Part shown: positions 1-62,909 of the stretch, piece after piece
How the letters are laid out: the number at the start of each line of letters is the position of its first letter
Numbering within the stretch: position 1 is the stretch's first letter
Origin: Planctomycetota bacterium
GTDB lineage: Bacteria > Planctomycetota > Planctomycetia > Gemmatales > Gemmataceae
NCBI GenBank assembly: GCA_021807595.1
Contig: JAKBCS010000007.1
Coordinates: forward strand, 1 to 62,909
Direction of reading: 5' to 3'
DNA: 62,909 nucleotides
Position numbers and translations under genes: made by a program
Notes under the pieces: generated by a model
The model's database searches: none
The model's input: only the letters and a program-made list of their open reading frames with translations
What the model was told of the DNA's origin: nothing

Positions 1-321
1 CCCCTGTACTCAGGGGAGAGGGGCTGGGGGTGAGGGGCTTCTAAAAAGCTCCCCTCTCCCCTGTACTCACGGGAGAGGGGCTGGGGGTGAGGGGCTTCTA
101 AAAAGCTCCCCTCTCCCCTGTACTCAGGGGAGAGGGGCTGGGGGTGAGGGGCTTCTAAAAAGCTCCCCTCTCCCCTGTACTCACGGGAGAGGGGCTGGGG
201 GTGAGGGGCTTCTAAAAAGCTCCCCTCTCCCCTGTACTCACGGGAGAGGGGCTGGGGGTGAGGGGCTTCTAAAAAGCTCCCCTCTCCCCTGTACTCAGGG
301 GAGAGGGGCTGGGGGTGAGGG
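1..321. repeat. 57-bp tandem repeat array (about 5.6 copies)
   Basis: Units begin at 1, 58, 115, 172, 229 and 286, so the period is 57 bp. They are nearly identical; the main variation is ACTCAGGGG versus ACTCACGGG. Each unit contains a palindrome with arms CCCCTCTCCCC and GGGGAGAGGGG around TGTACTCA, so RNA from it would form a row of hairpins. The array runs off the left edge of the window, so its full length is unknown. The right end abuts a lysR fragment. Single diverged copies of the same palindrome occur at 27867-27900, 30946-30976 and 35268-35298. Confidence 0.95.
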
Positions 322-831
322 GTGCATTTTACCGACGCGGGACGCCTCTTGATGGAGCGCGCCGCCATAATCCTTGCCGCCGTCGACGACGCGCGGCAGA
401 GTCTAAAGGATTTTGACACCCTGCAGGGAGGAAGGTTGGCTCTCGGTGCCATTCCCACTGTCGCCCCTTATCTATTCCCGGAGACCTTGGAGAAATTCGC
501 GCGCTGCTGCCCGAATGTGGAATTGTCGATTCACGAAGACTTGACTGAGCGTCTCGCCGAAGCCGTGGCAGGCGGCGAACTCGATCTAGCCTTGGCGGCA
601 CGTACATTTCAGGACGACCGTCTCGAAGTGCGAGTTTTATACACCGAACCGCTCTTGCTCGCCTTGCCCGCCGGACACCCGCTCGTCAAACGACGGCGCA
701 TCACTTTGGAAGACATTCGAGCCGAACGCTTTATTCACCTCGACGAGATGCACTGTCTGGGCGGACAGATGCTGAGCTTTTGCAATGAGAAAGGCTGTCG
801 CAGCCGAGCAATTCTTGGAGGCATTGAGTGA
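322..831 (+). pseudogene. Truncated LysR-family transcriptional regulator (OxyR-like effector domain)
   Basis: The product resembles the linker helix and substrate-binding domain of LysR regulators: FTDAGRLLMERA corresponds to the region after the winged helix, then GRLALGAIPTVAPYLFP and the effector fold. The DNA-binding helix-turn-helix of about 60 residues is absent, because its place is taken by the 57-bp array. The apparent GTG start lies at the array junction and has no clear ribosome site. The 3' end is also cut: the frame stops after ILGGIE, roughly midway through the effector domain (169 aa against about 300). The fragment is most likely non-functional, broken at both ends. Confidence 0.8.
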
Positions 832-901
832 AACAACGGTCGAAATGCCGCAATGTTAAAAGAGGAAGGGGAGGCGCAAGTGCCTCCCCCCGTCGCAGAG
901 A

Positions 902-1615
902 TTATCCCTTCTTTCGCTTTGTCGGCTTGTCTTCGCCGGTTGCGGTCCACTGGCGGCCGATGGTGTCTAGCGAAGGAGGTTGGGGGACGCGGGGAACTTC
1001 CAGACCGAGTGCTTCGATTCGCTTTTCACGGACCTTGGCCGTCTTCACGTCGAAAGCCTTGTCCCGTTCGGCGATGACCCTGTCGTCCTGTTGGCCGTCG
1101 GCGGTCAGCGACCACATTAGCAGCGGCTCGCCCATCGGTACTGGCGTTTTGGGATCGGGCCAGGTGTGCCAAGTCTTGCCCCAGGTCGTCAGCAGACCCT
1201 TCATGAACTTCATTTCGTCGTCCGGCGTCATCTCCGGAGCGATTAAGCCGCCGGCCAGCACTTCGTAGGTGTGCGGATGCCAATACTTCTTTTCTTCGTC
1301 GGGCAAATTGCGGAATAGTCGATCCGAAATAATGTATTCGACGCCGAGGAGCCGCGCCTTGTTTCCCATCGCATCGTACAGCAGGCATTGGTGCATTTCT
1401 TCACCCACCATGCCACAGAAATGTTGCGTGATGATCTGGATCTTCGGGTCTTTCTTGGCGACATGGATGCCGCAAAAGTGGGCCGCATGATTGCCGAGCG
1501 GTGTCGCGTTGTCTCCCTTGCGCGGGCCGGAATCGTGGGCTTCCGCTGTCGCGCCACAGACCGTCAGTCCCGTGCCCAAGACTCCGAGACTCTCCAACAG
1601 TTCGCGTCGATTCAT
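902..1615 (-). CDS. DUF1264 (oil-body-associated-protein-like) secreted protein
   Basis: A protein of 237 aa. The N-terminus MNRRELLESLGVLGTGL looks like a twin-arginine or Sec signal (RR followed by a hydrophobic stretch to residue 20). The rest matches the DUF1264 family: HFCGMVGEEMHQCLLYD, LLGVEYIIS, then EEKKYWHPHTYEVLAGG and TTWGKTWHTWPD. The biochemical function of this family is unknown; eukaryotic members associate with oil bodies. The ATG at 1615 is chosen over an upstream one because AAGGAG sits 9 nt before it. It is the last gene of the ArsR/rhodanese operon, 100 bp after the flavoprotein gene; co-transcription is inferred from orientation. Confidence 0.8.
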   Translation of the reverse strand: MNRRELLESLGVLGTGLTVCGATAEAHDSGPRKGDNATPLGNHAAHFCGIHVAKKDPKIQIITQHFCGMVGEEMHQCLLYDAMGNKARLLGVEYIISDRLFRNLPDEEKKYWHPHTYEVLAGGLIAPEMTPDDEMKFMKGLLTTWGKTWHTWPDPKTPVPMGEPLLMWSLTADGQQDDRVIAERDKAFDVKTAKVREKRIEALGLEVPRVPQPPSLDTIGRQWTATGEDKPTKRKKG

Positions 1616-1715
1616 CGCTGCTTGCTCCTTGGGAATCTCCATTGATCTGCGTTCCTTCGAGGGGATTCCCTAGGCCCGAAGGACGACGAGAAGCGAAAAG
1701 GTGAGAGAATGCAGT

Positions 1716-3374
1716 TCATTTTAGAGCCGCGACTTGCTGCGGATGATGCAACCGATAGGTCGTGTATCCGCCGCCGAGATTCACAGCGTCGAAGCCGTTC
1801 TGCGTGAGTATCCGCGCGGCGAGATAGCCGCGCTGGCCGACCTGGCAATACGCCGCGATCCGGCGCTCGCGCGGGATCTCCAACAATCGGGATCGCAAAT
1901 CATCGACAGGGATATTGACGGCGTTGGGCACATGGCCCGCGGCGTATTCCTGGGACGTTCGCACGTCGAGGAGATACCATTCGTCGGGATGCGCGGCAAC
2001 CGTCTCCCAATCGCTTTGAGGATGATCGCCGCGCAGCAGTCCGGCGGCGACGAAGCCAGCCATATTCACCGGATCCTTGGCCGAGCCGAATTGCGGAGCG
2101 TAGCACAATTCCATCTCTTCGAGATCGTAGACGGTCATTCCCGCTTGAATGGCGACGGCCAATACGTCGATGCGTTTGTCCACTCCCGCGCCGCCGACCG
2201 CCTGCGCGCCGAGTAATCGGCCCGTTTGCGGATCGAATAAAACCTTGAGAGACATCGGCTGCGCTCCGGGGTAATAGCCGGCGTGGTTCGCCGGATGGAC
2301 GTATACCTTACGATAGGGTTTACCGAGCCTCTTGAGGGTCTTTTCTGCTGCGCCGGTGAGGGCGGCCACGCGGTCGAAGAAGCCAACGATGGCCGTACCC
2401 TGCGTACCGCGATAGCGCGCGCGCCGTCCGAAGATGTTGTCGGCGGCGATGCGCCCTTGACGATTGGCGGGACCGGCCAGTGGAACCTGCGTTTTATCGC
2501 CGGTGACGAAATCGACCGTCTCGATGGCGTCGCCGACGGCGTAGATGTCGGGGTCCGAGGTTTGCAAGTATTCGTCGACCCGAATCCCGCCGCGCGGGCC
2601 AACCGCTAGCCCGGCTTCGACGGCGAGTCGATTTTCGGGCCGAACCCCGATACCCACGATCACCAATTGTGCCGTCAACATCCCTCCGACGTTTAGCCGA
2701 AGTCCCAATCCTTGTTGCGAAGGCGCGATCGCTTCGACCGTTTGTCCGAGCCGCACGACGACACCCTTGGCGGCCAACTCCTCGGCGAGTGGCGTCGTCA
2801 TCTCCGCATCGAACGGCGGCAGGATCTGATTGGCCAATTCCAACACCGTGGTCTCGATGCCCCGGCGCGCCAATCCCTCGGCCAGCTCCAGGCCGATGAA
2901 GCCCGCGCCGACGATGACGGCTCCGCCGACGTTGGCGTCCACCGCTTGCTTGATGCGGTCGGTATCGCTCAGGTTGCGCAGAGTGTACACGCCCGGTAGA
3001 TCGATGCCGGGTATGGGTGGCCGAAATGGCGCGGCCCCCGGAGCGAGGATCAATTTGTCGTAGGGCAGAGCGTACTCGCGGTCGCCGTCCAAATCGCGAA
3101 CGCGCAACGTCTTTGCCGCACGGTCGATTGACGCCACTGAAGAACGAGTCCGCACGTCCAGTTTGAAACGCTGGCGCAGGCGTTCCGGCGTTACCACCAA
3201 GAGCTTGTCGCGCTGCGCGATCGCGCCGCCGATGTAATAGGGCAGCCCGCAATTGGCGAACGACACGTCCGGGCCTCGCTCCAGAAGCACGATCTCGGCG
3301 TCTTCGGATAGACGCCTCGCGCGTGCTGCAGCGGACGCGCCACCGGCCACGCCACCGACAATGACGAGTTTCAT
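1716..3374 (-). CDS. CoA-disulfide reductase-like FAD/NAD(P) oxidoreductase with C-terminal rhodanese domain
   Basis: A flavoprotein of 552 aa fused to a rhodanese (CoADR-RHD type). An FAD-binding GGVAGGASAAARARRL motif opens the protein, and the single redox cysteine C42 lies in SFANCGLPYY, as in CoA-disulfide reductases. A second Rossmann motif, VIVGAGFIGLELAEGLARRG, starts near residue 153. The C-terminal 100 residues are a rhodanese with LLDVRTSQEY and catalytic Cys about residue 510 in YCQVGQRG. Family members reduce CoA persulfide or polysulfide, with the rhodanese handing over sulfane sulfur. The ribosome site GGAGTAAAGGATT precedes the ATG. It sits downstream of two single-domain rhodaneses under an ArsR regulator, which supports a role in sulfane-sulfur handling. 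Confidence 0.93.
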   Translation of the reverse strand: MKLVIVGGVAGGASAAARARRLSEDAEIVLLERGPDVSFANCGLPYYIGGAIAQRDKLLVVTPERLRQRFKLDVRTRSSVASIDRAAKTLRVRDLDGDREYALPYDKLILAPGAAPFRPPIPGIDLPGVYTLRNLSDTDRIKQAVDANVGGAVIVGAGFIGLELAEGLARRGIETTVLELANQILPPFDAEMTTPLAEELAAKGVVVRLGQTVEAIAPSQQGLGLRLNVGGMLTAQLVIVGIGVRPENRLAVEAGLAVGPRGGIRVDEYLQTSDPDIYAVGDAIETVDFVTGDKTQVPLAGPANRQGRIAADNIFGRRARYRGTQGTAIVGFFDRVAALTGAAEKTLKRLGKPYRKVYVHPANHAGYYPGAQPMSLKVLFDPQTGRLLGAQAVGGAGVDKRIDVLAVAIQAGMTVYDLEEMELCYAPQFGSAKDPVNMAGFVAAGLLRGDHPQSDWETVAAHPDEWYLLDVRTSQEYAAGHVPNAVNIPVDDLRSRLLEIPRERRIAAYCQVGQRGYLAARILTQNGFDAVNLGGGYTTYRLHHPQQVAALK

Positions 3375-3446
3375 AATCCTTTACTCCATAATCATCGACG
3401 ACAAGCCCGGCGACCGGGGGTCGTTCGCCCCCGATCGCCGGAGAGG

Positions 3447-3860
3447 TCATTTCGGCGCGGCGACAAAACCTTCTTTGAGAAGAGCCGTGAAGCCGGATTT
3501 GAGCGGGCGGACGTCGTAGCCTTTCTTCTTTAAAATATCCGCGGCGGCAAGGCAGCGGCGACCGGAAGCACAATGACAATAGATAACTTTGTCCTTGGGC
3601 AGCGCGCGCGCCAAATCGTCGGCTTTCGCATCGCGCAACGAACTGAGTGCGAGGAACTTGGCATCGCGGAGATGGCCATCGTCCCATTCGGCTTTTTCGC
3701 GGACATCGAGCAACACCGCTTTATTGTCGGCGATCGCTTTCTTAATCGTCTCCGTCGAGTCTTTGGTATGTTCGGCGGCCAAACCGGGGACCGTGGCGCA
3801 GCCGATACCCAGAGCCGTCAACAGACCGCACAACCATCGCGTCGAAATCAAGTCTTTCAT
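3447..3860 (-). CDS. Exported rhodanese-like sulfurtransferase
   Basis: A protein of 137 aa with a Sec-type signal peptide: MKDLISTRWLCGLLTALGIG, then cleavage near GLAAEH. A single rhodanese domain follows, with VLLDVREKAEWDDGHL and the active-site loop YCHCASGRRCLAAADILK, which keeps the catalytic Cys. It would transfer sulfane sulfur in the periplasm. The start at 3860 was chosen because GAGGAGGATTCA lies directly before it; a longer reading frame from 3947 lacks such a site. It lies 72 bp upstream of the CoADR-rhodanese gene. Confidence 0.92.
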   Translation of the reverse strand: MKDLISTRWLCGLLTALGIGCATVPGLAAEHTKDSTETIKKAIADNKAVLLDVREKAEWDDGHLRDAKFLALSSLRDAKADDLARALPKDKVIYCHCASGRRCLAAADILKKKGYDVRPLKSGFTALLKEGFVAAPK

Positions 3861-3936
3861 TGAATCCTCCTCCTCATTGAGCCACCCGCGCCGGAACCCG
3901 CTTCCGGCAGATTCGGGCAACATCTTCGTTCGAGTT

Positions 3937-4536
3937 TCATGGACCAACCGCGACCGGGCTGCTGCACGGCGCGCATTGCGAACCGGGAATCGGGGCTTTG
4001 GTTCGGGGCGCTCGATTCCACGGCATGTACGACAACATCATACCCATGGCGCAGCTGTCGGTAATTCCCGAATATAACACGCCCAGGCCCACTGCCCCCG
4101 CCAACAAGTGAAAGATCGAATGCACCCACCACGCGAGAACCGTTCCCAAAACTACTAAGATTCCAATGGAGATGCGCACCTGCCGCTCGATTGAGATCGC
4201 TTTTCTGCCGCGCACCACCGGCAGACCGCACTCGGCCCATGCGAGCGTGCCGCCTTCCACATTGACAACTTTCACGATCCCTGCTGCCAATATCTTCTCG
4301 CAAGCTTGCTTCCCTCGCGTACCCGATCGGCAAATGACGTAGATTGGATCCTCGGCGCGTCCCGTTCGTCCGCTAATCAACGCGGCGGGATCGAGGTCGC
4401 TCAAGGGTATATTGCGAGCAAACGGAACGTGAATCTCGCGAAACTCGGCGGGAGTGCGAACGTCGATCAAGTCCACTCCCTTGCCGCTGCCGCGCAACCG
4501 TTCGAGTTCGCGCGGTCGGATGACGTCAACTTCCAT
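3937..4536 (-). CDS. Rhodanese with C-terminal DUF2892 membrane domain (YgaP-like)
   Basis: A protein of 199 aa. Residues 1-105 are a rhodanese domain (VDLIDVRTPAEFREIHVPFA) with catalytic Cys in VICRSGTRGKQAC. Residues from about 118 form a DUF2892 domain with two membrane helices around IGILVVLGTVLAWWVHSIF and LLAGAVGLGVLYSGIT, ending in MPWNR. This architecture matches E. coli YgaP, an inner-membrane sulfurtransferase. GGAGATCAACGC precedes the chosen ATG at 4536; a longer frame to 4713 would overlap the ArsR gene. It is the first structural gene after arsR. Confidence 0.93.
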   Translation of the reverse strand: MEVDVIRPRELERLRGSGKGVDLIDVRTPAEFREIHVPFARNIPLSDLDPAALISGRTGRAEDPIYVICRSGTRGKQACEKILAAGIVKVVNVEGGTLAWAECGLPVVRGRKAISIERQVRISIGILVVLGTVLAWWVHSIFHLLAGAVGLGVLYSGITDSCAMGMMLSYMPWNRAPRTKAPIPGSQCAPCSSPVAVGP

Positions 4537-4594
4537 GCGTTGATCTCCAAAAAATCGAGGGCGAAACCTTAGACCGACCCATTCGGCGAGAGGC

Positions 4595-4918
4595 TTATTC
4601 GCCCGCGGAATCCGCGAATCGCTCGCGGATGCAGGAAAGGAAGCCCTTGAGGCACGGTTCGGTGATGGCGTAGTAAATGTTGCGCCCCTCGCGCTGAGGA
4701 GCGAGCATGCCACAACGCTGCATCAAACGCAAATGGCCGGAGGCGATGTTGCTCGGCACGCCGCACGCCTCGGCGATCTCGCCCACAGTGTAGCGATCCG
4801 ACATCAACATTTCGACGATGCGCAGCCGATGCGGATGGGCGAGTGTTTTCAAACACTCCGCCGCTCGCGCCAGCCGCGACATTTCGATCCATTCGGGTTT
4901 CAATGTCTTCGTCGTCAT
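4595..4918 (-). CDS. ArsR-family winged-helix repressor
   Basis: A protein of 107 aa with the ArsR fold: LKTLAHPHRLRIVEML, then the recognition region TVGEIAEACGVPSNIASGHLRL and a wing (GMLAPQREGRNIYYAI). Cys residues include one in ECLKTL, one at the start of the recognition region, and others near the C-terminus (CLKGFLSC). Its position at the head of a rhodanese operon suggests a persulfide-responsive regulator like BigR or SqrR rather than an arsenic sensor, but the classical SqrR cysteine pair cannot be assigned by eye. The ribosome site AAAGAGGAGC precedes the ATG. It probably represses its own operon through the palindrome just upstream. Confidence 0.9.
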   Translation of the reverse strand: MTTKTLKPEWIEMSRLARAAECLKTLAHPHRLRIVEMLMSDRYTVGEIAEACGVPSNIASGHLRLMQRCGMLAPQREGRNIYYAITEPCLKGFLSCIRERFADSAGE

Positions 4919-4947
4919 GTTTTGCTCCTCTTTCTAAAATATATCTC

Positions 4948-4963
4948 GACATCTCGATATGTC
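4948..4963. promoter_or_regulatory. Palindromic operator candidate for the ArsR regulator
   Basis: GACATCTCGATATGTC matches its reverse complement at 14 of 16 positions. It lies 30 bp upstream of the arsR ATG inside an AT-rich patch (ATATATCTCGACATCTCGAT) in otherwise GC-rich DNA. Size, symmetry and location fit an ArsR autoregulatory operator. The binding is inferred, not shown. Confidence 0.5.
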
Positions 4964-5158
4964 AAGATTAAGATAACAATGGCCGATGTTTCGGTTGGTG
5001 CGACGCCTCGATTGGCTTCGAGCGAGCGAGTGAAGAGGGAATAGAGCCGTTGCAACCGAAAAGAGCGATTTTGTCAATGAGGCGGGCCAATAGGTCGATT
5101 TTTCTAGGAAGAGACGAAATCTAGGTTCGGGATGTCGTTGGCGCATGGAGAGCGAAAG

Positions 5159-6673
5159 ATGACAAGATGCGAAAAGCGGATGGGTCGCAGAGAATGGGCG
5201 CTCTTCGTTTGCCTGATGTGCGTCGCTTCGGCAGCACCGGGGCAGTGGCCCGTTGATTCGCCGGCGGCAGTGCCTCAACCTTCCGACTACGGCGAACGGA
5301 TACGACAATCCGTACCCTCGACGGATCGAACGGAACGAGCGCAACCGAAGGCGGATTCACCGGCCAACAATGAACTTCCGTCGCCGCGCGCGCAGAACGA
5401 ACCTGCCCCCGAGTTGAACCTGATGCAGACGATCGACTTGGCGTTTCGGTCGAATCCCGATCTGCGCGCTGCGCGCGAGCGGGTGCGCATTGCCGACGCG
5501 CTCATCGCCAGCGCCCGCGCCGAATTCTATCCCAAACTGGGCGTGTCCGAGAACTTCGTCGAGACGAATACTCCCGCGAATGTTTTTATGTATCTGTTGA
5601 ATCAAGGCCGATTCAGCTTCAACCGCGACTTCAATCATCCCGGATTCATCGATAACTTTTTGACGCAAACGTCGATCGATCAACCGCTGTATGCGGGCGG
5701 GCGGTTGCGTTCGCGCCGCCAAGTGGCGGAATCGGAGCAACTCGCCAGCAAGTATTCGCTTCGTGCCGCCCAGAACGAATTGGTGTTCCACGTCGCCGAG
5801 GCGTACTATCGTCTCATCCAAGCGCGCAACCTGGCGCAGGTGCGTCGAGCAACAGTGGAACTGGTCCAGCGCCAGTTGCAAGTGGTCCAGACGCGCTTCA
5901 AAGCCGGAACCGCGGTTCGTTCGGACGTTTTGTCGTTGGAAGTGCGAATGGCCGAGGCGCGCGAGGCGCTCATCACGGCGACGAATCAGCTCGAATTATC
6001 GTGGGCGATCCTGGAGAACGTCATGGGGGCGCGTCTGCCGCGCCTGAATCTGCCCTCGCGTCTGCCGCCCGCGCCGTGGACGGACCACATCGACAACGTG
6101 GAAAACGCCGTGGCTCAAGCAGTTCGCCAAAGGCCGGAGGTCGGGGCGATGAACGGCCAACACCAAGCAGCCGTCGCCAACATTGAGGCGGCGCGGTCCG
6201 GCAATCGTCCTTCGGTCAATCTCTTCGGCAACTACTCACTGTGGTCTCCGAATTTGTACAACGGAACCAACAATCTGTTCGTCGGCTTGGGGGCGAGTTT
6301 GAATCTCTTCGACGGCGGTCGGACCCGCAGTGCGGTGCAGGCGGCTCAGGCTCGCGTTGCCGAGTTGGCCGCCAAGCAGGAGCGGTTACTTTTGGACATC
6401 GAATTGGAGGTGCGCCGAGCCTATTTGGCCTTATCCGACGCACAAGGGCGCTTTCAAGTGACCGAGCAAGCCGTCTCGCAAGCGGCGGAGAGCTATCGGG
6501 AGATCGGCGTTCGCTACGAAGGGCAAGCGGCCACCATCACCCAGTTCATCGACGCGCAGTCGGCTTTGACCTCCGCCGAAGTGCGGCGAACGACGGCGCA
6601 GGCCGACGTCGAAATATCGCGGGCCAATCTCGAACGGGCCGTGGGCCGCGTCGCCGAGATACTAGGCAAGTGA
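5159..6673 (+). CDS. TolC-family outer-membrane efflux protein
   Basis: A protein of 504 aa. An N-terminal signal (MGRREWALFVCLMCVASAAPG) is followed by a low-complexity linker to about residue 90. The OEP repeats then begin with LMQTIDLAFRSNPDLRAARERV and LYAGGRLRSRRQVAES, and the second repeat contains GASLNLFDGGRTRSAVQAAQ. Such proteins form the trimeric outer-membrane channel of tripartite pumps. GGAGAGCGAAAG precedes the chosen ATG at 5159; an ATG 27 bp upstream lacks a site. The periplasmic adaptor and RND pump genes follow directly, so the three likely form one operon. Confidence 0.93.
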   Translation: MTRCEKRMGRREWALFVCLMCVASAAPGQWPVDSPAAVPQPSDYGERIRQSVPSTDRTERAQPKADSPANNELPSPRAQNEPAPELNLMQTIDLAFRSNPDLRAARERVRIADALIASARAEFYPKLGVSENFVETNTPANVFMYLLNQGRFSFNRDFNHPGFIDNFLTQTSIDQPLYAGGRLRSRRQVAESEQLASKYSLRAAQNELVFHVAEAYYRLIQARNLAQVRRATVELVQRQLQVVQTRFKAGTAVRSDVLSLEVRMAEAREALITATNQLELSWAILENVMGARLPRLNLPSRLPPAPWTDHIDNVENAVAQAVRQRPEVGAMNGQHQAAVANIEAARSGNRPSVNLFGNYSLWSPNLYNGTNNLFVGLGASLNLFDGGRTRSAVQAAQARVAELAAKQERLLLDIELEVRRAYLALSDAQGRFQVTEQAVSQAAESYREIGVRYEGQAATITQFIDAQSALTSAEVRRTTAQADVEISRANLERAVGRVAEILGK

Positions 6674-6714
6674 GACAAACGCGATCTGCTGTCGCACCCA
6701 AGAGGAGTCGTGCC

Positions 6715-7842
6715 ATGTCGGGATCGATTGCGTCTGCGCGCCGGATACTCGGTCGCTTCTTGCTCATCGTCGTGAGTCTGGCCCTTCTGGTGGCCGTTAT
6801 CGGTTGGATGTCGGGATGGTATCATCCCAAGATTCAACCCGGCGAGGTCGAGGAAATGCGGCGCGAACTCGCCCCAGGGCAGGCAACCGCCCGCGCCCGC
6901 ACGCTGACGACGCCGCAAACCGTCGACGCGGTCGGTTCCATCGAGCCGTACCATAAAGCGCTCGTCGCCAGTCAAGTGATGGCCGTCATCCATCGCGTCT
7001 TCGTCCGCGCCGGTCAAAGCGTGTCCGAAGGACAACCGTTGGTCGAGTTGGACGACCGCGAACTCCAGGCGCAGTTGCGCGAGACGGAAGCGGCCATCGC
7101 CGCCAGCGATGCCGACCTGAACCTGCGCAAACGCGAAGTGGATCGCTACAAGACGATGTTGGCCGGCAACGCCGTCACCAAGGAGCAATTCGATACCGTC
7201 CAGGGCGCGTACGAAGTATCCGTGGCCCAACAGCGCCGAGCCAAGGAGCAATTTCAGCGCGTCAAAACCATGCTCAGCTACACGCGCATTCTCGCGCAAG
7301 CTCCCGCGCTGGTCACCGACCGTTTCGTCGATCCGGGCGACCTCGCCGCGCCCGGCAAGCCATTGCTCGCATTGCACGATCCCAAACAACTCGAATTGCA
7401 TGCCAGCGTGCCGGAAAAGCTGGCACGCGGCATGCGTCCCGGATTGATCCTCGACGTTCGGGTCGAGTCGGCGTCGCTCGATCTCAAGGGCAAGCTCCGC
7501 GAGATCGTGCCCCAGGTCCAAGCCGGCTCGCGGTCGATGTTGATGAAGATTCAACTGCCGCCCGACAAGAGCGGTGATCTCTACGTCGGCATGTTCGGTC
7601 GCGTCTACTTGCCTCTGGGACAGAGCGAACGTCTCGTTGTACCGGCGGCGGCGGTGCGCGAGGTCGGCCAGCTGCAACTCGTCGATGTGGTGCGGCCCGA
7701 GAAAGATTTGGAACGTCGGTTCGTGCTGACGGGCCGGCGCTTCGGCGACGATCTGGAGATCTTATCCGGACTTTCGACCGGCGAGACGGTAGCGCTGGCG
7801 GAGCCAGCCAAGGCTTCGCCTCGGAAAACGAACGGCAAGTAG
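6715..7842 (+). CDS. RND efflux periplasmic adaptor (membrane fusion protein)
   Basis: A protein of 375 aa. An N-terminal membrane anchor covers about residues 12-32 (FLLIVVSLALLVAVIGW). A lipoyl half-motif follows (VVASQVMAVIHRVFVRAGQS type, with PLVELDDRELQAQLRETEA), then a helical hairpin around residues 115-200, a beta-barrel with FVDPGDLAAPGKPLLALHD, and a membrane-proximal domain ending in GLSTGETVALAEPAK. It links the RND pump to the TolC channel. The ATG at 6715 has AGAGGAG upstream and lies 41 bp after the TolC stop; the longer open frame to its left is only the antecedent frame of the TolC gene. Confidence 0.92.
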   Translation: MSGSIASARRILGRFLLIVVSLALLVAVIGWMSGWYHPKIQPGEVEEMRRELAPGQATARARTLTTPQTVDAVGSIEPYHKALVASQVMAVIHRVFVRAGQSVSEGQPLVELDDRELQAQLRETEAAIAASDADLNLRKREVDRYKTMLAGNAVTKEQFDTVQGAYEVSVAQQRRAKEQFQRVKTMLSYTRILAQAPALVTDRFVDPGDLAAPGKPLLALHDPKQLELHASVPEKLARGMRPGLILDVRVESASLDLKGKLREIVPQVQAGSRSMLMKIQLPPDKSGDLYVGMFGRVYLPLGQSERLVVPAAAVREVGQLQLVDVVRPEKDLERRFVLTGRRFGDDLEILSGLSTGETVALAEPAKASPRKTNGK

Positions 7843-7895
7843 CGAGGCCACGTTTTTCCGGCGATATTTTCCTTCATCCGAAAAGAGTATCTCCC

Positions 7896-10800
7896 ATGAC
7901 CACGGCGTCGGATCACCATTGGGTTTCTCGCATCGTCGAAGTTTTCCTGCGCGGCAATCTCTCGGTCTTGATGATTATCGTTTCGATGATCGCCGGAGGC
8001 GTTGCGCTGTGGCTGACGCCGCGCCAGGAAGATCCGCAAATCGTCGTGCCCGTCGCCGACGTTTTGGTCCGCATGCCCGGCGCGAGTGCTGAAGAGGTGG
8101 AGAAGCTGGTTTCCACGAGGTTGGAGCGCTACCTCTATCAAATCGACGGTGTGGAATACGTTTATTCCATGTCGTTTCCCGGTCAGGCCATCGTCACGGT
8201 TCGTTTCTACGTCGGTAGAGACCGCGAGAAGAGTCTGGTCGATTTGTACAACAAGATCGCCATGAACACCGACATCGTGCCTCCGGGCGTGACGGGATGG
8301 GTGGTCAAGCCCGTGGAGATCGACGACGTACCAATCGTCAACGTGACGCTGTGGAGCGAGACTTCCAGCGATTTCGAGTTACGGCGCGTGGCCGAGCAGG
8401 TGGAATTAGCGTTGCAATCGGTTCCCGATACGTCTCGAACGGAGGTGGTGGGCGGGCGGGCGCGGCAAATCTCGCTCCATCTCGACGCCGAAAAAATGGC
8501 CGCACATCAAGTGACGGCCCTGGAAGTTTCCAAGGTTCTTCAGGGAGCAAACGCCAATCTCCCCGCCGGAGCTTTCAGCCGCGACAACCGCGACGCGGTC
8601 GTGGAGAGCGGACCCTATTTCAGAGATATAAGCGAGCTAGAGAATCTTGTTGTCGGCGTGTTTTCCGGTCGGCCCGTCTATTTGCGCGACGTGGCGACGA
8701 TCCGCGACGGTCCATCCGAGAGTACGAACTACACGAGAATCTTCTTCGGCGCGGAGGCGAACCGGCAGCGCGAGACTCCGGGTGAATCCGCGGATCGTCC
8801 CGCCGTGACGGTGGCGGTGGCCAAGCGGCGCGGCACCAATGCCGTGTGGGTGGCCGAGGGCATCGAGAAGAAACTGGACGAGTTGCGCCGCGATTTCATC
8901 CCCAGCGATATTCACCTCCTCACGTCGCGCAACTACGGTGAAACCGCGAACGAGAAGGTCAACGAACTGGTCCGCGAGTTGGGGCTGGCCGTACTCATCG
9001 TCGTCGGTCTGGTCGGACTGTCGCTGGGCTGGCGCGAATCGATCATCGTGGTGACGGCCGTGCCGCTGACCTTCGCTCTTACCTTGCTCGTCAACTATTT
9101 GGCCGGATACTCGATCAACCGAGTCACACTCTTCGCCCTGATTCTGTCGCTGGGACTGGTGGTCGATGATCCCATCGTGGATGTCGAAAATGTGTTCCGG
9201 CATCTGTTGATGGGCCACGAGTCGCCGCGCAAGGCCGTTCTCAACGCCGTCAACGAAGTGCGACCGCCCATCATCGTCGCCACGCTGGTCGTCATCATTT
9301 CCTTTTTACCGATGTATTTCATCACCGGGATGATGGGACCGTACATGCGTCCGATGGCCCTCAACGTGCCCGTGGCCATGCTGATGTCGATGGTCGTTTC
9401 CTTCACCATCACCCCCTGGCTGTCCTATCACGTCCTCAAGGGAGTTCGCGGACACGCCGAGACGCAATTTGTCCTCGAACGCACTTGGACTTATCGCATC
9501 TATCGCGCTCTGATCGACCCGTTCTTGAACCATCGCTGGCTGGCTTGGCTGCTCGTTTTCGGCATGATTGTGCTGCTGATTCTCTCGTCTCTACTCCCCT
9601 TGACGGGGCGAGTGCCCTTGAAGATGTTACCGTTCGACAACAAAAACGAATTTCAGATCGTCGTGGACATGCCGCGCGGCACCACCTTGGAGAGTACCGA
9701 CGCCACCCTGCGCGAGTTGGCGGCCTACGTTTGCCAAGCCACCGAAACGACGAACGTACTGACCTACGCCGGCATCGCTTCGCCGATCGATTTTAACGGC
9801 ATGGTCCGCCACTACTACTTGCGTCAACAGCCGCATCAGGGCGACATTCGCGTGATGTTGGCGTCCAAGGAAGACCGAACCCATCAGAGCCATCAGATTA
9901 CGCTTCGCTTGCGTCCGGGACTGGAACAGATTGCGCAGCGGCGTGGGGCGAATATCAAATTGGTCGAAATGCCTCCCGGCCCGCCCGTATTCGCCACACT
10001 GGTAGCCGAGGTCTATGGCGAAAGCGAACCGAGTTACGACAAGCTCGTCGCCGCCGCCAAGCATGTGCGCCGTTTGTTCGAGAGCGAAAAAGGGATCGTG
10101 GATGTCGATGATACGGTGGAGGCCGAACAGTCCAAGTATGAATTCGTCGTCGATAAGGAAAAAGCCTCGCTCAACGGCATCAGCGCGGAGACGATCGCGG
10201 CGACCATGCGAACGGCGCTGCAAGGGGAACGTCCGGGCGATTCCTCCTCCGGTGTTCTGCATCAACCGCAAGAGTTGAATCCGCTGAGCATTGTCCTTCG
10301 ATTTCCGCGGCCGCAACGCTCCACGCTCGTCGATCTGAACCGCATCAGCGTCAAAGGGGCGAACGGTCAACTCGTGCAACTCGGCGAGTTAGGACGATTC
10401 CGGCAAGGGTATCAAGACCACACGATCTACCACAAGAATCTACGCCGCGTGGTCTATGTTTTCGGCGACACGGCCGGGCTTCCGCCGCCGGAAGCCGTCC
10501 TCAGTCTCCAATCGCGCCTGGCCAAGGAGCCGCCCCCTGCCGGAACCCTCGTCGATTGGCGCGGCGAGGGGGAATGGAAAGTCACGCTCGATGTGTTCCG
10601 CGATCTCGGTCTGGCTTATGGCGGAGCGGTATTGGGCATTTACATTCTTCTGGTATGGCAGACCGGCAGCTACACCATGCCGCTTGTTCGCATGATCTCG
10701 ATCCCCCTGACGATCATCGGCATCATGCCCGGTTTCTGGTTGCTGAACGTGCTGTGGAATCGTCCCATCGGCGGCTACCCCGATCCGGTCTTCTTCACGG

Positions 10801-11150
10801 CCACGGCCATGATCGGCATGATCGCCTTGGCTGGCATCGCCGACCGTAACGCCATTTTGCTAATCGACTTCATCCACCATGTCCTCCAGCGCGGCGACGA
10901 TCTTCGCCGCGCCCTGATCGAGAGCGGCGCGGTGCGCTTTCGTCCTATCTTTCTGACGGCGGGCGCGGCCATGCTCGGCGCGTGGCCAATCACGCTCGAT
11001 CCGGTATTTTCGGGGCTCGCCTGGTCGTTGATATTCGGCCTCGTCGTATCGACGGCGTTCACACTGGTCCTGGTACCGGTGGTCTATTGGCTGCTCTACG
11101 AGCACGTTCCCGGCCACGGCATCGGCACCGAGGACGAGTCGGCGGAGTGA
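7896..11150 (+). CDS. RND-superfamily efflux pump permease (AcrB/HAE-like)
   Basis: A proton-driven inner-membrane transporter of 1084 aa, a normal length for the family. It shows a first TM near residue 25, a large periplasmic porter loop with the AEEVEKLVSTRLE signature, and a TM2-6 block with GLSLGWRESIIVVTAVPLTF. The proton-relay Asp pair is in LILSLGLVVDDPIVDVENVF, and a second loop and a second TM block contain MIALAGIADRNAILLIDFI. It has 12 predicted helices. It forms a tripartite pump with the adaptor and TolC-like genes just upstream. Substrate cannot be deduced; nothing nearby marks it as a metal pump. Confidence 0.94.
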   Translation: MTTASDHHWVSRIVEVFLRGNLSVLMIIVSMIAGGVALWLTPRQEDPQIVVPVADVLVRMPGASAEEVEKLVSTRLERYLYQIDGVEYVYSMSFPGQAIVTVRFYVGRDREKSLVDLYNKIAMNTDIVPPGVTGWVVKPVEIDDVPIVNVTLWSETSSDFELRRVAEQVELALQSVPDTSRTEVVGGRARQISLHLDAEKMAAHQVTALEVSKVLQGANANLPAGAFSRDNRDAVVESGPYFRDISELENLVVGVFSGRPVYLRDVATIRDGPSESTNYTRIFFGAEANRQRETPGESADRPAVTVAVAKRRGTNAVWVAEGIEKKLDELRRDFIPSDIHLLTSRNYGETANEKVNELVRELGLAVLIVVGLVGLSLGWRESIIVVTAVPLTFALTLLVNYLAGYSINRVTLFALILSLGLVVDDPIVDVENVFRHLLMGHESPRKAVLNAVNEVRPPIIVATLVVIISFLPMYFITGMMGPYMRPMALNVPVAMLMSMVVSFTITPWLSYHVLKGVRGHAETQFVLERTWTYRIYRALIDPFLNHRWLAWLLVFGMIVLLILSSLLPLTGRVPLKMLPFDNKNEFQIVVDMPRGTTLESTDATLRELAAYVCQATETTNVLTYAGIASPIDFNGMVRHYYLRQQPHQGDIRVMLASKEDRTHQSHQITLRLRPGLEQIAQRRGANIKLVEMPPGPPVFATLVAEVYGESEPSYDKLVAAAKHVRRLFESEKGIVDVDDTVEAEQSKYEFVVDKEKASLNGISAETIAATMRTALQGERPGDSSSGVLHQPQELNPLSIVLRFPRPQRSTLVDLNRISVKGANGQLVQLGELGRFRQGYQDHTIYHKNLRRVVYVFGDTAGLPPPEAVLSLQSRLAKEPPPAGTLVDWRGEGEWKVTLDVFRDLGLAYGGAVLGIYILLVWQTGSYTMPLVRMISIPLTIIGIMPGFWLLNVLWNRPIGGYPDPVFFTATAMIGMIALAGIADRNAILLIDFIHHVLQRGDDLRRALIESGAVRFRPIFLTAGAAMLGAWPITLDPVFSGLAWSLIFGLVVSTAFTLVLVPVVYWLLYEHVPGHGIGTEDESAE

Positions 11151-11301
11151 TGGACCTCTCCGCGATCTCTCCTCGCTCTCATACGGGCGCGAGGATGCCG
11201 GATACAAAGCCGAAAAATGCAAAGCGCCCTTGCCTCTCGCCTTCCCGCGCCGCAACATGGCACGAACGGCCCGTTCAACCCCTGCGACTGGCGAGGACAT
11301 C

Positions 11302-12165
11302 ATGCGACTGGCAACCATCCAAACACCCTCTGGCCCACGAGCCGCCCTGCTTCAGGGCGAGCAATATATCGACCTGCACGCATCGCGGCCGGATTTGCCC
11401 TTCAGCGTCAAGGAACTGCTCGGCGGCGGCGCGAACATGCTCCGCCGCGCCGCCGAGGCCGCAGCGCGGCCCGACGCCGTGCGCTATCCGGCGGCGTCCG
11501 TAAAGCTGTTAGCGCCGATTCCCGATCCACAAAAGGTAATTTGTATCGGCTTGAATTACCGCGACCATGCGGCCGAGAGCGGCGTGCCGATCCCCAAGGA
11601 GCCGGTGGTATTCAGCAAGTTTGCTACGGCCCTGATCGGCCCCGGCGAGGCGATCCATCTGCCTTCCGTGAGCAATCAGGTCGATTATGAGGCCGAACTG
11701 GTTCTGGTCGTCGGCAAGAAGGGGAGAAACATACCCGTCGCCGAAGCCAACGATTATTTGGCGGGATGTACCGTCGGTCACGATGTCTCGGCCCGCGATT
11801 GGCAGCTGCACAAGGACGGCAAACAGTGGTTGGCCGGGAAAACTTTCGACACCTTCGCGCCGATTGGCCCCACGCTCGTCACCCTCGACGAGATCGGCGA
11901 TCCGCACAACCTGTCCATTCGCTTGCGGCTGAATGGGCAGACCATGCAGGACAGCAATACGCGGCAGATGATCTTCCATGCCGCCGATCTGATCGCCTAT
12001 CTCTCGCAAGTGGTGACGTTAGAACCCGGCGATCTAATTTTCACAGGCACACCTCCCGGCGTCGGCAATGCGCGAAAGCCGCAGGTCTTTCTCAAGCACG
12101 GCGACGTCGTAGAGGTCGAGATCGACAAATTGGGCGTGTTGCGCAACCCCGTGGTGCAAGATTGA
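11302..12165 (+). CDS. Fumarylacetoacetate hydrolase (FAH) family protein
   Basis: A protein of 287 aa with the C-terminal FAH fold: KVICIGLNYRDHAAESG, PVVFSKFATALIGPGEAI, then the metal-binding DYEAELVLVVGK and later LIFTGTPPGVG. Family members hydrolyse or decarboxylate acylpyruvates and related beta-diketo acids; the exact substrate is unknown. GCGAGGACATC precedes the ATG at 11302, giving a first segment MRLATIQTPSGPRAALL typical of the family. It lies about 150 bp after the RND gene on the same strand; a functional link is not evident. It runs towards the convergent hydrolase gene with only 21 bp between stops. Confidence 0.92.
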   Translation: MRLATIQTPSGPRAALLQGEQYIDLHASRPDLPFSVKELLGGGANMLRRAAEAAARPDAVRYPAASVKLLAPIPDPQKVICIGLNYRDHAAESGVPIPKEPVVFSKFATALIGPGEAIHLPSVSNQVDYEAELVLVVGKKGRNIPVAEANDYLAGCTVGHDVSARDWQLHKDGKQWLAGKTFDTFAPIGPTLVTLDEIGDPHNLSIRLRLNGQTMQDSNTRQMIFHAADLIAYLSQVVTLEPGDLIFTGTPPGVGNARKPQVFLKHGDVVEVEIDKLGVLRNPVVQD

Positions 12166-12186
12166 GCGACCGTCTCCGAACGACGC

Positions 12187-13062
12187 TCACGGCAGCCGCG
12201 AAAACGGGATACGTTGGGCGGCACGGCGGCGTGCCGGCCGCGCCGTCTCAGGTGCTGCCGGCTCCGTCGCGGCGCTGCGAGGATTGAGAAAAGCCCATTC
12301 GGAAGACATCTCCGAACTCATTTGTTGCCTCTGCTGCGAACTCACGCGGCGCGGTTGCGGGATTTCCTCCTCCCATTCCGGAGAAAGCGGAGGCGATCGA
12401 TCCGAAAAGGGCACGCGCGCGGCGACCGCGGATAACTCGCGCGCCAACATCTCGCGCGTGCGCGGATGCGTCGGAGAACCAAAGTGCAACACATTGTCGT
12501 ACTGGACGTTGTCCGCGCGATCGAGTTGCGCCCCATTCCAGATGCAGCCCACCGCCAAGATGTTGACGATGTGCAAGACGTTGTCCGGCTGGGTTTCGGG
12601 CTTGTTTTCGAGCGTATTCCCGCCCAAGTAGACCAACAAATCGACCGCGATGCCGTCGTCCTTGACCGCGTTCGCCACGGAGCGAACCAAATTGGCCCCG
12701 AAACTGAAGCCAATTAGCACAAAGCGCGCCTGCGGATCGCTTTTGTGGATTCGCCGCATCTCATTCTTAAATTCCCAGACGTGGAAAAGTTGGCCGTAGT
12801 GCGTCTTCAAATAGCCAAGTTTTTGGATGTATTCCGTCAGGCCGTTCATGTTGGCTAGGTCGAACGGATCCATGCCGTGAACGAGGAAGACATGGACGCG
12901 GTTGCGGCTGGGTTCGGGGACGGTCTCGCCCAGGGCCATTTGCTCCTTGGACGGAACATCCAGCGAATGCACGAAACTGAGGCATCCCTGCCCCGCGGTC
13001 AAGCTCAGCGCGGCAAGCATACCCACCCCCAACCGGCGCAGCCAACTTCCCCAGTGCGTCAT
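12187..13062 (-). CDS. Predicted exported alpha/beta-hydrolase-fold protein
   Basis: A protein of 291 aa. The N-terminus (WLRRLGVGMLAALSLTAGQG followed by Cys) is a signal peptide, possibly for a lipoprotein, although GQGC is a weak lipobox. The body has a hydrolase-like VHVFLVHGMDPFD strand and a nucleophile elbow VLIGFSFGANLV (GxSxG). A catalytic Asp may lie in the DLLVYLGG region and His in DNVLHFGSPTHP. The C-terminus is a basic, disordered tail. Substrate is unknown. AAGGACAACGCGGAC precedes the chosen ATG; a 37-residue longer frame is less likely because it would place the signal peptide internally. Confidence 0.7.
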   Translation of the reverse strand: MTHWGSWLRRLGVGMLAALSLTAGQGCLSFVHSLDVPSKEQMALGETVPEPSRNRVHVFLVHGMDPFDLANMNGLTEYIQKLGYLKTHYGQLFHVWEFKNEMRRIHKSDPQARFVLIGFSFGANLVRSVANAVKDDGIAVDLLVYLGGNTLENKPETQPDNVLHIVNILAVGCIWNGAQLDRADNVQYDNVLHFGSPTHPRTREMLARELSAVAARVPFSDRSPPLSPEWEEEIPQPRRVSSQQRQQMSSEMSSEWAFLNPRSAATEPAAPETARPARRRAAQRIPFSRLP

Positions 13063-13564
13063 GTCCGCGTTGTCCTTCCTTGGTGTGCGGCAGAGTGATA
13101 CACGACAAGGAGGCTCCTTCCACCTTGCCGCCCTTTGACCGTCCTGCTGATCTTCACTCCTTTTCGACGGCAATCACAGCTTGCCTACACGCCAACAACG
13201 CGGGTGGTTCTCTATCTGACCTAGACGGTTCGGCGCATGACGAGAATAAGTGAGAAAGCGATACGAACGGAACGCGTGCCTGGGAGGTTGGCATCGATTG
13301 CAACGGTTAATTGATTGTGAGGAAGTGTTCTCCTCGTTCCCAGGCTGCGTGTGGGAACGCGCGTCTGGACGCTCCGCGTCTCGTCTCTGGCGTCCCGTGG
13401 GTCACGCCGCGGAGCGGCGAGCTTGCGTTCCCACGCGGGTGCGTGGAAACGAAGGAGAGCATGGTGGGTCACGCTGCGCTTCGACCCACCCCACCGAACG
13501 TCTTCCCTCGTCCCAACGTCCCTCTTCGGTAGTGCCGACGGAGAGGGGCCGATCGCATCGGCTC
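13063..13564. other. Intergenic spacer with several palindromes, no gene seen
   Basis: No convincing coding frame is visible; the open frames here read through palindromes. Those seen include CGTTCCCACGC-GGGT-GCGTGGAAACG at 13425-13451, which matches the hairpin at 55475-55506. A GGTGGGTC/GACCCACC pair lies near 13464-13492, and a degenerate TTCCCAGGCTGCGTGTGGGAAC copy near 13337. These look like dispersed short repeats that may act as transcript ends for the Hsp70 gene upstream on the minus strand. Confidence 0.6.
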
Positions 13565-16411
13565 TCACGAATCGGATGGTACCAGTCGCAAACCGATGGG
13601 TAGCGAATCGCCGAGCAGCTGGCCCTGTTCTTCTTGTTCCAGTTCCGATACTTCTTCGACCATGCGGACCCAATGACCGGGGATGGAAAGGCCGCGCAGA
13701 ACGCGCAAGACGTTCTCTCGATGACCGTCCTCAATGTCGAGCGCGCGTTGGCCTGTGCGGCGGGCGAGTTGGGACAGACAAAACGCCCAGGCCAGACGTT
13801 CGCTTTGATTGCTCGGCTCGAACGGCGCGGTGGCCTCCAGCCATTTTTCGACGATTTGATGGTGGACGACGGCGTTGAGCGGGCCGTATATCAGTGAGCG
13901 CGCTCCCAGGCGAGTCAGTGCCCAGAAGCCGTAGGTCGGTACCGGACTTCGGCGCAGCGATTTCAGGAGCGCCGCTCCCAGTACTTCTTTGTGTTTCACC
14001 TCCAGGCGTTCAAACGAGGCGGCGGCGCGCCACATTTCGGCCAATTCGTTGGTACCGGGCTTGGCGACTACCTTGCCCTTGGCCGGAAGCAATACCGGAC
14101 GCAAACGGTCGTACAATGCCTGTTGTAGCGTCGAATGCAAGCCGCCGGATACGCGCCGCCACATGATCCATGCGTCCGCACCTCCACTCTCTGCCCCGGA
14201 ACGAGCGGTCGTCGGGCCGGAGCGCGCGGGTACGGCCATCGTCTTCCACAGTTGTTCGATACGAAATTTGTCGAGCGGGTCGCCGAAACCGGGACGGAGA
14301 CAGTAGCCGACGAGGTTGAACCATCGGCTCAGATGCGAAGGAGAACGACGGCGCTGATCCGCCCCCTCGGCTAAGAATTCCCAGAGTCGGCGACACAATC
14401 CGGTCGGCCAAGAGTGGCGTGGGGCATCGAGAGCCGATTCGAGCGCTTTCGTCAACTCTTGAGGTGTCAAGTCATTGTCACTCGGCGCGGCGGAGTAGAC
14501 GGAACGAATGCACTTGGCGGCCTCTTGTACCTGCGATTCGGGCCACACATCGGTGACTCGCTGCTCCTGCGCTGTTTCGTCTTTCTGGGATTCGCGGCTC
14601 GGCGGTTCCTGAATCAGATCGCGGACGTTGAACTCCAATCGCCAACGGTTCTGGCCGTCGCGCGCCACACAGAATAGTTCCAGCGTGCCGATGGCCGTCG
14701 ATCGCGCCGCCAGGGTGACGGGTACCGATTTTGTGCCGCTGCGCTTGCCGCCGCGCAGCACGGTATGCAGCGGCGGCATCTGCAACAACTGTTCGGGAGA
14801 CACCGTCAACAAATCGCCGGGCTTGTCGTCGCCGCGCACCGTCGAAGTGTACAGCGGGAACATCACCGGCTGTCCCAGAGACAATTCAAGTTCTGGTTTG
14901 TCTAAAATAAGATCTTGGCCTTCTTCCAAGTGTTGGGGCACGACGCAAACGACGGTGACATCCTTGTCTTCCTCGGCGGCGTTTCGGGCCTGTTCGATGC
15001 CGATGTAGTAGGAGCGGGCAATGCCGCCGCCGATACGGCGTCCGCCGGTGTGGCGGAGCCAGGCATAGTACGCCGCCCCCCAGGCGACGGCGAGATCCAA
15101 CGAGGGATTGGTCAACACGAGCGGCTGCCACGGTTGCCCCGGCTTTTCGTACCAATGGCGCAGCACGTCGACCACGCGCTCGCGCAGTGCAGCCGGTTGG
15201 AACACGCCGCCATTGAAGAGGATCGCCGACACGGGCGTACTCTCCGCCGCTCCGGTTTGATGTTTCAGAAACGAGGCGAGGTGGCGCGTGATGGCCGGAT
15301 CGCTGACGTAGGGCAGTCCCATCTCGTGCAGGCCGGAGCGCGCGCCGCGCTGCGGCAGTTCATCGCTCGCAACCAAGGGGAAGAAGCCGTCGAGAATCAC
15401 CTGCCGCACGTCTACGGGTGTCAGCGGCGCGTGAAGCGTTCCACCGATGACGGCGCGTCCGCGACCGATGACGGTGACGGTATGGCTGGCCGGGGGATTG
15501 GGACTCAGCAAGGCTTCCTTGGCGGCACGGCAGGCTTGCGTCAGCAATCCGTACTGCACGGCGTCGAGTCGTCCCGCGCCGGCCAGTTTGCCTTCGACGG
15601 ATTTGGCCAATGCCAGATCCATATTGTCGCCGCCCAACAAGAGGTGATCGCCGACGGCTCGACGCACGAAGCCTAATTCGCCTTGGTGTTCTACTGCTTC
15701 GATCAGGCTGAAATCGCTGGTGCCGCCGCCCACATCCGCTACCAAGCAACGCATGCCCGGCTTTAGCGCCGCCGCCTCTTTGACTGAGTGCGTCGCCTGC
15801 CAACAATAGAACGCCGCTTGCGGTTCCTCCAACAGAATCGCACCTTCCAACCCCGCCGTGCGCGCCGCCTCGACGGTCAGATTGCGGGCCACATCGTCGA
15901 ACGAAGCCGGCACGGTCAGCACGACGGTCTGTTTCTCCAAGCGATCGTCCGGTCGATCCTTGGCCATTTTGTGATTCCAGCTTTCCACCATGTGGCGCAG
16001 GTAGCGGGCGGACGCCTCAATGGGCGAGATGCGCGGCACGTCCGGGGGCGCGGCCCAGGGTAGCAGGCCGGCCGAGCGATCGACGCCGCCGTGACACAGC
16101 CAAGACTTGGCCGAACTGACCAACCGTCCCGGCACTTTGCCCCCGTGGTTGCGCGCAAACTCTCCCGCCGCGTAGGTGCGCTGCGCATCCCAGGGCAGCG
16201 CCGTCGCTCCGGGGGGCAGATCGTGCTGCCCCGGCAAATACAAAAACGACGGTAATAACGGCCGATCCTTGATCTCGCCCACCTCGGTCAATTGCGGGAT
16301 GGCGAACGAGCGAATGTCCAAACGCTCGCCGCGGCGCGGATGCTGCAAATCGACGTATGCCAGCGCGCTGTTGGTCGTGCCCAGGTCGATGCCAATGAGA
16401 TAGCGTGCCAT
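13565..16411 (-). CDS. Hsp70-family protein with C-terminal DUF3731 domain
   Basis: A protein of 948 aa, much longer than DnaK (about 640). The N-terminal ATPase domain has YLIGIDLGTTNSALAYVD, the phosphate-2 loop VADVGGGTSDFSLIEAVEH and the adenosine loop AILFNGGVFQPAALRERV. A short beta-sandwich-like segment follows, and the last 350 residues are a helical DUF3731 region (RRLWEFLAEGADQRRRSPSH, AWAFCLSQLARRTGQ). Such proteins are stand-alone chaperone-like ATPases without DnaJ/GrpE neighbours; their clients are unknown. No co-chaperone gene lies nearby here. The first ATG has no strong ribosome site, but translation from it starts exactly at the Hsp70 fold. Confidence 0.93.
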   Translation of the reverse strand: MARYLIGIDLGTTNSALAYVDLQHPRRGERLDIRSFAIPQLTEVGEIKDRPLLPSFLYLPGQHDLPPGATALPWDAQRTYAAGEFARNHGGKVPGRLVSSAKSWLCHGGVDRSAGLLPWAAPPDVPRISPIEASARYLRHMVESWNHKMAKDRPDDRLEKQTVVLTVPASFDDVARNLTVEAARTAGLEGAILLEEPQAAFYCWQATHSVKEAAALKPGMRCLVADVGGGTSDFSLIEAVEHQGELGFVRRAVGDHLLLGGDNMDLALAKSVEGKLAGAGRLDAVQYGLLTQACRAAKEALLSPNPPASHTVTVIGRGRAVIGGTLHAPLTPVDVRQVILDGFFPLVASDELPQRGARSGLHEMGLPYVSDPAITRHLASFLKHQTGAAESTPVSAILFNGGVFQPAALRERVVDVLRHWYEKPGQPWQPLVLTNPSLDLAVAWGAAYYAWLRHTGGRRIGGGIARSYYIGIEQARNAAEEDKDVTVVCVVPQHLEEGQDLILDKPELELSLGQPVMFPLYTSTVRGDDKPGDLLTVSPEQLLQMPPLHTVLRGGKRSGTKSVPVTLAARSTAIGTLELFCVARDGQNRWRLEFNVRDLIQEPPSRESQKDETAQEQRVTDVWPESQVQEAAKCIRSVYSAAPSDNDLTPQELTKALESALDAPRHSWPTGLCRRLWEFLAEGADQRRRSPSHLSRWFNLVGYCLRPGFGDPLDKFRIEQLWKTMAVPARSGPTTARSGAESGGADAWIMWRRVSGGLHSTLQQALYDRLRPVLLPAKGKVVAKPGTNELAEMWRAAASFERLEVKHKEVLGAALLKSLRRSPVPTYGFWALTRLGARSLIYGPLNAVVHHQIVEKWLEATAPFEPSNQSERLAWAFCLSQLARRTGQRALDIEDGHRENVLRVLRGLSIPGHWVRMVEEVSELEQEEQGQLLGDSLPIGLRLVPSDS

Positions 16412-17081
16412 GTGTCTTCTGAGTCTGATCCAGGTTTCGGAGGCCTCAATTTCCTCTCGTCATCATACGATCTTGCCGCGATGCGACGCCAGATAAGGCC
16501 GCAAGAGTGTTTCTGTGTCCCCGAACATCCAATCCCACAAGGTTCTCCCAGCGGCGAGCCAATGGTGGCCGCGGCCGCCTGGTTCTTCTGCGGCGAGGCC
16601 ACTCAGCGGCCGCTTCACGCTGGACGGTGCGGTCGCGATGGCGGCCCCTTCTAAGGGGAGAGCCGACGCCTTAGAGCGAGCGAGTACCCGAGGCCATTCC
16701 AGGCCTGGCTGTCAGCCCTCGGTTTACTCTTCGTTCTCGCGGGCATGATCTTCGCCTAGCGGTGTGGGCGGACGCTTGGGCGGTCGAATGCAGCGACGAA
16801 TTGCGGAAGGCGAGCGCGGCGAATCGGCTTAAAGCATCCTGAGTGCAGCCAAGGCAGTTCATGCCGCAGAGTTTGTGCCCCCAAAACGTAGGGAATGCGA
16901 CTCGATTGCCGCCCGATGTACCGCAAGCTATTTTTCTCTGTGGGAGTTGGGCGCGAAGCTCATGCACCAAGTTCTACTCCCCCGTGCCGGTCGCCGACGG
17001 TGGACACGATTCCCGCCCGGACGGCACGAGAGCTAGACCACGATTCGTTTCGGCCCCAAAACCAGTGCCCGACGGTGCATC
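16412..17081. other. Long spacer without a recognisable gene
   Basis: This 670-bp stretch carries only short frames on both strands with no family resemblance, no ribosome site and inconsistent codon use. The minus-strand frame at about 16671-16970 (rich in Arg, Ser, Cys) was considered but has no supporting signal. It may contain decayed coding DNA and presumably holds the promoter for the 17082 gene and, on the other strand, for the Hsp70 gene. Confidence 0.5.
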
Positions 17082-17498
17082 ATGCATCCACATGAGGAAG
17101 CGACGATCCGGGCGTTCATAAGTCCGCCTCGACGGACACGATGGCTCGAATCGTTGGCGTCTGCCAAGCGACGAAGGCGAATCCTCGACCGGCTCAACCA
17201 CGGTAGGGACATCGACGAGCGCTACGCAACGCCGTTGGCATCGAATGCCGATATACTGGCTCTATTGAAAGCTCACGGTGCTTCGACGACCTGCTATGTC
17301 CTCTCGGACGCGGCGGCCTTGGACGGACGGGTGTTGTCGCTCGTGGAGGCGGTAGACCAGGCAGTGTGGAGCGGCTGCGGCACCATTATCAGTTGCTTGC
17401 CTGGGCGGTTGGCTTACTATTACGATGAATGCGGCGAACGACGGATGTTATTGGAGCGAAAAGCCGAACCCGTCGCTGGTGCGATTCGTCGCATCTGA
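17082..17498 (+). CDS. Conserved hypothetical protein (planctomycete-type)
   Basis: A protein of 138 aa beginning MHPHEEATIRAFI. It has a basic segment (SAKRRRRILDRLNHGRDIDE), then a mixed alpha/beta region with TTCYVLSDAAALDGRVLSL and GCGTIISCLPGRLAYYYDEC, and ends in LERK. No signal peptide or TM helix is visible, so it is probably cytoplasmic. I believe similar proteins occur in other planctomycetes but know no function. Codon use and the coherent fold-like pattern argue that it is real. It stands alone, upstream of the PSD1 gene on the same strand. Confidence 0.65.
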   Translation: MHPHEEATIRAFISPPRRTRWLESLASAKRRRRILDRLNHGRDIDERYATPLASNADILALLKAHGASTTCYVLSDAAALDGRVLSLVEAVDQAVWSGCGTIISCLPGRLAYYYDECGERRMLLERKAEPVAGAIRRI

Positions 17499-17665
17499 AT
17501 GATCTGTAACGCATTGCGGCACGGAGGCACCTTGACGTCACCTGCTGTCCCGTCCGCGGTCTGCCGCGGCGAGAAGGAGAGGATCGGACACCAGAGGAGT
17601 ACGACGTGCGCCGGCGCTGTTGCGATAGGAGTTGTCTGCGACAATTCGCTCGATGGAGCAGTGTC

Positions 17666-20647
17666 ATGAGTTTTCGAGAAAGAGGACGGTGGCGAGCCGA
17701 GTTGGCTTGCCTTCTGTTAGCAGCGGCGGCAAACGGCGTTCGTGCCGATGAGACGCTGTTCCGCAAGGACATCGCGCCTATTTTGGAGCAGCATTGTCTG
17801 CATTGCCACAACGCGAAATCGGCGCGCGGCGGCTTGTCGTTGGAGACGGCGGCAGAACTACATGCCGGGGGCGATAGCGGCGCGATGGTCGTGCCGGGGA
17901 AGCCGGACGAAAGCCTTCTGCTGGAAATGATCTCCGGCGACAAACCGAAGATGCCGAAGAAGGCAGCGGCTTTGAAGAAGGAACAAGTCGCGCTTTTGAA
18001 ACGATGGATCGCCGAAGGAGCAAATTGGCCGAAGGATACAACTCTCCAAGCACGCGGCAAAACAAAGGAAAACTGGTGGTCGCTGCAACCCCTGACTCGA
18101 TCTCCCAATCCCGCCGTTCAAACGCCGGGATGGGTGCGAACGCCGGTCGATGCCTTTATTCTCCATCGGTTGGAGCGTGACGGAATGAAGCCGAGCGCCG
18201 AAGCGGATCGGCGCACACTCCTTCGCCGACTCTATTTCGATCTGCTCGGCCTACCGCCGACGCCCGCCGACCTCGACGCTTTCTCGCGCGATACGTCGCC
18301 GAACGCTTATGAGAAACAGGTAGAGCGATTGTTGGCCTCGCCGCGCTACGGCGAACGCTGGGCGCGGCACTGGCTCGACGTGGTTCACTACGGCGACACA
18401 CACGGTTACGACAAGGACAAAGTCCGTCCGAACGCTTGGCCGTATCGCGACTATGTCGTGCGCTCGTTCAATGAAGATAAGCCCTATTCACGATTCGTAA
18501 AAGAGCAAATCGCCGGAGATGTGTTTTATGCCAACGGCCGCGACGGCATCGCCGGACTCGGTTTTTTGGCGGCGGGTCCGTGGGATTTCGTCGGTCAGGT
18601 TGAATTGCGCGAGGGCACGCTGGATAAGAAGATCACGCGCAATCTCGACCGCGACGACATGGTGGCCACGGCGATGAACACCTTTACCAGCCTGACGGTG
18701 CAGTGCGCTCGCTGTCACGATCACAAGTTCGATCCCATCGCCCAGGAAGATTATTACGCGCTGCAGACCGTGTTCGCCGCCGTGGATCGGGCCGACCGGC
18801 CTTATGAAGTCGATGCCGAAACGGCGGATCGACGGCTGGCCCTCAACCAGCGACTGACGAAATTGGCCGGAAACAAGCGCGCGATGGAAGCACGCTTGCA
18901 AAAGTTGGCTGGACCGGAACTCGCTCCAATCGACGGACAAATTGCCCAATTGCTGACCGAGGCGAAAGGTCCAGAGCGACCGGAGTACGGTTATCACAGC
19001 GGCATCGAAGCCCGGCAAAGCGTCGTCAAATGGGTACAACTCGATCTCGGAAAATCATTGGAGATACAGTACATCGTTTATGTCGGATGTCACGATACCT
19101 TCAACAACATCGGCGACGGCTTCGGCTTTCCAGTGCGTTACAAGATCGAAATCGGCGACGATCGGTCGTTCGCGAACGCCGTACTCGTCGCCGATTACAC
19201 CGGAGTCGATATAGCCAATCCCGGCATCGTGCCACAGAGTATCGCCGTCGGCGGCAAAACCGCGCGCTACGTCCGCATCACAGCAACGAAGCTGGCCCCG
19301 CGCTCCGGCGATTTTATTTTCGCGCTCGCCGAGGTTAGCGTTCTCTCACCGCAAGGAAAAAACCTGGCCGCTGGAACGCGCATCACTTCGCTCGATTCCA
19401 TCGAAGCGCCGCCGCGTTGGCGGCGAACGAATCTCGTGGATGGACATTGTCCCGGAGCCAAGAATTGCGTTCACCTGCCGGAAGTCGCCCGCTTGAACGA
19501 ACGACGCCGTCTCGTGCTGAGTCGAGTCCGTAACGCAGCCCTTCAGCGAAACGTCGAGGCCATCGAACGCGACATCGCGGAGACGAGACGGCAACTCGCC
19601 GATCTGCCGCCCCCTGGCTTGGTGTATGCCGCCGCCACGCAGTTCGCCTCGGCGGGTAGCTTTATACCCACTGGCGGTAAACCGCGGCCCATCTATCTTC
19701 TCAAGCGAGGCAGCGAGAAAAATCCGCTGCGCGAAGTCGGTCCCGGAGCGGTCGCCTGTGTGGCGGGTCTACCCTCGCGCTTCCCGCTCGCTGGCAAACC
19801 CGAAGGAACACGCCGCGCCGCTCTTGCGAATTGGATAACCGACAAAAACAATCCGCTAACATGGCGATCCTTCGTCAATCGCGTTTGGCTGTATCACTTC
19901 GGCCAAGGCATCGTTGAGACACCCAACGATTTCGGCCGCATGGGCGGCAAACCGTCGCACCCCGAACTACTCGATTGGCTCGCGGTCGAGTTCCGCGACG
20001 GCGGCCAGTCCATCAAGCACCTGCATCGCCTCATCGTCAACAGTGCAACCTATCGGCAAGTGTCGAAGGATAATCCTGCCTATGCGCGCCGCGACGGCGG
20101 CAATCGCCTGCTTTGGCGCGCAAACCGCCACCGTCTCGACGCCGAGTCGATCCGCGATGCCGTGCTGTCGATTAGCGGTAAGCTCGATCTGAAAATGTAC
20201 GGCCCCGGTTTCCGCACCTTCGGTTTTCTCGACGATCATTCTCCGCACTACAAATACGAGGAATACAACCCCGACGATCCCCTCGGCCAGCGTCGTTCTG
20301 TCTATCGCTTTCTGGTGCGTTCCGTGCCCGATCCGTTCATGGAAACGCTCGATTGCCCCGATCCGTCGCTGCGCGTCGAGAAACGCAACGAATCGCTGAC
20401 GGCACTCCAGGCGCTGGCTCTGCTCAATGACAAGTTCATGCTGCGCATGGCCCAACACTTTGCCGAGCGCATCGAAAAGAAGGGCGGCGATCTATCGCAT
20501 CGCGTCACCCGCGCCTATCGTCTCGCCCTCGGCCGCGAACCGACGCCCGAAGAGAGCCGGGTCTTGCTCGATTATGCCCGCAAACACGGCCTGGCGAATC
20601 TGTGTCGTTTGATCCTGAACACAAACGAGTTTTCATTCGTGGACTAA
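17666..20647 (+). CDS. PSD1/PSCyt1-DUF1549-DUF1553 protein with embedded discoidin-like domain
   Basis: A secreted protein of 993 aa. After a signal peptide (LACLLLAAAANGVRA) a planctomycete cytochrome-c domain carries the haem motif C44-x2-C47-H48 (CLHCH). DUF1549 follows (ADRRTLLRRLYFDLLGLPPT, and CARCHDHKFDPI near residue 350). An F5/8-type-C-like beta domain lies around residues 455-570 (KWVQLDLGKSLEIQYIVYVG through ARYVRITATKLAP). DUF1553 then forms the C-terminal third (TWRSFVNRVWLYHFGQGIVE, FEAILNTNEF-like end). The family is expanded in planctomycetes and often sits beside DUF1501 genes; its reaction is unproven. No DUF1501 gene follows here. The ATG at 17666 is preceded by GGAGCAGTGTC. 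Confidence 0.92.
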   Translation: MSFRERGRWRAELACLLLAAAANGVRADETLFRKDIAPILEQHCLHCHNAKSARGGLSLETAAELHAGGDSGAMVVPGKPDESLLLEMISGDKPKMPKKAAALKKEQVALLKRWIAEGANWPKDTTLQARGKTKENWWSLQPLTRSPNPAVQTPGWVRTPVDAFILHRLERDGMKPSAEADRRTLLRRLYFDLLGLPPTPADLDAFSRDTSPNAYEKQVERLLASPRYGERWARHWLDVVHYGDTHGYDKDKVRPNAWPYRDYVVRSFNEDKPYSRFVKEQIAGDVFYANGRDGIAGLGFLAAGPWDFVGQVELREGTLDKKITRNLDRDDMVATAMNTFTSLTVQCARCHDHKFDPIAQEDYYALQTVFAAVDRADRPYEVDAETADRRLALNQRLTKLAGNKRAMEARLQKLAGPELAPIDGQIAQLLTEAKGPERPEYGYHSGIEARQSVVKWVQLDLGKSLEIQYIVYVGCHDTFNNIGDGFGFPVRYKIEIGDDRSFANAVLVADYTGVDIANPGIVPQSIAVGGKTARYVRITATKLAPRSGDFIFALAEVSVLSPQGKNLAAGTRITSLDSIEAPPRWRRTNLVDGHCPGAKNCVHLPEVARLNERRRLVLSRVRNAALQRNVEAIERDIAETRRQLADLPPPGLVYAAATQFASAGSFIPTGGKPRPIYLLKRGSEKNPLREVGPGAVACVAGLPSRFPLAGKPEGTRRAALANWITDKNNPLTWRSFVNRVWLYHFGQGIVETPNDFGRMGGKPSHPELLDWLAVEFRDGGQSIKHLHRLIVNSATYRQVSKDNPAYARRDGGNRLLWRANRHRLDAESIRDAVLSISGKLDLKMYGPGFRTFGFLDDHSPHYKYEEYNPDDPLGQRRSVYRFLVRSVPDPFMETLDCPDPSLRVEKRNESLTALQALALLNDKFMLRMAQHFAERIEKKGGDLSHRVTRAYRLALGREPTPEESRVLLDYARKHGLANLCRLILNTNEFSFVD

Positions 20648-20887
20648 TTCGCGATGCCCCACGTTGCGTTCCCTGAGCGAGAAGTCGAGTCGTTTCCTCG
20701 TCGCTTCTTCGTTCGTCGCAGGGTCGCGAGGGGCAAGTTTTTTCGTATCTCCTTGCGAACCTGCCTCATCGTACTCTCGACGCATTCGTTCGCATAAAGC
20801 AAGCTGAGGGCGAGTAACATCGGCTACAATTCCTTCCATGCGGCTCCGCGGCGGCGACGCGGAACCGCATGGAATCGAAAAAAGCGA

Positions 20888-21973
20888 TCACGGTAGTTCG
20901 ACCGTCGCCAAATCGAGTTTCTTGTCTTTGTTTTTACGCAGTACCAAGACGTGCCCTTTGTCGAAGATGTCGAGCTGCGCGGTTCCTTCGAGACTGGCAA
21001 CCGTCTCGTATTTCAGTCCCGCCGTGTCGCCAATCCGCTTGGTGATGCTTTCGACTTTGTCGATGCCTTCGGTCGGAATTTTCATCACGCCGCGCGCGCT
21101 GTTGGCCATCAACAGATAATCCTTACCGTCCTTTTGATAGACGATCAGATCGAGCGGGACGTTGTGATTGCCCAACTCGGCGATCGTCTTGCCCTTGACC
21201 TTGGCTCCCGGCTTTAGCTCGGCGACGGGAACCTGGACGAGGGGAGTGCAAGTGTAGGCGGCCAACACGTTCGCTTCGCCGTTGATCTCGTAGGGTACGA
21301 AGGTGCGAATCGGCGAGCGCGTTTCCAAGCGGCCGTGCGAGCCGTGGTAGATTTCAACAGCCGCACCCTTGCCCGCTTCCTTGAAGGGAAAAGGAAGGAA
21401 GCGGAATTGCGACGCGAAGTCTTCATTCGACAGACAGGCCACCAAGAGCTGGCCCTTGACGTAGGCCATGTGCGTGATAACCTCGTTCGGGGTTCGCCCT
21501 TTGCCGGGATTGGGCAGCGGCGTGCGCGCAAACGGCACGTCCGTCAGAGCCACTTCGGCGATCTTGCCGGAGCGTTCGACGCGCAGTAGCACCGGCTTGG
21601 CTTCGGCTGCCTTGCCGCGCGTGACGCCGAGATAGGCGTTGCCGGATAGGGGATTAACGGCCAGGTCGTTCACGACGAGTTGACCCGCTTCGATACCGAG
21701 CAGCGAGGCGATCTTCTCGTCGATCGCCTCGACTTTGGGCCGTTCCGTGCCGACGGCCACGCGATCTTGCGTATCGAGCGCGACGATGGCGGCAGCACGC
21801 GGATCGCCAACAAACAGAATTCCCTCTGGCCCGAAAGCCAGAGCGCCGATCGACTGAAGTTCGACGTTGCCCTTTTTGAGACCGTCCCGCGGACCGGCGG
21901 CTTGGAGAGAGTTGGCCAATACCAACGCCGAGGCCAATGCGAGCGAGGTGAAACGAAGACGCGAACCGATCAT
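20888..21973 (-). CDS. Exported beta-propeller-like protein of unknown function
   Basis: A protein of 361 aa. The signal peptide (FTSLALASALVLANSLQAAG) indicates export. The body shows repeated blade-like segments: IGALAFGPEGILFVGDPRAA, LVVNDLAVNPLSGNAYLGVT, THMAYVKGQLLVACLS and GKDYLLMANSARGVMKI. This suggests a beta-propeller, but the function is not recognised. AAGGAGTAGACCTC precedes the ATG at 21973; a longer frame from 22081 would bury the signal. It is transcribed divergently from the kinase gene at 22284. Confidence 0.75.
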   Translation of the reverse strand: MIGSRLRFTSLALASALVLANSLQAAGPRDGLKKGNVELQSIGALAFGPEGILFVGDPRAAAIVALDTQDRVAVGTERPKVEAIDEKIASLLGIEAGQLVVNDLAVNPLSGNAYLGVTRGKAAEAKPVLLRVERSGKIAEVALTDVPFARTPLPNPGKGRTPNEVITHMAYVKGQLLVACLSNEDFASQFRFLPFPFKEAGKGAAVEIYHGSHGRLETRSPIRTFVPYEINGEANVLAAYTCTPLVQVPVAELKPGAKVKGKTIAELGNHNVPLDLIVYQKDGKDYLLMANSARGVMKIPTEGIDKVESITKRIGDTAGLKYETVASLEGTAQLDIFDKGHVLVLRKNKDKKLDLATVELP

Positions 21974-22283
21974 GAGGTCTACTCCTTGCACGAGGCGAAG
22001 TTGTTTACAGACAGAAACCAATCCCCATGATGACGGTTCCGCGACGCAATGCAAGTTAGAAATCAATGAGAATCGGCCCACAGCGCCGCGCGGATCGGAT
22101 GGCGCTCCTCGGCATCGAGTCCCGCATCAGCATTGGTCGGGACGGCGGAGATTCTCCTGTGGGCGCGGCGGGCCGGTGACTGGCCATTTTTCAAGACAAA
22201 TGCGTGACATTTGCCCTGAGAACGGATACAATCTTCGCATTGTTATCTATCGTGCCCAGACGCCCTTGCGGGGGAGGCTATCC
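21974..22283. promoter_or_regulatory. Divergent intergenic region
   Basis: A 310-bp spacer between two divergently transcribed genes, so it must hold both promoters. No clear consensus promoter, operator or hairpin could be picked out by eye. The GGGGAGGCTATCC ribosome site of the kinase lies at the right end. Confidence 0.5.
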
Positions 22284-23552
22284 ATGCCCGCCGTCTCCAT
22301 CGCGGATTTTGCGGACATTTTACGCATTGGCCATCTCTTGGAGTCGCGACAACTCGCGGAGGTTTCCGGACTCGGCGCGCAATGGGTCGAACCGAAAGCC
22401 CTCGCCGGCGAGTTGATTCGGCGCGGCTGGTTGACGCCATTTCAGGTCAATTCCATTTTTCGGGGGCGGCACGACGAATTGAACTTCGGTTCCTACGTCT
22501 TGCAGGAACGGCTCGGCGAAGGCGGCATGGGCAAGGTATACAAGGCGCGCGATTGGAAGCTGTGTCGAACCGTCGCCTTGAAGGTGGTTCGCAAGGAACG
22601 CTTGGGAGACGCCGACGCCGTGCGGCGTTTCCAGCGCGAGATTCGCGCCGCCGCCCAACTATCGCATCCCAACATCGTCCACGCTTTCGACGCTGGGGAT
22701 TCCGGAGATCGACACTTCTACGTCATGGAGTATGTGGATGGGATCGACCTCGCCCGGTTGGTGCGCCGCGACGGTCCCTTGCCAATCGAGGAAGCGCGCG
22801 ATTGCGTTCGCCAAGCGGCGCTGGGATTGCAACATGCTTACGAGTGTGGACTGGTGCATCGAGACATCAAGCCGCACAACCTGCTGCGAACGCGCGGAGC
22901 CAACGGGCAAACGATCGTCAAAATCCTCGACATGGGCTTGGCGCGTCTCGACCGCGGTGGCGAGGGGCATGACTCCGACGCCATGACGCGCGAAGGCGTG
23001 GTCATGGGAACCCTCGATTATCTCGCTCCGGAACAAGCCCGAAACGCGCACTTGGCGGACACGCGCGCCGATTTGTATAGCCTGGGATGCACGCTCTATT
23101 TTTTGCTGACGGGCCAGCCTCCTTTTTCCGGCGGCACGCCGACCGAGAAACTCATCAAGCACCAGATGGACTCGCCGCCACCCGTCGAGCGATTGCGGGC
23201 GGATGTACCGGCCTGGTTGAACGCCGTCGTCGAGCGTCTCCTGGCCAAGAAGCCGGAACATCGTTTTCAGACCCCAGCGGAAGCGGCAGAAGCGCTGATC
23301 GCCGTCCACCGCCCTGCGGTCGATGCATCCGCGCAGCCTCCTTCGCCCATGAAATCGACGACGCCGGACATGGAATGGATGGCGGATACCTCGGCGAATT
23401 GGTCGTCGATTTTAGAGGATCCTACCTCCGGTGCGTCGAGTTCCTCTCTGCGCCGTCAACAGGGTCTCCAATCCCAACCCTTCGCATGGATCGTCTCGCT
23501 CGCGGTTCTCATTCTGTTGGCACTCGTCTCCCTCTTGTTAATCTTCCTATGA
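22284..23552 (+). CDS. PknB-type Ser/Thr protein kinase with C-terminal membrane anchor
   Basis: A protein of 422 aa. A short N-terminal region with LIRRGWLTPFQVNSIFRG precedes the kinase domain at residues 70-345. Visible motifs are glycine loop RLGEGGMGKVYKA, VALKVVRKE (Lys), HRDIKPHNLL catalytic loop, KILDMGLARL (DMG in place of the usual DFG) and the APEQ activation-segment end. The last 25 residues form one TM helix (IVSLAVLILLALVSLLLIFL), so the kinase faces the cytoplasm without an extracellular sensor domain. The start at 22284 follows GGGGAGGCTATCC; the longer open frame from 21867 is only an upstream extension. DMG instead of DFG still offers the metal-binding Asp. Confidence 0.94.
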   Translation: MPAVSIADFADILRIGHLLESRQLAEVSGLGAQWVEPKALAGELIRRGWLTPFQVNSIFRGRHDELNFGSYVLQERLGEGGMGKVYKARDWKLCRTVALKVVRKERLGDADAVRRFQREIRAAAQLSHPNIVHAFDAGDSGDRHFYVMEYVDGIDLARLVRRDGPLPIEEARDCVRQAALGLQHAYECGLVHRDIKPHNLLRTRGANGQTIVKILDMGLARLDRGGEGHDSDAMTREGVVMGTLDYLAPEQARNAHLADTRADLYSLGCTLYFLLTGQPPFSGGTPTEKLIKHQMDSPPPVERLRADVPAWLNAVVERLLAKKPEHRFQTPAEAAEALIAVHRPAVDASAQPPSPMKSTTPDMEWMADTSANWSSILEDPTSGASSSSLRRQQGLQSQPFAWIVSLAVLILLALVSLLLIFL

Positions 23553-23616
23553 TAGCGGTGATCTCCCCACGAGGGGAGGACTCGAGACGAAGGGGTTCCG
23601 GCTCGGAGGAATAGGT

Positions 23617-24684
23617 TTGACGGATCGCTTGAACGTCGTGACGGGAGCAACGGGCCTCCTCGGCAGCCACATCGTCCAACAATTGCACGCACGCGGCGAG
23701 CGTATTCGAGCGTTCGTGCGGCCGACGAGCGACACGACGTTTTTACGCCGATTGGGCGTCGAGTTGGCGGTAGGCGATCTCAACGAGCCGAGCGGTTTGC
23801 GTTCCGCTCTGTCTGGAGCCGCCGTGGTCTATCATTGTGCGGCCCGCGTCGGCGATTGGGGTCCGTGGCGGCTCTTTCAACGCGAGGTCATCGACGCCAC
23901 CGCCCATCTCCTCGACGCCTGCCGTACTGAGGCCGTCGGTCGGGTCTTGCACGTTAGCTCGATCATCGTCTACGGTCATCCGCGCATTCGCAGCGAACGC
24001 TTCAACGAAGACGAACCGCTCGGTCAAAACCCCTGGCTGTGGGATTACTACTGCCGGGCGAAGGTGAAGGCCGAGGAGCTATGTCGTGCATACCCTGGCG
24101 ATTTGACGATCGTGCGCCCCAGTTGGATCTACGGCCCCCGCGACCGCACCACCCTGCCGCGCGTTCTCAAGGCGCTCGACGCCGGGCGGGTGGCGATCAT
24201 CGGCGACGGGAAGAATCTCTTGAATGTCGTGTACGCCGCCGATGTCGCCGAGGGAGCCATTCGCGCCGCCAATCATCCAGAGGCCAAGGGGCAGGCGTAC
24301 AATCTCAGCAGCGAGGGCGAGATTTCTCAGAGCGATTTCCTCGATTTGCTCGCCGATGAATTGGGCCGACCGCGCATTCAGGGGCACGTCTCCTATCGCG
24401 TTGCCTTCTGGGGTGGTTTCGTCTCGGAGGCCATCGGCAGGCTGATCCGTTTGCGCCGTCCGCCACACTTGACGCGCTATGCCGTGGCTCTCATCGGTCG
24501 TTCGACACGCTTCAGCATCGCCAAGGCGCGCGAACAACTCGGCTGGCAACCCCGTGTCGGCATTCGCGAAGGGATTCGACGCACGCTCGAATGGTACGAG
24601 GAGGAACGGCTGAATCGCGAGCGCGAACAATCGCTTGAAGCCGGTACTTTCTCCCAAACTCGGCTCGAGGGACCGCTGAAATGA
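23617..24684 (+). CDS. NAD-dependent epimerase/dehydratase (extended SDR, 3-beta-HSD-like)
   Basis: A protein of 355 aa. The Rossmann motif VVTGATGLLGSHIVQQL starts at residue 7; YYCRAKVKAEE supplies the YxxxK catalytic pair; VRPSWIYGPRD follows as in extended SDRs. Family members act on nucleotide sugars, sterols or flavonoid-like substrates; specificity is not deducible. The start is TTG at 23617, supported by CGGAGGAATAGG immediately upstream. It overlaps pyrF by 4 nt (ATGA), implying translational coupling. Confidence 0.92.
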   Translation: MTDRLNVVTGATGLLGSHIVQQLHARGERIRAFVRPTSDTTFLRRLGVELAVGDLNEPSGLRSALSGAAVVYHCAARVGDWGPWRLFQREVIDATAHLLDACRTEAVGRVLHVSSIIVYGHPRIRSERFNEDEPLGQNPWLWDYYCRAKVKAEELCRAYPGDLTIVRPSWIYGPRDRTTLPRVLKALDAGRVAIIGDGKNLLNVVYAADVAEGAIRAANHPEAKGQAYNLSSEGEISQSDFLDLLADELGRPRIQGHVSYRVAFWGGFVSEAIGRLIRLRRPPHLTRYAVALIGRSTRFSIAKAREQLGWQPRVGIREGIRRTLEWYEEERLNREREQSLEAGTFSQTRLEGPLK

Positions 24685-25619
24685 TCCACTTCGCCGACCG
24701 TGTCGCCGCCGCCGTCCGGGCCAAGGGCAACGCCGTTTGCGTCGGCCTCGATCCGCGTTGGGAATCGTTGCCTCTGGAACTGCGACAGCGCCGGGGCGAC
24801 GCTTCCCTCGCTGCGATCGCGTCCGCCTACGAGGAGTTTTGTAGTCGGGTACTCGACATTGTGGCCCCGCTCGTTGCGGCGGTCAAGCCGCAGAGCGCTT
24901 TCTTCGAGGCGTGCGGGCCGGAGGGGATGGCCGCGATGCAGCGCCTGCTGTGCAAAGCCCGCAATCTCAATCTCATTACCGTACTCGACGGCAAACGCAA
25001 CGACATCGCCTCGACGGCCTCCGCCTATGCCGATGCCGCTTTCGGTGGAACACGTCTTGCCGCACGCACTTTTCCCGTTTGGGAAGCCGACGCGCTGACG
25101 ATTAATCCTTATCTAGGACGGGATGCCGTCGAGCCGTTTTTGGAGAGCGCTCGCCGCGTTGGCGCAGGTTTGTTCGTTCTGGTGCGAACGAGCAATCCGG
25201 GGGCGGGGCAATTTCAGGACTTACTCGTTTCTCCCCCTGCCTCTTCGTCGCGCTCCACCGAAGGCTCGTCGCTGCGTCCTCTGTATCAGTACGTCGGCGA
25301 AGCGGTTGGAGCTTGGGCACGCGAAAACGTGGGGCACTGCGGACTCGGCGATGTGGGAGCGGTCGTCGGCGCAACCTATCCCGCCGAGTTGGTGATGTTG
25401 CGGAAGTTGCTGCCCGAGGCGATCTTTCTGGTGCCCGGTTTCGGAGCGCAGGGCGGCAAGGCCGAGGATGTCGCATCGGCTTTTCGACCCGATGGTTTGG
25501 GAGCAATCGTCAACAGTTCGCGCGGCATCCTCTTCCCGTTTAAGCCCGACGATCCCTCGTGGGAGATGCGCATAGACGAAGCAACCCGCGCGACCATCGC
25601 CGCCTTGGACAAGCGATAA
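24681..25619 (+). CDS. pyrF: Orotidine 5'-phosphate decarboxylase
   Basis: A protein of 312 aa of the longer bacterial OMP decarboxylase class. It converts OMP to UMP in the last step of de novo pyrimidine synthesis. Visible motifs are CVGLDPRWESLPLELR, AVKPQSAFFEACGPEG and the catalytic Lys/Asp cluster TVLDGKRNDIASTASAYADA. Phosphate-binding LVPGFGAQGGKAED lies near the C-terminus. The TIM-barrel is complete. The ATG overlaps the TGA of the preceding SDR gene. No other pyr genes are in the window. Confidence 0.95.
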   Translation: MIHFADRVAAAVRAKGNAVCVGLDPRWESLPLELRQRRGDASLAAIASAYEEFCSRVLDIVAPLVAAVKPQSAFFEACGPEGMAAMQRLLCKARNLNLITVLDGKRNDIASTASAYADAAFGGTRLAARTFPVWEADALTINPYLGRDAVEPFLESARRVGAGLFVLVRTSNPGAGQFQDLLVSPPASSSRSTEGSSLRPLYQYVGEAVGAWARENVGHCGLGDVGAVVGATYPAELVMLRKLLPEAIFLVPGFGAQGGKAEDVASAFRPDGLGAIVNSSRGILFPFKPDDPSWEMRIDEATRATIAALDKR

Positions 25620-25715
25620 GGGTTCGTCGCCCTTCGTCTGCACTTGGGCGTATGCGTCGTTCGCGGTACGATGGAAGGGAGAACATATCTCGCAACTTCA
25701 GGGAGGGAAGAACAG

Positions 25716-27341
25716 ATGATCCGCTCGGCATGGACTGCACTCATCTTATGGTTCGTCACCGTGCCCTCGACAGCTGCTCCGCCACAATGGATCGTTGTCA
25801 CCGCGCCGGCCTTTCGCAAGGCGGTCGAGCCGCTTTGCCAACATCGCAAAAAACAGGGGTTTCACGTTGTCGTGGTGCAAACGACCGACGTTCTCCGCGC
25901 CGACGATCTCCGCGCCGGTGATGGAAGCAAGCTGTGCGAGTACGTGCGTAAACTACTTCGCCAATATAAGGGATCGTCTTCTATCCTCCTCGTCGGGGCA
26001 ATCGAGGCCGGACGTTTGCCGGACGCGGAGACGAAAGTGCTGCCTCCCTTGAGCGGGACAGTTGGCCGCATGAAGGATCAACCCAGCGACTGCGGCTACG
26101 GTTGCCTGGACGGCGGAAAACTGCCTACGGTTGCCGTTGGACGCTTTCCAGCCCACAGTGAAGAAGAAGCCCGCGCCATGACGGCAAAGACGTTGGAATA
26201 CGAAGACACAAGGCATCCCGGAGAATGGCGGCGGCGGCTAACGATTCTGGCCGGGATTCCCGCATACAATCCGTTCGTCGACCGCCTGGTCGAAAGTTTG
26301 GCCATGGCGCGCCTGGCACGGTTGTCGCCGATGTGGTCGGGGCGTGCGATCTACAGCAATCCACGTTCGCGCTTTACTCTGCCCGATACGCTACTTCACG
26401 AACGCGCCGAGCGCTACGTTCGAGAGGGTCAAGCCTTCACGCTCTATCTAGGTCACTCCAACCCCGCTGGCCTGTACGGCGGCGGAGCGCGGCGCTATCT
26501 CGACCGAACCGATTGGTCGCGGCTGAAGATTGAGCGAGGGAAGGGCATCTTTTTCACCTTCGGCTGCAACGGTTGCCAGCTGAAGGGCAACGATGGTGAG
26601 GGCTATGGCGTGGCCGCGATGCGCAACGCCCACGGCCCCGCGGCCGTCGTCGGCTCGCACGGTATCTGCTTTGCCTCAATGGTGCAGCTGGCCGCCGACG
26701 GCTTCTTCGAGTCCACCTTGGCAAGGACCCTGCCCGAACGTCTGGGCGACAGCTGGTTGGCCATTCTCGATGGCCTGGCGCGCGGCAAAATCGACGACTT
26801 TACTTATCGGCTCCTCGATACGGTGGACGGCGATAAAAACATTCCGCAAGCGACGCAACGCCGAGAACACCTGGAGATGTTCGTTCTCTTGGGCGATCCC
26901 GCGCTGCGCCTACCGCGCATGGCTTCAGATTTCGAGTTGGGTGTCGAGAAGTCGATTGCCGCGGGGGATAAACTCGCCGTTCGTGGAACGGTTCCTCAGC
27001 GCTTGTCCCAAGCCCGTATTCGATTGACGCTCGAACGAACCGTCGATAGTCGGCCCACTGATTTGGAAGCCGTGCCAAACGCTTCCCGCGCCGATGACAA
27101 AGCACAAGATCGGATTCTACTCGCCAACCACAACCGCGCCAATCGCTTCGTCTTGGTCGAGCGCGAAACGAAGGTTCGAGACGGGAGCTTCCAAGCGACG
27201 ATTGAGGTTCCGTCGAAACTCTCCTGGCCACGCGTACTACTCCGCGTCCACGCCGCCAACGACAGCGAGGAAGGCATGGTCGTGCAACCGCTCGAGGTGA
27301 AAACGAAATCGACCGCGCGGCAACGAGGGAAGCAGCCATGA
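25716..27341 (+). CDS. Gingipain-like (C25 family) cysteine peptidase, exported
   Basis: A protein of 541 aa. The signal peptide (SAWTALILWFVTVPSTAA) is followed by a C25-type fold: QWIVVTAPAFRKAVEPL, VQTTDVLRADDL, ILLVGAIEAGRLPD and a Gly-rich turn. The catalytic His probably lies in YLGHSNPAGLYGGG (near residue 250) and the Cys in FFTFGCNGCQLKGNDGE, about 45 residues later, the usual gingipain order. A C-terminal beta-sandwich region follows. Gingipains are known as secreted proteases; the substrate of this planctomycete type is unknown. GGAGGGAAGAACAG precedes the ATG at 25716. It is coupled to a small gene by a 4-nt overlap. Confidence 0.85.
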   Translation: MIRSAWTALILWFVTVPSTAAPPQWIVVTAPAFRKAVEPLCQHRKKQGFHVVVVQTTDVLRADDLRAGDGSKLCEYVRKLLRQYKGSSSILLVGAIEAGRLPDAETKVLPPLSGTVGRMKDQPSDCGYGCLDGGKLPTVAVGRFPAHSEEEARAMTAKTLEYEDTRHPGEWRRRLTILAGIPAYNPFVDRLVESLAMARLARLSPMWSGRAIYSNPRSRFTLPDTLLHERAERYVREGQAFTLYLGHSNPAGLYGGGARRYLDRTDWSRLKIERGKGIFFTFGCNGCQLKGNDGEGYGVAAMRNAHGPAAVVGSHGICFASMVQLAADGFFESTLARTLPERLGDSWLAILDGLARGKIDDFTYRLLDTVDGDKNIPQATQRREHLEMFVLLGDPALRLPRMASDFELGVEKSIAAGDKLAVRGTVPQRLSQARIRLTLERTVDSRPTDLEAVPNASRADDKAQDRILLANHNRANRFVLVERETKVRDGSFQATIEVPSKLSWPRVLLRVHAANDSEEGMVVQPLEVKTKSTARQRGKQP

Positions 27342-27787
27342 GCCTGAACTATCGAGACGACGGCATAGCGTTCCTCTACCCCGAAAATTGGCGGCTCGAC
27401 CGCGAAGAGAACGAGGACGGGTGGACGGTGATGCTGCAGAGTCCCGGCACGGCGTTTCTAACCCTGACCCTCAGCCGGGGCGACACGAATTCCGAAGCGA
27501 TTTCCGCCGCTGCGCTGGAAGTTCTCCAAACCGAATATCCCGCACTCGAAGCGAGACCCCAAGCCGAGACGATAGCCGGTCGAATGGCCATCGGCCACGA
27601 CATCGAATTCTTCAGTCTCGACCTCACCAACACTTGTTGGACGCGCTGTCTTGAAACGGAAGATGGCATACTCCTCCTACTGTGTCAAAGCAACGACCTG
27701 GAATTGGCACAATATGGACCCGTCTTACGCGCCATTTGCACTTCCTTAAGGATCGAGGACGATTACGAGTTTGTCCCGGAGGAGTAG
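27338..27787 (+). CDS. Small conserved hypothetical protein coupled to the C25 peptidase
   Basis: A protein of 149 aa. It opens with GIAFLYPENWRLDREENEDGW, a pattern shared with PsbP/DUF1795-like domains that begin 'F.yP.nW', and continues with alternating beta strands (WTVMLQSPGTAFLTLTLS) and an acidic C-terminus. There is no signal or TM helix. The ATGA overlap with the peptidase stop suggests co-translation. Its role is unknown; an inhibitor or accessory role for the neighbour is only a guess. Confidence 0.75.
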   Translation: MSLNYRDDGIAFLYPENWRLDREENEDGWTVMLQSPGTAFLTLTLSRGDTNSEAISAAALEVLQTEYPALEARPQAETIAGRMAIGHDIEFFSLDLTNTCWTRCLETEDGILLLLCQSNDLELAQYGPVLRAICTSLRIEDDYEFVPEE

Positions 27788-28223
27788 TTCTGTCCGATCC
27801 GCTACAGTGAGGTAGCGGTTTTTCGAGCCGTTTCGCCCTCACTCGCAACGAGACTGTCTCACAAGCTCCCCCTCGCCCCTGAGTGCAGGGGCGAGGGGGA
27901 TTTTGTCGGACAACTTCGAAGAGGATCAATCCCCATGATGCCCTTACCGCAACGTCCAAAAATTGAAACGCACTAAGCGAGTGATTTTCCACGCGGTCGG
28001 CTCCGACGGCTCAACCGTCCTCGCCGGAAGCGAGGCAACTGCTGACCCAATGGGCCGAAGGAACGCCGGACGCCGTCCTGACGCGCGAAGCGCGTCTCTC
28101 TCTTCAGCACTTAAGATATAAGGGACATTAATCATATCAAAATATCTTTTAATTGCCGTCCGCTGTCGGCGTCGCATTTGTACAATCAAGAGGGAGATCA
28201 ACGCGGTAGAGTGAGAACGCGCG
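27788..28223. other. Spacer with terminator hairpin, no gene seen
   Basis: A 436-bp region between the hypothetical gene and the GTPase gene. Its one clear structure is the hairpin at 27867-27900. Frames on either strand are short and look non-coding. An AT-richer patch (ATAAGGGACATTAATCATAT, about 28118-28137) may belong to the promoter of the GTPase gene. Confidence 0.5.
27867..27900 (+). terminator. Perfect 14-bp hairpin followed by TTTT
   Basis: Arms TCCCCCTCGCCCCT and AGGGGCGAGGGGGA around a 6-nt loop GAGTGC, followed directly by TTTTGTCGG. The stem is a copy of the same palindrome that makes up the 57-bp array at the left edge of the window. It sits about 80 bp after the stop at 27787, so it can act as a factor-independent terminator; it may equally be only a dispersed repeat. 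Confidence 0.6.
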
Positions 28224-30725
28224 ATGGAGCAGAAGAGCGTTAACGATTTGAGTATCGTTCTGTTCGGACTGCCGGCGGCGGGGAAGTCGTCGCTGCTCGG
28301 CGCGCTGGCGCAGGCGGCGCAGGCGCAGGAACATTTGCTCAACGGCAAACTCACCGATGTTTCCCACGGCTTGGACGAGCTACGACGGCGATTGTACGAA
28401 GAAAGCGCGCGTCGCACCGCCGACGAGGTCGTGCCGTATCCGGTCGATTTCGAGCCGTTTCACCCCGACGAACGGAAGGCGAAAAACGACGGTCATGTGG
28501 GCGCAGTCCTCATCGACTGCGACGGCCGCGTCGCCAACGATCTGCTCGTCCGCCGGCAGGCCATTGCCGACGATAGCCCCGAAGGCACGCTGGCGCGCGA
28601 GGTTCTCGACGCCGATACGCTCGTGCTGGTTCTCGACGCCTCCGCGCCGCCGGCCCAGGTCGAGTCGGACTTCGCCGAGTTCGACCGCTTTCTTCGTCAA
28701 CTGGAGATTCATCGCGGCGAGCGCGCCGAGGTCGGCGGGCTGCCGGTGTTTCTGGTGCTGACCAAATGCGACTTGCTGGCAGGAGTCGGCGACACCATGG
28801 CCGACTGGATGGAACGCATCGAACAACACAAGCGCGATGTCGATGGCCGTTTTCGCCGCTTTCTGGCTCGGCGCGAACAAGAGTCGGGACCGCTGCCTTT
28901 CGGTCGGCTCGATCTGCACTTGTGGGCGACAGCAGTGAAACGGCCGGCGCTGGCCGGTTCTCCCGCCAAAGAAAGAGAGCCATATGGCGTGGCCGAACTG
29001 TTTCGCCAATGTCTCGAGCGCGCCGCCGCCTTTCGGGGAACCCGAGGCCGAGCGGGACGCCGTCTGTTGTGGACCGCCGGCGGCGCGATCGGCCTCGTCG
29101 CCGCCATGATCGCTCTCGCCGCAACCTTTACCCTGCGCGGTCTCGATACGCAAAGCAATGCCCTACGCGATCGCTTTGCTCTCTTGCGCGATACCGGCTC
29201 GGCATCCGAGTTGGACCGCCTGCGCGCTCCCGTGGGCGAGTTGCGCGAACGTCTCAAGCAGTGGTGTGAACTGCGCGACGATCCCTCGTTCGACGAACTG
29301 TCCGCCGAAGATCGGCAAACGGCGAAGGCCCGCATTGACGAATTAGAGACGTATCTGGGCTATTACGACCGTTTATCGCAATCGCCCCGTTCGCGCGACG
29401 CGCGGTCCAGGCGAGAGTTGGAGGAGATCGAACGAAATCTCAAAACCGAGTTGTCGCTGCCGAGTCCAGAGTGGAAGAGTACCGAAGCGGGCCGAGAGTA
29501 CGCCCGGCGGCTGCAGGATGCGGCGGCCCTGACCGCGGCTCTGGATCGCGCCGAGGGGTGGTATCGAGAGAGCGCGGCCAAGACGGAGACGCTTCGCTCG
29601 TTCGCCGGCCAACAGAGGGCAGGGATCAACTGGCCGCGCTGGACCGAAGACGCCGAGAGTGTGTTATCACCCGATTATCGACCGCCCTTCACCGGGACGA
29701 CCCCTGTGGTCGGGGCGGCCTCGCCCCTCACCCACGAGGCCACGGTTCTGCGTTACACCGAGGTCGCATCGGCGCGAACCGATTGGGACGGTAAAAGAAT
29801 CCGTTTGCAGCATGTTTTCGACGTGACGTCCGCCCTCGGATTGGCCAAGGCGACGGGGAACCAAACGGCACCGCTCGACATCCCGCGCAAATTCACACTG
29901 ACTCAAGCGCGGCGATTTCGCGACGAGTTGGAACGCATGTATAAGGCTTACCAGAGCGATTTTGTCTTCGACAAGTTGCCCGATGCCGTTCGCCCAACCG
30001 TAGATCAGGCGGCGCGAACGAGTTACGAACATCTATTGGAACCGGCCCGCGCCGTCGTGTTGCAGCAATTGCGGCGGGCGGGCAGCGGAGCGGAAGAGAC
30101 TCGCGCACGCTGGCAGGGGGTGCGCGACTGGCTGCGCGACCCGAAGGAATTGGAAGATTGGCGCGCGTTGGCGCGCGTTTTGATTCGCCTACAAGATCCG
30201 GCTGGCCCTCATGCGCCGGAAACAGTCGATCCCGTTGGGGCGCTGGCGGACTTCCTGGAGCGGGCGAGCTTTTCAATAACACTTCGCCGGTTGACGTTGG
30301 AGATACCGGACGATGTGGGGCGCAAGCCGGCCGCCGACGCCGCACTGTCAATCTACCACCCCGCCTCGGCGGGCGAGGACAAGCCCGCGCTAACGTTCAA
30401 ACCGTCCGGTGAGGGGGAGCGCGATGCTCGGCGGCGCGTGCGTATCTATTCGTTCCGCCTCGAAGAATCGAAGACTCTACCCTACCGTCCGGGAGACGCT
30501 CTTTGGGCGACGCTCCAGCTGCAAGACGAGTGGACCCTCACCTGGGTGCGTTGCCGCAGTCTGATGTATCAATTCGAGCGCTTGTCTCGCCCCCCGCGCC
30601 TGCACAAGAACGCGGAGCCGGCCTCGCGCGGGAAGCGGGAACAAGAAGTCCGCCTCTTGTTTCTTCCCCCCGACGACATCCCGCGTGTGCCAGATCTCAT
30701 GCCGGTAGTGTTGTTGACCCCGTGA
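28224..30725 (+). CDS. Membrane-anchored P-loop GTPase-like protein of unknown function
   Basis: A protein of 833 aa. The N-terminal GTPase-like domain has a P-loop GLPAAGKSSLLGALAQA, an acidic VLIDCDGRVANDLL (DxxG-like) and VLTKCDLLAG for guanine recognition (TKxD). A TM helix near residue 290 (WTAGGAIGLVAAMIALAATF) separates it from a long, mostly helical Arg/Glu-rich region (RFRRFLARREQESG, LETYLGYYDRLSQS). A beta-rich end closes the protein. The architecture suggests a signalling or scaffold GTPase tethered to the membrane, but I recognise no family. The ATG at 28224 lies about 14 nt after GTAGAGTGAG, a weak site. Confidence 0.8.
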   Translation: MEQKSVNDLSIVLFGLPAAGKSSLLGALAQAAQAQEHLLNGKLTDVSHGLDELRRRLYEESARRTADEVVPYPVDFEPFHPDERKAKNDGHVGAVLIDCDGRVANDLLVRRQAIADDSPEGTLAREVLDADTLVLVLDASAPPAQVESDFAEFDRFLRQLEIHRGERAEVGGLPVFLVLTKCDLLAGVGDTMADWMERIEQHKRDVDGRFRRFLARREQESGPLPFGRLDLHLWATAVKRPALAGSPAKEREPYGVAELFRQCLERAAAFRGTRGRAGRRLLWTAGGAIGLVAAMIALAATFTLRGLDTQSNALRDRFALLRDTGSASELDRLRAPVGELRERLKQWCELRDDPSFDELSAEDRQTAKARIDELETYLGYYDRLSQSPRSRDARSRRELEEIERNLKTELSLPSPEWKSTEAGREYARRLQDAAALTAALDRAEGWYRESAAKTETLRSFAGQQRAGINWPRWTEDAESVLSPDYRPPFTGTTPVVGAASPLTHEATVLRYTEVASARTDWDGKRIRLQHVFDVTSALGLAKATGNQTAPLDIPRKFTLTQARRFRDELERMYKAYQSDFVFDKLPDAVRPTVDQAARTSYEHLLEPARAVVLQQLRRAGSGAEETRARWQGVRDWLRDPKELEDWRALARVLIRLQDPAGPHAPETVDPVGALADFLERASFSITLRRLTLEIPDDVGRKPAADAALSIYHPASAGEDKPALTFKPSGEGERDARRRVRIYSFRLEESKTLPYRPGDALWATLQLQDEWTLTWVRCRSLMYQFERLSRPPRLHKNAEPASRGKREQEVRLLFLPPDDIPRVPDLMPVVLLTP

Positions 30726-31088
30726 CGACACGGCCGGTGGGCGCGCGGTTCTAATCGTCGAGACTCGGCGACGCGATGCTGTTCCCATCGACGGCCGCGA
30801 ATGGAAAAGGAAGGAACAAGCCTCGACATCCCGCGATCCTTCGCTCTATACTAAATCACTTAGAGTGCCTACCTCCCGTATCTCTTCGCTGCGCGCAACG
30901 AGACTGGATTGTGGACGGGGAGTAACTGAGAGGCGAGACGCAAAGCCCCTCTCCCTCCGTACTCAGGAGAGAGGGGAGCTACTGAAATAGCCTCCTACCG
31001 ATAGGTTTTGCGCGTCGTGCTATTGGGAAGAGCAAAAGGGATTTGTTCCTCATGCCGTGAAGTGCCAACTATTCAAAGGCGATAACAA
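30726..31088. other. Spacer with palindrome, no gene seen
   Basis: A 363-bp region. It contains one degenerate copy of the 57-bp-array palindrome at 30946-30976 (CCCCTCTC...GAGAGAGGGG around GTACTCAG). Nothing else is recognisable. The right end must hold the promoter and ribosome site (AAAGGCG) of the 31089 gene. Confidence 0.5.
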
Positions 31089-32111
31089 ATGCTTCGATTC
31101 CGACTTTTCGTTTTGTCGTTGCTCGCGGCGTCGATGGTGACTCTTTCGGTGCAAGCCGCCGACAAAAAAGATAAAAGCGCTCCCGAAGAAGTTAAAATGA
31201 ACGAGCGCGCCCGCAAGGCCACGGTCAAGGCGCTCGAATGGTTGGCGGCGCGGCAGAACTCCGACGGTAGCTGGAGCGAAGGTCCCTATCCGCACAACAC
31301 CGCCATCACGGCGTTCGCCCTGTTGGCTTTTCTGTCGCAGGGACATCTGCCCGGCGAGGGAACCTACGGGCCGGAGGTGGCCAAAGGGAGTCGATTCCTG
31401 TTGGCCTCGGCGCGGGAGGACGGCTATCTGATCGGCGCGCGCGGCGGCAATATGTATTGTCATGCCATGGCCACACTCGCCCTCGCCGAATTGTGGGGCA
31501 TGACCGGCGACAAGGAGATCAAGCCCGTGTTGACGAAGGCGGTCAATCTCATCGTCGGCAGTCAAAACTTCGAGGGCGGTTGGCGCTACGAGCCGAGACC
31601 AACCGGCGCAGATATATCCGTAACCATCATGCAAGTCATGGCGTTGCGTGCCGCCAAGAACAGCGGCCTGCACGTCAAGGACGAGACCATGCGCCGCGCG
31701 ATTGCCTACATCAACCGATGCTACAACAAGCGTCTCGGTGGTTTCTCGTACATGCCCGGTCAGCCTCCCGGTTTCGCGCGCACCGCGGCCGGCGTCTGCG
31801 TCCTTCAACTGACTGGCGAATACAAGGCGGCGGAAATCCCGAAGGCCATCGAGTTTATGAAGCGACACGCCAGCGAACACCAACATTTTTGGTACGGCCA
31901 TTACTATGCCTCGCACGCCATGCACCAAGTCGGCGGCAAGGAGTGGGAAGAGTGGTACGGTCGGATCTGCGATACCTTTTTGCCCTGGCAGAGCGACGAC
32001 GGCAGCTGGTCGCGCCGCGATCGCTTTGAAGTTGGCCCCGTCTATCAAACCTCGATCGCCGTTATTATTCTCTCGGTGCCAATGAACTACATGCCCATCT
32101 TCCAGCGATGA
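31089..32111 (+). CDS. Prenyltransferase/squalene-oxidase-repeat exported protein
   Basis: A protein of 340 aa. A signal peptide (LFVLSLLAASMVTLSVQA) precedes an alpha-alpha toroid built of squalene-cyclase-like repeats: ALEWLAARQNSDGSWSEGPY, GSQNFEGGWRYEPRPTGADI, NKRLGGFSYMPGQPPGF and PWQSDDGSWSRRDRF. QxxDGSW-like motifs are clear, but the DxDD acid motif of squalene-hopene cyclases is absent, so it is not a bona fide cyclase. Function is unknown. The next gene on the same strand is ispG. Export argues against direct prenyl-phosphate catalysis. Confidence 0.8.
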   Translation: MLRFRLFVLSLLAASMVTLSVQAADKKDKSAPEEVKMNERARKATVKALEWLAARQNSDGSWSEGPYPHNTAITAFALLAFLSQGHLPGEGTYGPEVAKGSRFLLASAREDGYLIGARGGNMYCHAMATLALAELWGMTGDKEIKPVLTKAVNLIVGSQNFEGGWRYEPRPTGADISVTIMQVMALRAAKNSGLHVKDETMRRAIAYINRCYNKRLGGFSYMPGQPPGFARTAAGVCVLQLTGEYKAAEIPKAIEFMKRHASEHQHFWYGHYYASHAMHQVGGKEWEEWYGRICDTFLPWQSDDGSWSRRDRFEVGPVYQTSIAVIILSVPMNYMPIFQR

Positions 32112-32235
32112 CATCGACCGATGGAGCCACGTCGTTCGTCTTGACTCGACGCGGTTCGTCGAACTACGATGAGGCGGTAAGGATGCAAGCCGAGCGGTCG
32201 ATTCGCACGGCCGATCTTCAGGGGAATCCGAAACG

Positions 32236-33390
32236 ATGATGTATCAACGTCCCTTCACGCGCCATAAAACCCGCGAAGTTCGAGTCGGCGACACGATCGT
32301 CGGCGGCGACAACCCCATCTGGGTGCAGTCGATGACTGTGCCGGACACGCATCTCGTGGACGAAGTCGTGGCCCAGATTCATCGCCTCGAGGAAGCCGGT
32401 TGCGAACTGGTGCGCGTCACCGTGCCCAAGGCCGAAGATGCTGCCGCTCTCGCCGAGATCAAGAAACGCATTCACATTCCGCTGATTTGCGACATTCACT
32501 TCGATTACAAAATGGCCCTGGCCGCGCTCGATCACCCCATCGACAAGATTCGCATCAACCCCGGCAACATCGGCGGCTACGACCGCTATCGTCAAGTCAT
32601 TCGCAAGGCCAAGGACAAAGGCATTCCCATGCGCATCGGCGTCAATGCCGGCAGCCTGGAACGCGAGATGGCCATGAAATACGGCTTCCCGTGCCCTCCG
32701 GCGATGGTCGATAGCGCCCTGCGCTACATCGAAATCGCCGAGGCGGAGGGGTATCACGATCTTATCGTATCGCTAAAGTCCAGCGATGTCCTCACCGCCG
32801 TCGAAGCCTATCGGCTCTACGCCAAGCAGGCGAACTATCCGACGCACATCGGTATCACCGAAGCCGGCAAAGCGCCCTACGCCGTCACCAAGTCGGCGTG
32901 CGGCCTAGCCCCGATTCTGCTCGACGGCATCGGCGACACCATCCGCATCAGTCTGCTCGGCGATCCGGTGCCGGAGATCGTGGCGGCCTTCGACATTCTG
33001 CAAGCGACGCAAAGGCGGGTGCGCAAGCCGGAGTTGATCGCTTGCCCAACGTGCGGTCGATTGGAGATCGATCTCGAAGGCATCATCGCCCAAGTCGAGA
33101 CGCGCTTGGCCGGACGCAAAACGCCGGTGAAGATCAGCATTCTCGGCTGCATCGTCAATGGTCCCGGCGAGGCGCGCGAGGCCGATCTCGGTATCGCCGC
33201 CGGCAAAGGCAAGGGCGTCATCTTCAAACGCGGCGAGATGATTCGCCACGTTCTCGAAAGCGAAATGGTCGATGCCCTGATGGAAGAGATCGACAAATGG
33301 GAACAGGAGGAAGCGGAGAAGGGAACCCTGCCGCGCGAGAAGCGGATTGATTCCGAGCATGGCCGCGTCCGCCTGCCGGTGCTGGCGTAA
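32236..33390 (+). CDS. ispG: 4-hydroxy-3-methylbut-2-enyl diphosphate synthase (IspG/GcpE)
   Basis: A protein of 384 aa. It catalyses the penultimate step of the MEP isoprenoid pathway with a [4Fe-4S] cluster. The TIM barrel shows NPIWVQSMTVPDTH, VRVTVPKAEDAAALAEIKK, CDIHFDYKMALAAL and RINPGNIGGYDRYRQVI. Cluster ligands are seen in ACPTCGRLEIDLEG and ILGCIVNGPGEAREADLG. The length and lack of a large insert fit the bacterial IspG1 type. Two adjacent ATGs (32236 and 32239) are possible starts; AGGGGAATCCG lies just upstream. Confidence 0.97.
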   Translation: MMYQRPFTRHKTREVRVGDTIVGGDNPIWVQSMTVPDTHLVDEVVAQIHRLEEAGCELVRVTVPKAEDAAALAEIKKRIHIPLICDIHFDYKMALAALDHPIDKIRINPGNIGGYDRYRQVIRKAKDKGIPMRIGVNAGSLEREMAMKYGFPCPPAMVDSALRYIEIAEAEGYHDLIVSLKSSDVLTAVEAYRLYAKQANYPTHIGITEAGKAPYAVTKSACGLAPILLDGIGDTIRISLLGDPVPEIVAAFDILQATQRRVRKPELIACPTCGRLEIDLEGIIAQVETRLAGRKTPVKISILGCIVNGPGEAREADLGIAAGKGKGVIFKRGEMIRHVLESEMVDALMEEIDKWEQEEAEKGTLPREKRIDSEHGRVRLPVLA

Positions 33391-33506
33391 CGGGCGCTCG
33401 GCGGAAATCGTCAGGACGCCAGCCGGCGGCGCAAGCAAGATTCCCTTGCGAGCGCGGCGGGCTGGTAAACAGATCCCCTTGCTTGCGCAGCGAGCCGATC
33501 AAAAAG

Positions 33507-35144
33507 TCAGGCGCGCGAGAAGTGCAACTGAATGCCGCCGACCAAGAGTGACGTGAACCAGCAGCAACCGAGCAGGCTAAGTCCATACGTCACACCGAAC
33601 GGCAAACAGACGATGACGACGGCCAGAACAAAGAACATCGCCGCCCAAGCGTAAAACCATCCCCAGATGCTCGCCCCCAACGTGGCGAACCCCATACCGC
33701 TGAGTACCGCCAAGATCGGTGCCAAGGGCAGCGGCGCGGGAAGAAAACAGTTGACGATCAAGAGCGAGAGAAAACCTCCGTAATAGGCTGGGATCAGGTT
33801 CCACACCTGCCGCTCAACGGCCGTCAGGCCGCGCTCCTTGACGGGTCGCAGGCGCACGGCCAAATAAAGCATGACGACGATCTGGACCAGCTTCGTGCCC
33901 AGAATGGCCCACCAACAATGCACGGGATCGAGGGTCAATTGCCAGACGTTGGCCACGACGCATCCCAGCAAGATCGTCGATCCGACGGCCAGCAACAGGC
34001 GCGGCCAACCGTCCGAAAGAATGTCTCGGTGCCGACGGCGCAGACCGTGTTGGAGACGCTTCAACCAGGTGAGCCGCTTGGCCGACACCGCCTCGCCGCG
34101 CAGGAACGCTCGTAGGTCGGCGGCGAAGTCGGCGGCATGGGCGTAGCGGTCTTCGGGCCGCTTGGCCAACGCCTTCAGACAAACCGCCTCCAGATCGCGC
34201 GGCACGGAAGAGTTGTACAAGCGCGGCGAGGGCGGGCTATCTTCGACGACTTGTGCCGGCAGCGCGTGTGCCGGACCTTCAAACGGCAAGCGGCCCGTCA
34301 ACAATTCGTACAGCACGACGCCGAGCGAATAAATATCGCTGCGCCCATCCGCGCTATGACTGCGGCCGGCGGCCTGCTCCGGTGCCATGTAGGGCAGCGA
34401 GCCGAGAATGCGCCCGTCCGAAGTTTCCGCCCCACCCGACTCGGAACTGGAGTCCAGCCTGGCGAGTCCGAAATCGAGCAGATGGGGTCGGCCCTCGGCG
34501 TCGACGAGCAGGTTTCCCGGTTTCAAATCGCGGTGAAAAACGCCCTGACGATGTGCATGGTCCAGCACTTCGGCCATGCGAGCGACAACTTCGACCTTCG
34601 CGGAAACACCGCCGCCGGCTTGGCGACACCACAGGCGCGGATCGACGCCGTCGATGTATTCCGTCACCAAGAAATAGGGCGGCCCCGACCGGCTATAATC
34701 GAAGAGTTTCACGATCCCTTGATGGGTTAATCGAGCAATGGCGCAGGCTTCGCGTTGAAAACGCCGGACGACTTCGGGTTGATCGAGCCGGCCGGCGTGC
34801 AATACCTTGACGGCCACCCATCGTTTGAGGTCCGGATCGAAAGCGAGATAAACGACGCCGAAGCTGCCCTGACCCAGTTCGCGCTCGATGCGATAGGGGC
34901 CGATCTGTTGCGGCAGTCCGAGCGTCGTCGCACAAGAAGTTCCCTCGGCGAGGGTAGGCGGTTCGGGGAACAGCCGTGCCAGGGCTGCCAACGCGCCTTC
35001 GAGCTGCGGATGTTGGGCTACCAACGCGGCGCGGTTCATGGGCAGCCCCGATTGCAGTGCGTCGAGCGCGGCATCGAGCGCGGCCGCCGCTCCCGGTTCC
35101 AGCGTGGAATGGTGCGGCCCAGCAGGCGAAGGTTCGTTCGTCAT
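33507..35144 (-). CDS. Ser/Thr protein kinase with four-helix membrane domain
   Basis: A protein of 545 aa. The kinase domain at residues 83-350 shows ELGQGSFGVVYLAFD, VAVKVLHAG, FHRDLKPGNLLVD, LLDFGLARLD and PYMAPEQAAG. An N-terminal 80-residue leader (LDAALDALQSGLPMNR...) is typical of planctomycete kinases that count or sort substrates, but its role is unknown. After a basic linker, four TM helices occupy about residues 390-540 (LLLAVGSTILLGCVVANVW, GFLSLLIVNCFL). It is convergent with ispG. AAAGGGGATTTAAGGCC provides the ribosome site. Confidence 0.95.
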   Translation of the reverse strand: MTNEPSPAGPHHSTLEPGAAAALDAALDALQSGLPMNRAALVAQHPQLEGALAALARLFPEPPTLAEGTSCATTLGLPQQIGPYRIERELGQGSFGVVYLAFDPDLKRWVAVKVLHAGRLDQPEVVRRFQREACAIARLTHQGIVKLFDYSRSGPPYFLVTEYIDGVDPRLWCRQAGGGVSAKVEVVARMAEVLDHAHRQGVFHRDLKPGNLLVDAEGRPHLLDFGLARLDSSSESGGAETSDGRILGSLPYMAPEQAAGRSHSADGRSDIYSLGVVLYELLTGRLPFEGPAHALPAQVVEDSPPSPRLYNSSVPRDLEAVCLKALAKRPEDRYAHAADFAADLRAFLRGEAVSAKRLTWLKRLQHGLRRRHRDILSDGWPRLLLAVGSTILLGCVVANVWQLTLDPVHCWWAILGTKLVQIVVMLYLAVRLRPVKERGLTAVERQVWNLIPAYYGGFLSLLIVNCFLPAPLPLAPILAVLSGMGFATLGASIWGWFYAWAAMFFVLAVVIVCLPFGVTYGLSLLGCCWFTSLLVGGIQLHFSRA

Positions 35145-35382
35145 GGCCTTAAATCCCCTTTCGGAGAAAGCACGAAGCGAGAGTGTTTATAAGATAACAC
35201 TGTTGCCCGCTCTCCGAAAGTCGTTTGCCCTAAAGCCGAGGCATTTTCCCGGAGCCGATCCGAGAAGCCCCTCTCCCTGGGTGTTCGGGTGAATGGGGAG
35301 AAACTGCTCTGGCTCTCGATCGCGCCTTCCGGTATAGGCCGATGTCCGTATCGGAATGGGCTTGGAACTGGGAGGGAGCGCG

Positions 35383-36210
35383 ATGAAGTATCGAACGATG
35401 GCGGTCCTGTGCGGCGTACTGCTGACGGCCTCGCTGGCCTCGGCACAAATGCCACGCTTCCGCTGGCAAACGGGACAAGTGTTGGTCTATCGCACCGAAC
35501 ACAACACTCTCGCCTCGTTCGCCAAGGACGATAGTAAGAGCCAAACCAAAACGCGCGTGCAGTCGATCAAGCGCTGGCAAGTGCTGGGCGTCGATGATGC
35601 CGGGGTGGCCACATTAAGAATGTCGCTGTCGGCATTGTTCTTTGAGACCGTGCCGCCCGTCGGCGAACCGTTGGTCTTCGATTCGACCCATCTCGACAAG
35701 AGCGACAAAGCGTTGCGCGCTCAATACGAGAGTTACGTCGGTCAACCTTTGGTGGTGGTGCGGGTCGATGGCCAAGGCAAAATTGTCGAAGTAAAGGAAG
35801 CGAAGTCCGGCTACTCGGCGACCAAGTACGAAAGCGATCCGCCATTCAAATTCGTATTGCCGACCGAGGCGCTGAGAGCGAACTCGGCCTGGGAGCGAAG
35901 CTACCGTATAACTTTGGAGCCGCCGCAGGGGACAGGGGAAAAGTACGATGCCGCGCAGCGCTATCAGTGTAAAAGTGTGACGGAGAATCTGGCCGTCGTT
36001 CGGATGGTTACCGAAGTGAAGGGCACGCAAGGGGCGCAGGAAGATCAAGTGCCGTTGTGGCAGATGCAACCGGAAGGCGAGATCGTCTTTGACGTGCAAG
36101 CAGGTCGGCTACAAAAAGCGACTTTGTCGATTGACAAAGAGGCAAAAATGGAAGGCGGTCACACGCATTTCCAGAGTGTGTATACGGAAGAATACGCTGG
36201 GGATCGCTAG
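35383..36210 (+). CDS. Exported protein of unknown function (DUF6263-like)
   Basis: A protein of 275 aa. A signal peptide (MAVLCGVLLTASLASAQ) is followed by a beta-rich body: LVYRTEHNTLASF, GVATLRMSLSALFFETV, VVVRVDGQGKIVEVKEA, WERSYRITLEPPQGTGEKYD and GEIVFDVQAGRLQKATLSID. The pattern resembles DUF6263-type proteins; no function is known. GGGAGGGAGCGCG precedes the ATG at 35383, favouring it over an in-frame ATG 27 nt earlier. A palindrome at 36226-36273 lies between its stop and the convergent mdh gene. Confidence 0.75.
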   Translation: MKYRTMAVLCGVLLTASLASAQMPRFRWQTGQVLVYRTEHNTLASFAKDDSKSQTKTRVQSIKRWQVLGVDDAGVATLRMSLSALFFETVPPVGEPLVFDSTHLDKSDKALRAQYESYVGQPLVVVRVDGQGKIVEVKEAKSGYSATKYESDPPFKFVLPTEALRANSAWERSYRITLEPPQGTGEKYDAAQRYQCKSVTENLAVVRMVTEVKGTQGAQEDQVPLWQMQPEGEIVFDVQAGRLQKATLSIDKEAKMEGGHTHFQSVYTEEYAGDR

Positions 36211-36225
36211 CCGCGACGGTTAACC

Positions 36226-36273
36226 GAGACGCGAAGTGGATCGCGCGCTTGAACGCGCTCCGCTTCGCGTCTC
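36226..36273. terminator. Inverted repeat between convergent genes
   Basis: Arms GAGACGCGAAG and CTTCGCGTCTC, plus an inner GCGC/GCGC pair, form a long imperfect hairpin between the stops at 36210 and 36291. A position between convergent genes and strong symmetry suggest a bidirectional terminator. It is preceded by CTAGCCGCGACGGTTAACC, which resembles the repeat in the BMC spacers. Confidence 0.5.
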
Positions 36274-36290
36274 GACGAACCGATCGAACG

Positions 36291-37274
36291 CTACAACAAA
36301 TCCTTTACCGCCGCTTGTTCCTCTTGCAATTCGTGCAACGTCGCTTGGAAGCGCTGTTGTCCGAAGGCATCGAGTTTCACGCCTTCAACGATGTTGTAGT
36401 TTCCCTTTCCATCGCTGCGACATGGGTAGCCGAACACTAAACCTGGAGGGACGCCGTATTCGCCCTTGGAGACGACGGCGGCGCTGAACCAATCGTCGGG
36501 GGGAGTCGGCGTCAACAGACTTTTAACGTGATCGAGTGCGCCGTTGGCCGCCGACATGGCCGAACTCATGCCGCGCGCTTTAATGACCGCCGCCCCTCGC
36601 TGCTGGACCATCGACACGAAGGTGTCTTCCAGCCAGTGACGATCCGTAATCACCTCGGTGGCGGGTTTGCCTTTGATCTTGGCGTTGGTGAAATCGGGGT
36701 ACTGCGTATTGCTGTGGTTGCCCCAAATCGTGGTACACGTCACGTCCTCGTTGGCGACGCCGGCTTTCTTGGCCAAGGCTGTGCGGGCGCGATTGTGATC
36801 GAGGCGCGTCATGGCCGTCCAGCGTTCGGCGGGGATGCTCTTGCCGTTGTGGTAACCCACGAGGCAGTTGGTGTTGCACGGATTGCCGACGACGAGGATG
36901 CGCACATCGGACGCCGCGTTGGCCGCGAGTGCCTTGCCTTGTCCGACGAAAATTTTACCGTTGATGCCGAGCAACTCCTTGCGCTCCATGCCTTGCTTGC
37001 GAGGGAAGGAGCCGACCAGCAGTGCCCAGTTGCAACCGGAAAAGGCCCGGTTCGCATCGTCGGTGCAGATGATTTCTTGGAGCGTGGGGAACGAACAATC
37101 GTCGAGTTCCATCGCTACCCCTTCGAGCGCCGGCAGCGCCTGAGGGATCTCCAACAGTTGCAAAATCACCTTGGTATCGCGTCCGAACACTTCGCCGGAG
37201 GCCAACCTTCCCAGCATGGCATATGCCACCTGTCCCGCGGCTCCCGTCACCGCCACCCGTATCGTCCGTGCCAT
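36291..37274 (-). CDS. mdh: Malate dehydrogenase
   Basis: A protein of 327 aa of the cytosolic/type-2 MDH class. It interconverts malate and oxaloacetate with NAD(P). Visible are [19 protein letters not shown] (Rossmann), [30 protein letters not shown] (Arg residues of the active-site loop) and [12 protein letters not shown]. The catalytic DH pair is in [13 protein letters not shown], followed by [25 protein letters not shown] precedes the chosen ATG at 37274; a 33-residue longer frame is less likely. Confidence 0.95.
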
Positions 37275-37506
37275 AATGTTCACTCCAATGCGGCTGTTAT
37301 TCGCAGTTATTTGTGGGACGGGCGAATTCAAACGAGGTCCGACCGAGCGTTGCCAACATTCGATGGTAGCCAATTCCCTCGGGGAGTTGGAGTCGACAAT
37401 ATCGAACGGATTCCGAGCTTCATTCTACCATTGTCGCGTCCGTCAACCAGCGAAAGTTTTTTGTGACGAGTACCCCCGAAACGGAGACGGCATTGCGGAA
37501 CCTCCT

Positions 37507-38544
37507 TCACGACCGACTCTGATAGAGCGCGACGAGAGCGGCACCGATGGCCTGGGATAGATCGCCCAAAGCGGCGGGGACAATGCTGAGTCGCTCGCGC
37601 TGGGCGGGCCACAGATGGGGAAAAGCGGTATCCCGAACGATGCGCAGATAACGATTCCGAAACGTCTCGGTGGTTGCTTCGGGGTCCATCAATCCGCCGC
37701 CGATGACCACAAAACGCGGATCGAGCGCCATGGCGAGATTGGCGACGTGCAAACCCAGCGCGCGGGCCTGAAAATCGAACAGGGAGATGGCGAGGTCGTC
37801 CCCCTTTTGCGCCAATCCGCGCAGAGCGAAGGCGCGCTCGCGCGCGCCCAGCGACGAACGGGCCAATTCGTGATCGGGATATTCGGCGAGCTTATCGGCC
37901 AACAGGTAGGGGAGACCGGAAAGGGTTGTGTAAACTTCGACGCAACCCCATGTACGACCGCAGCCACACGGATAGGGCCGCGTTTGCAGCAGGTGCAGGG
38001 AAGCCGGCATATGGCCGCCTTCCATGCCTGCGAGGGTGTCGCCGTCCAGCGGTAGACCGTGGCGGTCGATATAGGCGCAACCCAATCCCGAACCCGGAGC
38101 GAGCATCAGCACGGTGCCGCCCCCGCTGCCGCGCAGTCGCTGCGCCTCGGCCACGCCGCCGAGATTGCCGTCGTTTCCGACCACCAACGGCACGTTGCGT
38201 CCCGCGCGCTCGGCCAAAGCGTTGCCGAAGGAGGTGTAAACGTCGAAACCGACGAAGCTCTCCGGCATGTTGGCCGTGCGGTCGAACACGCCGTAGCGCT
38301 GAAAAGGTCCAGGGATGGACAAACCAACTCCGTTGACTTGCTCCCACGCCAGACCGTTTTCCGTCAGGTATTCCGCCGCGTTGTCGACCCATCCGCGCAC
38401 CACGGCTTGTGGTCCTTGGGACGAATGCGTCGGACGTTGCAGGAGCCGGGTCGAGACGATCGTGCCATCGCTCCATACGCCGCCGATTTTTGACGTAGTC
38501 GCCCCGCCGTCGGTGCCGAGGTACACGGACTGCCCAGTAGTCAT
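37507..38544 (-). CDS. ROK-family sugar kinase
   Basis: A protein of 345 aa. The N-terminal ATP-binding motif GTDGGATTSKIGGV and the ROK zinc-binding motif CGCGRTWGCVEVYTTLSGL are visible, as is NDGNLGGVAEAQRLRG with the catalytic Asp region. ROK kinases phosphorylate glucose, N-acetylmannosamine or related sugars; the substrate here is not deducible. There is no DNA-binding domain, so it is a kinase rather than a ROK repressor. AGGAAAAGCGATCCG precedes the ATG. Confidence 0.92.
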   Translation of the reverse strand: MTTGQSVYLGTDGGATTSKIGGVWSDGTIVSTRLLQRPTHSSQGPQAVVRGWVDNAAEYLTENGLAWEQVNGVGLSIPGPFQRYGVFDRTANMPESFVGFDVYTSFGNALAERAGRNVPLVVGNDGNLGGVAEAQRLRGSGGGTVLMLAPGSGLGCAYIDRHGLPLDGDTLAGMEGGHMPASLHLLQTRPYPCGCGRTWGCVEVYTTLSGLPYLLADKLAEYPDHELARSSLGARERAFALRGLAQKGDDLAISLFDFQARALGLHVANLAMALDPRFVVIGGGLMDPEATTETFRNRYLRIVRDTAFPHLWPAQRERLSIVPAALGDLSQAIGAALVALYQSRS

Positions 38545-38785
38545 CGGATCGCTTTTCCTTTGTTTTCGCTTGAGGGCCGTGCTGTCATCCTATGATACGC
38601 AAGACGGACAGACACCCCGCCCTCGGCCAAAAGTCGAGAGACAGAGCCGCATCTCGATTAGAACCCTCGTATGGAACAACCTTCAAGCAAAGTAAAGCGC
38701 GAACGAGATGTCTTATGTACTCTATATGCGTCCGATTTCAGAACTCGATCCCAGACATCTGCCGAGTTGCGGGCGGGGCGTTCCC

Positions 38786-39823
38786 TTATGTGCTGGCCAG
38801 AATGTGCATGATGTCGCCGTCTTGGACGAGGTAGGTCTTGCCCTCCAAGCGATACACGCCGTGGGTCTTGGCTTCCTTCATCGATCCCACGCGCTGAAAA
38901 TCGTCGTAGCCGACCACCTCGGCGCGAACGAAACCGCGCGCGAGATCGGTATGAATCTGACTCGCGCCGATGACCGCGTCGGCTCCCGCCGGCATACTCC
39001 AGGCGCGGCACTCGTCTTCGCCGACGGTGAAGAACACGATTTGTCCCATCGACGAGAACACTTGTCGCAAGATGTCATCGCGAACGAACCCCTTGAGTCC
39101 GAGGTCGGCGACGAACATCTGTCGATCTTCTTCCGGCAGATCGTGCAGTTCCATTTCCAATTTTGCCGGCGCGGCCAGGGCGTTCGGCTCCAGCGCCAGT
39201 AACTCGGCGGGAAGCGGTCGATTGAGCCGGTCGTCGCCGAGGTTGACGAATGCCTGTTCCGGCTTCAATGTCAACAGTTGAAAGCTGCGAATCGCCTTCT
39301 CTTCCTCCGGCTTGAGTCCGAGCGTGGCGGGGGACTGATTGGCCTCGAAAGCGGTAGCGATGCGCTCGAGTAGGGCGAGTTCTTGTTCGTCGATTTCCTT
39401 CTGCTTGGCGGGACGCGGCTTGCGGAGTTGATCGCGCAGTTTGCCGATGCGATTGCCGACGATCTCCAGGTCGGCGAACATCAATTCCTCTCGGAAACGC
39501 CGCAATTGCCCCGCAAGATCCGGTTCGTTAAAACCGTTGAGAATGACGAGCAACCCCCCAGACTCGCGGAGGATGCCGAGCCGGCGAGGATTATCGCGCC
39601 GTTCGGTCGCCAACAAGCCCGGCGTGTCGAGAAACTCGATGGTCGTCGGTGTCGTCTTTTTCGGCTGGAACTTTGCCGACAGCCAATCGAGACGAGGATC
39701 GGGAATCCGCGCCATGCCGGTCTGCCCCGTCTGACTCTTGGACGGATCGGGTTTCACTCCGGTCAGCCATTGAAAGACGCTGCTCTTGCCCGAACCCGAG
39801 AAGCCAACGATGCCGACTTTCAT
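38786..39823 (-). CDS. YchF-like GTPase (DUF933), divergent
   Basis: A protein of 345 aa. G1 is VGIVGFSGSGKSSVFQWLTG, G3 is FLDTPGLLATER, and the C-terminal half carries the YchF/TGS-like DUF933 domain (GLKGFVRDDILRQVFSSM, AWSMPAGADAVIGASQIHTD, VVGYDDF, EGKTYLVQDGDIMHI). In YchF/OLA1 the base-recognition motif is NKxE; here no such motif is obvious (VNLGDDRLN in that area), so nucleotide specificity may differ. OLA1-type proteins bind ribosomes and hydrolyse ATP. It is a paralogous, shorter type common in some planctomycetes by my recollection. Confidence 0.88.
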   Translation of the reverse strand: MKVGIVGFSGSGKSSVFQWLTGVKPDPSKSQTGQTGMARIPDPRLDWLSAKFQPKKTTPTTIEFLDTPGLLATERRDNPRRLGILRESGGLLVILNGFNEPDLAGQLRRFREELMFADLEIVGNRIGKLRDQLRKPRPAKQKEIDEQELALLERIATAFEANQSPATLGLKPEEEKAIRSFQLLTLKPEQAFVNLGDDRLNRPLPAELLALEPNALAAPAKLEMELHDLPEEDRQMFVADLGLKGFVRDDILRQVFSSMGQIVFFTVGEDECRAWSMPAGADAVIGASQIHTDLARGFVRAEVVGYDDFQRVGSMKEAKTHGVYRLEGKTYLVQDGDIMHILAST

Positions 39824-40008
39824 TCTAGCTCTCAGCTTTCAACTCTCAGCCTTCAGCGATCGATGGTCGCTGGCGCGGTCGATGAACCGGGACATCGCGA
39901 TCGCGGGGCCAACCATTGCGAAACCCCTTGGCCACTGTACTACCAATCCCTTATTCTGGCTACAGAACAAATCGTTGAACCCCGCTGCCTGAAAGCCGAG
40001 AGTTGATT

Positions 40009-40752
40009 ATGTGCGACGAGTGGATGCCGCGTTTGGAGTTGTCGATCGACTTCGACCAGTTTCGGCAGTTACCGCGCAACGCGGCGTACAAGTACGAGTA
40101 TTTCGACCGGCGTGCCTGGTTGAATCCACGTCCGCGCTATTATCACGCTCTGCTCGATCTTCCGCACTGGGTCGAGACGCCTTTAGCGGAGACCCATCGC
40201 AAGGCTTCTTTGCGAGCGGTTCGAGAATCCGATTGGGAGGGACTCGCGCCCCTGTTCGCGGAGTCATTCCATCGCCAGCAACCGTTCGGCGGTTTGGATC
40301 AGGAACGAGCGCTTGAGGCATCAAGAAAGAGCCTCGCCCACACACGCACGGGCGGCGATGGTCCGTGGATCGAATCGGCCAGCTTTGTCGCGGTCGACGA
40401 GCAACGGGGAAACGAGGTCGGTGCCCTTTTCACGACGCTTTTGCCGGACGCGGATCCGAGCGCCTGGAACAGTTATCATTGGGAGGAACCGCCTCCACCC
40501 GATGCGCTGGCGAGACGTCTGGGCAGGCCGCATCTGACGTGGATTTTCGTCGCCCCTCTCTCGGCCGGGAATGGCATCGGCACCCTGTTGCTCGGTGCTG
40601 CCGTCCGCGTCCTTTTGGATTGCGGCTACACCGTGTTGGCCAGCACATTTCTCAACGGCAACGATTCGAGCATGCTCTGGCACTGGCGCAACGGCTTCCG
40701 ATTGCTCGCGCACCCGGGATCGTACCGTCGTCGATGGGACGAATTCGAATAG
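40009..40752 (+). CDS. GNAT-family N-acetyltransferase
   Basis: A protein of 247 aa. The N-terminal third (MPRLELSIDFDQFRQLPRNA ...) is an extension; the GNAT fold starts at about residue 66 with SLRAVRESDWEGLAPLFAES. The acetyl-CoA loop is WIFVAPLSAGNGIGTLLLGA, followed by LASTFLNGNDSSMLWHWRNG. Substrate is unknown. The ATG at 40009 is chosen because a GAAAGCCGAGAG stretch precedes it; a nearby upstream TTG is less likely. Confidence 0.85.
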   Translation: MCDEWMPRLELSIDFDQFRQLPRNAAYKYEYFDRRAWLNPRPRYYHALLDLPHWVETPLAETHRKASLRAVRESDWEGLAPLFAESFHRQQPFGGLDQERALEASRKSLAHTRTGGDGPWIESASFVAVDEQRGNEVGALFTTLLPDADPSAWNSYHWEEPPPPDALARRLGRPHLTWIFVAPLSAGNGIGTLLLGAAVRVLLDCGYTVLASTFLNGNDSSMLWHWRNGFRLLAHPGSYRRRWDEFE

Positions 40753-40787
40753 ATTTCGGATCGATACCGGTTACTTCATGCGCGGCT

Positions 40788-42089
40788 CTATTCGCCGCCG
40801 TCATCCAAAAACCGCACCCGTACATCTGGGCCTTGGATGTGGTGCAGGAGTTGGCGCGGGAGATAGCAACGGATGCTCACACGATTGTCGTGGAACTCCT
40901 GACGATAGATGTCGGCATGGGCGGCGAGATACGACAACACTTTTCCGTTACCGGCGTCGGTCTCAATCGCGGCGTCGGCGAAATCGGCGCTGAGCATTTC
41001 GATCACCGCTTCTTGCAGTTCCTCCAAGCCGCTGCGTTCGCGGGCGCTGACGGCCACGGCCCGCGGATGATGGCTCTGCAACACTTGCAGATACGAGGCA
41101 TCGCTTACGCGGTCGGCCTTGTTCAAGACTAAGAGCGTCGCCTTGTCGCCGCAGCCGAGTTCCTTCAAGACGGCGTTGACCGCCTTGATTTGCTCCTCGG
41201 CGTGGGGGTTACTCGCATCGACAACATGCAGCAGCAGCCGCGCTTGCCGCGCTTCTTCCAATGTCGCCTTGAACGAAGCGATCAAATGGTGCGGCAAATC
41301 GCGGATGAAGCCGACGGTGTCGCTCAGCAACACGCGGCCCCAATCCTTAAGATGCCACTGCCGCGTGCGGGTGTCGAGCGTCGAAAACAGTTTGTCTTCG
41401 ACGTAGACGCCCGCGCCGGTCAGGACGTTCATCAGCGTGCTTTTGCCCGCGTTGGTGTAGCCGACCAGCGAGACGGTGTGTTCCTCGCGGCGGCTGCGGA
41501 CTTCGCGCTCCTTGCGCGCCTGCACTTCGACCAGTCGCGCCTTTAGATCGCGGATGCGAAGATCGACGAGACGACGATCTTCTTCCAGCTGCGTTTCACC
41601 GGGACCGCGTGTGCCGATGCCGCCGGTGATGCGACCTAAGTGCGACCACATTTGTCGCAGACGCGGCAAGGCGTATTCCAGCTGGGCCAATTCGACTTGT
41701 AGCCGAGCTTCTGTAGTGCGAGCGCGGGTGGCGAAGATGTCGAGAATTAGCTCGCTGCGGTCGAGAACTTTGAGCTTGGTGGCCTTTTCGAGATTGCGCA
41801 ACTGCGCCGGCGACAGATCGTTGTCGAAGACGATCACATCGGCCTCGGTGGCTTCGACCTGCTCTTGCAATTCTTGCAGTTTGCCTTTGCCGATGTAGCT
41901 GGCGGGATTGATCTTCTCGCGCCGCTGGCACAATCCACCGACGACGATAGCGCCGGCGGTAGTCGCCAAGCCGCGCAGTTCGTCGAGAGGATCGCTGCTG
42001 ATCCACGGACGATCGGGGAGCGCCACGCTGACAAGAAAGGCACGTTCGAGATGGACGGTCAGTTCGTCGCGGGTATTGTCGAGTGTCAC
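40788..42089 (-). CDS. hflX: GTPase HflX
   Basis: A protein of 433 aa. The N-terminal HflX domain is visible as GLATTAGAIVVGGLCQRREK, ASYIGKGKLQELQEQVE and DNDLSPAQLRNLEKAT. The linker contains GRITGGIGTRGPGETQLEED, and the G domain has SLVGYTNAGKSTLMNVLTG (G1), SDTVGFIRDLPHHLIASFKA (G3) and LVLNKADRVSD (G4). HflX binds the 50S ribosome and splits stalled or stressed 70S ribosomes. It is complete. No hfq or hflKC genes are adjacent. Confidence 0.97.
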   Translation of the reverse strand: MTLDNTRDELTVHLERAFLVSVALPDRPWISSDPLDELRGLATTAGAIVVGGLCQRREKINPASYIGKGKLQELQEQVEATEADVIVFDNDLSPAQLRNLEKATKLKVLDRSELILDIFATRARTTEARLQVELAQLEYALPRLRQMWSHLGRITGGIGTRGPGETQLEEDRRLVDLRIRDLKARLVEVQARKEREVRSRREEHTVSLVGYTNAGKSTLMNVLTGAGVYVEDKLFSTLDTRTRQWHLKDWGRVLLSDTVGFIRDLPHHLIASFKATLEEARQARLLLHVVDASNPHAEEQIKAVNAVLKELGCGDKATLLVLNKADRVSDASYLQVLQSHHPRAVAVSARERSGLEELQEAVIEMLSADFADAAIETDAGNGKVLSYLAAHADIYRQEFHDNRVSIRCYLPRQLLHHIQGPDVRVRFLDDGGE

Positions 42090-42321
42090 GTTGTAGTTCG
42101 TTCCTCCTTATGCCGTTTATTTTACGCTGCCGCGCCGGCGAATACCAAGTGGAATCCGGCGAACTGGGAGCGTCCGCCTCCCAATGTCCCTATCCGGGGG
42201 CTGATACTTCCCGCTCGCCACACGAAGCGAGATTGCAAGCTATAGTGTGTAAGACGGCGTGCGCGGGCTATGGTTCGCGTTCTGTGATGCAGAATCCGCG
42301 TTGCCGATTGAGGGTTCTGTT

Positions 42322-43023
42322 GTGTCGAATGCCCGTTCCGGAGACGATCCAGATTTGCGCGTCTGGATCGAACGGTTGAGAGACCGCGATAGTCGCAAAC
42401 GGCTACACGCGATCACGGTGTTGGCGGCGCTGGGTTTGCGCGCGCGCTCCGCGTTGGCCGGAATGATCGAAGCGTTAAAAGATCCCGTCGTTGAAGTGCG
42501 TCGCATGGCCGCCGTGGGTCTGGGCGAGATCGGTGTTGAAGCGCGAACGGCCATACCCGCCCTGATGGAAGCGCTGCGCGATGAAAGCGAAGTCGTGCGC
42601 CGCCGAGCGGTCGTGACATTGGGGGACATGGGACCGGAAGCGCGCTTGGCCGCTCACTCTCTGATTCAATCGCTGCGCGACGAGAGTGCTTCGGTACGTC
42701 GCCATGCCGCCGCCGCGCTGGGTGAGATTGGTCCGACCGCCGCCGCCGCCATTCCCGCGCTGATCGAGGTGTTGCGCGAAGAAGACGTTCGGGTTCGGGT
42801 CGTGACCGCCGCCGCCTTGGCCAAGATGGGTACGCGCGCCGTGCCCCGTCTCATTGAAGCGCTGCGCGACCCCGATGCCAACGTCCGTCGCCACGCCGCC
42901 CAAACTCTGGGCAAGAACCCTCGCGCTGCCGATGCCGTGCCCGCTCTCACCGAGTTACTCCAAGACACGGATCCGCTTGTGCGCGAAGCTGCCGCTGACG
43001 CTCTGCGACGAGCCGGAGCGTAA
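42322..43023 (+). CDS. HEAT-repeat protein (PBS-lyase type repeats)
   Basis: A protein of 233 aa from the GTG at 42322, chosen because GAGGG lies 7 nt upstream; a GTG at 42259 in the same frame would add 21 residues. Six or seven HEAT/PBS-lyase repeats are visible, each with a VRRxAAxxLGEIG-like helix pair (VRRMAAVGLGEIGVEARTAI, VRRHAAAALGEIGPTAAAAI, VRRHAAQTLGKNPRAADAVP). This fold mediates protein-protein contacts. No partner is encoded next to it. No signal peptide is seen, so it is probably cytoplasmic. Confidence 0.85.
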   Translation: MSNARSGDDPDLRVWIERLRDRDSRKRLHAITVLAALGLRARSALAGMIEALKDPVVEVRRMAAVGLGEIGVEARTAIPALMEALRDESEVVRRRAVVTLGDMGPEARLAAHSLIQSLRDESASVRRHAAAALGEIGPTAAAAIPALIEVLREEDVRVRVVTAAALAKMGTRAVPRLIEALRDPDANVRRHAAQTLGKNPRAADAVPALTELLQDTDPLVREAAADALRRAGA

Positions 43024-43267
43024 GATCGCTCTTCCCGAACGCGAACGCGGCGAGCTTTCGAACCAGTAGCCGTCTGCCTCGAATATGGACCGCGATGCCT
43101 TCCAGGTAGTTGTCCGTTTCCGCATGGGGATTGGCTCGTTTTCTCGATTGTAAAGCCAGGAACCGTCGATATAAGGGAGGAGACGGGGAGTCGTCCGGCA
43201 AAAGTGGCGAAGCCGCGGCTTGCGGGGAATGCGGGCGAAGGAAACAGAGAGCCAAGGAGGGGAATCG

Positions 43268-44113
43268 ATGAAACGCTGCGATGTCTGGCTTCTGCTCCTC
43301 TTCGTTGCGAGCGGGTGTCTGCCGACGCAGTCTCCTCTCTCGCCTCCCAACCTGAGCGCACCCCGCGCGATCGAGGCTCTCGACACGCTCTTTCTCGAAG
43401 AAATGACATGGATGGAGGTGCGCGACGCCTTGAGGGCGGGCAAGACAACCGTAATCGTCCCCACGGGCGGTGTCGAACAGGCCGGCCCCTATCTCGCCAC
43501 CGGCAAACACAATTACATCCTCCGAGGCACGACCGAAGCGATTGCCCGAAAGTTGGGCGATGCCTTGATCGCGCCGATTGTGCCCTTCGTGCCAGAAGGA
43601 AACATCGATCCGCCGTCCGGTCACATGTTCTACCCTGGAACGATTAGCCTGTCCGAAGACGCTTACGAACGGCTGCTCACCGACATCTGTTCGAGTCTAC
43701 AAAAGCACGGCTTCCGGCACATCGTTCTCTTGGGCGACAGCGAGGGCAACCAGACGGGCATGAAAGCCATCGCCAATCGTCTCGATGCGAAATGGACGAA
43801 CGAAAAGACGCGCGTTCATTTCATCCCCGAATACTACGACAATCTTGGGGTTACGCAATGGCTGGAACAGCGCGGCATCCGCGAACGGGATGAAGGGCTG
43901 CACGACGATTTTGCAACGACGGCTCAACTCATGGCCGTCGATCCGAATACCGTGCGCATGAGGCAGCGCATGGCGGCAGGCAAGTTTCATATCAACGGCA
44001 TCGCCTTGTCTCCTACCGAGACGGTTTCATGGGGCAAACAAATCATTGAGCTTCGTGCCGAATCGACGGTTCGCGCCATCCGCAAGGCCGTTCGGCACGA
44101 CGGGAAGGGATAG
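43268..44113 (+). CDS. Creatininase-family amidohydrolase, predicted lipoprotein
   Basis: A protein of 281 aa. The signal LLLLFVASGCLP holds a lipobox ASGC, so it is likely membrane-anchored. The creatininase fold shows TVIVPTGGVEQAGPYLATGK (metal-binding E and H region normally GSxEQHGPHLP), FVPEGNIDPPSGHMFYPGT and HIVLLGDSEGNQTGMKAI. In canonical creatininases the first motif reads EQHGPHLPL...D; here the H of EQHG is replaced by A and HLP by YLA, so some metal ligands may be lost. Activity is uncertain. GGAGGGGAATCG precedes the ATG. Confidence 0.8.
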   Translation: MKRCDVWLLLLFVASGCLPTQSPLSPPNLSAPRAIEALDTLFLEEMTWMEVRDALRAGKTTVIVPTGGVEQAGPYLATGKHNYILRGTTEAIARKLGDALIAPIVPFVPEGNIDPPSGHMFYPGTISLSEDAYERLLTDICSSLQKHGFRHIVLLGDSEGNQTGMKAIANRLDAKWTNEKTRVHFIPEYYDNLGVTQWLEQRGIRERDEGLHDDFATTAQLMAVDPNTVRMRQRMAAGKFHINGIALSPTETVSWGKQIIELRAESTVRAIRKAVRHDGKG

Positions 44114-44242
44114 CACACGAGTAGACGATTTCGAGGGGCATTGCCGTCCTTCGATGCGAAGATACAGTATCCATCAGAAAATAGGCGTACCACTCGACCC
44201 GTTGGCCGAGCGCGGAGTGACACCCCTGAGGAGGATACACCA

Positions 44243-44857
44243 ATGGCCTTTACCTTACCCGCTCTTCCCTATCCCGCAGATTCGCTGGAGGCCGCCATCG
44301 ACAAGGCGACGATGGAGATTCATCACGGCAAGCACCACAAGGCGTATGTGGACAATCTCAACGCCGCCTTGGAAGGTCAGCCCGCGTTACAGGGCAAACC
44401 GATCGAGCAACTGCTGCGCGACATCTCCGGCGTTCCCGAAGGCGTTCGCCAAAAGGTCATTAACAACGGCGGCGGCCACGCCAATCACACCATGTTCTGG
44501 GAGATTATGAGTCCGCAAGGCGGCGGAGAACCGACGGGGAGCCTGGCAGAGGCCATTCAATCGACATTCGGCGATTTTGCCGCCTTCAAGGGAAAGATCA
44601 AAGAGTCGGGCTTGGGGCGATTCGGGAGCGGCTGGGCTTGGCTGGTCGCGCAGCACGGCAAGCTGAGCGTTGTCAGCACCGCCAATCAGGACAGTCCCTA
44701 CATGAGCGGACAAACGCCGCTTCTCGGCGTGGATGTCTGGGAACACGCCTATTATCTGCGCTACCAGAACCGCCGCGCCGATTACCTCGAAGCGTGGTGG
44801 AAGGTAGTTAACTGGAATGAAGTCGCCAAGCGCTTCGCCGCCGCACAAGGCAAATAA
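44243..44857 (+). CDS. sodA: Superoxide dismutase, Mn-type
   Basis: A protein of 204 aa. It dismutates superoxide using Mn (possibly Fe). The metal ligands appear in [17 protein letters not shown] (first His), [11 protein letters not shown] (second His) and [20 protein letters not shown] (Asp and His). [14 protein letters not shown] resembles Mn-type enzymes. It has no signal peptide, so it is cytoplasmic. AGGAGGATACACCA precedes the ATG at 44243. An inverted repeat lies 14 bp after the stop. Confidence 0.95.
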
Positions 44858-44870
44858 CACCCGATTGGCG

Positions 44871-44895
44871 AACCGGCAGCGTAAGCTGCCGGGTT
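44871..44895. repeat. Palindrome AACCGGCAGC-GTAA-GCTGCCGGGTT
   Basis: Arms AACCGGCAGC and GCTGCCGGGTT around GTAA, immediately after the sodA stop. It can act as its terminator. The right arm is also the first unit of the 20-bp tandem array that follows, so the array appears to have grown by expansion from this palindrome. Confidence 0.75.
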
Positions 44896-45060
44896 ATCGC
44901 CGCCGCTGCCGGGTTATCGCCGCCGCTGCCGGGTTATCGCCGCCGCTGCCGGGTTATCGCCGCCGCTGCCGGGTTATCGCCGCCGCTGCCGGGTTGTCGC
45001 CGCCGCTGCCGGGTTGTAGCCGCCGCTGCCGGGTTGTAGCCGCCGCTGCCGGGTTGTCGA
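44885..45060. repeat. 20-bp minisatellite (about nine copies)
   Basis: Units of GCTGCCGGGTTATCGCCGCC begin at 44885 and repeat every 20 bp to 45060 (8.8 copies). Copies 1-5 have TTATCGC; the last ones drift to TTGTCGC, TTGTAGC and TTGTCGA, giving a decay gradient to the right. There are no spacers, so it is not a CRISPR array. No gene lies within it; an open frame through it only reflects the lack of stop codons in the unit. Confidence 0.95.
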
Positions 45061-45203
45061 CACCTCGGCGGTTCACGAAGATTCATCGAGTTGTGGCAAG
45101 AACCCGCAAGATCTTGCTTGACCCCGGCCGAAGACAAGGTATACTCCTCCGACGCTGGGGGAGAGGAAGGGATTCGATTTCCTTTATAAACGGGGAGATG
45201 CCC

Positions 45204-45533
45204 ATGCGCCGGATGCGGCAAGGGCTGGGATTATTGTGTACGCTGATTCTGGGAGTTCTCGGCTGTGCCGACCGCAATATCTCGTTGCGGCCGCCCAAAC
45301 ATCCCGATGAGATCGTCTTGCCGCCACAAGCGGACAGTCGCTTTGCAAATCCGCCGATTTATCCCGAAGTGTCGAACCCCAATAAGGACCCCGACCGGGT
45401 CGCTGGCGGAGGCACGCCCAACGTCGGCGCGATGAACATGGGCGGCATGGGCGGAGGCGGCATGGGCATGCCCGGCATGGGTGCCATGGGAATGGGAAGC
45501 GGTGCCATGATGGGTGGGTATGGCGGGCGGTAA
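45204..45533 (+). CDS. Small Gly/Met-rich predicted lipoprotein
   Basis: A protein of 109 aa. The signal RRMRQGLGLLCTLILGVLGC has a lipobox VLGC. The mature protein starts with a polar segment (ADRNISLRPPKHPDEIVLPP) and ends in a 35-residue Gly/Met tract with repeated GGMG, GMGMPG and MGMGSG units. Such low-complexity tails occur in planctomycete lipoproteins; no function is known. CGGGGAG lies 6 nt before the ATG at 45204, the preferred start over the ATG at 45198. Confidence 0.7.
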   Translation: MRRMRQGLGLLCTLILGVLGCADRNISLRPPKHPDEIVLPPQADSRFANPPIYPEVSNPNKDPDRVAGGGTPNVGAMNMGGMGGGGMGMPGMGAMGMGSGAMMGGYGGR

Positions 45534-45607
45534 GTTGAGAACTTGGGGCAAACGATCGAGTCGGCCTGGACTTTGCAAGTTGAGATCGAATCGGAAGAAT
45601 CAACGAC

Positions 45608-46690
45608 ATGAACGACCTCACGATTCGCAACGATCCGTGTCAACTCGATTTTCTCTCCTTGGGAGCGCTGGTGCATCGGCTCGATCCCGGCGTGATCCCT
45701 TTTCGTAAAGCGCGCACGTTCGAGGTTCACGTCTCCGGCGGCGAATACAATGTCGCCGCCAACTTGGCCGATTGTTTCGGGTTGCGCACCGGCATCGCCA
45801 CGGCGATGGTGAACTACGGCATCGGCGAATTGGTACAGACGCGCGTGCGGGAAACCGGCGTGACGCCCTTTTACAAATGGTTTGAACACGACGGCGTGCG
45901 CGGCCCCAATCTCGCCACGGTCTACAGCGATCGCGGCCAAGGGGTGCGAGGTCCCGTCGTTTTCTACAATCGCGCCAACGAAGCCGGAGCGCTGCTCAAG
46001 CCGGGCGATTTCGATTGGCACTCCATTTTTGCGCCAGGCGTTCGTTGGTTTCACTCCGGCGGTATCTTTGCTGCTCTCTCGCAGACGACTTCCGAGCTAA
46101 TTCTCGAAGGGATGAAGGCCGCCAAGGACGCGCGAGCCATTGTTTCGTTCGATCTCAATTATCGGGCGAAGTTGTGGAAATCGGCAGGCGGACTCGAACG
46201 CGCCCAGAGGGTGTTGCGCCGCATCGCCTCCCAAGTGGACGCGCTCATCGGCAATGAAGAAGATCTACAAAACGGCTTGGGCATCGCCGGTCCCGACGTC
46301 GATAAGCGCTCGCATCTCGATCCCGATGCGTTCTTCCTCATGATCGACCGCGTCGTCGAACAGTTCCCCAACATTCAGATGGTGGCCACCACCCTGCGCG
46401 AAGTCCATTCGACCAACCGGCACGACTGGGCGGCGGTGTTGTGGTTGAAGGGCCAAAAGTTCGTCAGCCCGACCTGTTCGCTCGATGTTCTCGACCGCAT
46501 CGGAGGCGGCGACGGTTTCGCGTCCGGCGTCATTTACGGCTTGCTTACGGGCCGAACCCCGGAGGAAGCCTTGCGTCTGGGTTGGGCGCACGGCGCGCTC
46601 TTGACCACCTATCCCGGCGACATCTCGATGGCACGCTTGGAGGAAGTCGAAGCCCTGGCCCACGGCGCGTCGGCCCGCGTGCAGCGCTAG
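45608..46690 (+). CDS. PfkB-family sugar kinase (2-keto-3-deoxygluconate kinase-like)
   Basis: A protein of 360 aa. The ribokinase fold shows FEVHVSGGEYNVAANLADCF near the N-terminus and the catalytic Asp in DRIGGGDGFASGVIYGLL near the C-terminus. VSFDLNYRAKLW is typical of KDG kinases. It would phosphorylate KDG or a related sugar acid; the substrate is a family-based guess. In the same region the BMC locus handles deoxysugars, but the two are 4 kb apart and on opposite strands. No ribosome site is clear; GAATCAACG precedes the ATG. Confidence 0.88.
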   Translation: MNDLTIRNDPCQLDFLSLGALVHRLDPGVIPFRKARTFEVHVSGGEYNVAANLADCFGLRTGIATAMVNYGIGELVQTRVRETGVTPFYKWFEHDGVRGPNLATVYSDRGQGVRGPVVFYNRANEAGALLKPGDFDWHSIFAPGVRWFHSGGIFAALSQTTSELILEGMKAAKDARAIVSFDLNYRAKLWKSAGGLERAQRVLRRIASQVDALIGNEEDLQNGLGIAGPDVDKRSHLDPDAFFLMIDRVVEQFPNIQMVATTLREVHSTNRHDWAAVLWLKGQKFVSPTCSLDVLDRIGGGDGFASGVIYGLLTGRTPEEALRLGWAHGALLTTYPGDISMARLEEVEALAHGASARVQR

Positions 46691-47328
46691 GATTTGGCTC
46701 CAAATAGGCTGCCGGAATCAGGCGAACGGTGAGCGTTAACCCTCTTATTCTCCCCAGCACATTGCCTAACATCCACTCACGCCGTAAGCCTTTTTGTTCG
46801 TTGCAAAGGCTGATCCTCCCGCATTCTCGCCAGTCCATTCGATCATTTTCAATTCGCCTGGAAGTCGCGAGGGCGACTCCAATTCAATTGATATAAAATA
46901 CTAATACTATCGCAAAAGATTGAATCAATTCTTGCGATTCTCACCGATCTAAGGTCAAGCGATGAGGGACCACGGGAGAGTTTACCATCGAACCCTGCTT
47001 TTCGAAAAATGTTCCGGCAATTGCGGCTCTCCTTTCGGCCGGCGCGGGATCTAACGGCGAACGCCTGTTGGAATGTTTTCTGACCGATGGCGACGACGCC
47101 TTCGCGGCTTTGGTGCGCTGACATGAGAGGCGGATCGCGTCAAAGTCATCAAAGAAATTGAAGATCGTAAAATGAGCAAAGATGCAGGCGACCGCCGTTC
47201 ACTCGATTTTGCTCGTGACAAGGGGCTTTCGGCGGTTTACACTGGGAGGGTATCGGGAGGAGGCGCGCTCCTGGGAGGAGACGTCGCAGCGCTCAAGGAA
47301 CAAACATTCTGCGCGGGAGGTTGATTTC
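46691..47328. other. Spacer holding a sigma-factor relic
   Basis: A 638-bp stretch, AT-richer in the middle (TTGATATAAAATACTAATAC near 46888-46907). Apart from the relic at 47008-47121 no gene is visible. A GGGAGG site close to the right end serves the small gene at 47329. Confidence 0.5.
47008..47121 (+). pseudogene. Fragment of an ECF sigma factor (N-terminal part)
   Basis: This frame encodes SNGERLLECFLTDGDDAF and ends AALVR before a TGA. It resembles the first helix of planctomycete ECF sigma-70 factors (LLxRFxxxxDExAFxALVRRH). Neither the rest of region 2 nor region 4 follows, and there is no ribosome site. It looks like a decayed remnant. The identification rests on one motif. Confidence 0.45.
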
Positions 47329-47487
47329 GTGAGTATCATTCGTGTCGGCTTGTCGGAGACCAAGAACTTCGCCGAAGGCTACGAAGCGATTTTCGGTAAG
47401 AAGAAGCAAGCCGAAAGTAAGGCGACGAAGACCGTGGCCAAGAACGCCGCGGCGAAAAAGAAAAAGAAGACGGGGAAGAAGAAATAG
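47329..47487 (+). CDS. Small lysine-rich protein
   Basis: A protein of 52 aa from GTG at 47329, with GGGAGG 7 nt upstream. The N-terminal half reads MSIIRVGLSETKNFAEGYEA and the second half is almost pure Lys/Ala (KKKQAESKATKTVAKNAAAK and a KKKKK tail). It looks like a small nucleic-acid-associated basic protein; the conserved 'SETKNFAEGYEAIFG' head is reminiscent of a family seen in other planctomycetes by recollection. Function is unknown. Confidence 0.65.
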   Translation: MSIIRVGLSETKNFAEGYEAIFGKKKQAESKATKTVAKNAAAKKKKKTGKKK

Positions 47488-47547
47488 GGATCGCTGGATG
47501 GGACCGGCAGTCCGCCGGTCCCATTGTCTGCTGCACGGCTACGCTCC

Positions 47548-49965
47548 TCACGCGGCGAGATCGCGCCGCTTCGACGAAGGCAAACGCAAACGCTGCCGTG
47601 CCGCGATCGGTTCCTCGTTTCGCCACATCCAGACGGCAAAAGCCGGAACCAACAGAGGCCGGACCACGAAGGTATCGACCAACACGCCGAACGCTAAGGC
47701 GAAGCCAATCTGCACCAAGGTACTCAACCCGCCCAACATCAGCGTGGCAAACGTCCCGGCCATGATGAGGCCGCAGGAAGTGATCGTCCCGCCGGTGCGC
47801 GCCAACGCGCGGCGGATGCCTTCAACGGCTCCATGCCGCCGCCGCTCTTCCAGCGCTCGGGTGATGAGCAAGATATTGTAATCCTCGCCGACCGCCACGA
47901 GGATCGTGAACAGGAAGAACGGCACGCGCCAATCGACCTGTCCAAGAGGCCTTCCGTGCCACACATGGGCCAGCAACGTGGTAGCTCCGAGACTGGCGTA
48001 ATAACTGAACAAAACCGTGACTAAAAGATAGACCGCCAACCACGGACGACGCACCAAGACGAGCAGGATCAGAAAGATACCAGCCAACACCAACGTGTTA
48101 ATGCGCAGACGGTCGCTCTCCGTCACTTGCGCGAGATCGCGGGCATTGACGGTGATGCCCTGACACTCGGCCCGGACGCTCTCCGCGCCCGGATACTTCG
48201 GCAATTCCTCGCGGAGCCACAATTGGATCAATTCCAGCGTTTCGATGCTTTGGGGATCGAACGGATCGGAGCGAAGCACCACATCGAGGCGGGTAACGAA
48301 GCGCGGTTCCGCTCCCGGTAACTTTGCCAGGTAGAACTCGCCCGCGGCGCGATTGATCTGATCGGTCAACCCCTGCACCACGTTGCACCACATCGTCTTG
48401 AAGAGGGTTTTCTTGTCTGCCATCGTTGAGCGACTCGGACAATTGCCTGAAAGACGATCTTTGAAATCCGTTACGGGCGAGCCGAGAGGTTGCGTCAAAC
48501 TGCGCACCTCGGCCACATTGTCCAGATAGCCGAACCCTTGGCTGAGGTACGTCAGAATCGCTTGCCCGCGCGGACTTTCCCAATCGGTACTCGATTCGAG
48601 CAACACGGTGACGGGACCGACTTCGCCGGGGATGAAATGGCGTTGGATGGCGTCTAGTCCGCGCACGCTGTCGCTCCGCGCCGCCAATTCGCTGGTGGCG
48701 CGATAGTTCGGCTTCACTCCGAATCCGAGGAGGGCCAACGGCAACAACGTCAGAAAGGCAACCGTCCAGGTCAGGATCGGATGGGCAACGACAAGGCGGC
48801 TGATCCCCTCCCATATGCCGCCTACTCGACGGACGGTGTTGGCGACGCGTCGGCGGCCGCGGGTTGGACTCGCCGCCCCTTCGAGAATTCGAGTCGGCCA
48901 AAAGGCCAATGGCCCCAACAAGCGCAACAGGGCCGGCGTCAGTGTCAGCGAAGCTACCAAGGCGACGGCGAGGCTGATGGCGATGGCAGGCCCGCCGCAA
49001 CGCACTTTGGCGAACTCGGCGAGACCCATCAGTCCCAGGCCACACACGACCGTTCCGGCGCTGGCGGCGAGCGCGCCGCCGACGCCGCCTACGCCTCGCG
49101 CCAGCGCCTGCGGCCAATTGTGGCCGCGCATCAACTCCTCGCGGTAGCGGCTGATGAGGAACAAACAGTAATCGGTGCCCGCGCCGTATAACATGACCAC
49201 GGCAAAGATCTGGCTGATATTGACCATCACAAAGCCAGGGATCAACGTACACAGTGCCAGAATCTTCAGCGCCACCCAGACCGAAACGGCGATGGTACCC
49301 AGCGGAATGAGAGCCAACAACGGCGCGCGATACACGGCCAACAGGATCGCGACGACGAGGAGAACGGTCGCCAACGTCGTACTGTCGAGGCTGTTGGCGC
49401 TGGCGGCGATGAGATCGCGTCCGATACCGGCTGGCCCCGTGAGATAGATGGCTGGAGCATCGGTGCCCGAAGCGGCGATGCGCGAACGGAGACACGCCTC
49501 AGCGGCATCCACGGTGGTCCGCGTTTGCACGGCCAAATACGGCGTATTCAGCGAAACCTGAATCAGCGTACAGCGACCATCGGCGCTGATGAGGCGCTTG
49601 CCGAGAATCGGATCGCGGTGGGTGCAGATACGGCCAAACGGCAGGCTCGGATCGGCTTGCCGCAACCGCTGAAGGTCGGTGGCAAGACCGTCCACGAGGC
49701 TGAAATCGCGCGGCGTCAACGGCGACTCGGATCGTTCGACGGCCACGATCAGCCGACTGGCGAACACGTCTTGAGGGAACGCTTGCTCGAGCAGTTGATG
49801 GCCTTTGACACTGTCGCATCGCGCCGGCAGAAATCGAATATCATCGTCGGCGGCACGGTCGTCCCACTTGGGAGCCACCACGCCGACAACGATGGCGACA
49901 ACCAGCCACGCGAGACATATCAGCCACGGATGCGTCGCCGTCCATCGTCCAAGATTCTTGAACAT
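47548..49965 (-). CDS. MMPL-family RND transporter
   Basis: A protein of 805 aa. It starts with LGRWTATHPWLICLAWLVVA (TM1) and has two large periplasmic loops and about 12 TM helices. Family signatures include YGAGTDYCLFLISRYREELM (Asp/Tyr of the MMPL proton path) in the first block and VAVGEDYNILLITRALEERR in the second. MMPL proteins export lipids or lipid-like molecules; here the cargo is unknown. No glycolipid or polyketide genes adjoin it. It is convergent with the small Lys-rich gene. Confidence 0.93.
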   Translation of the reverse strand: MFKNLGRWTATHPWLICLAWLVVAIVVGVVAPKWDDRAADDDIRFLPARCDSVKGHQLLEQAFPQDVFASRLIVAVERSESPLTPRDFSLVDGLATDLQRLRQADPSLPFGRICTHRDPILGKRLISADGRCTLIQVSLNTPYLAVQTRTTVDAAEACLRSRIAASGTDAPAIYLTGPAGIGRDLIAASANSLDSTTLATVLLVVAILLAVYRAPLLALIPLGTIAVSVWVALKILALCTLIPGFVMVNISQIFAVVMLYGAGTDYCLFLISRYREELMRGHNWPQALARGVGGVGGALAASAGTVVCGLGLMGLAEFAKVRCGGPAIAISLAVALVASLTLTPALLRLLGPLAFWPTRILEGAASPTRGRRRVANTVRRVGGIWEGISRLVVAHPILTWTVAFLTLLPLALLGFGVKPNYRATSELAARSDSVRGLDAIQRHFIPGEVGPVTVLLESSTDWESPRGQAILTYLSQGFGYLDNVAEVRSLTQPLGSPVTDFKDRLSGNCPSRSTMADKKTLFKTMWCNVVQGLTDQINRAAGEFYLAKLPGAEPRFVTRLDVVLRSDPFDPQSIETLELIQLWLREELPKYPGAESVRAECQGITVNARDLAQVTESDRLRINTLVLAGIFLILLVLVRRPWLAVYLLVTVLFSYYASLGATTLLAHVWHGRPLGQVDWRVPFFLFTILVAVGEDYNILLITRALEERRRHGAVEGIRRALARTGGTITSCGLIMAGTFATLMLGGLSTLVQIGFALAFGVLVDTFVVRPLLVPAFAVWMWRNEEPIAARQRLRLPSSKRRDLAA

Positions 49966-50178
49966 GCTCCGTGTCTCCGCTCGGCTATCGGCTCTCGGCT
50001 TCCGGAACTCGGGGCGACGGAAAGCCGCTGTAATCTTCGGCGGAGAGAGGACACGGACTGTACGGAAAATGCGGAGAAAACTTGAAGCGAGGAAAAGTCC
50101 GTAAATTGGGAAAACGCCAGGTTAAGCCTAACGCCATTGCTACTGTCGTTTCGGTTTGCTCTAATAGCCCCTACGAGC

Positions 50179-50251
50179 GCCCCCGTAGCATAATGGATAA
50201 TGCACCCGCCTTCTAAGCGGGTTCATGCAGGTTCGAGTCCTGCCGGGGGTA
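50179..50251 (+). tRNA. tRNA-Arg (anticodon TCT)
   Basis: Cloverleaf read by eye: acceptor GCCCCCG pairs with CGGGGGT (one G-U), D stem GCAT/ATGC, anticodon stem CCCGC/GCGGG around loop CTTCTAA with anticodon TCT, variable TTCAT, T stem GCAGG/CCTGC around TTCGAGT, discriminator A. CCA is not encoded. It reads AGA codons. It lies 340 bp from the membrane gene at the downstream end of the BMC region. Confidence 0.95.
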
Positions 50252-50592
50252 GTGCATACCCTAACGCGGCGCTTCCCGCGGGTCTACTCGCTCGATTCCA
50301 ACAAACGGTGCGTTCGCGCCGTCTATCATTTCGAGTTTCGGCACGAGTCAAGGCAACGAACGCCGGATGCTGTCGAGCGCATCGCTGTCAAGCGACAATG
50401 CCAATCGCTTTTAAGAGCGGCCAGGGCGCAAAAATACGGACTCACGCTCGGCATCCAGGTCTTGAGTTGTCCCGGAGCGTCTCGCTTCGCTCGGCGTGGC
50501 TGGCGGCGCACGTTCCCGGATTCACCGCGTTCGAATCGAACACCCGGCAATAGGTACGGGCTGCATGTGCCGACCAAATCTTCGTCGGCACG
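50252..50592. other. Spacer downstream of the tRNA gene, no gene seen
   Basis: A 341-bp region between tRNA-Arg and a convergent membrane-protein gene. No integrase remnant, att-like duplication of the tRNA 3' end or convincing frame could be found by eye. Confidence 0.5.
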
Positions 50593-50964
50593 CTAAGAGG
50601 AGAAAAATTCGGCCTGAAAGTCGGGCTGTAGGGTAAAGATGATGACGGGGATGGTGTAAGCGAGACCGAGGCAGGTCAGGGCGGGGAAAACGGCACCCAC
50701 GAGATGACAATAATATCCCCATGCCGCCTTGCGAAGAAGTCCGATCGCGGCGAATAAATATAATCCGAAAAATGCAAAAGTGACACCCATAAAGATTGAG
50801 CATCCTGCCACTCCCGCAAACAGATCTTCTCCCGTGTCCCCCGAAAAAAAGAGGCCGTAGATGAGAATCAGAGCGAACGATAAGAATCCAAGAAAACTCA
50901 GCGCCGCGATGCAGAAATTGAATACGACGAAGAGGGGCGTAAAGCGGAATCCTCGCTCGGACAT
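50593..50964 (-). CDS. Small four-helix membrane protein, unknown function
   Basis: A protein of 123 aa. Four hydrophobic helices are visible: LFVVFNFCIAALSFLGFLSF, ALILIYGLFF, FMGVTFAFFGLYLFAAIGLL and YYCHLVGAVFPALTCLGLAY. Loops are short. No family is recognised. It follows the TIM-barrel gene of the BMC operon by 39 bp on the same strand, so co-transcription is possible, but a role in the microcompartment is unproven. Confidence 0.6.
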   Translation of the reverse strand: MSERGFRFTPLFVVFNFCIAALSFLGFLSFALILIYGLFFSGDTGEDLFAGVAGCSIFMGVTFAFFGLYLFAAIGLLRKAAWGYYCHLVGAVFPALTCLGLAYTIPVIIFTLQPDFQAEFFSS

Positions 50965-51003
50965 GACTCTGACTCCTCGACATAGCTTCGCGTTGGAATC
51001 AAT

Positions 51004-52242
51004 TTATCCCAAGATGCGGTCCCAATGCGCCTTGTGATAGGCGACTTTCTGTGCCGCGGTCATTTTTGCGAATTCGACTTTGCCGTTCGATTCGGCTTGA
51101 ATCGATTTCTTTTCGTGGCAAGCGCAAGCCTGCTGCGCTGCGCTTCTGCAGGCGCAGGCGGTCGATTTCCCGGTCTCGCTAGCGCTTGGCGGTAAACTTA
51201 TCGCAACCCCGTTGCCGCCGTAGTTCATTACGTTGGTTTGCAATTGCATGTCGTCGTTGAGCGAACGATACGGTTTGATGCCGAGATGCTGCAAGACGCC
51301 GTGATAGGCACGCACGGCCTCTTCAGCACTTATTTCACCGTCGGCGATGAGGCGCAAAAAACGGATAAAAGCGAGCTGATTTTCCGCATTATTGATCTTG
51401 CGACCGAACAGGGCCACGCGCGCGCCGTACTTCTTCGCTTCGCTCAACAGTTTGAAGGCGTCGTAGGTCGTCCCCGCCGAACCGCCGAGGATGCCGACGA
51501 CGAGATGCGGATCGTAGTGGACCAGTTCTTCCATCGCTTGCGGGCCGTGGTAGACCATTTTGAGGAACAGCGGTCGGCCCGAACTCGTGACGCCGCCGAG
51601 CGTGCGGACGATGGCGTCGTTGATGAAACCGGGCAGCTGGCTCGCCTGAACCGCTTCCGGTCGGTTTGGATCAAACACTTCGAGGAAATGGCGGAACCCC
51701 TTGCGCTCGGCTTCGAGGCGAAATTGTTTGTACTCCTCCAATGCCGCGCGATCCAACTCCGTATCATTGTTGAACGTGATACTATATAAGCCGAGATTGG
51801 CACCGAGACGACGTTCCTCCGGTTTGCAATCGAGATGGCCGCACTGGATGTGATCGAGCGTGGCCGTGCGGAAGGGCAGCGAGGGCGAAGTCGGATATTT
51901 ACTACCGCGAATGATGTGAATGTCGGTCGTGTCGTTGGCGCGAGCGGCGGGTGTGACGGGGCTGTTGTCGAACAGCCGTTTGTGAATGGTCAGCACTTCG
52001 CTGGTGCTGGCGGCCATCAGCATGATGTCCACCAGTTTCGCCTCGACGATTTGCGTAATGATGTCGCGGAACTCGGCGAGACTGCGATAGCGCAATTCGC
52101 CGCTGTGTGCTTCCGGCGAACGTCCGGGCGCACCGATGGCCAGCGCCATGTCGGCGTCCTTGGCGTCGGCGAGGATGAAATCCTTGCAGCCGCGCGGATC
52201 GGCGTGAAGGCGAGCGAGCTTTGTTTCGAGAGTTTTTTGCAT
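51004..52242 (-). CDS. TIM-barrel aldolase-like protein of the BMC locus with Cys-rich linker and EP-like tail
   Basis: A protein of 412 aa. Residues 1-340 look like a class-I-aldolase TIM barrel (DeoC/FbaB-like): GRPLFLKMVYHGPQAMEEL holds a candidate Schiff-base Lys, and HYDPHLVVGILGGSAGTTYD with VALFGRKINNAENQLAFIRF resembles the phosphate-binding end. A disordered segment carries two CxC pairs (C363, C365, C373, C375, followed by H376). The last 20 residues (MTAAQKVAYHKAHWDRILG) form an amphipathic helix like BMC encapsulation peptides. The function is not established; it may act on a sugar phosphate upstream or downstream of lactaldehyde. The ATG at 52242 follows GGGACGTTAGTT. Confidence 0.75.
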   Translation of the reverse strand: MQKTLETKLARLHADPRGCKDFILADAKDADMALAIGAPGRSPEAHSGELRYRSLAEFRDIITQIVEAKLVDIMLMAASTSEVLTIHKRLFDNSPVTPAARANDTTDIHIIRGSKYPTSPSLPFRTATLDHIQCGHLDCKPEERRLGANLGLYSITFNNDTELDRAALEEYKQFRLEAERKGFRHFLEVFDPNRPEAVQASQLPGFINDAIVRTLGGVTSSGRPLFLKMVYHGPQAMEELVHYDPHLVVGILGGSAGTTYDAFKLLSEAKKYGARVALFGRKINNAENQLAFIRFLRLIADGEISAEEAVRAYHGVLQHLGIKPYRSLNDDMQLQTNVMNYGGNGVAISLPPSASETGKSTACACRSAAQQACACHEKKSIQAESNGKVEFAKMTAAQKVAYHKAHWDRILG

Positions 52243-52267
52243 AACTAACGTCCCAGTCTCGTCGGCC

Positions 52268-52477
52268 TCAGCGCCCACGAATTCCAAATGTTGAATACCA
52301 TAAAATCATAGACAATACACCCTGAGCGACGAAGCAAAGTAGCGGTTCTACCAGAACGAGCGCCCAACTGGCAAGATACACACCCGTAAATATAAGTTTC
52401 GTGCGAAACTCTTGGTCGCCCATCAACCAGCAGAATCCGAGCAATACCTACGTCAAAATGGAGACACCGATACCCAT
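52268..52477 (-). pseudogene. Nonsense-interrupted small membrane protein in the BMC operon
   Basis: An ATG at 52477 with GGAGAAATGCA upstream opens MGIGVSILT, then TAG (52450-52448), after which the frame continues for 59 codons to TGA at 52268. The continuation has two hydrophobic helices (LIFTGVYLASWALVLVEPLL and CFVAQGVLSMILWYSTFGI). The good ribosome site and open frame beyond the stop suggest a gene broken by one nonsense codon, or a later start (ATG 52423). It lies between the dehydrogenase and TIM-barrel genes. Confidence 0.55.
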
Positions 52478-52507
52478 TGCATTTCTCCCATTTTCTCGAG
52501 CTAGCAT

Positions 52508-53542
52508 CTAAGATTTCTGCCATGCCGCGCGCGGTATCGGCTTTCCATTCTTCGCAGGTACAGTATTCCCTTTTGGTGCGATCGTCTCTGTATTATTCGC
52601 CCGGACCTTTCCGACGCGATCCTCGACTCGATCGATGGTCTCGCGCAGCACCCGCGCCGATTGCTGCATCGCCATGCGTTCCTTCGGCGTAAGCGATAAT
52701 TCGATTTGCTGTCGCACGCCGCCACAGCCCACGACCGTCGGCACCGACAAACACACATCGCGGATACCGTAGAGTCCTTGTTGCAAACTGCTGACCGGCA
52801 GAATGCGGCGGCTGTCGCGGGCCAGCGATTCGACGACTTCGCGGATCGACAATCCGACGGCGAAGCCGGAGCCGCCCTTGAGCTTGATAACTTGCGCTCC
52901 CGCCGTCTTTGTGTCTTCAAACGCTTCTCGTTGCACGGCAGGCGAGAAGGTCGGCCATTGCTCCAGCGGCAAACCGGCGATGGTGGCACTCGACCAGATC
53001 GGCACCATGCTGTCGCCGTGTTCGCCGAGGATTATCGCCTGCACCTGCGACGCCGGCACTTGCAGACTCTTGGCGAGATAGCCGCGAAAGCGCGCCGTAT
53101 CCAATTGCGTGCCGAGGCCGACGACACGCTGCCACGGCAGACCGCTCCGCTGCACGGCGAGATATGTCAGCACATCGACGGGATTGCTGACAACGACGAG
53201 ATAGGCGTCGTCCTTCAGTCCGGCGTTCTTGACCTGATCGAGCAGCGTCAGGAACAGATCGACGTTGCGGTTGATGAGATCGAGCCGACTCTCTTCGGGT
53301 TTGCGGCGCAGACCCGCCGTGATGACGACGATATTACTTGTCGGAATGTCTTCCATCGTGCCAGCGCTGAGGCGTTGATCGCTGGTCAGCGCCGCTCCGT
53401 GAAGCAACTCCAAAGCGTGCCCCTTGGCCGCATCGGCATTGGCGTCGATAAGACACAAATGATTGACGATGCCGCCGCACTGTAAGGCGTAGGCGGCCAT
53501 ACTACCGACCAAGCCGCCGCCGCCGATAATGCTGACTTTCAT
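52508..53542 (-). CDS. Lactate/malate-dehydrogenase-family NAD oxidoreductase of the BMC locus
   Basis: A protein of 344 aa. Motifs: VSIIGGGGLVGSMAAYALQC (NAD site), VVSNPVDVLTYLAVQRSG and GLGTQLDTARFRGYLAKSL. The catalytic His is in AIILGEHGDSMVPIW, and the active-site loop TAGLRRKPEESR has loop Arg R86. The substrate-specificity position, Gln in LDH, is Arg (R80), as in malate dehydrogenases. A 35-residue basic, proline-containing tail follows the catalytic fold. PVM loci encode such an enzyme, usually called lactate dehydrogenase and thought to recycle NAD. The start at 53542 gives the Rossmann fold at residue 3. Confidence 0.88.
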   Translation of the reverse strand: MKVSIIGGGGLVGSMAAYALQCGGIVNHLCLIDANADAAKGHALELLHGAALTSDQRLSAGTMEDIPTSNIVVITAGLRRKPEESRLDLINRNVDLFLTLLDQVKNAGLKDDAYLVVVSNPVDVLTYLAVQRSGLPWQRVVGLGTQLDTARFRGYLAKSLQVPASQVQAIILGEHGDSMVPIWSSATIAGLPLEQWPTFSPAVQREAFEDTKTAGAQVIKLKGGSGFAVGLSIREVVESLARDSRRILPVSSLQQGLYGIRDVCLSVPTVVGCGGVRQQIELSLTPKERMAMQQSARVLRETIDRVEDRVGKVRANNTETIAPKGNTVPAKNGKPIPRAAWQKS

Positions 53543-53599
53543 AGTTTCACTCACTCGCCAATAGTTCGATTTCATCACGACTCGAAGGAGATTGGGATG

Positions 53600-54025
53600 T
53601 CATGTAGTCCAATCTTCGAGTTTCAAGCCGGTAATTTGCCCAAAGTCTTTGCGGTTTCGAGAAAGCAACGTCGCATCTTGAGAGAGTACAATCGCGGCGA
53701 TCTTCAAGTCCATCGTGCCCAGGCGAGGGTGTTCTTTCCTCAGCCGGGCAAACTCGATGGCGGCATGCTCGTTGAAGGTAAGAACAGTTAACCGGCAATA
53801 ATTGTTCAATTGGCTCTTCAATCGACCGTAAATCTCGATCTGAGCTGGTTGTTTCGACGCCTTGGCCAGCATGCCCAACCAACCGCGCAATTGTTCTTCA
53901 TAGCTGATGATCGTGGTGCAAGTTTCGTTGGAGAGCAATTGGCTTAACCGCGTATCCAACTTTTGAGCCGGCGGACTGCCCGACCACTCCAACAGACTCA
54001 CATGATCGGTATCGAGAATCACCAT
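53600..54025 (-). CDS. vapC: PIN-domain toxin, VapC family
   Basis: A protein of 141 aa. PIN-domain acids are visible: ILDTDHVSLLEWS (Asp), ISYEEQLRGWL (Glu), LGTMDLKIAAIVLSQDATLL (Asp) and SRNRKDF (Asp). VapC toxins are RNases that cut initiator tRNA or rRNA. The adjacent gene, 10 bp upstream, would be the antitoxin. The pair sits within the BMC operon and on the same strand, and is less GC-rich than its neighbours, which suggests insertion. Confidence 0.9.
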   Translation of the reverse strand: MVILDTDHVSLLEWSGSPPAQKLDTRLSQLLSNETCTTIISYEEQLRGWLGMLAKASKQPAQIEIYGRLKSQLNNYCRLTVLTFNEHAAIEFARLRKEHPRLGTMDLKIAAIVLSQDATLLSRNRKDFGQITGLKLEDWTT

Positions 54026-54035
54026 AAGGCCGCCC

Positions 54036-54254
54036 TCATTTCTTTTTCTTCTTTTTCTTCTTTTTTGGACGCAGGGATTCTCGATACGCTCTTCCGAGTT
54101 TCATGGCTTCTTCGTAATAGGGATCGTTCAAGAATGTCCCTACGATTGCTTTCCAACCGGCTTTGTGGGGTTCTCCGTCGTGGAGTCGATCCTTCAACTC
54201 CGCTATTTCCGCCTCCAGTACGGCCACGCGATCTTCCAAGCTCCTACTCGCCAT
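54036..54254 (-). CDS. Putative antitoxin with coiled coil and poly-Lys tail
   Basis: A protein of 72 aa. The N-terminal half (SLEDRVAVLEAEIAELKDRL) is a leucine-heptad coiled coil, and the end is ESLRPKKKKKKKKK. The order antitoxin-toxin, 10-bp spacing and shared strand with VapC make it the likely antitoxin, although it has no recognisable DNA-binding domain. The Lys tail is encoded by a long AAG/AAA tract. Confidence 0.7.
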   Translation of the reverse strand: MASRSLEDRVAVLEAEIAELKDRLHDGEPHKAGWKAIVGTFLNDPYYEEAMKLGRAYRESLRPKKKKKKKKK

Positions 54255-54289
54255 AATCTACCGCCTTTCTTTATGGCTTCGATCCGGCA

Positions 54290-54595
54290 TCACTCCGGCG
54301 AACGAGAGACGTCCGCTTCTTGTGCGCTCGACTGCGGATCGCTCTCGTTCTTTCGACGCGCCAACATACGTTCGTATTGCGTCTTGAAAATCTTCAAGCG
54401 GACCAGCACCGTGACGATGCACGCCACCCACGCCGAACCGAGTACCCATTTGACACTCAGCAGGTACTCCTTCCAATTGCCCTGCGCCATGCCCGCGATC
54501 AGCAAAATCAGCGTGCTAATCAGCGTTCCGCCGACAATGGTGAGCAAGATGATCGTGACGAAAAACCCGGTTTTATCTCGACGAAAACTAAACAT
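54290..54595 (-). CDS. Small two-helix membrane protein of the BMC operon
   Basis: A protein of 101 aa. Two TM helices: FVTIILLTIVGGTLISTLIL and WVLGSAWVACIVTVLV, then a basic cytoplasmic tail (RLKIFKTQYERMLARRK). The TAG/TAA-free frame upstream of the ATG at 54595 belongs to a shadow; the true start is inferred from the membrane topology and the 7-bp gap after the class II aldolase. No family is recognised. Its presence inside a BMC operon is unusual. Confidence 0.7.
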   Translation of the reverse strand: MFSFRRDKTGFFVTIILLTIVGGTLISTLILLIAGMAQGNWKEYLLSVKWVLGSAWVACIVTVLVRLKIFKTQYERMLARRKNESDPQSSAQEADVSRSPE

Positions 54596-54602
54596 TACGG
54601 CC

Positions 54603-55463
54603 TCATCCAACACCGACACCCTGGAGTGCGTCCATGACCCGATCGGTAATTGTCCGCACCAACTCGTCCATGTCCAACCCCTCGGCGGCACGTCCGTTGC
54701 GCGAGGGCGAGACGGAGCAAGCGTCGCGGCGGAAAGCGTGCGGCTGGGGTACAAAGTCAGTGTAGGATTCGTCGAAGCTGCTGTCGCCGCACATCGCGTA
54801 GCTATCGTCGCGGAAGCGCACATCGTCGTAGCCGAGCCGTTTCTTCAACTCCAACAGTTCGCGCGTCTTCTGTTCGTCGAAATAGTTGATGCGGCCCAAC
54901 TGCTTGGCGAGAATAAGAATGCGACAATAAGCATCGATAATTTCCGTATTCCAATACGCTTTCTCCAAATCTGGCCCAAACGTAATGGTACCGTGATTGG
55001 CAAGCAGAATCGTATTGCAATCCTTGGCGAAGGGAACGACGGTATCGGCAAATTTTTGGCCGCCCGGTGTCTCATAGACGGCAATGGGCACTTCGCCGAG
55101 GAATACTTCGACTTCGGGCAAAATACACTTGGGAATCGGCTCGTGGGCCACAGCGAAGGCGGTGGCATGAGGCGGATGACAATGGACGCACGCCATGATG
55201 TCGGGACGCTGTTTGTAGATGGACAAGTGCAACAGCACTTCGCTGGTACGCTTTTTCGTACCGGCCAATTGTTTGCCTTCGATGTCCACCTTACATATAT
55301 CTTCGGGTTTCAGAAAACCCTTGCATACCATCGTCGGCGTACACAAAAACTCCCGCTCGCTGAGACGAACGGTGATATTGCCGTCGTTGGCGGCGGCGAA
55401 GCCTTTGGCATAGACGCGCCGACCAATTTCACACATCTGTTCTTTAAGTTTGTACTCGTTCAT
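54603..55463 (-). CDS. Class II aldolase (fuculose/rhamnulose-1-phosphate aldolase-like) with encapsulation peptide
   Basis: A protein of 286 aa. The fold is the class II aldolase/adducin type: GFAAANDGNITVRL, VHCHPPHATAFAVAH (zinc His pair), ILPEVEVFLGEVPIA, and LLANHGTITFGPDLEKAYW with a further zinc His. It would cleave L-fuculose-1-phosphate or L-rhamnulose-1-phosphate to DHAP plus lactaldehyde, the signature step of PVM microcompartments. After a disordered SPSRNGRAAEGL linker, the C-terminal helix DMDELVRTITDRVMDALQG is a clear encapsulation-peptide-like amphipathic helix. GAGGTGCTT precedes the ATG at 55463. Confidence 0.93.
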   Translation of the reverse strand: MNEYKLKEQMCEIGRRVYAKGFAAANDGNITVRLSEREFLCTPTMVCKGFLKPEDICKVDIEGKQLAGTKKRTSEVLLHLSIYKQRPDIMACVHCHPPHATAFAVAHEPIPKCILPEVEVFLGEVPIAVYETPGGQKFADTVVPFAKDCNTILLANHGTITFGPDLEKAYWNTEIIDAYCRILILAKQLGRINYFDEQKTRELLELKKRLGYDDVRFRDDSYAMCGDSSFDESYTDFVPQPHAFRRDACSVSPSRNGRAAEGLDMDELVRTITDRVMDALQGVGVG

Positions 55464-55474
55464 AAGCACCTCAT

Positions 55475-55506
55475 CCTCGTTCCCACGCCGGTGCGTGGGA
55501 ACGAGG
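55475..55506. repeat. Perfect hairpin between BMC-P and aldolase genes
   Basis: Arms CCTCGTTCCCACGC and GCGTGGGAACGAGG, 14 bp each, around loop CGGT. The hairpin lies between the BMC-P stop (55509) and the aldolase ATG, 12 bp upstream of it and adjacent to the ribosome site. A degenerate copy is at 13425-13451. It could affect translation or RNA cleavage. Confidence 0.8.
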
Positions 55507-55508
55507 GG

Positions 55509-55793
55509 TTATACGTTCAGCACAATTGAATCCAAAATACACGCACAATACGCATCGACCGGCTTTTTCTGCGGATGAAACGGTGCCGCCGCCTCACCGC
55601 CTTCGCTGAAACCGATACGCGCACCGATTCCTGCGCCAAGATTGTCGTAAATCACCAGATCCTCGCCATCGGGAACGGTATCATTTTGCAAGGCCGTCAA
55701 ACTGTAGGGTACACCAATCAACCAACGCGCTCCAATCATACTTGGATGCACGCGCGAGAGCGTGACGTTGCCGATTATCTCAGCGATGCGCAT
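55509..55793 (-). CDS. BMC-P pentameric shell protein (EutN/CcmL family)
   Basis: A protein of 94 aa. MRIAEIIGNVTLSRVHPSMI, RWLIGVPYSL and LVIYDNLGAGIGARIGFSEG match the EutN/CcmL OB-fold; these pentamers cap the vertices of the shell. It is one of three BMC-P genes in the operon. The ATG at 55793 follows GGAGTTGGACGGTC and overlaps the end of the RpiB-like gene by 14 nt, so the two are translationally linked. Confidence 0.9.
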   Translation of the reverse strand: MRIAEIIGNVTLSRVHPSMIGARWLIGVPYSLTALQNDTVPDGEDLVIYDNLGAGIGARIGFSEGGEAAAPFHPQKKPVDAYCACILDSIVLNV

Positions 55794-56235
55794 GACCGTC
55801 CAACTCCTGTAAGATGCACGCCACGCCGGGAGGACAGTTGCCGCCATCACAACACAGCCGTAGCAATTCCTTACACTCGAAGTAAGTGCAGTGATTCATC
55901 TCGACGACGAGCAGATTCGCCCCCACTTGTTCCAGCGCTCGTGCTGCCTGGGCCACGGTCCACACCGCCGCCGCTCGCACACCGGGGACTTTGTTGGCGA
56001 TGCAACATGCGAGGCAGGCATCGCGACAAAACAGCACCGCCGTTCGGCACTTGCCGCTTCGCAAACACTCCGCCACGCGCCGTATCCAATCGCACGTTTC
56101 GCCGTTGCACTCCGGCAGAATTTGTGGCGAATGTCCGTTGCGATGGGCGGCGCGCAGGGCGATTTGCAGCATCGTCGAGGGCCGGCCTTCCACGGCATAG
56201 CCCCATCCCGCCACGTTTTGCCCGTTGCCGTTCAT
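55780..56235 (-). CDS. Cys-rich RpiB/LacA-like protein of the BMC locus
   Basis: A protein of 151 aa. Residues 50-110 align with ribose-5-phosphate isomerase B: AVLFCRDACLACCIANKVPG matches the RpiB stretch ILICGTGxGMxIAANKxxG, followed by VRAAAVWTVAQAARALEQ and GANLLVVE. The N-terminal SDHAG motif is missing, the GTG after the catalytic Cys is RDA, and the active-site His region is lost, so isomerase activity is doubtful. It has 14 Cys (43, 48, 57, 63, 70, 74, 77, 78, 116, 121, 128, 129, 134, 140), including C70-x3-C74-x2-C77. It starts at the TGATG junction with the upstream BMC-P gene. Confidence 0.75.
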   Translation of the reverse strand: MNGNGQNVAGWGYAVEGRPSTMLQIALRAAHRNGHSPQILPECNGETCDWIRRVAECLRSGKCRTAVLFCRDACLACCIANKVPGVRAAAVWTVAQAARALEQVGANLLVVEMNHCTYFECKELLRLCCDGGNCPPGVACILQELDGHAHR

Positions 56236-56489
56236 CAATCCGCCAAACCCATCACGAACCAACGCGCCGGAGAATCCTTCGCCTTTACCATCGCCCGGGC
56301 CTCGGCTCCATCGTTACACATCAATACGCGATCGCCGGCCCCCGCCCCTAACTGGTCGATTGCCAAAATCGGTTCGCCATCGGGTTTGTCGTCGATGCCC
56401 AGCAGTTGCACGAGCAGCAGTTTGCTACCCGACAAACTCGGGTGTTTCACCGTAGCCACCGCACGACCGACGACACGACCGATTTGCAC
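56235..56489 (-). CDS. BMC-P pentameric shell protein
   Basis: A protein of 84 aa. MQIGRVVGRAVATVKHPSLS, GSKLLLVQLLGID and ILAIDQLGAGAGDRVLMCND follow the EutN/CcmL pattern. It is a vertex protein of the shell. Its TGA shares a base with the ATG of the RpiB-like gene. A long hairpin precedes it. Confidence 0.92.
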   Translation of the reverse strand: MQIGRVVGRAVATVKHPSLSGSKLLLVQLLGIDDKPDGEPILAIDQLGAGAGDRVLMCNDGAEARAMVKAKDSPARWFVMGLAD

Positions 56490-56502
56490 AATTATTCCCC
56501 TT

Positions 56503-56574
56503 GGTTAGCCGCGACGCACCGCGGAGCGCAGGACGATTTATCGTTTCGCGCTCCGCTGCGCGTCGCGGCTAACC
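56503..56574. repeat. Long hairpin after the aldehyde dehydrogenase stop
   Basis: Arms begin GGTTAGCCGCGACGC and end GCGTCGCGGCTAACC; over 27 bp there are only two mismatches, with an 18-nt loop. It starts right after the AldDH stop (56575) and ends 13 bp before the next BMC-P ATG. A sibling of the hairpin at 60652-60719. It could protect, terminate or cleave the transcript. Confidence 0.85.
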
Positions 56575-58002
56575 TTATAGAACTCGCATACTCTTCACGG
56601 TGGTCGAACGCCGCTGTCGTGTGAAGGTCAACGGCGTCGTCACTCCCTCACCCGTTGGCGTGGCGATGCTGAAACTTAGATAACCCTCGCCGCCGCTGCC
56701 GAGTCCAGCCACGCTGGGTCCATTCTGCACGAACAGCGTCGTATCCATCTCGCGGCCCATGCGCGTGATCGTCTCGACATTGCGCGAATGAAGGATACTC
56801 GTATGTTTGAATCCATGTTCATACTTTTTCGCCAACGCAATCGCGGTATCGACATCCGAGACGCGCACGAACGGCACGAACGGCATCATCTGCTCGTGAT
56901 CGACGAACGGATGCGCTTCGTCGGTCTCGCCGAACAGCAGTTCCGTATCGGCGGGAACCTTGACACCGGCGGCTTGTGCCAGCACGGCGGCATCGCGGCC
57001 AATCAGATCCTTGTTGACCATTTCGTGCCCTTTGTCGTCCTTGACGAATGCGGCCTTCGTCAACGCCGCGATTTGTCCCGCATCCAGCTGCACCGCTTTA
57101 TAGCGCCTCATCAGATCGCATAACTCGTCGAAGATGGACGCGACGGCGAACACTTCCTTCTCGCCGATGCACAGCAAGTTATTGTCGTAGGCCGCTCCGG
57201 CGATGATGGAACGCGCGGCGTTGTCGAGGTCGGCGGTCTCATCGACGACCACGGGTGGATTTCCGGGGCCGGCGACGATGGCACGCTTCGGACTTCGCAA
57301 GGCGGCGCGGCCGACGGCGGGACCGCCGGTCACGCACAACATGCGGACATCACGGCTATCGAAGATCGCCTGCGCCGATTCCAGAGTCGGCTTGTCGATA
57401 ATGGTCAAGAGATTGTCGATGCCGATGGCCTCGTGAATCGCTTGATTGAACAGATGAACGCCCTTGCAAGCAATTTTTGCCCCAGAGGGATGCGGATTGC
57501 ACACGAGCGAATTGCCGGAGGCGAGCATGTTGATGGCATTGCAGGCCAAGGTCGGCAGCGAATGCGTCACGGGAGTTATGACACCAATGACGCCGAACGG
57601 CGCGTACTCTTGCAGCGACACGCCGTTTTCGCCGCTGAACGCATCGGTACGGAGAAACTCAACGCCGGGGATGCGATCGGCGATCACTTTCAGCTTTTCG
57701 ATTTTGTGGACGAGCCGGCCGATCTGTGTCTCTTCCAATTCCTCGCGGCCCAATTCCTCGGCTTGTTCGCTGCAAATCTTGCGAATGCAGGCGACGGCCT
57801 TTCGTCGGTCTTCCAGTCCGCGCGATTCAAACTCGCACTGCGCCTCTTTGGCGGCGGCAACGGCGCTGTCGGCGTCGGCAAACACGCCGCGCTGTTTCGC
57901 ATGGCCATTCCGACTGGGAACCGCCGCAGATGTTTGGCCATTACGCATCTGCGATAACACTTGTTGAATCACGCCGCGAACGAGTTCGTCTGTCACTTGC
58001 AT
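56575..58002 (-). CDS. CoA-acylating aldehyde dehydrogenase (PduP/EutE-like), BMC type
   Basis: A protein of 475 aa. It converts lactaldehyde to lactyl-CoA with NAD and CoA. The catalytic Cys is C278 in [10 protein letters not shown]; other motifs are [20 protein letters not shown] and [15 protein letters not shown], then [14 protein letters not shown]. The N-terminal helix [17 protein letters not shown], followed by a disordered linker ([14 protein letters not shown]), is an encapsulation peptide, placing the enzyme in the lumen. It sits directly downstream of a BMC-P gene in the operon (14 bp). Confidence 0.95.
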
Positions 58003-58016
58003 CGTTGTTTCTCACT

Positions 58017-58328
58017 TTATTCGCTTGCCGAGAAAATCGTTCGGTTCTCGACGTTGACGGTATCCACAATGCCAATGATGGTGGCGTCCACCGGCAGTTT
58101 TTCGGTTTCCGGCGTCAGGCGAGCGCTCGACCCTTGTACAATTAACACCATCTCGCCTTGACCCGCGCCCACGGTATCGACCACGACAAAGCTGCGACCT
58201 GTGCCAACCAGACGATCGCGCTGGCTGGGTTCGACGCGCAGTGGTTCGACGATCAGGAGTTTGTGGCCTGTCATCGAAGCGACTTTCTGCGTGGAGACTA
58301 CCACTCCGTTGACGCGCGCCAGGAACAT
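58017..58328 (-). CDS. BMC-P pentameric shell protein
   Basis: A protein of 103 aa. MFLARVNGVVVSTQKVASMT, GHKLLIVEPLRVE and VVVDTVGAGQGEMVLIVQGS match the EutN/CcmL fold. Third vertex protein in the operon. Its upstream spacer holds a 49-bp duplication; GAAGGAAAGGGCAAAG is the ribosome site. It precedes the AldDH gene by 14 bp. Confidence 0.93.
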   Translation of the reverse strand: MFLARVNGVVVSTQKVASMTGHKLLIVEPLRVEPSQRDRLVGTGRSFVVVDTVGAGQGEMVLIVQGSSARLTPETEKLPVDATIIGIVDTVNVENRTIFSASE

Positions 58329-58332
58329 GGTT

Positions 58333-58430
58333 TCTTTGCCCTTTCCTTCACTCAGGGGGCTAACGCCCCCCGCTCAGAAGATCTTTGCCCTTTCCTTCAC
58401 TCAGGGGGCTAACGCCCCCCGCTCAGAAGA
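58333..58430. repeat. 49-bp direct duplication with GGGGGC/GCCCCC hairpins
   Basis: Two identical 49-bp copies, 58333-58381 and 58382-58430. Each has the hairpin GGGGGC-TAAC-GCCCCC. The second copy lies over the 3' end and TAG stop of ackA; the first is the spacer before BMC-P. It looks like a recent tandem duplication of the ackA end, so transcription crosses two hairpins before the BMC-P gene. Confidence 0.95.
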
Positions 58431-59596
58431 TCTTTGGCTTGCCGAGCGACGATGATTTCCTCGTTCGTCGGCATGATCCACAGTTGCACTCGGCTATTCG
58501 CACTGTGAATCGCCGCTTCTCCCTTGGCCTCGTTGTTTTTCCGGCGATCCAGATCGATGCCGAACCAATCCAGATCGGCACAAATGGCCTCGCGGATGTG
58601 CGTCGAATTTTCACCGATGCCGCCGGTGAAAACGATCGCGTCAGCACCGTTCAAGAGCAACAAATACGCTCCCAAATAGTGTCGAATCGAGGCGACAAAG
58701 ACATCGAGGGCAAGCCGGGCATTCTCTTCGCCGGACGCGGCAGCCTTTTGGATGTCGCGGATGTCGTTGTAACCGCTAAGGCCCAACATGCCGGAGCGAT
58801 TCGCCAAATCATCGAGCACTTGTTCCACGGTTTTGCCGGTCGCCCTCATCAGCGCCGGCAGCGCGAAAACATCAAAGTCGCCGACGCGGTTGTTGTGCGG
58901 CAAACCGCTCTGCGGACTCATGCCCAGACTGCAAGCTCGCGATGTGCCGCTGGCGACGGCGCACAGCGACGAGCTGCCGCCCAGATGGCACGAGATAATT
59001 TTCGCTTCGGGCTTGTTCAGTAGCCTCGCTGTTCGCTCGGCGATAAACCGATGGCTCGCGCCGTGGAAGCCGTATTTCAGAATGCCGTGCTTCTCGACCC
59101 ATTCGCGCGGCACGGCATAATAGCGCTCGGCATCGGGAATCGTTTGATGGAACCCCGTCTCGAACGCGGCCACCAACGGAATTTGCGACAACTCCTTGGC
59201 CAACAGCCGCATGACGCGGATGTACGGTGGATTGTGAGCCGGGGCGACATCGGCATAGGCCTCCATCGCCGATAGCACCCGCTCGTCCACGCGCTGCGCA
59301 CCGCTGACACCTTGGGCGTGTACCGCCTTGAAACCGATGGCCGCCAACTCCGATGGATCGGACAAACAGCCTCTTTTCGGATCGGATAATTGCTGTAAAC
59401 ACAGTCGCACAGCTACTGCGTGATCGCGCGCTTCGATCGTTGCTTCTTCGCATTGACCTCCGGCTTCGACGAAGCAGCGCGACGACGGCGAACCGATTCG
59501 CTCGACGCCGCCGCGCGCCAACATCGTTTCGGTTGTCATGTCGAACAACCGATATTTGAAGCTAGTGCTGCCCAGATTGGCAACGAGGATTTTCAT
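58409..59596 (-). CDS. ackA: Acetate kinase-family enzyme (acyl-phosphate kinase of the BMC pathway)
   Basis: A protein of 395 aa. The ASKHA fold shows ILVANLGSTSFKYRLFDM, KYGFHGASHRFIAERT, SCHLGGSSSLCAV, RVGDFDVFALPALM and VFTGGIGENSTHIREAI. In the BMC pathway it would convert lactyl-phosphate (or acetyl-phosphate) and ADP to the acid and ATP. Its active-site GASHR and GENS motifs are intact. It has no encapsulation peptide, so the step may be cytosolic. The ATG at 59596 opens directly on MKILVANLGS. Confidence 0.95.
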   Translation of the reverse strand: MKILVANLGSTSFKYRLFDMTTETMLARGGVERIGSPSSRCFVEAGGQCEEATIEARDHAVAVRLCLQQLSDPKRGCLSDPSELAAIGFKAVHAQGVSGAQRVDERVLSAMEAYADVAPAHNPPYIRVMRLLAKELSQIPLVAAFETGFHQTIPDAERYYAVPREWVEKHGILKYGFHGASHRFIAERTARLLNKPEAKIISCHLGGSSSLCAVASGTSRACSLGMSPQSGLPHNNRVGDFDVFALPALMRATGKTVEQVLDDLANRSGMLGLSGYNDIRDIQKAAASGEENARLALDVFVASIRHYLGAYLLLLNGADAIVFTGGIGENSTHIREAICADLDWFGIDLDRRKNNEAKGEAAIHSANSRVQLWIMPTNEEIIVARQAKDLLSGGR

Positions 59597-59633
59597 GATT
59601 CTTCGAATAACTCTCTGCGTGGTACGGAAATCG

Positions 59634-59870
59634 TTAATGTTTAATCGCCAGTTGCGCCACGATGCCCACCACGTGCATGACGCCACTGATGATTGTGACG
59701 ATCATGGCGTTGCGTTTAGCCAGTTCATCCTTGCACGTTACCAACCCGATGATGCCGAGGATGAGGGCGATCGTACCGCAGCAGAAGCCAAACAGGATCA
59801 GCAGCACGATATTGGTGTTCGCGAATGTCCCATCGAGTCCAGAGAGCTGATTGCCGCCGTTTTTGGGCAT
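59634..59870 (-). CDS. Small two-helix membrane protein between BMC-H and ackA
   Basis: A protein of 78 aa. A polar N-terminus (KNGGNQLSGLDGTFANTN) precedes two TM helices: IVLLILFGFCCGTIALILGI and AMIVTIISGVMHVVGIVAQL. The intervening loop is CKDELAKRN. GAAGGAGATCGAGCA precedes the ATG at 59870. No family is recognised. It is in the operon between a BMC-H and ackA, which suggests a role linked to the compartment (for instance a membrane or substrate-channel contact), but this is inference. Confidence 0.8.
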   Translation of the reverse strand: MPKNGGNQLSGLDGTFANTNIVLLILFGFCCGTIALILGIIGLVTCKDELAKRNAMIVTIISGVMHVVGIVAQLAIKH

Positions 59871-59958
59871 TGCTCGATCTCCTTCAGGAGAAACAGGGTG
59901 GTTAAAAAACAAGATTGATTCACGAACCGAGTTCATTCGTGAATCAATCCTTACGCCT

Positions 59959-60261
59959 TCATTTAAGGAACGTCTCCAGCACATCCGCTTCCGGGCGGGG
60001 AATGACGTGCGCGCTAATCAGTTCGCCGTTGGCGCTGGCGGCCTGCGCTCCGGCGTCGACTGCCGCCCGTACGGAGCCAACATCGCCGCGAACGAAGGTT
60101 GTCACAAACGCATTGCCGATCTGCAATTGACCGGCCAGGGTGATATTGGCCGCCTTACACATGGCATCGGTGGCCGCGATCGTTGCGATCAAACCCTTGG
60201 TTTCGATCAAGCCCAGGGCTTCGCCGTTCCCGTTGCGGCCATTGCCGTTACTGCTCGCCAT
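59959..60261 (-). CDS. BMC-H hexameric shell protein (QIGNA pore)
   Basis: A protein of 100 aa. [20 protein letters not shown] starts the BMC fold; the pore loop is LQIGNAFVT and the C-terminal end is [16 protein letters not shown]. It forms hexameric tiles of the shell. A 15-residue Gly/Asn-rich N-terminal extension ([11 protein letters not shown]) distinguishes it from its partner at 60301. The pore motif QIGNA deviates from the usual KIGSG. Confidence 0.95.
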
Positions 60262-60300
60262 GATTCTACCCTCTCAATAAAAGATTATTCGGATGTTTTA

Positions 60301-60609
60301 TTACACACCAACGGCCGTCTTTTTGCCGGCCAAAGGCAACACCGCGCCGAGATCTTCGTGCGGGCGGGGAATGACCTGCACGCCGACAACCTCGCCGACT
60401 CGCGAAGCCGCGGCGCTGCCGGCGTCGATGGCGGCCTTGACCGCGGCCACGTCGCCGACCACCAAGGCCGTGACCAAACCGCTGCCGATCTTTTGCCAGC
60501 CGATCAACGTGACGTTGGCGGCTTTCAGCATGGCGTCGCTAGCCTCGACCAGCGGCACCAAACCCTTGGTTTCAATCATGCCAAGGGCTTCCATGTGGGA
60601 ACTAGCCAT
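60301..60609 (-). CDS. BMC-H hexameric shell protein (KIGSG pore)
   Basis: A protein of 102 aa. [20 protein letters not shown], the canonical pore [27 protein letters not shown] and a short C-terminal extension ([11 protein letters not shown]). It shares about half its residues with the BMC-H gene at 59959 and probably mixes with it in the shell facets. GGAGACCCAC precedes the ATG at 60609. Confidence 0.95.
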
Positions 60610-60651
60610 GTGGGTCTCCATTTTCTTTGGTAACTGTCGAAATCCAAGTTC

Positions 60652-60719
60652 CTCGGTTAGCCGCGACCCGATGGGGAGCGCGGGCGGACGCGCTCCCCAT
60701 CGGGTCGCGGCTAACCGAG
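60652..60719. repeat. Perfect 31-bp inverted repeat between pduL and BMC-H
   Basis: Arms of 31 bp (starting CTCGGTTAGCCGCGACCCG) around loop GGCGGA, with no mismatch. It lies between the pduL stop (60733) and the first BMC-H ATG, 42 bp upstream of it. Same GGTTAGCCGCGAC family as the hairpin at 56503-56574. It is strong enough to act as an RNase barrier, attenuator or dispersed palindromic repeat. Confidence 0.9.
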
Positions 60720-60732
60720 AGGGCGCGAATCA

Positions 60733-61425
60733 TCATTTGAACAATTCGAAACGGGTCGCCCGGTTTATGTGGCAGGCGTTGCCCTCATCCGTGTCCAGAT
60801 GAACTTCCAGTTTCGATGCCGGCGAAAAGCGGACGAGCAAACTCTCCAACACCGTCGGACAATCGCTATCGATTCGCAGATGCAAGCGGTCGCCGTCCTT
60901 GACGCCGTAATGGGCCACATCCGTCGGACCCATGTGAACGTGGCGCTCGTGGCGGATGACGCCGCGCTCCATGTGAATCATGCCCGCCGGGCCGAGCAGA
61001 TACGCACCCGGCGAATCGCGGTGGTCGCCGCTCTTGCGCACGGGGATGTCCAGGCCGAGCATGACGGCGTCGGTGAACGCCAACTCGACCTGGCTATGAT
61101 CGCGGCAGGGACCGAGGATGCGCAGGCCGGTGATGGTGCGGTGTCGCGGTCCGATCATCGTCACCGTCTCTTCGGCGGCGAAGAAGCCCTCTTGATAGAG
61201 TGGCTTGTACGGCGTCAGCTTGTGGCCCTTGCCGTACAGGCGTTCGAGATCTTCCTGCGTAACGTGGCAGTGCCGCGCGGAGACGTTGACGACCAGTTTG
61301 GGCGTATGGCCCGGCATCTGTCGCAGCCGGTTCGCCGGGGCAGCATCTCCATTTCCTGTTCGTTCGCTCAAAGCCGCGCGCACCAGGCGTTCGATCGACG
61401 CGCGATCCAAGGTTGCCGTACTCAT
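60733..61425 (-). CDS. pduL: PduL-type phosphotransacylase with encapsulation peptide
   Basis: A protein of 230 aa. PduL transfers the acyl group from acyl-CoA to phosphate, recycling CoA inside the shell. Zinc ligands are in SARHCHVTQEDLERLYG and HERHVHMGPTDVAHYGV; the C-terminal HLDTDEGNACHI motif is present. The N-terminal helix LDRASIERLVRAALSERT, followed by a Gly/Asn linker, is an encapsulation peptide. It overlaps the upstream DeoR gene by 4 nt (ATGA). Confidence 0.96.
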   Translation of the reverse strand: MSTATLDRASIERLVRAALSERTGNGDAAPANRLRQMPGHTPKLVVNVSARHCHVTQEDLERLYGKGHKLTPYKPLYQEGFFAAEETVTMIGPRHRTITGLRILGPCRDHSQVELAFTDAVMLGLDIPVRKSGDHRDSPGAYLLGPAGMIHMERGVIRHERHVHMGPTDVAHYGVKDGDRLHLRIDSDCPTVLESLLVRFSPASKLEVHLDTDEGNACHINRATRFELFK

Positions 61426-62201
61426 AGTTGATTGTTCTCCGCCTCACCGGCTACCATTAGCCGAACGTCGTTTTGTCGCAGCAATTCCCTCTGTACCGCG
61501 TCCAACTGATTGTCCACAATTAGCGTGTCGATGTCGGTCAAATTGCACAGATAGGCCAATGCCTGCCGACCAATCTTCGTATGATCGGCCAACACTACGA
61601 CCTCATCGGCGCAGCGCATCATCTGCCGTTCCGTCTCCACCAACAGCAGATTGCTGTTAAACAATCCCTTTCCGGTAATGCCGCCCACGCTCATCAACAG
61701 TTGTTGGACGTGAATGTCTTCCATCATGCGCACTGTTAGCGGTCCCAGGGCGACCCCCGTTTTGGGATAAACGTAGCCACCCAGGATGACCAAATCGATC
61801 TCCCGGCTGGCGGCAAAGAGTGAGGCGATGGGCAGGCTGTTCGTCACAATCTGCAACGACCTTCCGACCAACAATCGCGCCACTTCCAGCGTCGTCGTAC
61901 CGCCGTCGAGCAAGATCGTGTCGCCGTCTTGAATGCGGGAGACGGCGGCGCGGGCGAGAAGCCTCTTCTCTTCCAGCTGGCTGGCCGAGCGCTCTTCCAA
62001 CGCCGGTAAAGTGGCTACATCGCCGACGAACATCGCTCCGCCGTGCGTCCGCCGCAGCATTCCCTGCTTGTGCCAATAGTCCAAATCGCGCCGTAGCGTC
62101 GATTCCGACACTTCGATGGTTTGCGCAAGATCGTTCAGAGCAACGAATCCTCGTTCGCTGACGAGATCCAGCACGCGTTGTCGTCGTTCCTCAACCAGCA
62201 C
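61422..62201 (-). CDS. DeoR-family transcriptional regulator of the BMC operon
   Basis: A protein of 259 aa starting at GTG 62201 (GAGGGAGCCGCC just before it). The N-terminal HTH reads RRQRVLDLVSERGFVALNDL and VSESTLRRDLDYWHKQGMLR; the sensor domain has ILLDGGTTTLEVARLL and VILGGYVYPKTGVALG typical of DeoR proteins, which bind sugar phosphates. It probably represses the operon until fuculose- or rhamnulose-derived phosphates accumulate. It is the first gene of the operon. A longer frame opening with TTG at 62237 lacks a ribosome site. Confidence 0.94.
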   Translation of the reverse strand: MLVEERRQRVLDLVSERGFVALNDLAQTIEVSESTLRRDLDYWHKQGMLRRTHGGAMFVGDVATLPALEERSASQLEEKRLLARAAVSRIQDGDTILLDGGTTTLEVARLLVGRSLQIVTNSLPIASLFAASREIDLVILGGYVYPKTGVALGPLTVRMMEDIHVQQLLMSVGGITGKGLFNSNLLLVETERQMMRCADEVVVLADHTKIGRQALAYLCNLTDIDTLIVDNQLDAVQRELLRQNDVRLMVAGEAENNQL

Positions 62202-62228
62202 GGCGGCTCCCTCGCAAAGCTTGACAGA

Positions 62229-62310
62229 TTCTGGCAATCCATGACAGATAATGATAGTCTATGCGCGTTACCGCCTTCCTGTCAAGAACATTTTGCCAAT
62301 TCTTGCCAGA
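62229..62310 (-). promoter_or_regulatory. Promoter and candidate DeoR operator of the BMC operon
   Basis: On the minus strand TTGACA (62285-62280) and TAGACT (62261-62256) are separated by 18 bp, a fair sigma-70 promoter. TTGCCA boxes at 62293-62298 and 62303-62308 repeat every 10 bp upstream of it, and an inverted TGGCAA at 62232-62237 lies near the start. This arrangement resembles operators of DeoR repressors, which bind spaced repeats. Binding is inferred. Confidence 0.5.
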
Positions 62311-62430
62311 TTACCACCATGCACTTCCACTTCGGGGTACGATCCCCTCTCAGAGACGTGGAGGCATTGCCAATTCCTCAATGGTCCGTCTATCATCTTC
62401 AGGTAGCACTTGCCTTGTGGGGATCGCTCG

Positions 62431-62909
62431 ATGGGAAGAAAGCGGCTGGTGAGAACGATTGCGATTGTCGCCGGATGTTCCTTCGTTGTCGGCGCGTTGG
62501 TCTTGGCATTGTTGAGTCTGACGGCCAGGCGTCCGGCGCATCTGGGTGTCCACGAAGGCCGGCTCGCCGCCTGCCCCGATAGTCCCAATTGCGTCTGCAC
62601 CCAGACCGATGACGAAACGCATCGCCTCGAGCCGTTGCGCTACACCGGTTCTGGCGAACGTGCGATGGAACGATTGAAAGCGATCCTCGCCACCCAGCCG
62701 CGCACACGCACGGCGACCCAAACCGAGAATTATCTACACATCGAGTGTACAAGTCTGATTTTCCGCTTTGTCGATGATGTGGAGTTTCTCGTCGAGGACT
62801 CAACGAAAACGATCCACTTCCGCTCCGCCTCGCGCGCCGGCTTCGGTGACTTCGGCGTCAACCGTCGTCGCATGGAAGCCATCCGCCGAGCATTCGACGC
62901 CTCCAGCAG
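62431..62909 (+). CDS. DUF1499 protein (incomplete, cut by window end)
   Basis: A partial frame of 159 codons with no stop before the right edge. The N-terminus (TIAIVAGCSFVVGALVLALL) is one TM helix; then ACPDSPNCVCTQ and YLHIECTSLIFRFVDDVEFL, IHFRSASRAGFGDFGVNR, typical of DUF1499. The family is probably membrane-associated, of unknown function. It runs divergently from the BMC operon, so the 230-bp spacer holds both promoters. Confidence 0.88.
   Translation, partial: MGRKRLVRTIAIVAGCSFVVGALVLALLSLTARRPAHLGVHEGRLAACPDSPNCVCTQTDDETHRLEPLRYTGSGERAMERLKAILATQPRTRTATQTENYLHIECTSLIFRFVDDVEFLVEDSTKTIHFRSASRAGFGDFGVNRRRMEAIRRAFDASS

Follow-up and report, generated by a model that had tools for sequence, protein, structure and literature searches.

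Microcompartment operons of the PVM type have been assigned to the aerobic breakdown of L-fucose and L-rhamnose (PMC4207490; PMC8857213), and DeoC and RpiB are enzymes common to loci of the SPU type (PMC8217296). Details of how shell and enzyme core are held together have been worked out in few microcompartment systems. In the Pdu compartment, shell and enzyme core are joined by PduM (PMC9132943), a protein with an N-terminal targeting signal for which, in 2025, no known homologues outside Pdu microcompartments were described (PMC12108088). In the Eut compartment, residues 1-99 of EutQ bridge shell and cargo, the first helices touching the shell and the later ones binding encapsulation peptides (PMC12487888).

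The window analyzed here, i.e., the whole stretch of 62,909 nucleotides, originates from a planctomycete of the family Gemmataceae. It contains a gene for a short, cysteine-rich RpiB-like protein in the middle of a shell operon.

The Operon Around the RpiB-Like Gene

The locus is a complete PVM-type (fucose/rhamnose) microcompartment operon. The PVM set is found together in the order PduL, two BMC-H, acetate kinase, BMC-P, aldehyde dehydrogenase (AldDH), BMC-P, RpiB-like, BMC-P, class II aldolase and lactate-type dehydrogenase (LDH), with three BMC-P genes in all. The following features were annotated:

61422..62237 (-), putative DeoR-type regulator (family assigned from sequence alone)
60733..61425 (-), PduL phosphotransacylase (PF06130, 5.4e-66)
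60301..60621 (-), BMC-H shell protein (PF00936, 2.1e-27)
59959..60261 (-), BMC-H shell protein (PF00936, 7.6e-26)
58409..59686 (-), acetate-kinase-like ORF (assigned from sequence; coordinates taken from the first possible GTG; translation may begin further in)
58017..58328 (-), third BMC-P shell protein (CcmL/EutN NCBIfam matches)
56575..58002 (-), CoA-acylating aldehyde dehydrogenase with an N-terminal encapsulation-peptide-like helix (NF011927, 1.2e-182; helix moment)
56235..56489 (-), BMC-P (EutN/CcmL) vertex shell protein, upstream neighbour (PF03319, 4e-26)
55780..56235 (-), putative RpiB-like pseudoenzyme, short Cys-rich form, 151 aa (PF02502, 1.3e-9; AlphaFold2; Foldseek; syntenic orthologues)
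55509..55793 (-), BMC-P (EutN/CcmL) vertex shell protein, downstream neighbour, MRIAE start (PF03319, 3.1e-17)
54603..55469 (-), class II aldolase, the PVM signature enzyme, with a C-terminal amphipathic helix (PF00596, 1.4e-49)
52508..53578 (-), lactate/malate dehydrogenase, predicted NAD recycling (PF02866/PF00056, about 1e-32)
51004..52287 (-), unclassified protein (weak NF005556 match, 6.5e-4)

Homologues of the acetate-kinase-like ORF occur in all fully fetched PVM loci, and homologues of the unclassified protein in most of them. For the latter, no relative was found in Pfam and the PDB, and the label "DeoC-like", which was tried for it, was unsupported on testing. A Cys-rich stretch, CACRSAAQQACACHEKK, is located near its C-terminus.

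The RpiB-like gene is an ORF of 151 codons on the reverse strand that starts with the ATG at position 56235, and this MNGNG/ATG start is common to close relatives. In agreement with the original prediction, the gene lies between two shell genes and overlaps both of them, the upstream BMC-P gene by 1 nt and the downstream one by 14 nt. The downstream gene starts at position 55793, inside the end of the RpiB-like gene, and the bases 55780-55793 encode both the C-terminus HAHR of the RpiB-like protein and the MRIAE start of the shell protein. HAHR is kept across orthologues because the overlap with the start of the next gene dictates it, and its conservation therefore says little on the RpiB-like protein itself. 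Comparison with four relatives shows purifying selection on the gene (dN about 0.09-0.21, dS about 0.6-1.4), and it is therefore, with a dN/dS of about 0.10-0.15, a working gene.

Kinship to RpiB and Loss of the Active Site

The Pfam model PF02502 (LacAB_rpiB) covers only residues 49-111 of the window protein, with 38.5 bits compared to a curated cut-off of 24.7, and the protein stays under the cut-offs of the NCBIfam RpiB models. Its best sequence match in the PDB is an RpiB. An AlphaFold2 model, which was built with 17 orthologues (pLDDT 85, pTM 0.78), is predicted to have the fold of this family, as its best Foldseek match is the RpiB structure 6mu0 (E 1.9e-7) and the top 45 matches are RpiB/LacAB or related isomerases.

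A canonical RpiB is encoded elsewhere in the same genome (G000 C247, 4.2e-58). When the two proteins are aligned, the SDH and DYP motifs, the GTG turn, the ring-opening His and the phosphate-binding GGRH-RR are replaced or missing in the window protein, whereas the position of the catalytic Cys (C70) and the ANK...RA and AN motifs are kept. The structural residues N81, R87, A88, and N107 are almost invariant across very divergent proteins of the family. The original prediction had described exactly this pattern, a retained RpiB core around the catalytic Cys together with the loss of SDHAG, the GTG turn and the active-site His. It had also ranked sugar isomerization below a redox role in plausibility. 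Given the lost active-site residues, it is highly improbable that the window protein functions as an RpiB, and its reading as an isomerase was rejected on these grounds. The term pseudoenzyme, used in the same prediction, is supported by the loss of catalytic residues, and the protein can be regarded as a putative RpiB-derived pseudoenzyme of the microcompartment locus.

Orthologues in a Conserved Slot

Syntenic orthologues in the Gemmataceae were identified by a family search, and orthologues across the class by a profile search. The order AldDH / BMC-P / RpiB-like / BMC-P / class II aldolase is fixed in the syntenic loci L031-L058, and the same slot together with the aldolase was found in every locus listed with gene order among L060-L128, where a few contigs end before one flanking gene. 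A strong family match is present in 150 of the 249 genomes of the class, and all 150 carry EutN/CcmL genes. None of the 52 class genomes without EutN/CcmL contains a strong match.

In 17 loci that carry EutN but gave no strong family match, the slot was checked for a gene. L139-L142 contain only the helix and the linker domain described below (open frames of 132, 87, 83, and 103 codons), and in L143-L145, L147 and L148 the body is unrecognizable or very divergent. Inspection of the slot revealed no detectable gene in L146, L149, and L151-L155; as the slot is empty in several PVM loci, some lineages can do without the part. In L150 the contig ends at the slot. The two BMC-P genes of L149 and L151-L155 are adjacent or nearly adjacent to each other, with the slot between them empty.

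Distribution of the Cysteines

As noted in the original prediction, the window protein contains 14 cysteines in 151 residues (positions 43, 48, 57, 63, 70, 74, 77, 78, 116, 121, 128, 129, 134, and 140). Given that cysteines make up 1.7% of the residues in the operon itself, the chance of such a number is about 4e-7. The CX3CX2C spacing, from which a [4Fe-4S] cluster and a redox role within the compartment had been predicted, is also present (C70-x3-C74-x2-C77, strictly C-x3-C-x2-C-C), but the triad is complete in only 4 of the 43 syntenic orthologues, the window protein and three relatives. Position 74 is occupied by Tyr at 85% identity, by Gly at 73% and by Asp at 52%; three of the seven nearest relatives have a Cys here, compared to none of the 21 PVM proteins outside the Gemmataceae and its sister family. 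The original prediction had named a lack of Cys conservation in orthologues as a refutation, and for the motif cysteines the alignment shows this lack. The argument for an iron-sulphur protein from CX3CX2C is therefore refuted, and the predicted Fe-S or electron-transfer role was rejected.

Cys-richness is confined to one sub-clade of the Gemmataceae, and the other PVM orthologues have 0-8 cysteines. C78 is the only Cys conserved throughout the class (38 of 42 relatives). Within the Cys-rich sub-clade, C63, C70, C77, C78, C128, and C134 are invariant in all eight proteins, down to 52% identity, and the retention of cysteines can exceed the mean identity (12 of 14 at 62%, 11 of 14 at 52%). L077, which is nested in this sub-clade, keeps 7 of the 14 and has lost C43, C48, and C57 together. 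As a weaker point, this distribution may hint at some Cys-dependent property of the sub-clade.

Architecture of the Full-Length Relatives and Origin of the Linker Domain

At the class level, most orthologues exceed the window protein in length and consist of an N-terminal amphipathic helix, a linker, a domain of about 50 residues and the dead RpiB body. In most of these members the encapsulation-peptide-like helix is located at or near the maximal hydrophobic moment of the protein. The domain has the form VITxxxL..G...V.....IVTPxARDxLRxRGIxxxR. The Gemmataceae members are without the N-terminal helix, and both helix and domain are lost in the sub-clade of the window as well as in L115 and L116, which belong to another family of the same order. 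Accordingly, no encapsulation-peptide-like N-terminal helix was found in the window protein by its helix moment, and a search for the linker domain gave no match in the protein, the window, the other short-form loci or the rest of the genome. The C-terminal helix of the short form, which was considered as a replacement encapsulation peptide, is amphipathic, though not exceptionally so. Since helix and domain stand alone in L139-L142 and the RpiB body stands alone in the lineage of the window, the two halves are separable and were reciprocally lost.

An NCBIfam scan of 19 family members identified TIGR02536 (ethanolamine-utilisation protein) in eight, PduM in three and EutQ in three of them, beside the RpiB models. 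With an HMM built from PVM proteins only, EutT (1.6e-5), PduM (6.4e-4), and EutQ (6.9e-3) of Escherichia coli took ranks 1-3 of 1109 ORFs, a ranking that is unbiased only within this set of 88 kb, which was picked for the eut and pdu operons. Shuffled controls of each protein reached at most 4.8-10.5 bits, compared to 12.3-20.6 bits observed. The addition of nine more PVM members to the HMM gave 2.3e-6 for EutT, 4.9e-5 for PduM and 3.1e-3 for EutQ. In the reverse test, an HMM of the three E. coli proteins only placed the RpiB-like proteins on top among 2540 PVM ORFs. The matches lie in E. coli EutT, in the C-terminus of PduM and in the N-terminus of EutQ. The PVM linker domain thus seems to be detectably homologous to these proteins, with modest E-values subject to short-profile statistics and EutQ as the weakest match. 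No solved structure of the domain was found by sequence.

A further RpiB with a BMC-type N-terminal helix and linker domain is encoded in another planctomycete beside DeoC, an arrangement known from SPU-type loci (L002, at L135:7749-9412). Its active site is largely intact, with SDH, a GIG turn, EHN and GGRHARR kept and an Asp at the position of the catalytic Cys. The linker-domain match is weak alone (0.006 within its locus, 0.15 at proteome scale), and the call also leans on the position between the helix and the RpiB body. No shell genes were found in 18 kb around RpiB/DeoC. In the simplest history, the inactive PVM linker would derive from an RpiB that was still active and targeted to an SPU-like compartment.

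Proposed Role and Alternative Explanations

We propose that the RpiB-like family, with a retired isomerase as its base, links shell and cargo in the PVM compartment, and that the copy in the window is a truncated version of this linker, a proposal to which we give an even chance. It builds on synteny, the loss of catalytic residues, architecture, domain homology and selection. The family would descend from, or share ancestry with, a BMC-targeted RpiB. By analogy, the full-length members would act as a linker inside the compartment, joining shell and enzyme core: the N-terminal amphipathic helix would enter the cargo condensate, the domain of the EutQ/EutT/PduM kind would bind on the side of the shell, and a folded and possibly oligomer-forming body would be provided by the RpiB domain, which is catalytically dead. 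The slot between the two BMC-P genes, with overlapping coding ends in this genome, may couple synthesis to that of the vertex proteins. In the Gemmataceae lineage of the window, the loss of helix and linker domain would have left a bare RpiB body, which is maintained by purifying selection and most probably continues to serve as a structural component of lumen or shell; this function of the bare body we infer from the conserved slot and purifying selection only. The window protein is thus probably an assembly part and not an iron-sulphur protein. A wider generalization, for which we would put the chances somewhat below even, is that the helix and the module of about 50 residues form a general shell-cargo adaptor of metabolosomes (PduM, EutQ, EutT, SPU RpiB, PVM RpiB-like), which was shuffled onto cupin, adenosyltransferase and isomerase bodies and which in Planctomycetes sits on a dead isomerase, its halves reciprocally lost.

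If the protein were instead a functional isomerase of sugar phosphates, with a rebuilt active site and an intermediate of the pathway as substrate, its PF02502 score above the cut-off, the predicted RpiB fold and the kept position of the catalytic Cys would be expected. However, SDH, the GTG turn, the His and the phosphate-binding Arg are gone, none of the 21 other PVM orthologues outside the Gemmataceae and its sister family has C70, the body of the family is degenerate or lost in some PVM loci, and a canonical RpiB is available in the genome, which makes such an activity very improbable. A [4Fe-4S] or other metal redox protein with C70, C74, and C77 as ligands, transferring electrons within the compartment, is a highly improbable reading as well: it agrees with the motif spacing in four proteins and with a Cys number far above chance, but not with the incomplete triad and the Tyr, Gly or Asp at position 74 in the other orthologues, nor with the loss of half of the cysteines in L077 within the Cys-rich clade itself, and such a redox step would be superfluous in the PVM pathway as described.

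The six cysteines invariant in the sub-clade could also form another metal site (Zn/Fe) or disulfide cross-links, which would stabilize a body devoid of its targeting parts. Their conservation down to 52% identity, the retention of 11 or 12 of the 14 cysteines in divergent members, the joint loss of C43, C48, and C57 in L077 and the placement of several of them near the former active site, as the alignment suggests, speak for this explanation, but the other short forms L115 and L116 have 3 cysteines and further cysteines occur at variable positions, and we consider it unlikely. The overlaps of 1 nt and 14 nt and the HAHR end dictated by the MRIAE start would also fit a relic that is kept mainly as a translational coupler and adjusts how much of the two BMC-P proteins is made. 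This has a slim chance only, as dN/dS is well under 1 across the gene, N81, R87, A88, and N107 hardly vary over very divergent proteins, and the gene is kept in other lineages despite little or no overlap.

If the relationship described here is right, PduM gains relatives in the Eut, SPU, and PVM systems. For the fucose/rhamnose organelle of the Planctomycetes there would then be a candidate linker, which could be deleted in a genetically tractable species. Planctopirus limnophila is reportedly the species used for the characterization of the PVM organelle. The family would be an example of a retired metabolic enzyme retained as a structural part, and an unsupported Fe-S reading is removed.

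Comparison With Known Systems

The window protein is like the RpiB/LacAB isomerases (PF02502) in its predicted fold, its core sequence and the ANK...RA and AN motifs, but it is without their catalytic and phosphate-binding residues and is located in a PVM shell operon. In the SPU-type RpiB (L002), helix, linker domain and RpiB body follow in the same order as in the full-length PVM relatives, whereas the window form is without helix and domain; L002, in turn, keeps most of the catalytic residues.

Like PduM, the full-length PVM relatives have an N-terminal encapsulation signal, their linker domain resembles the C-terminal domain of PduM, and the pduM gene also adjoins a BMC-P gene. PduM differs in its domain order and in having no RpiB body, and of the two, bridging has been shown for PduM only. 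The first approximately 50 residues of EutQ resemble the PVM linker domain, as the weakest of the three matches, but the body is a cupin in EutQ and an RpiB in the PVM family, and shell-cargo bridging is published for EutQ. In contrast to both linkers, the window protein itself is without helix and domain, while its full-length relatives have the domain and most class-level relatives the helix. As its genome is also without the linker domain, the strongest functional analogy fits the relatives rather than the window protein.

As far as the available portions of the microcompartment catalogues go, RpiB is named there for SPU loci only (PMC4207490; PMC8217296). Compared to the PVM (PV) microcompartment, the window locus has the complete gene set and order.
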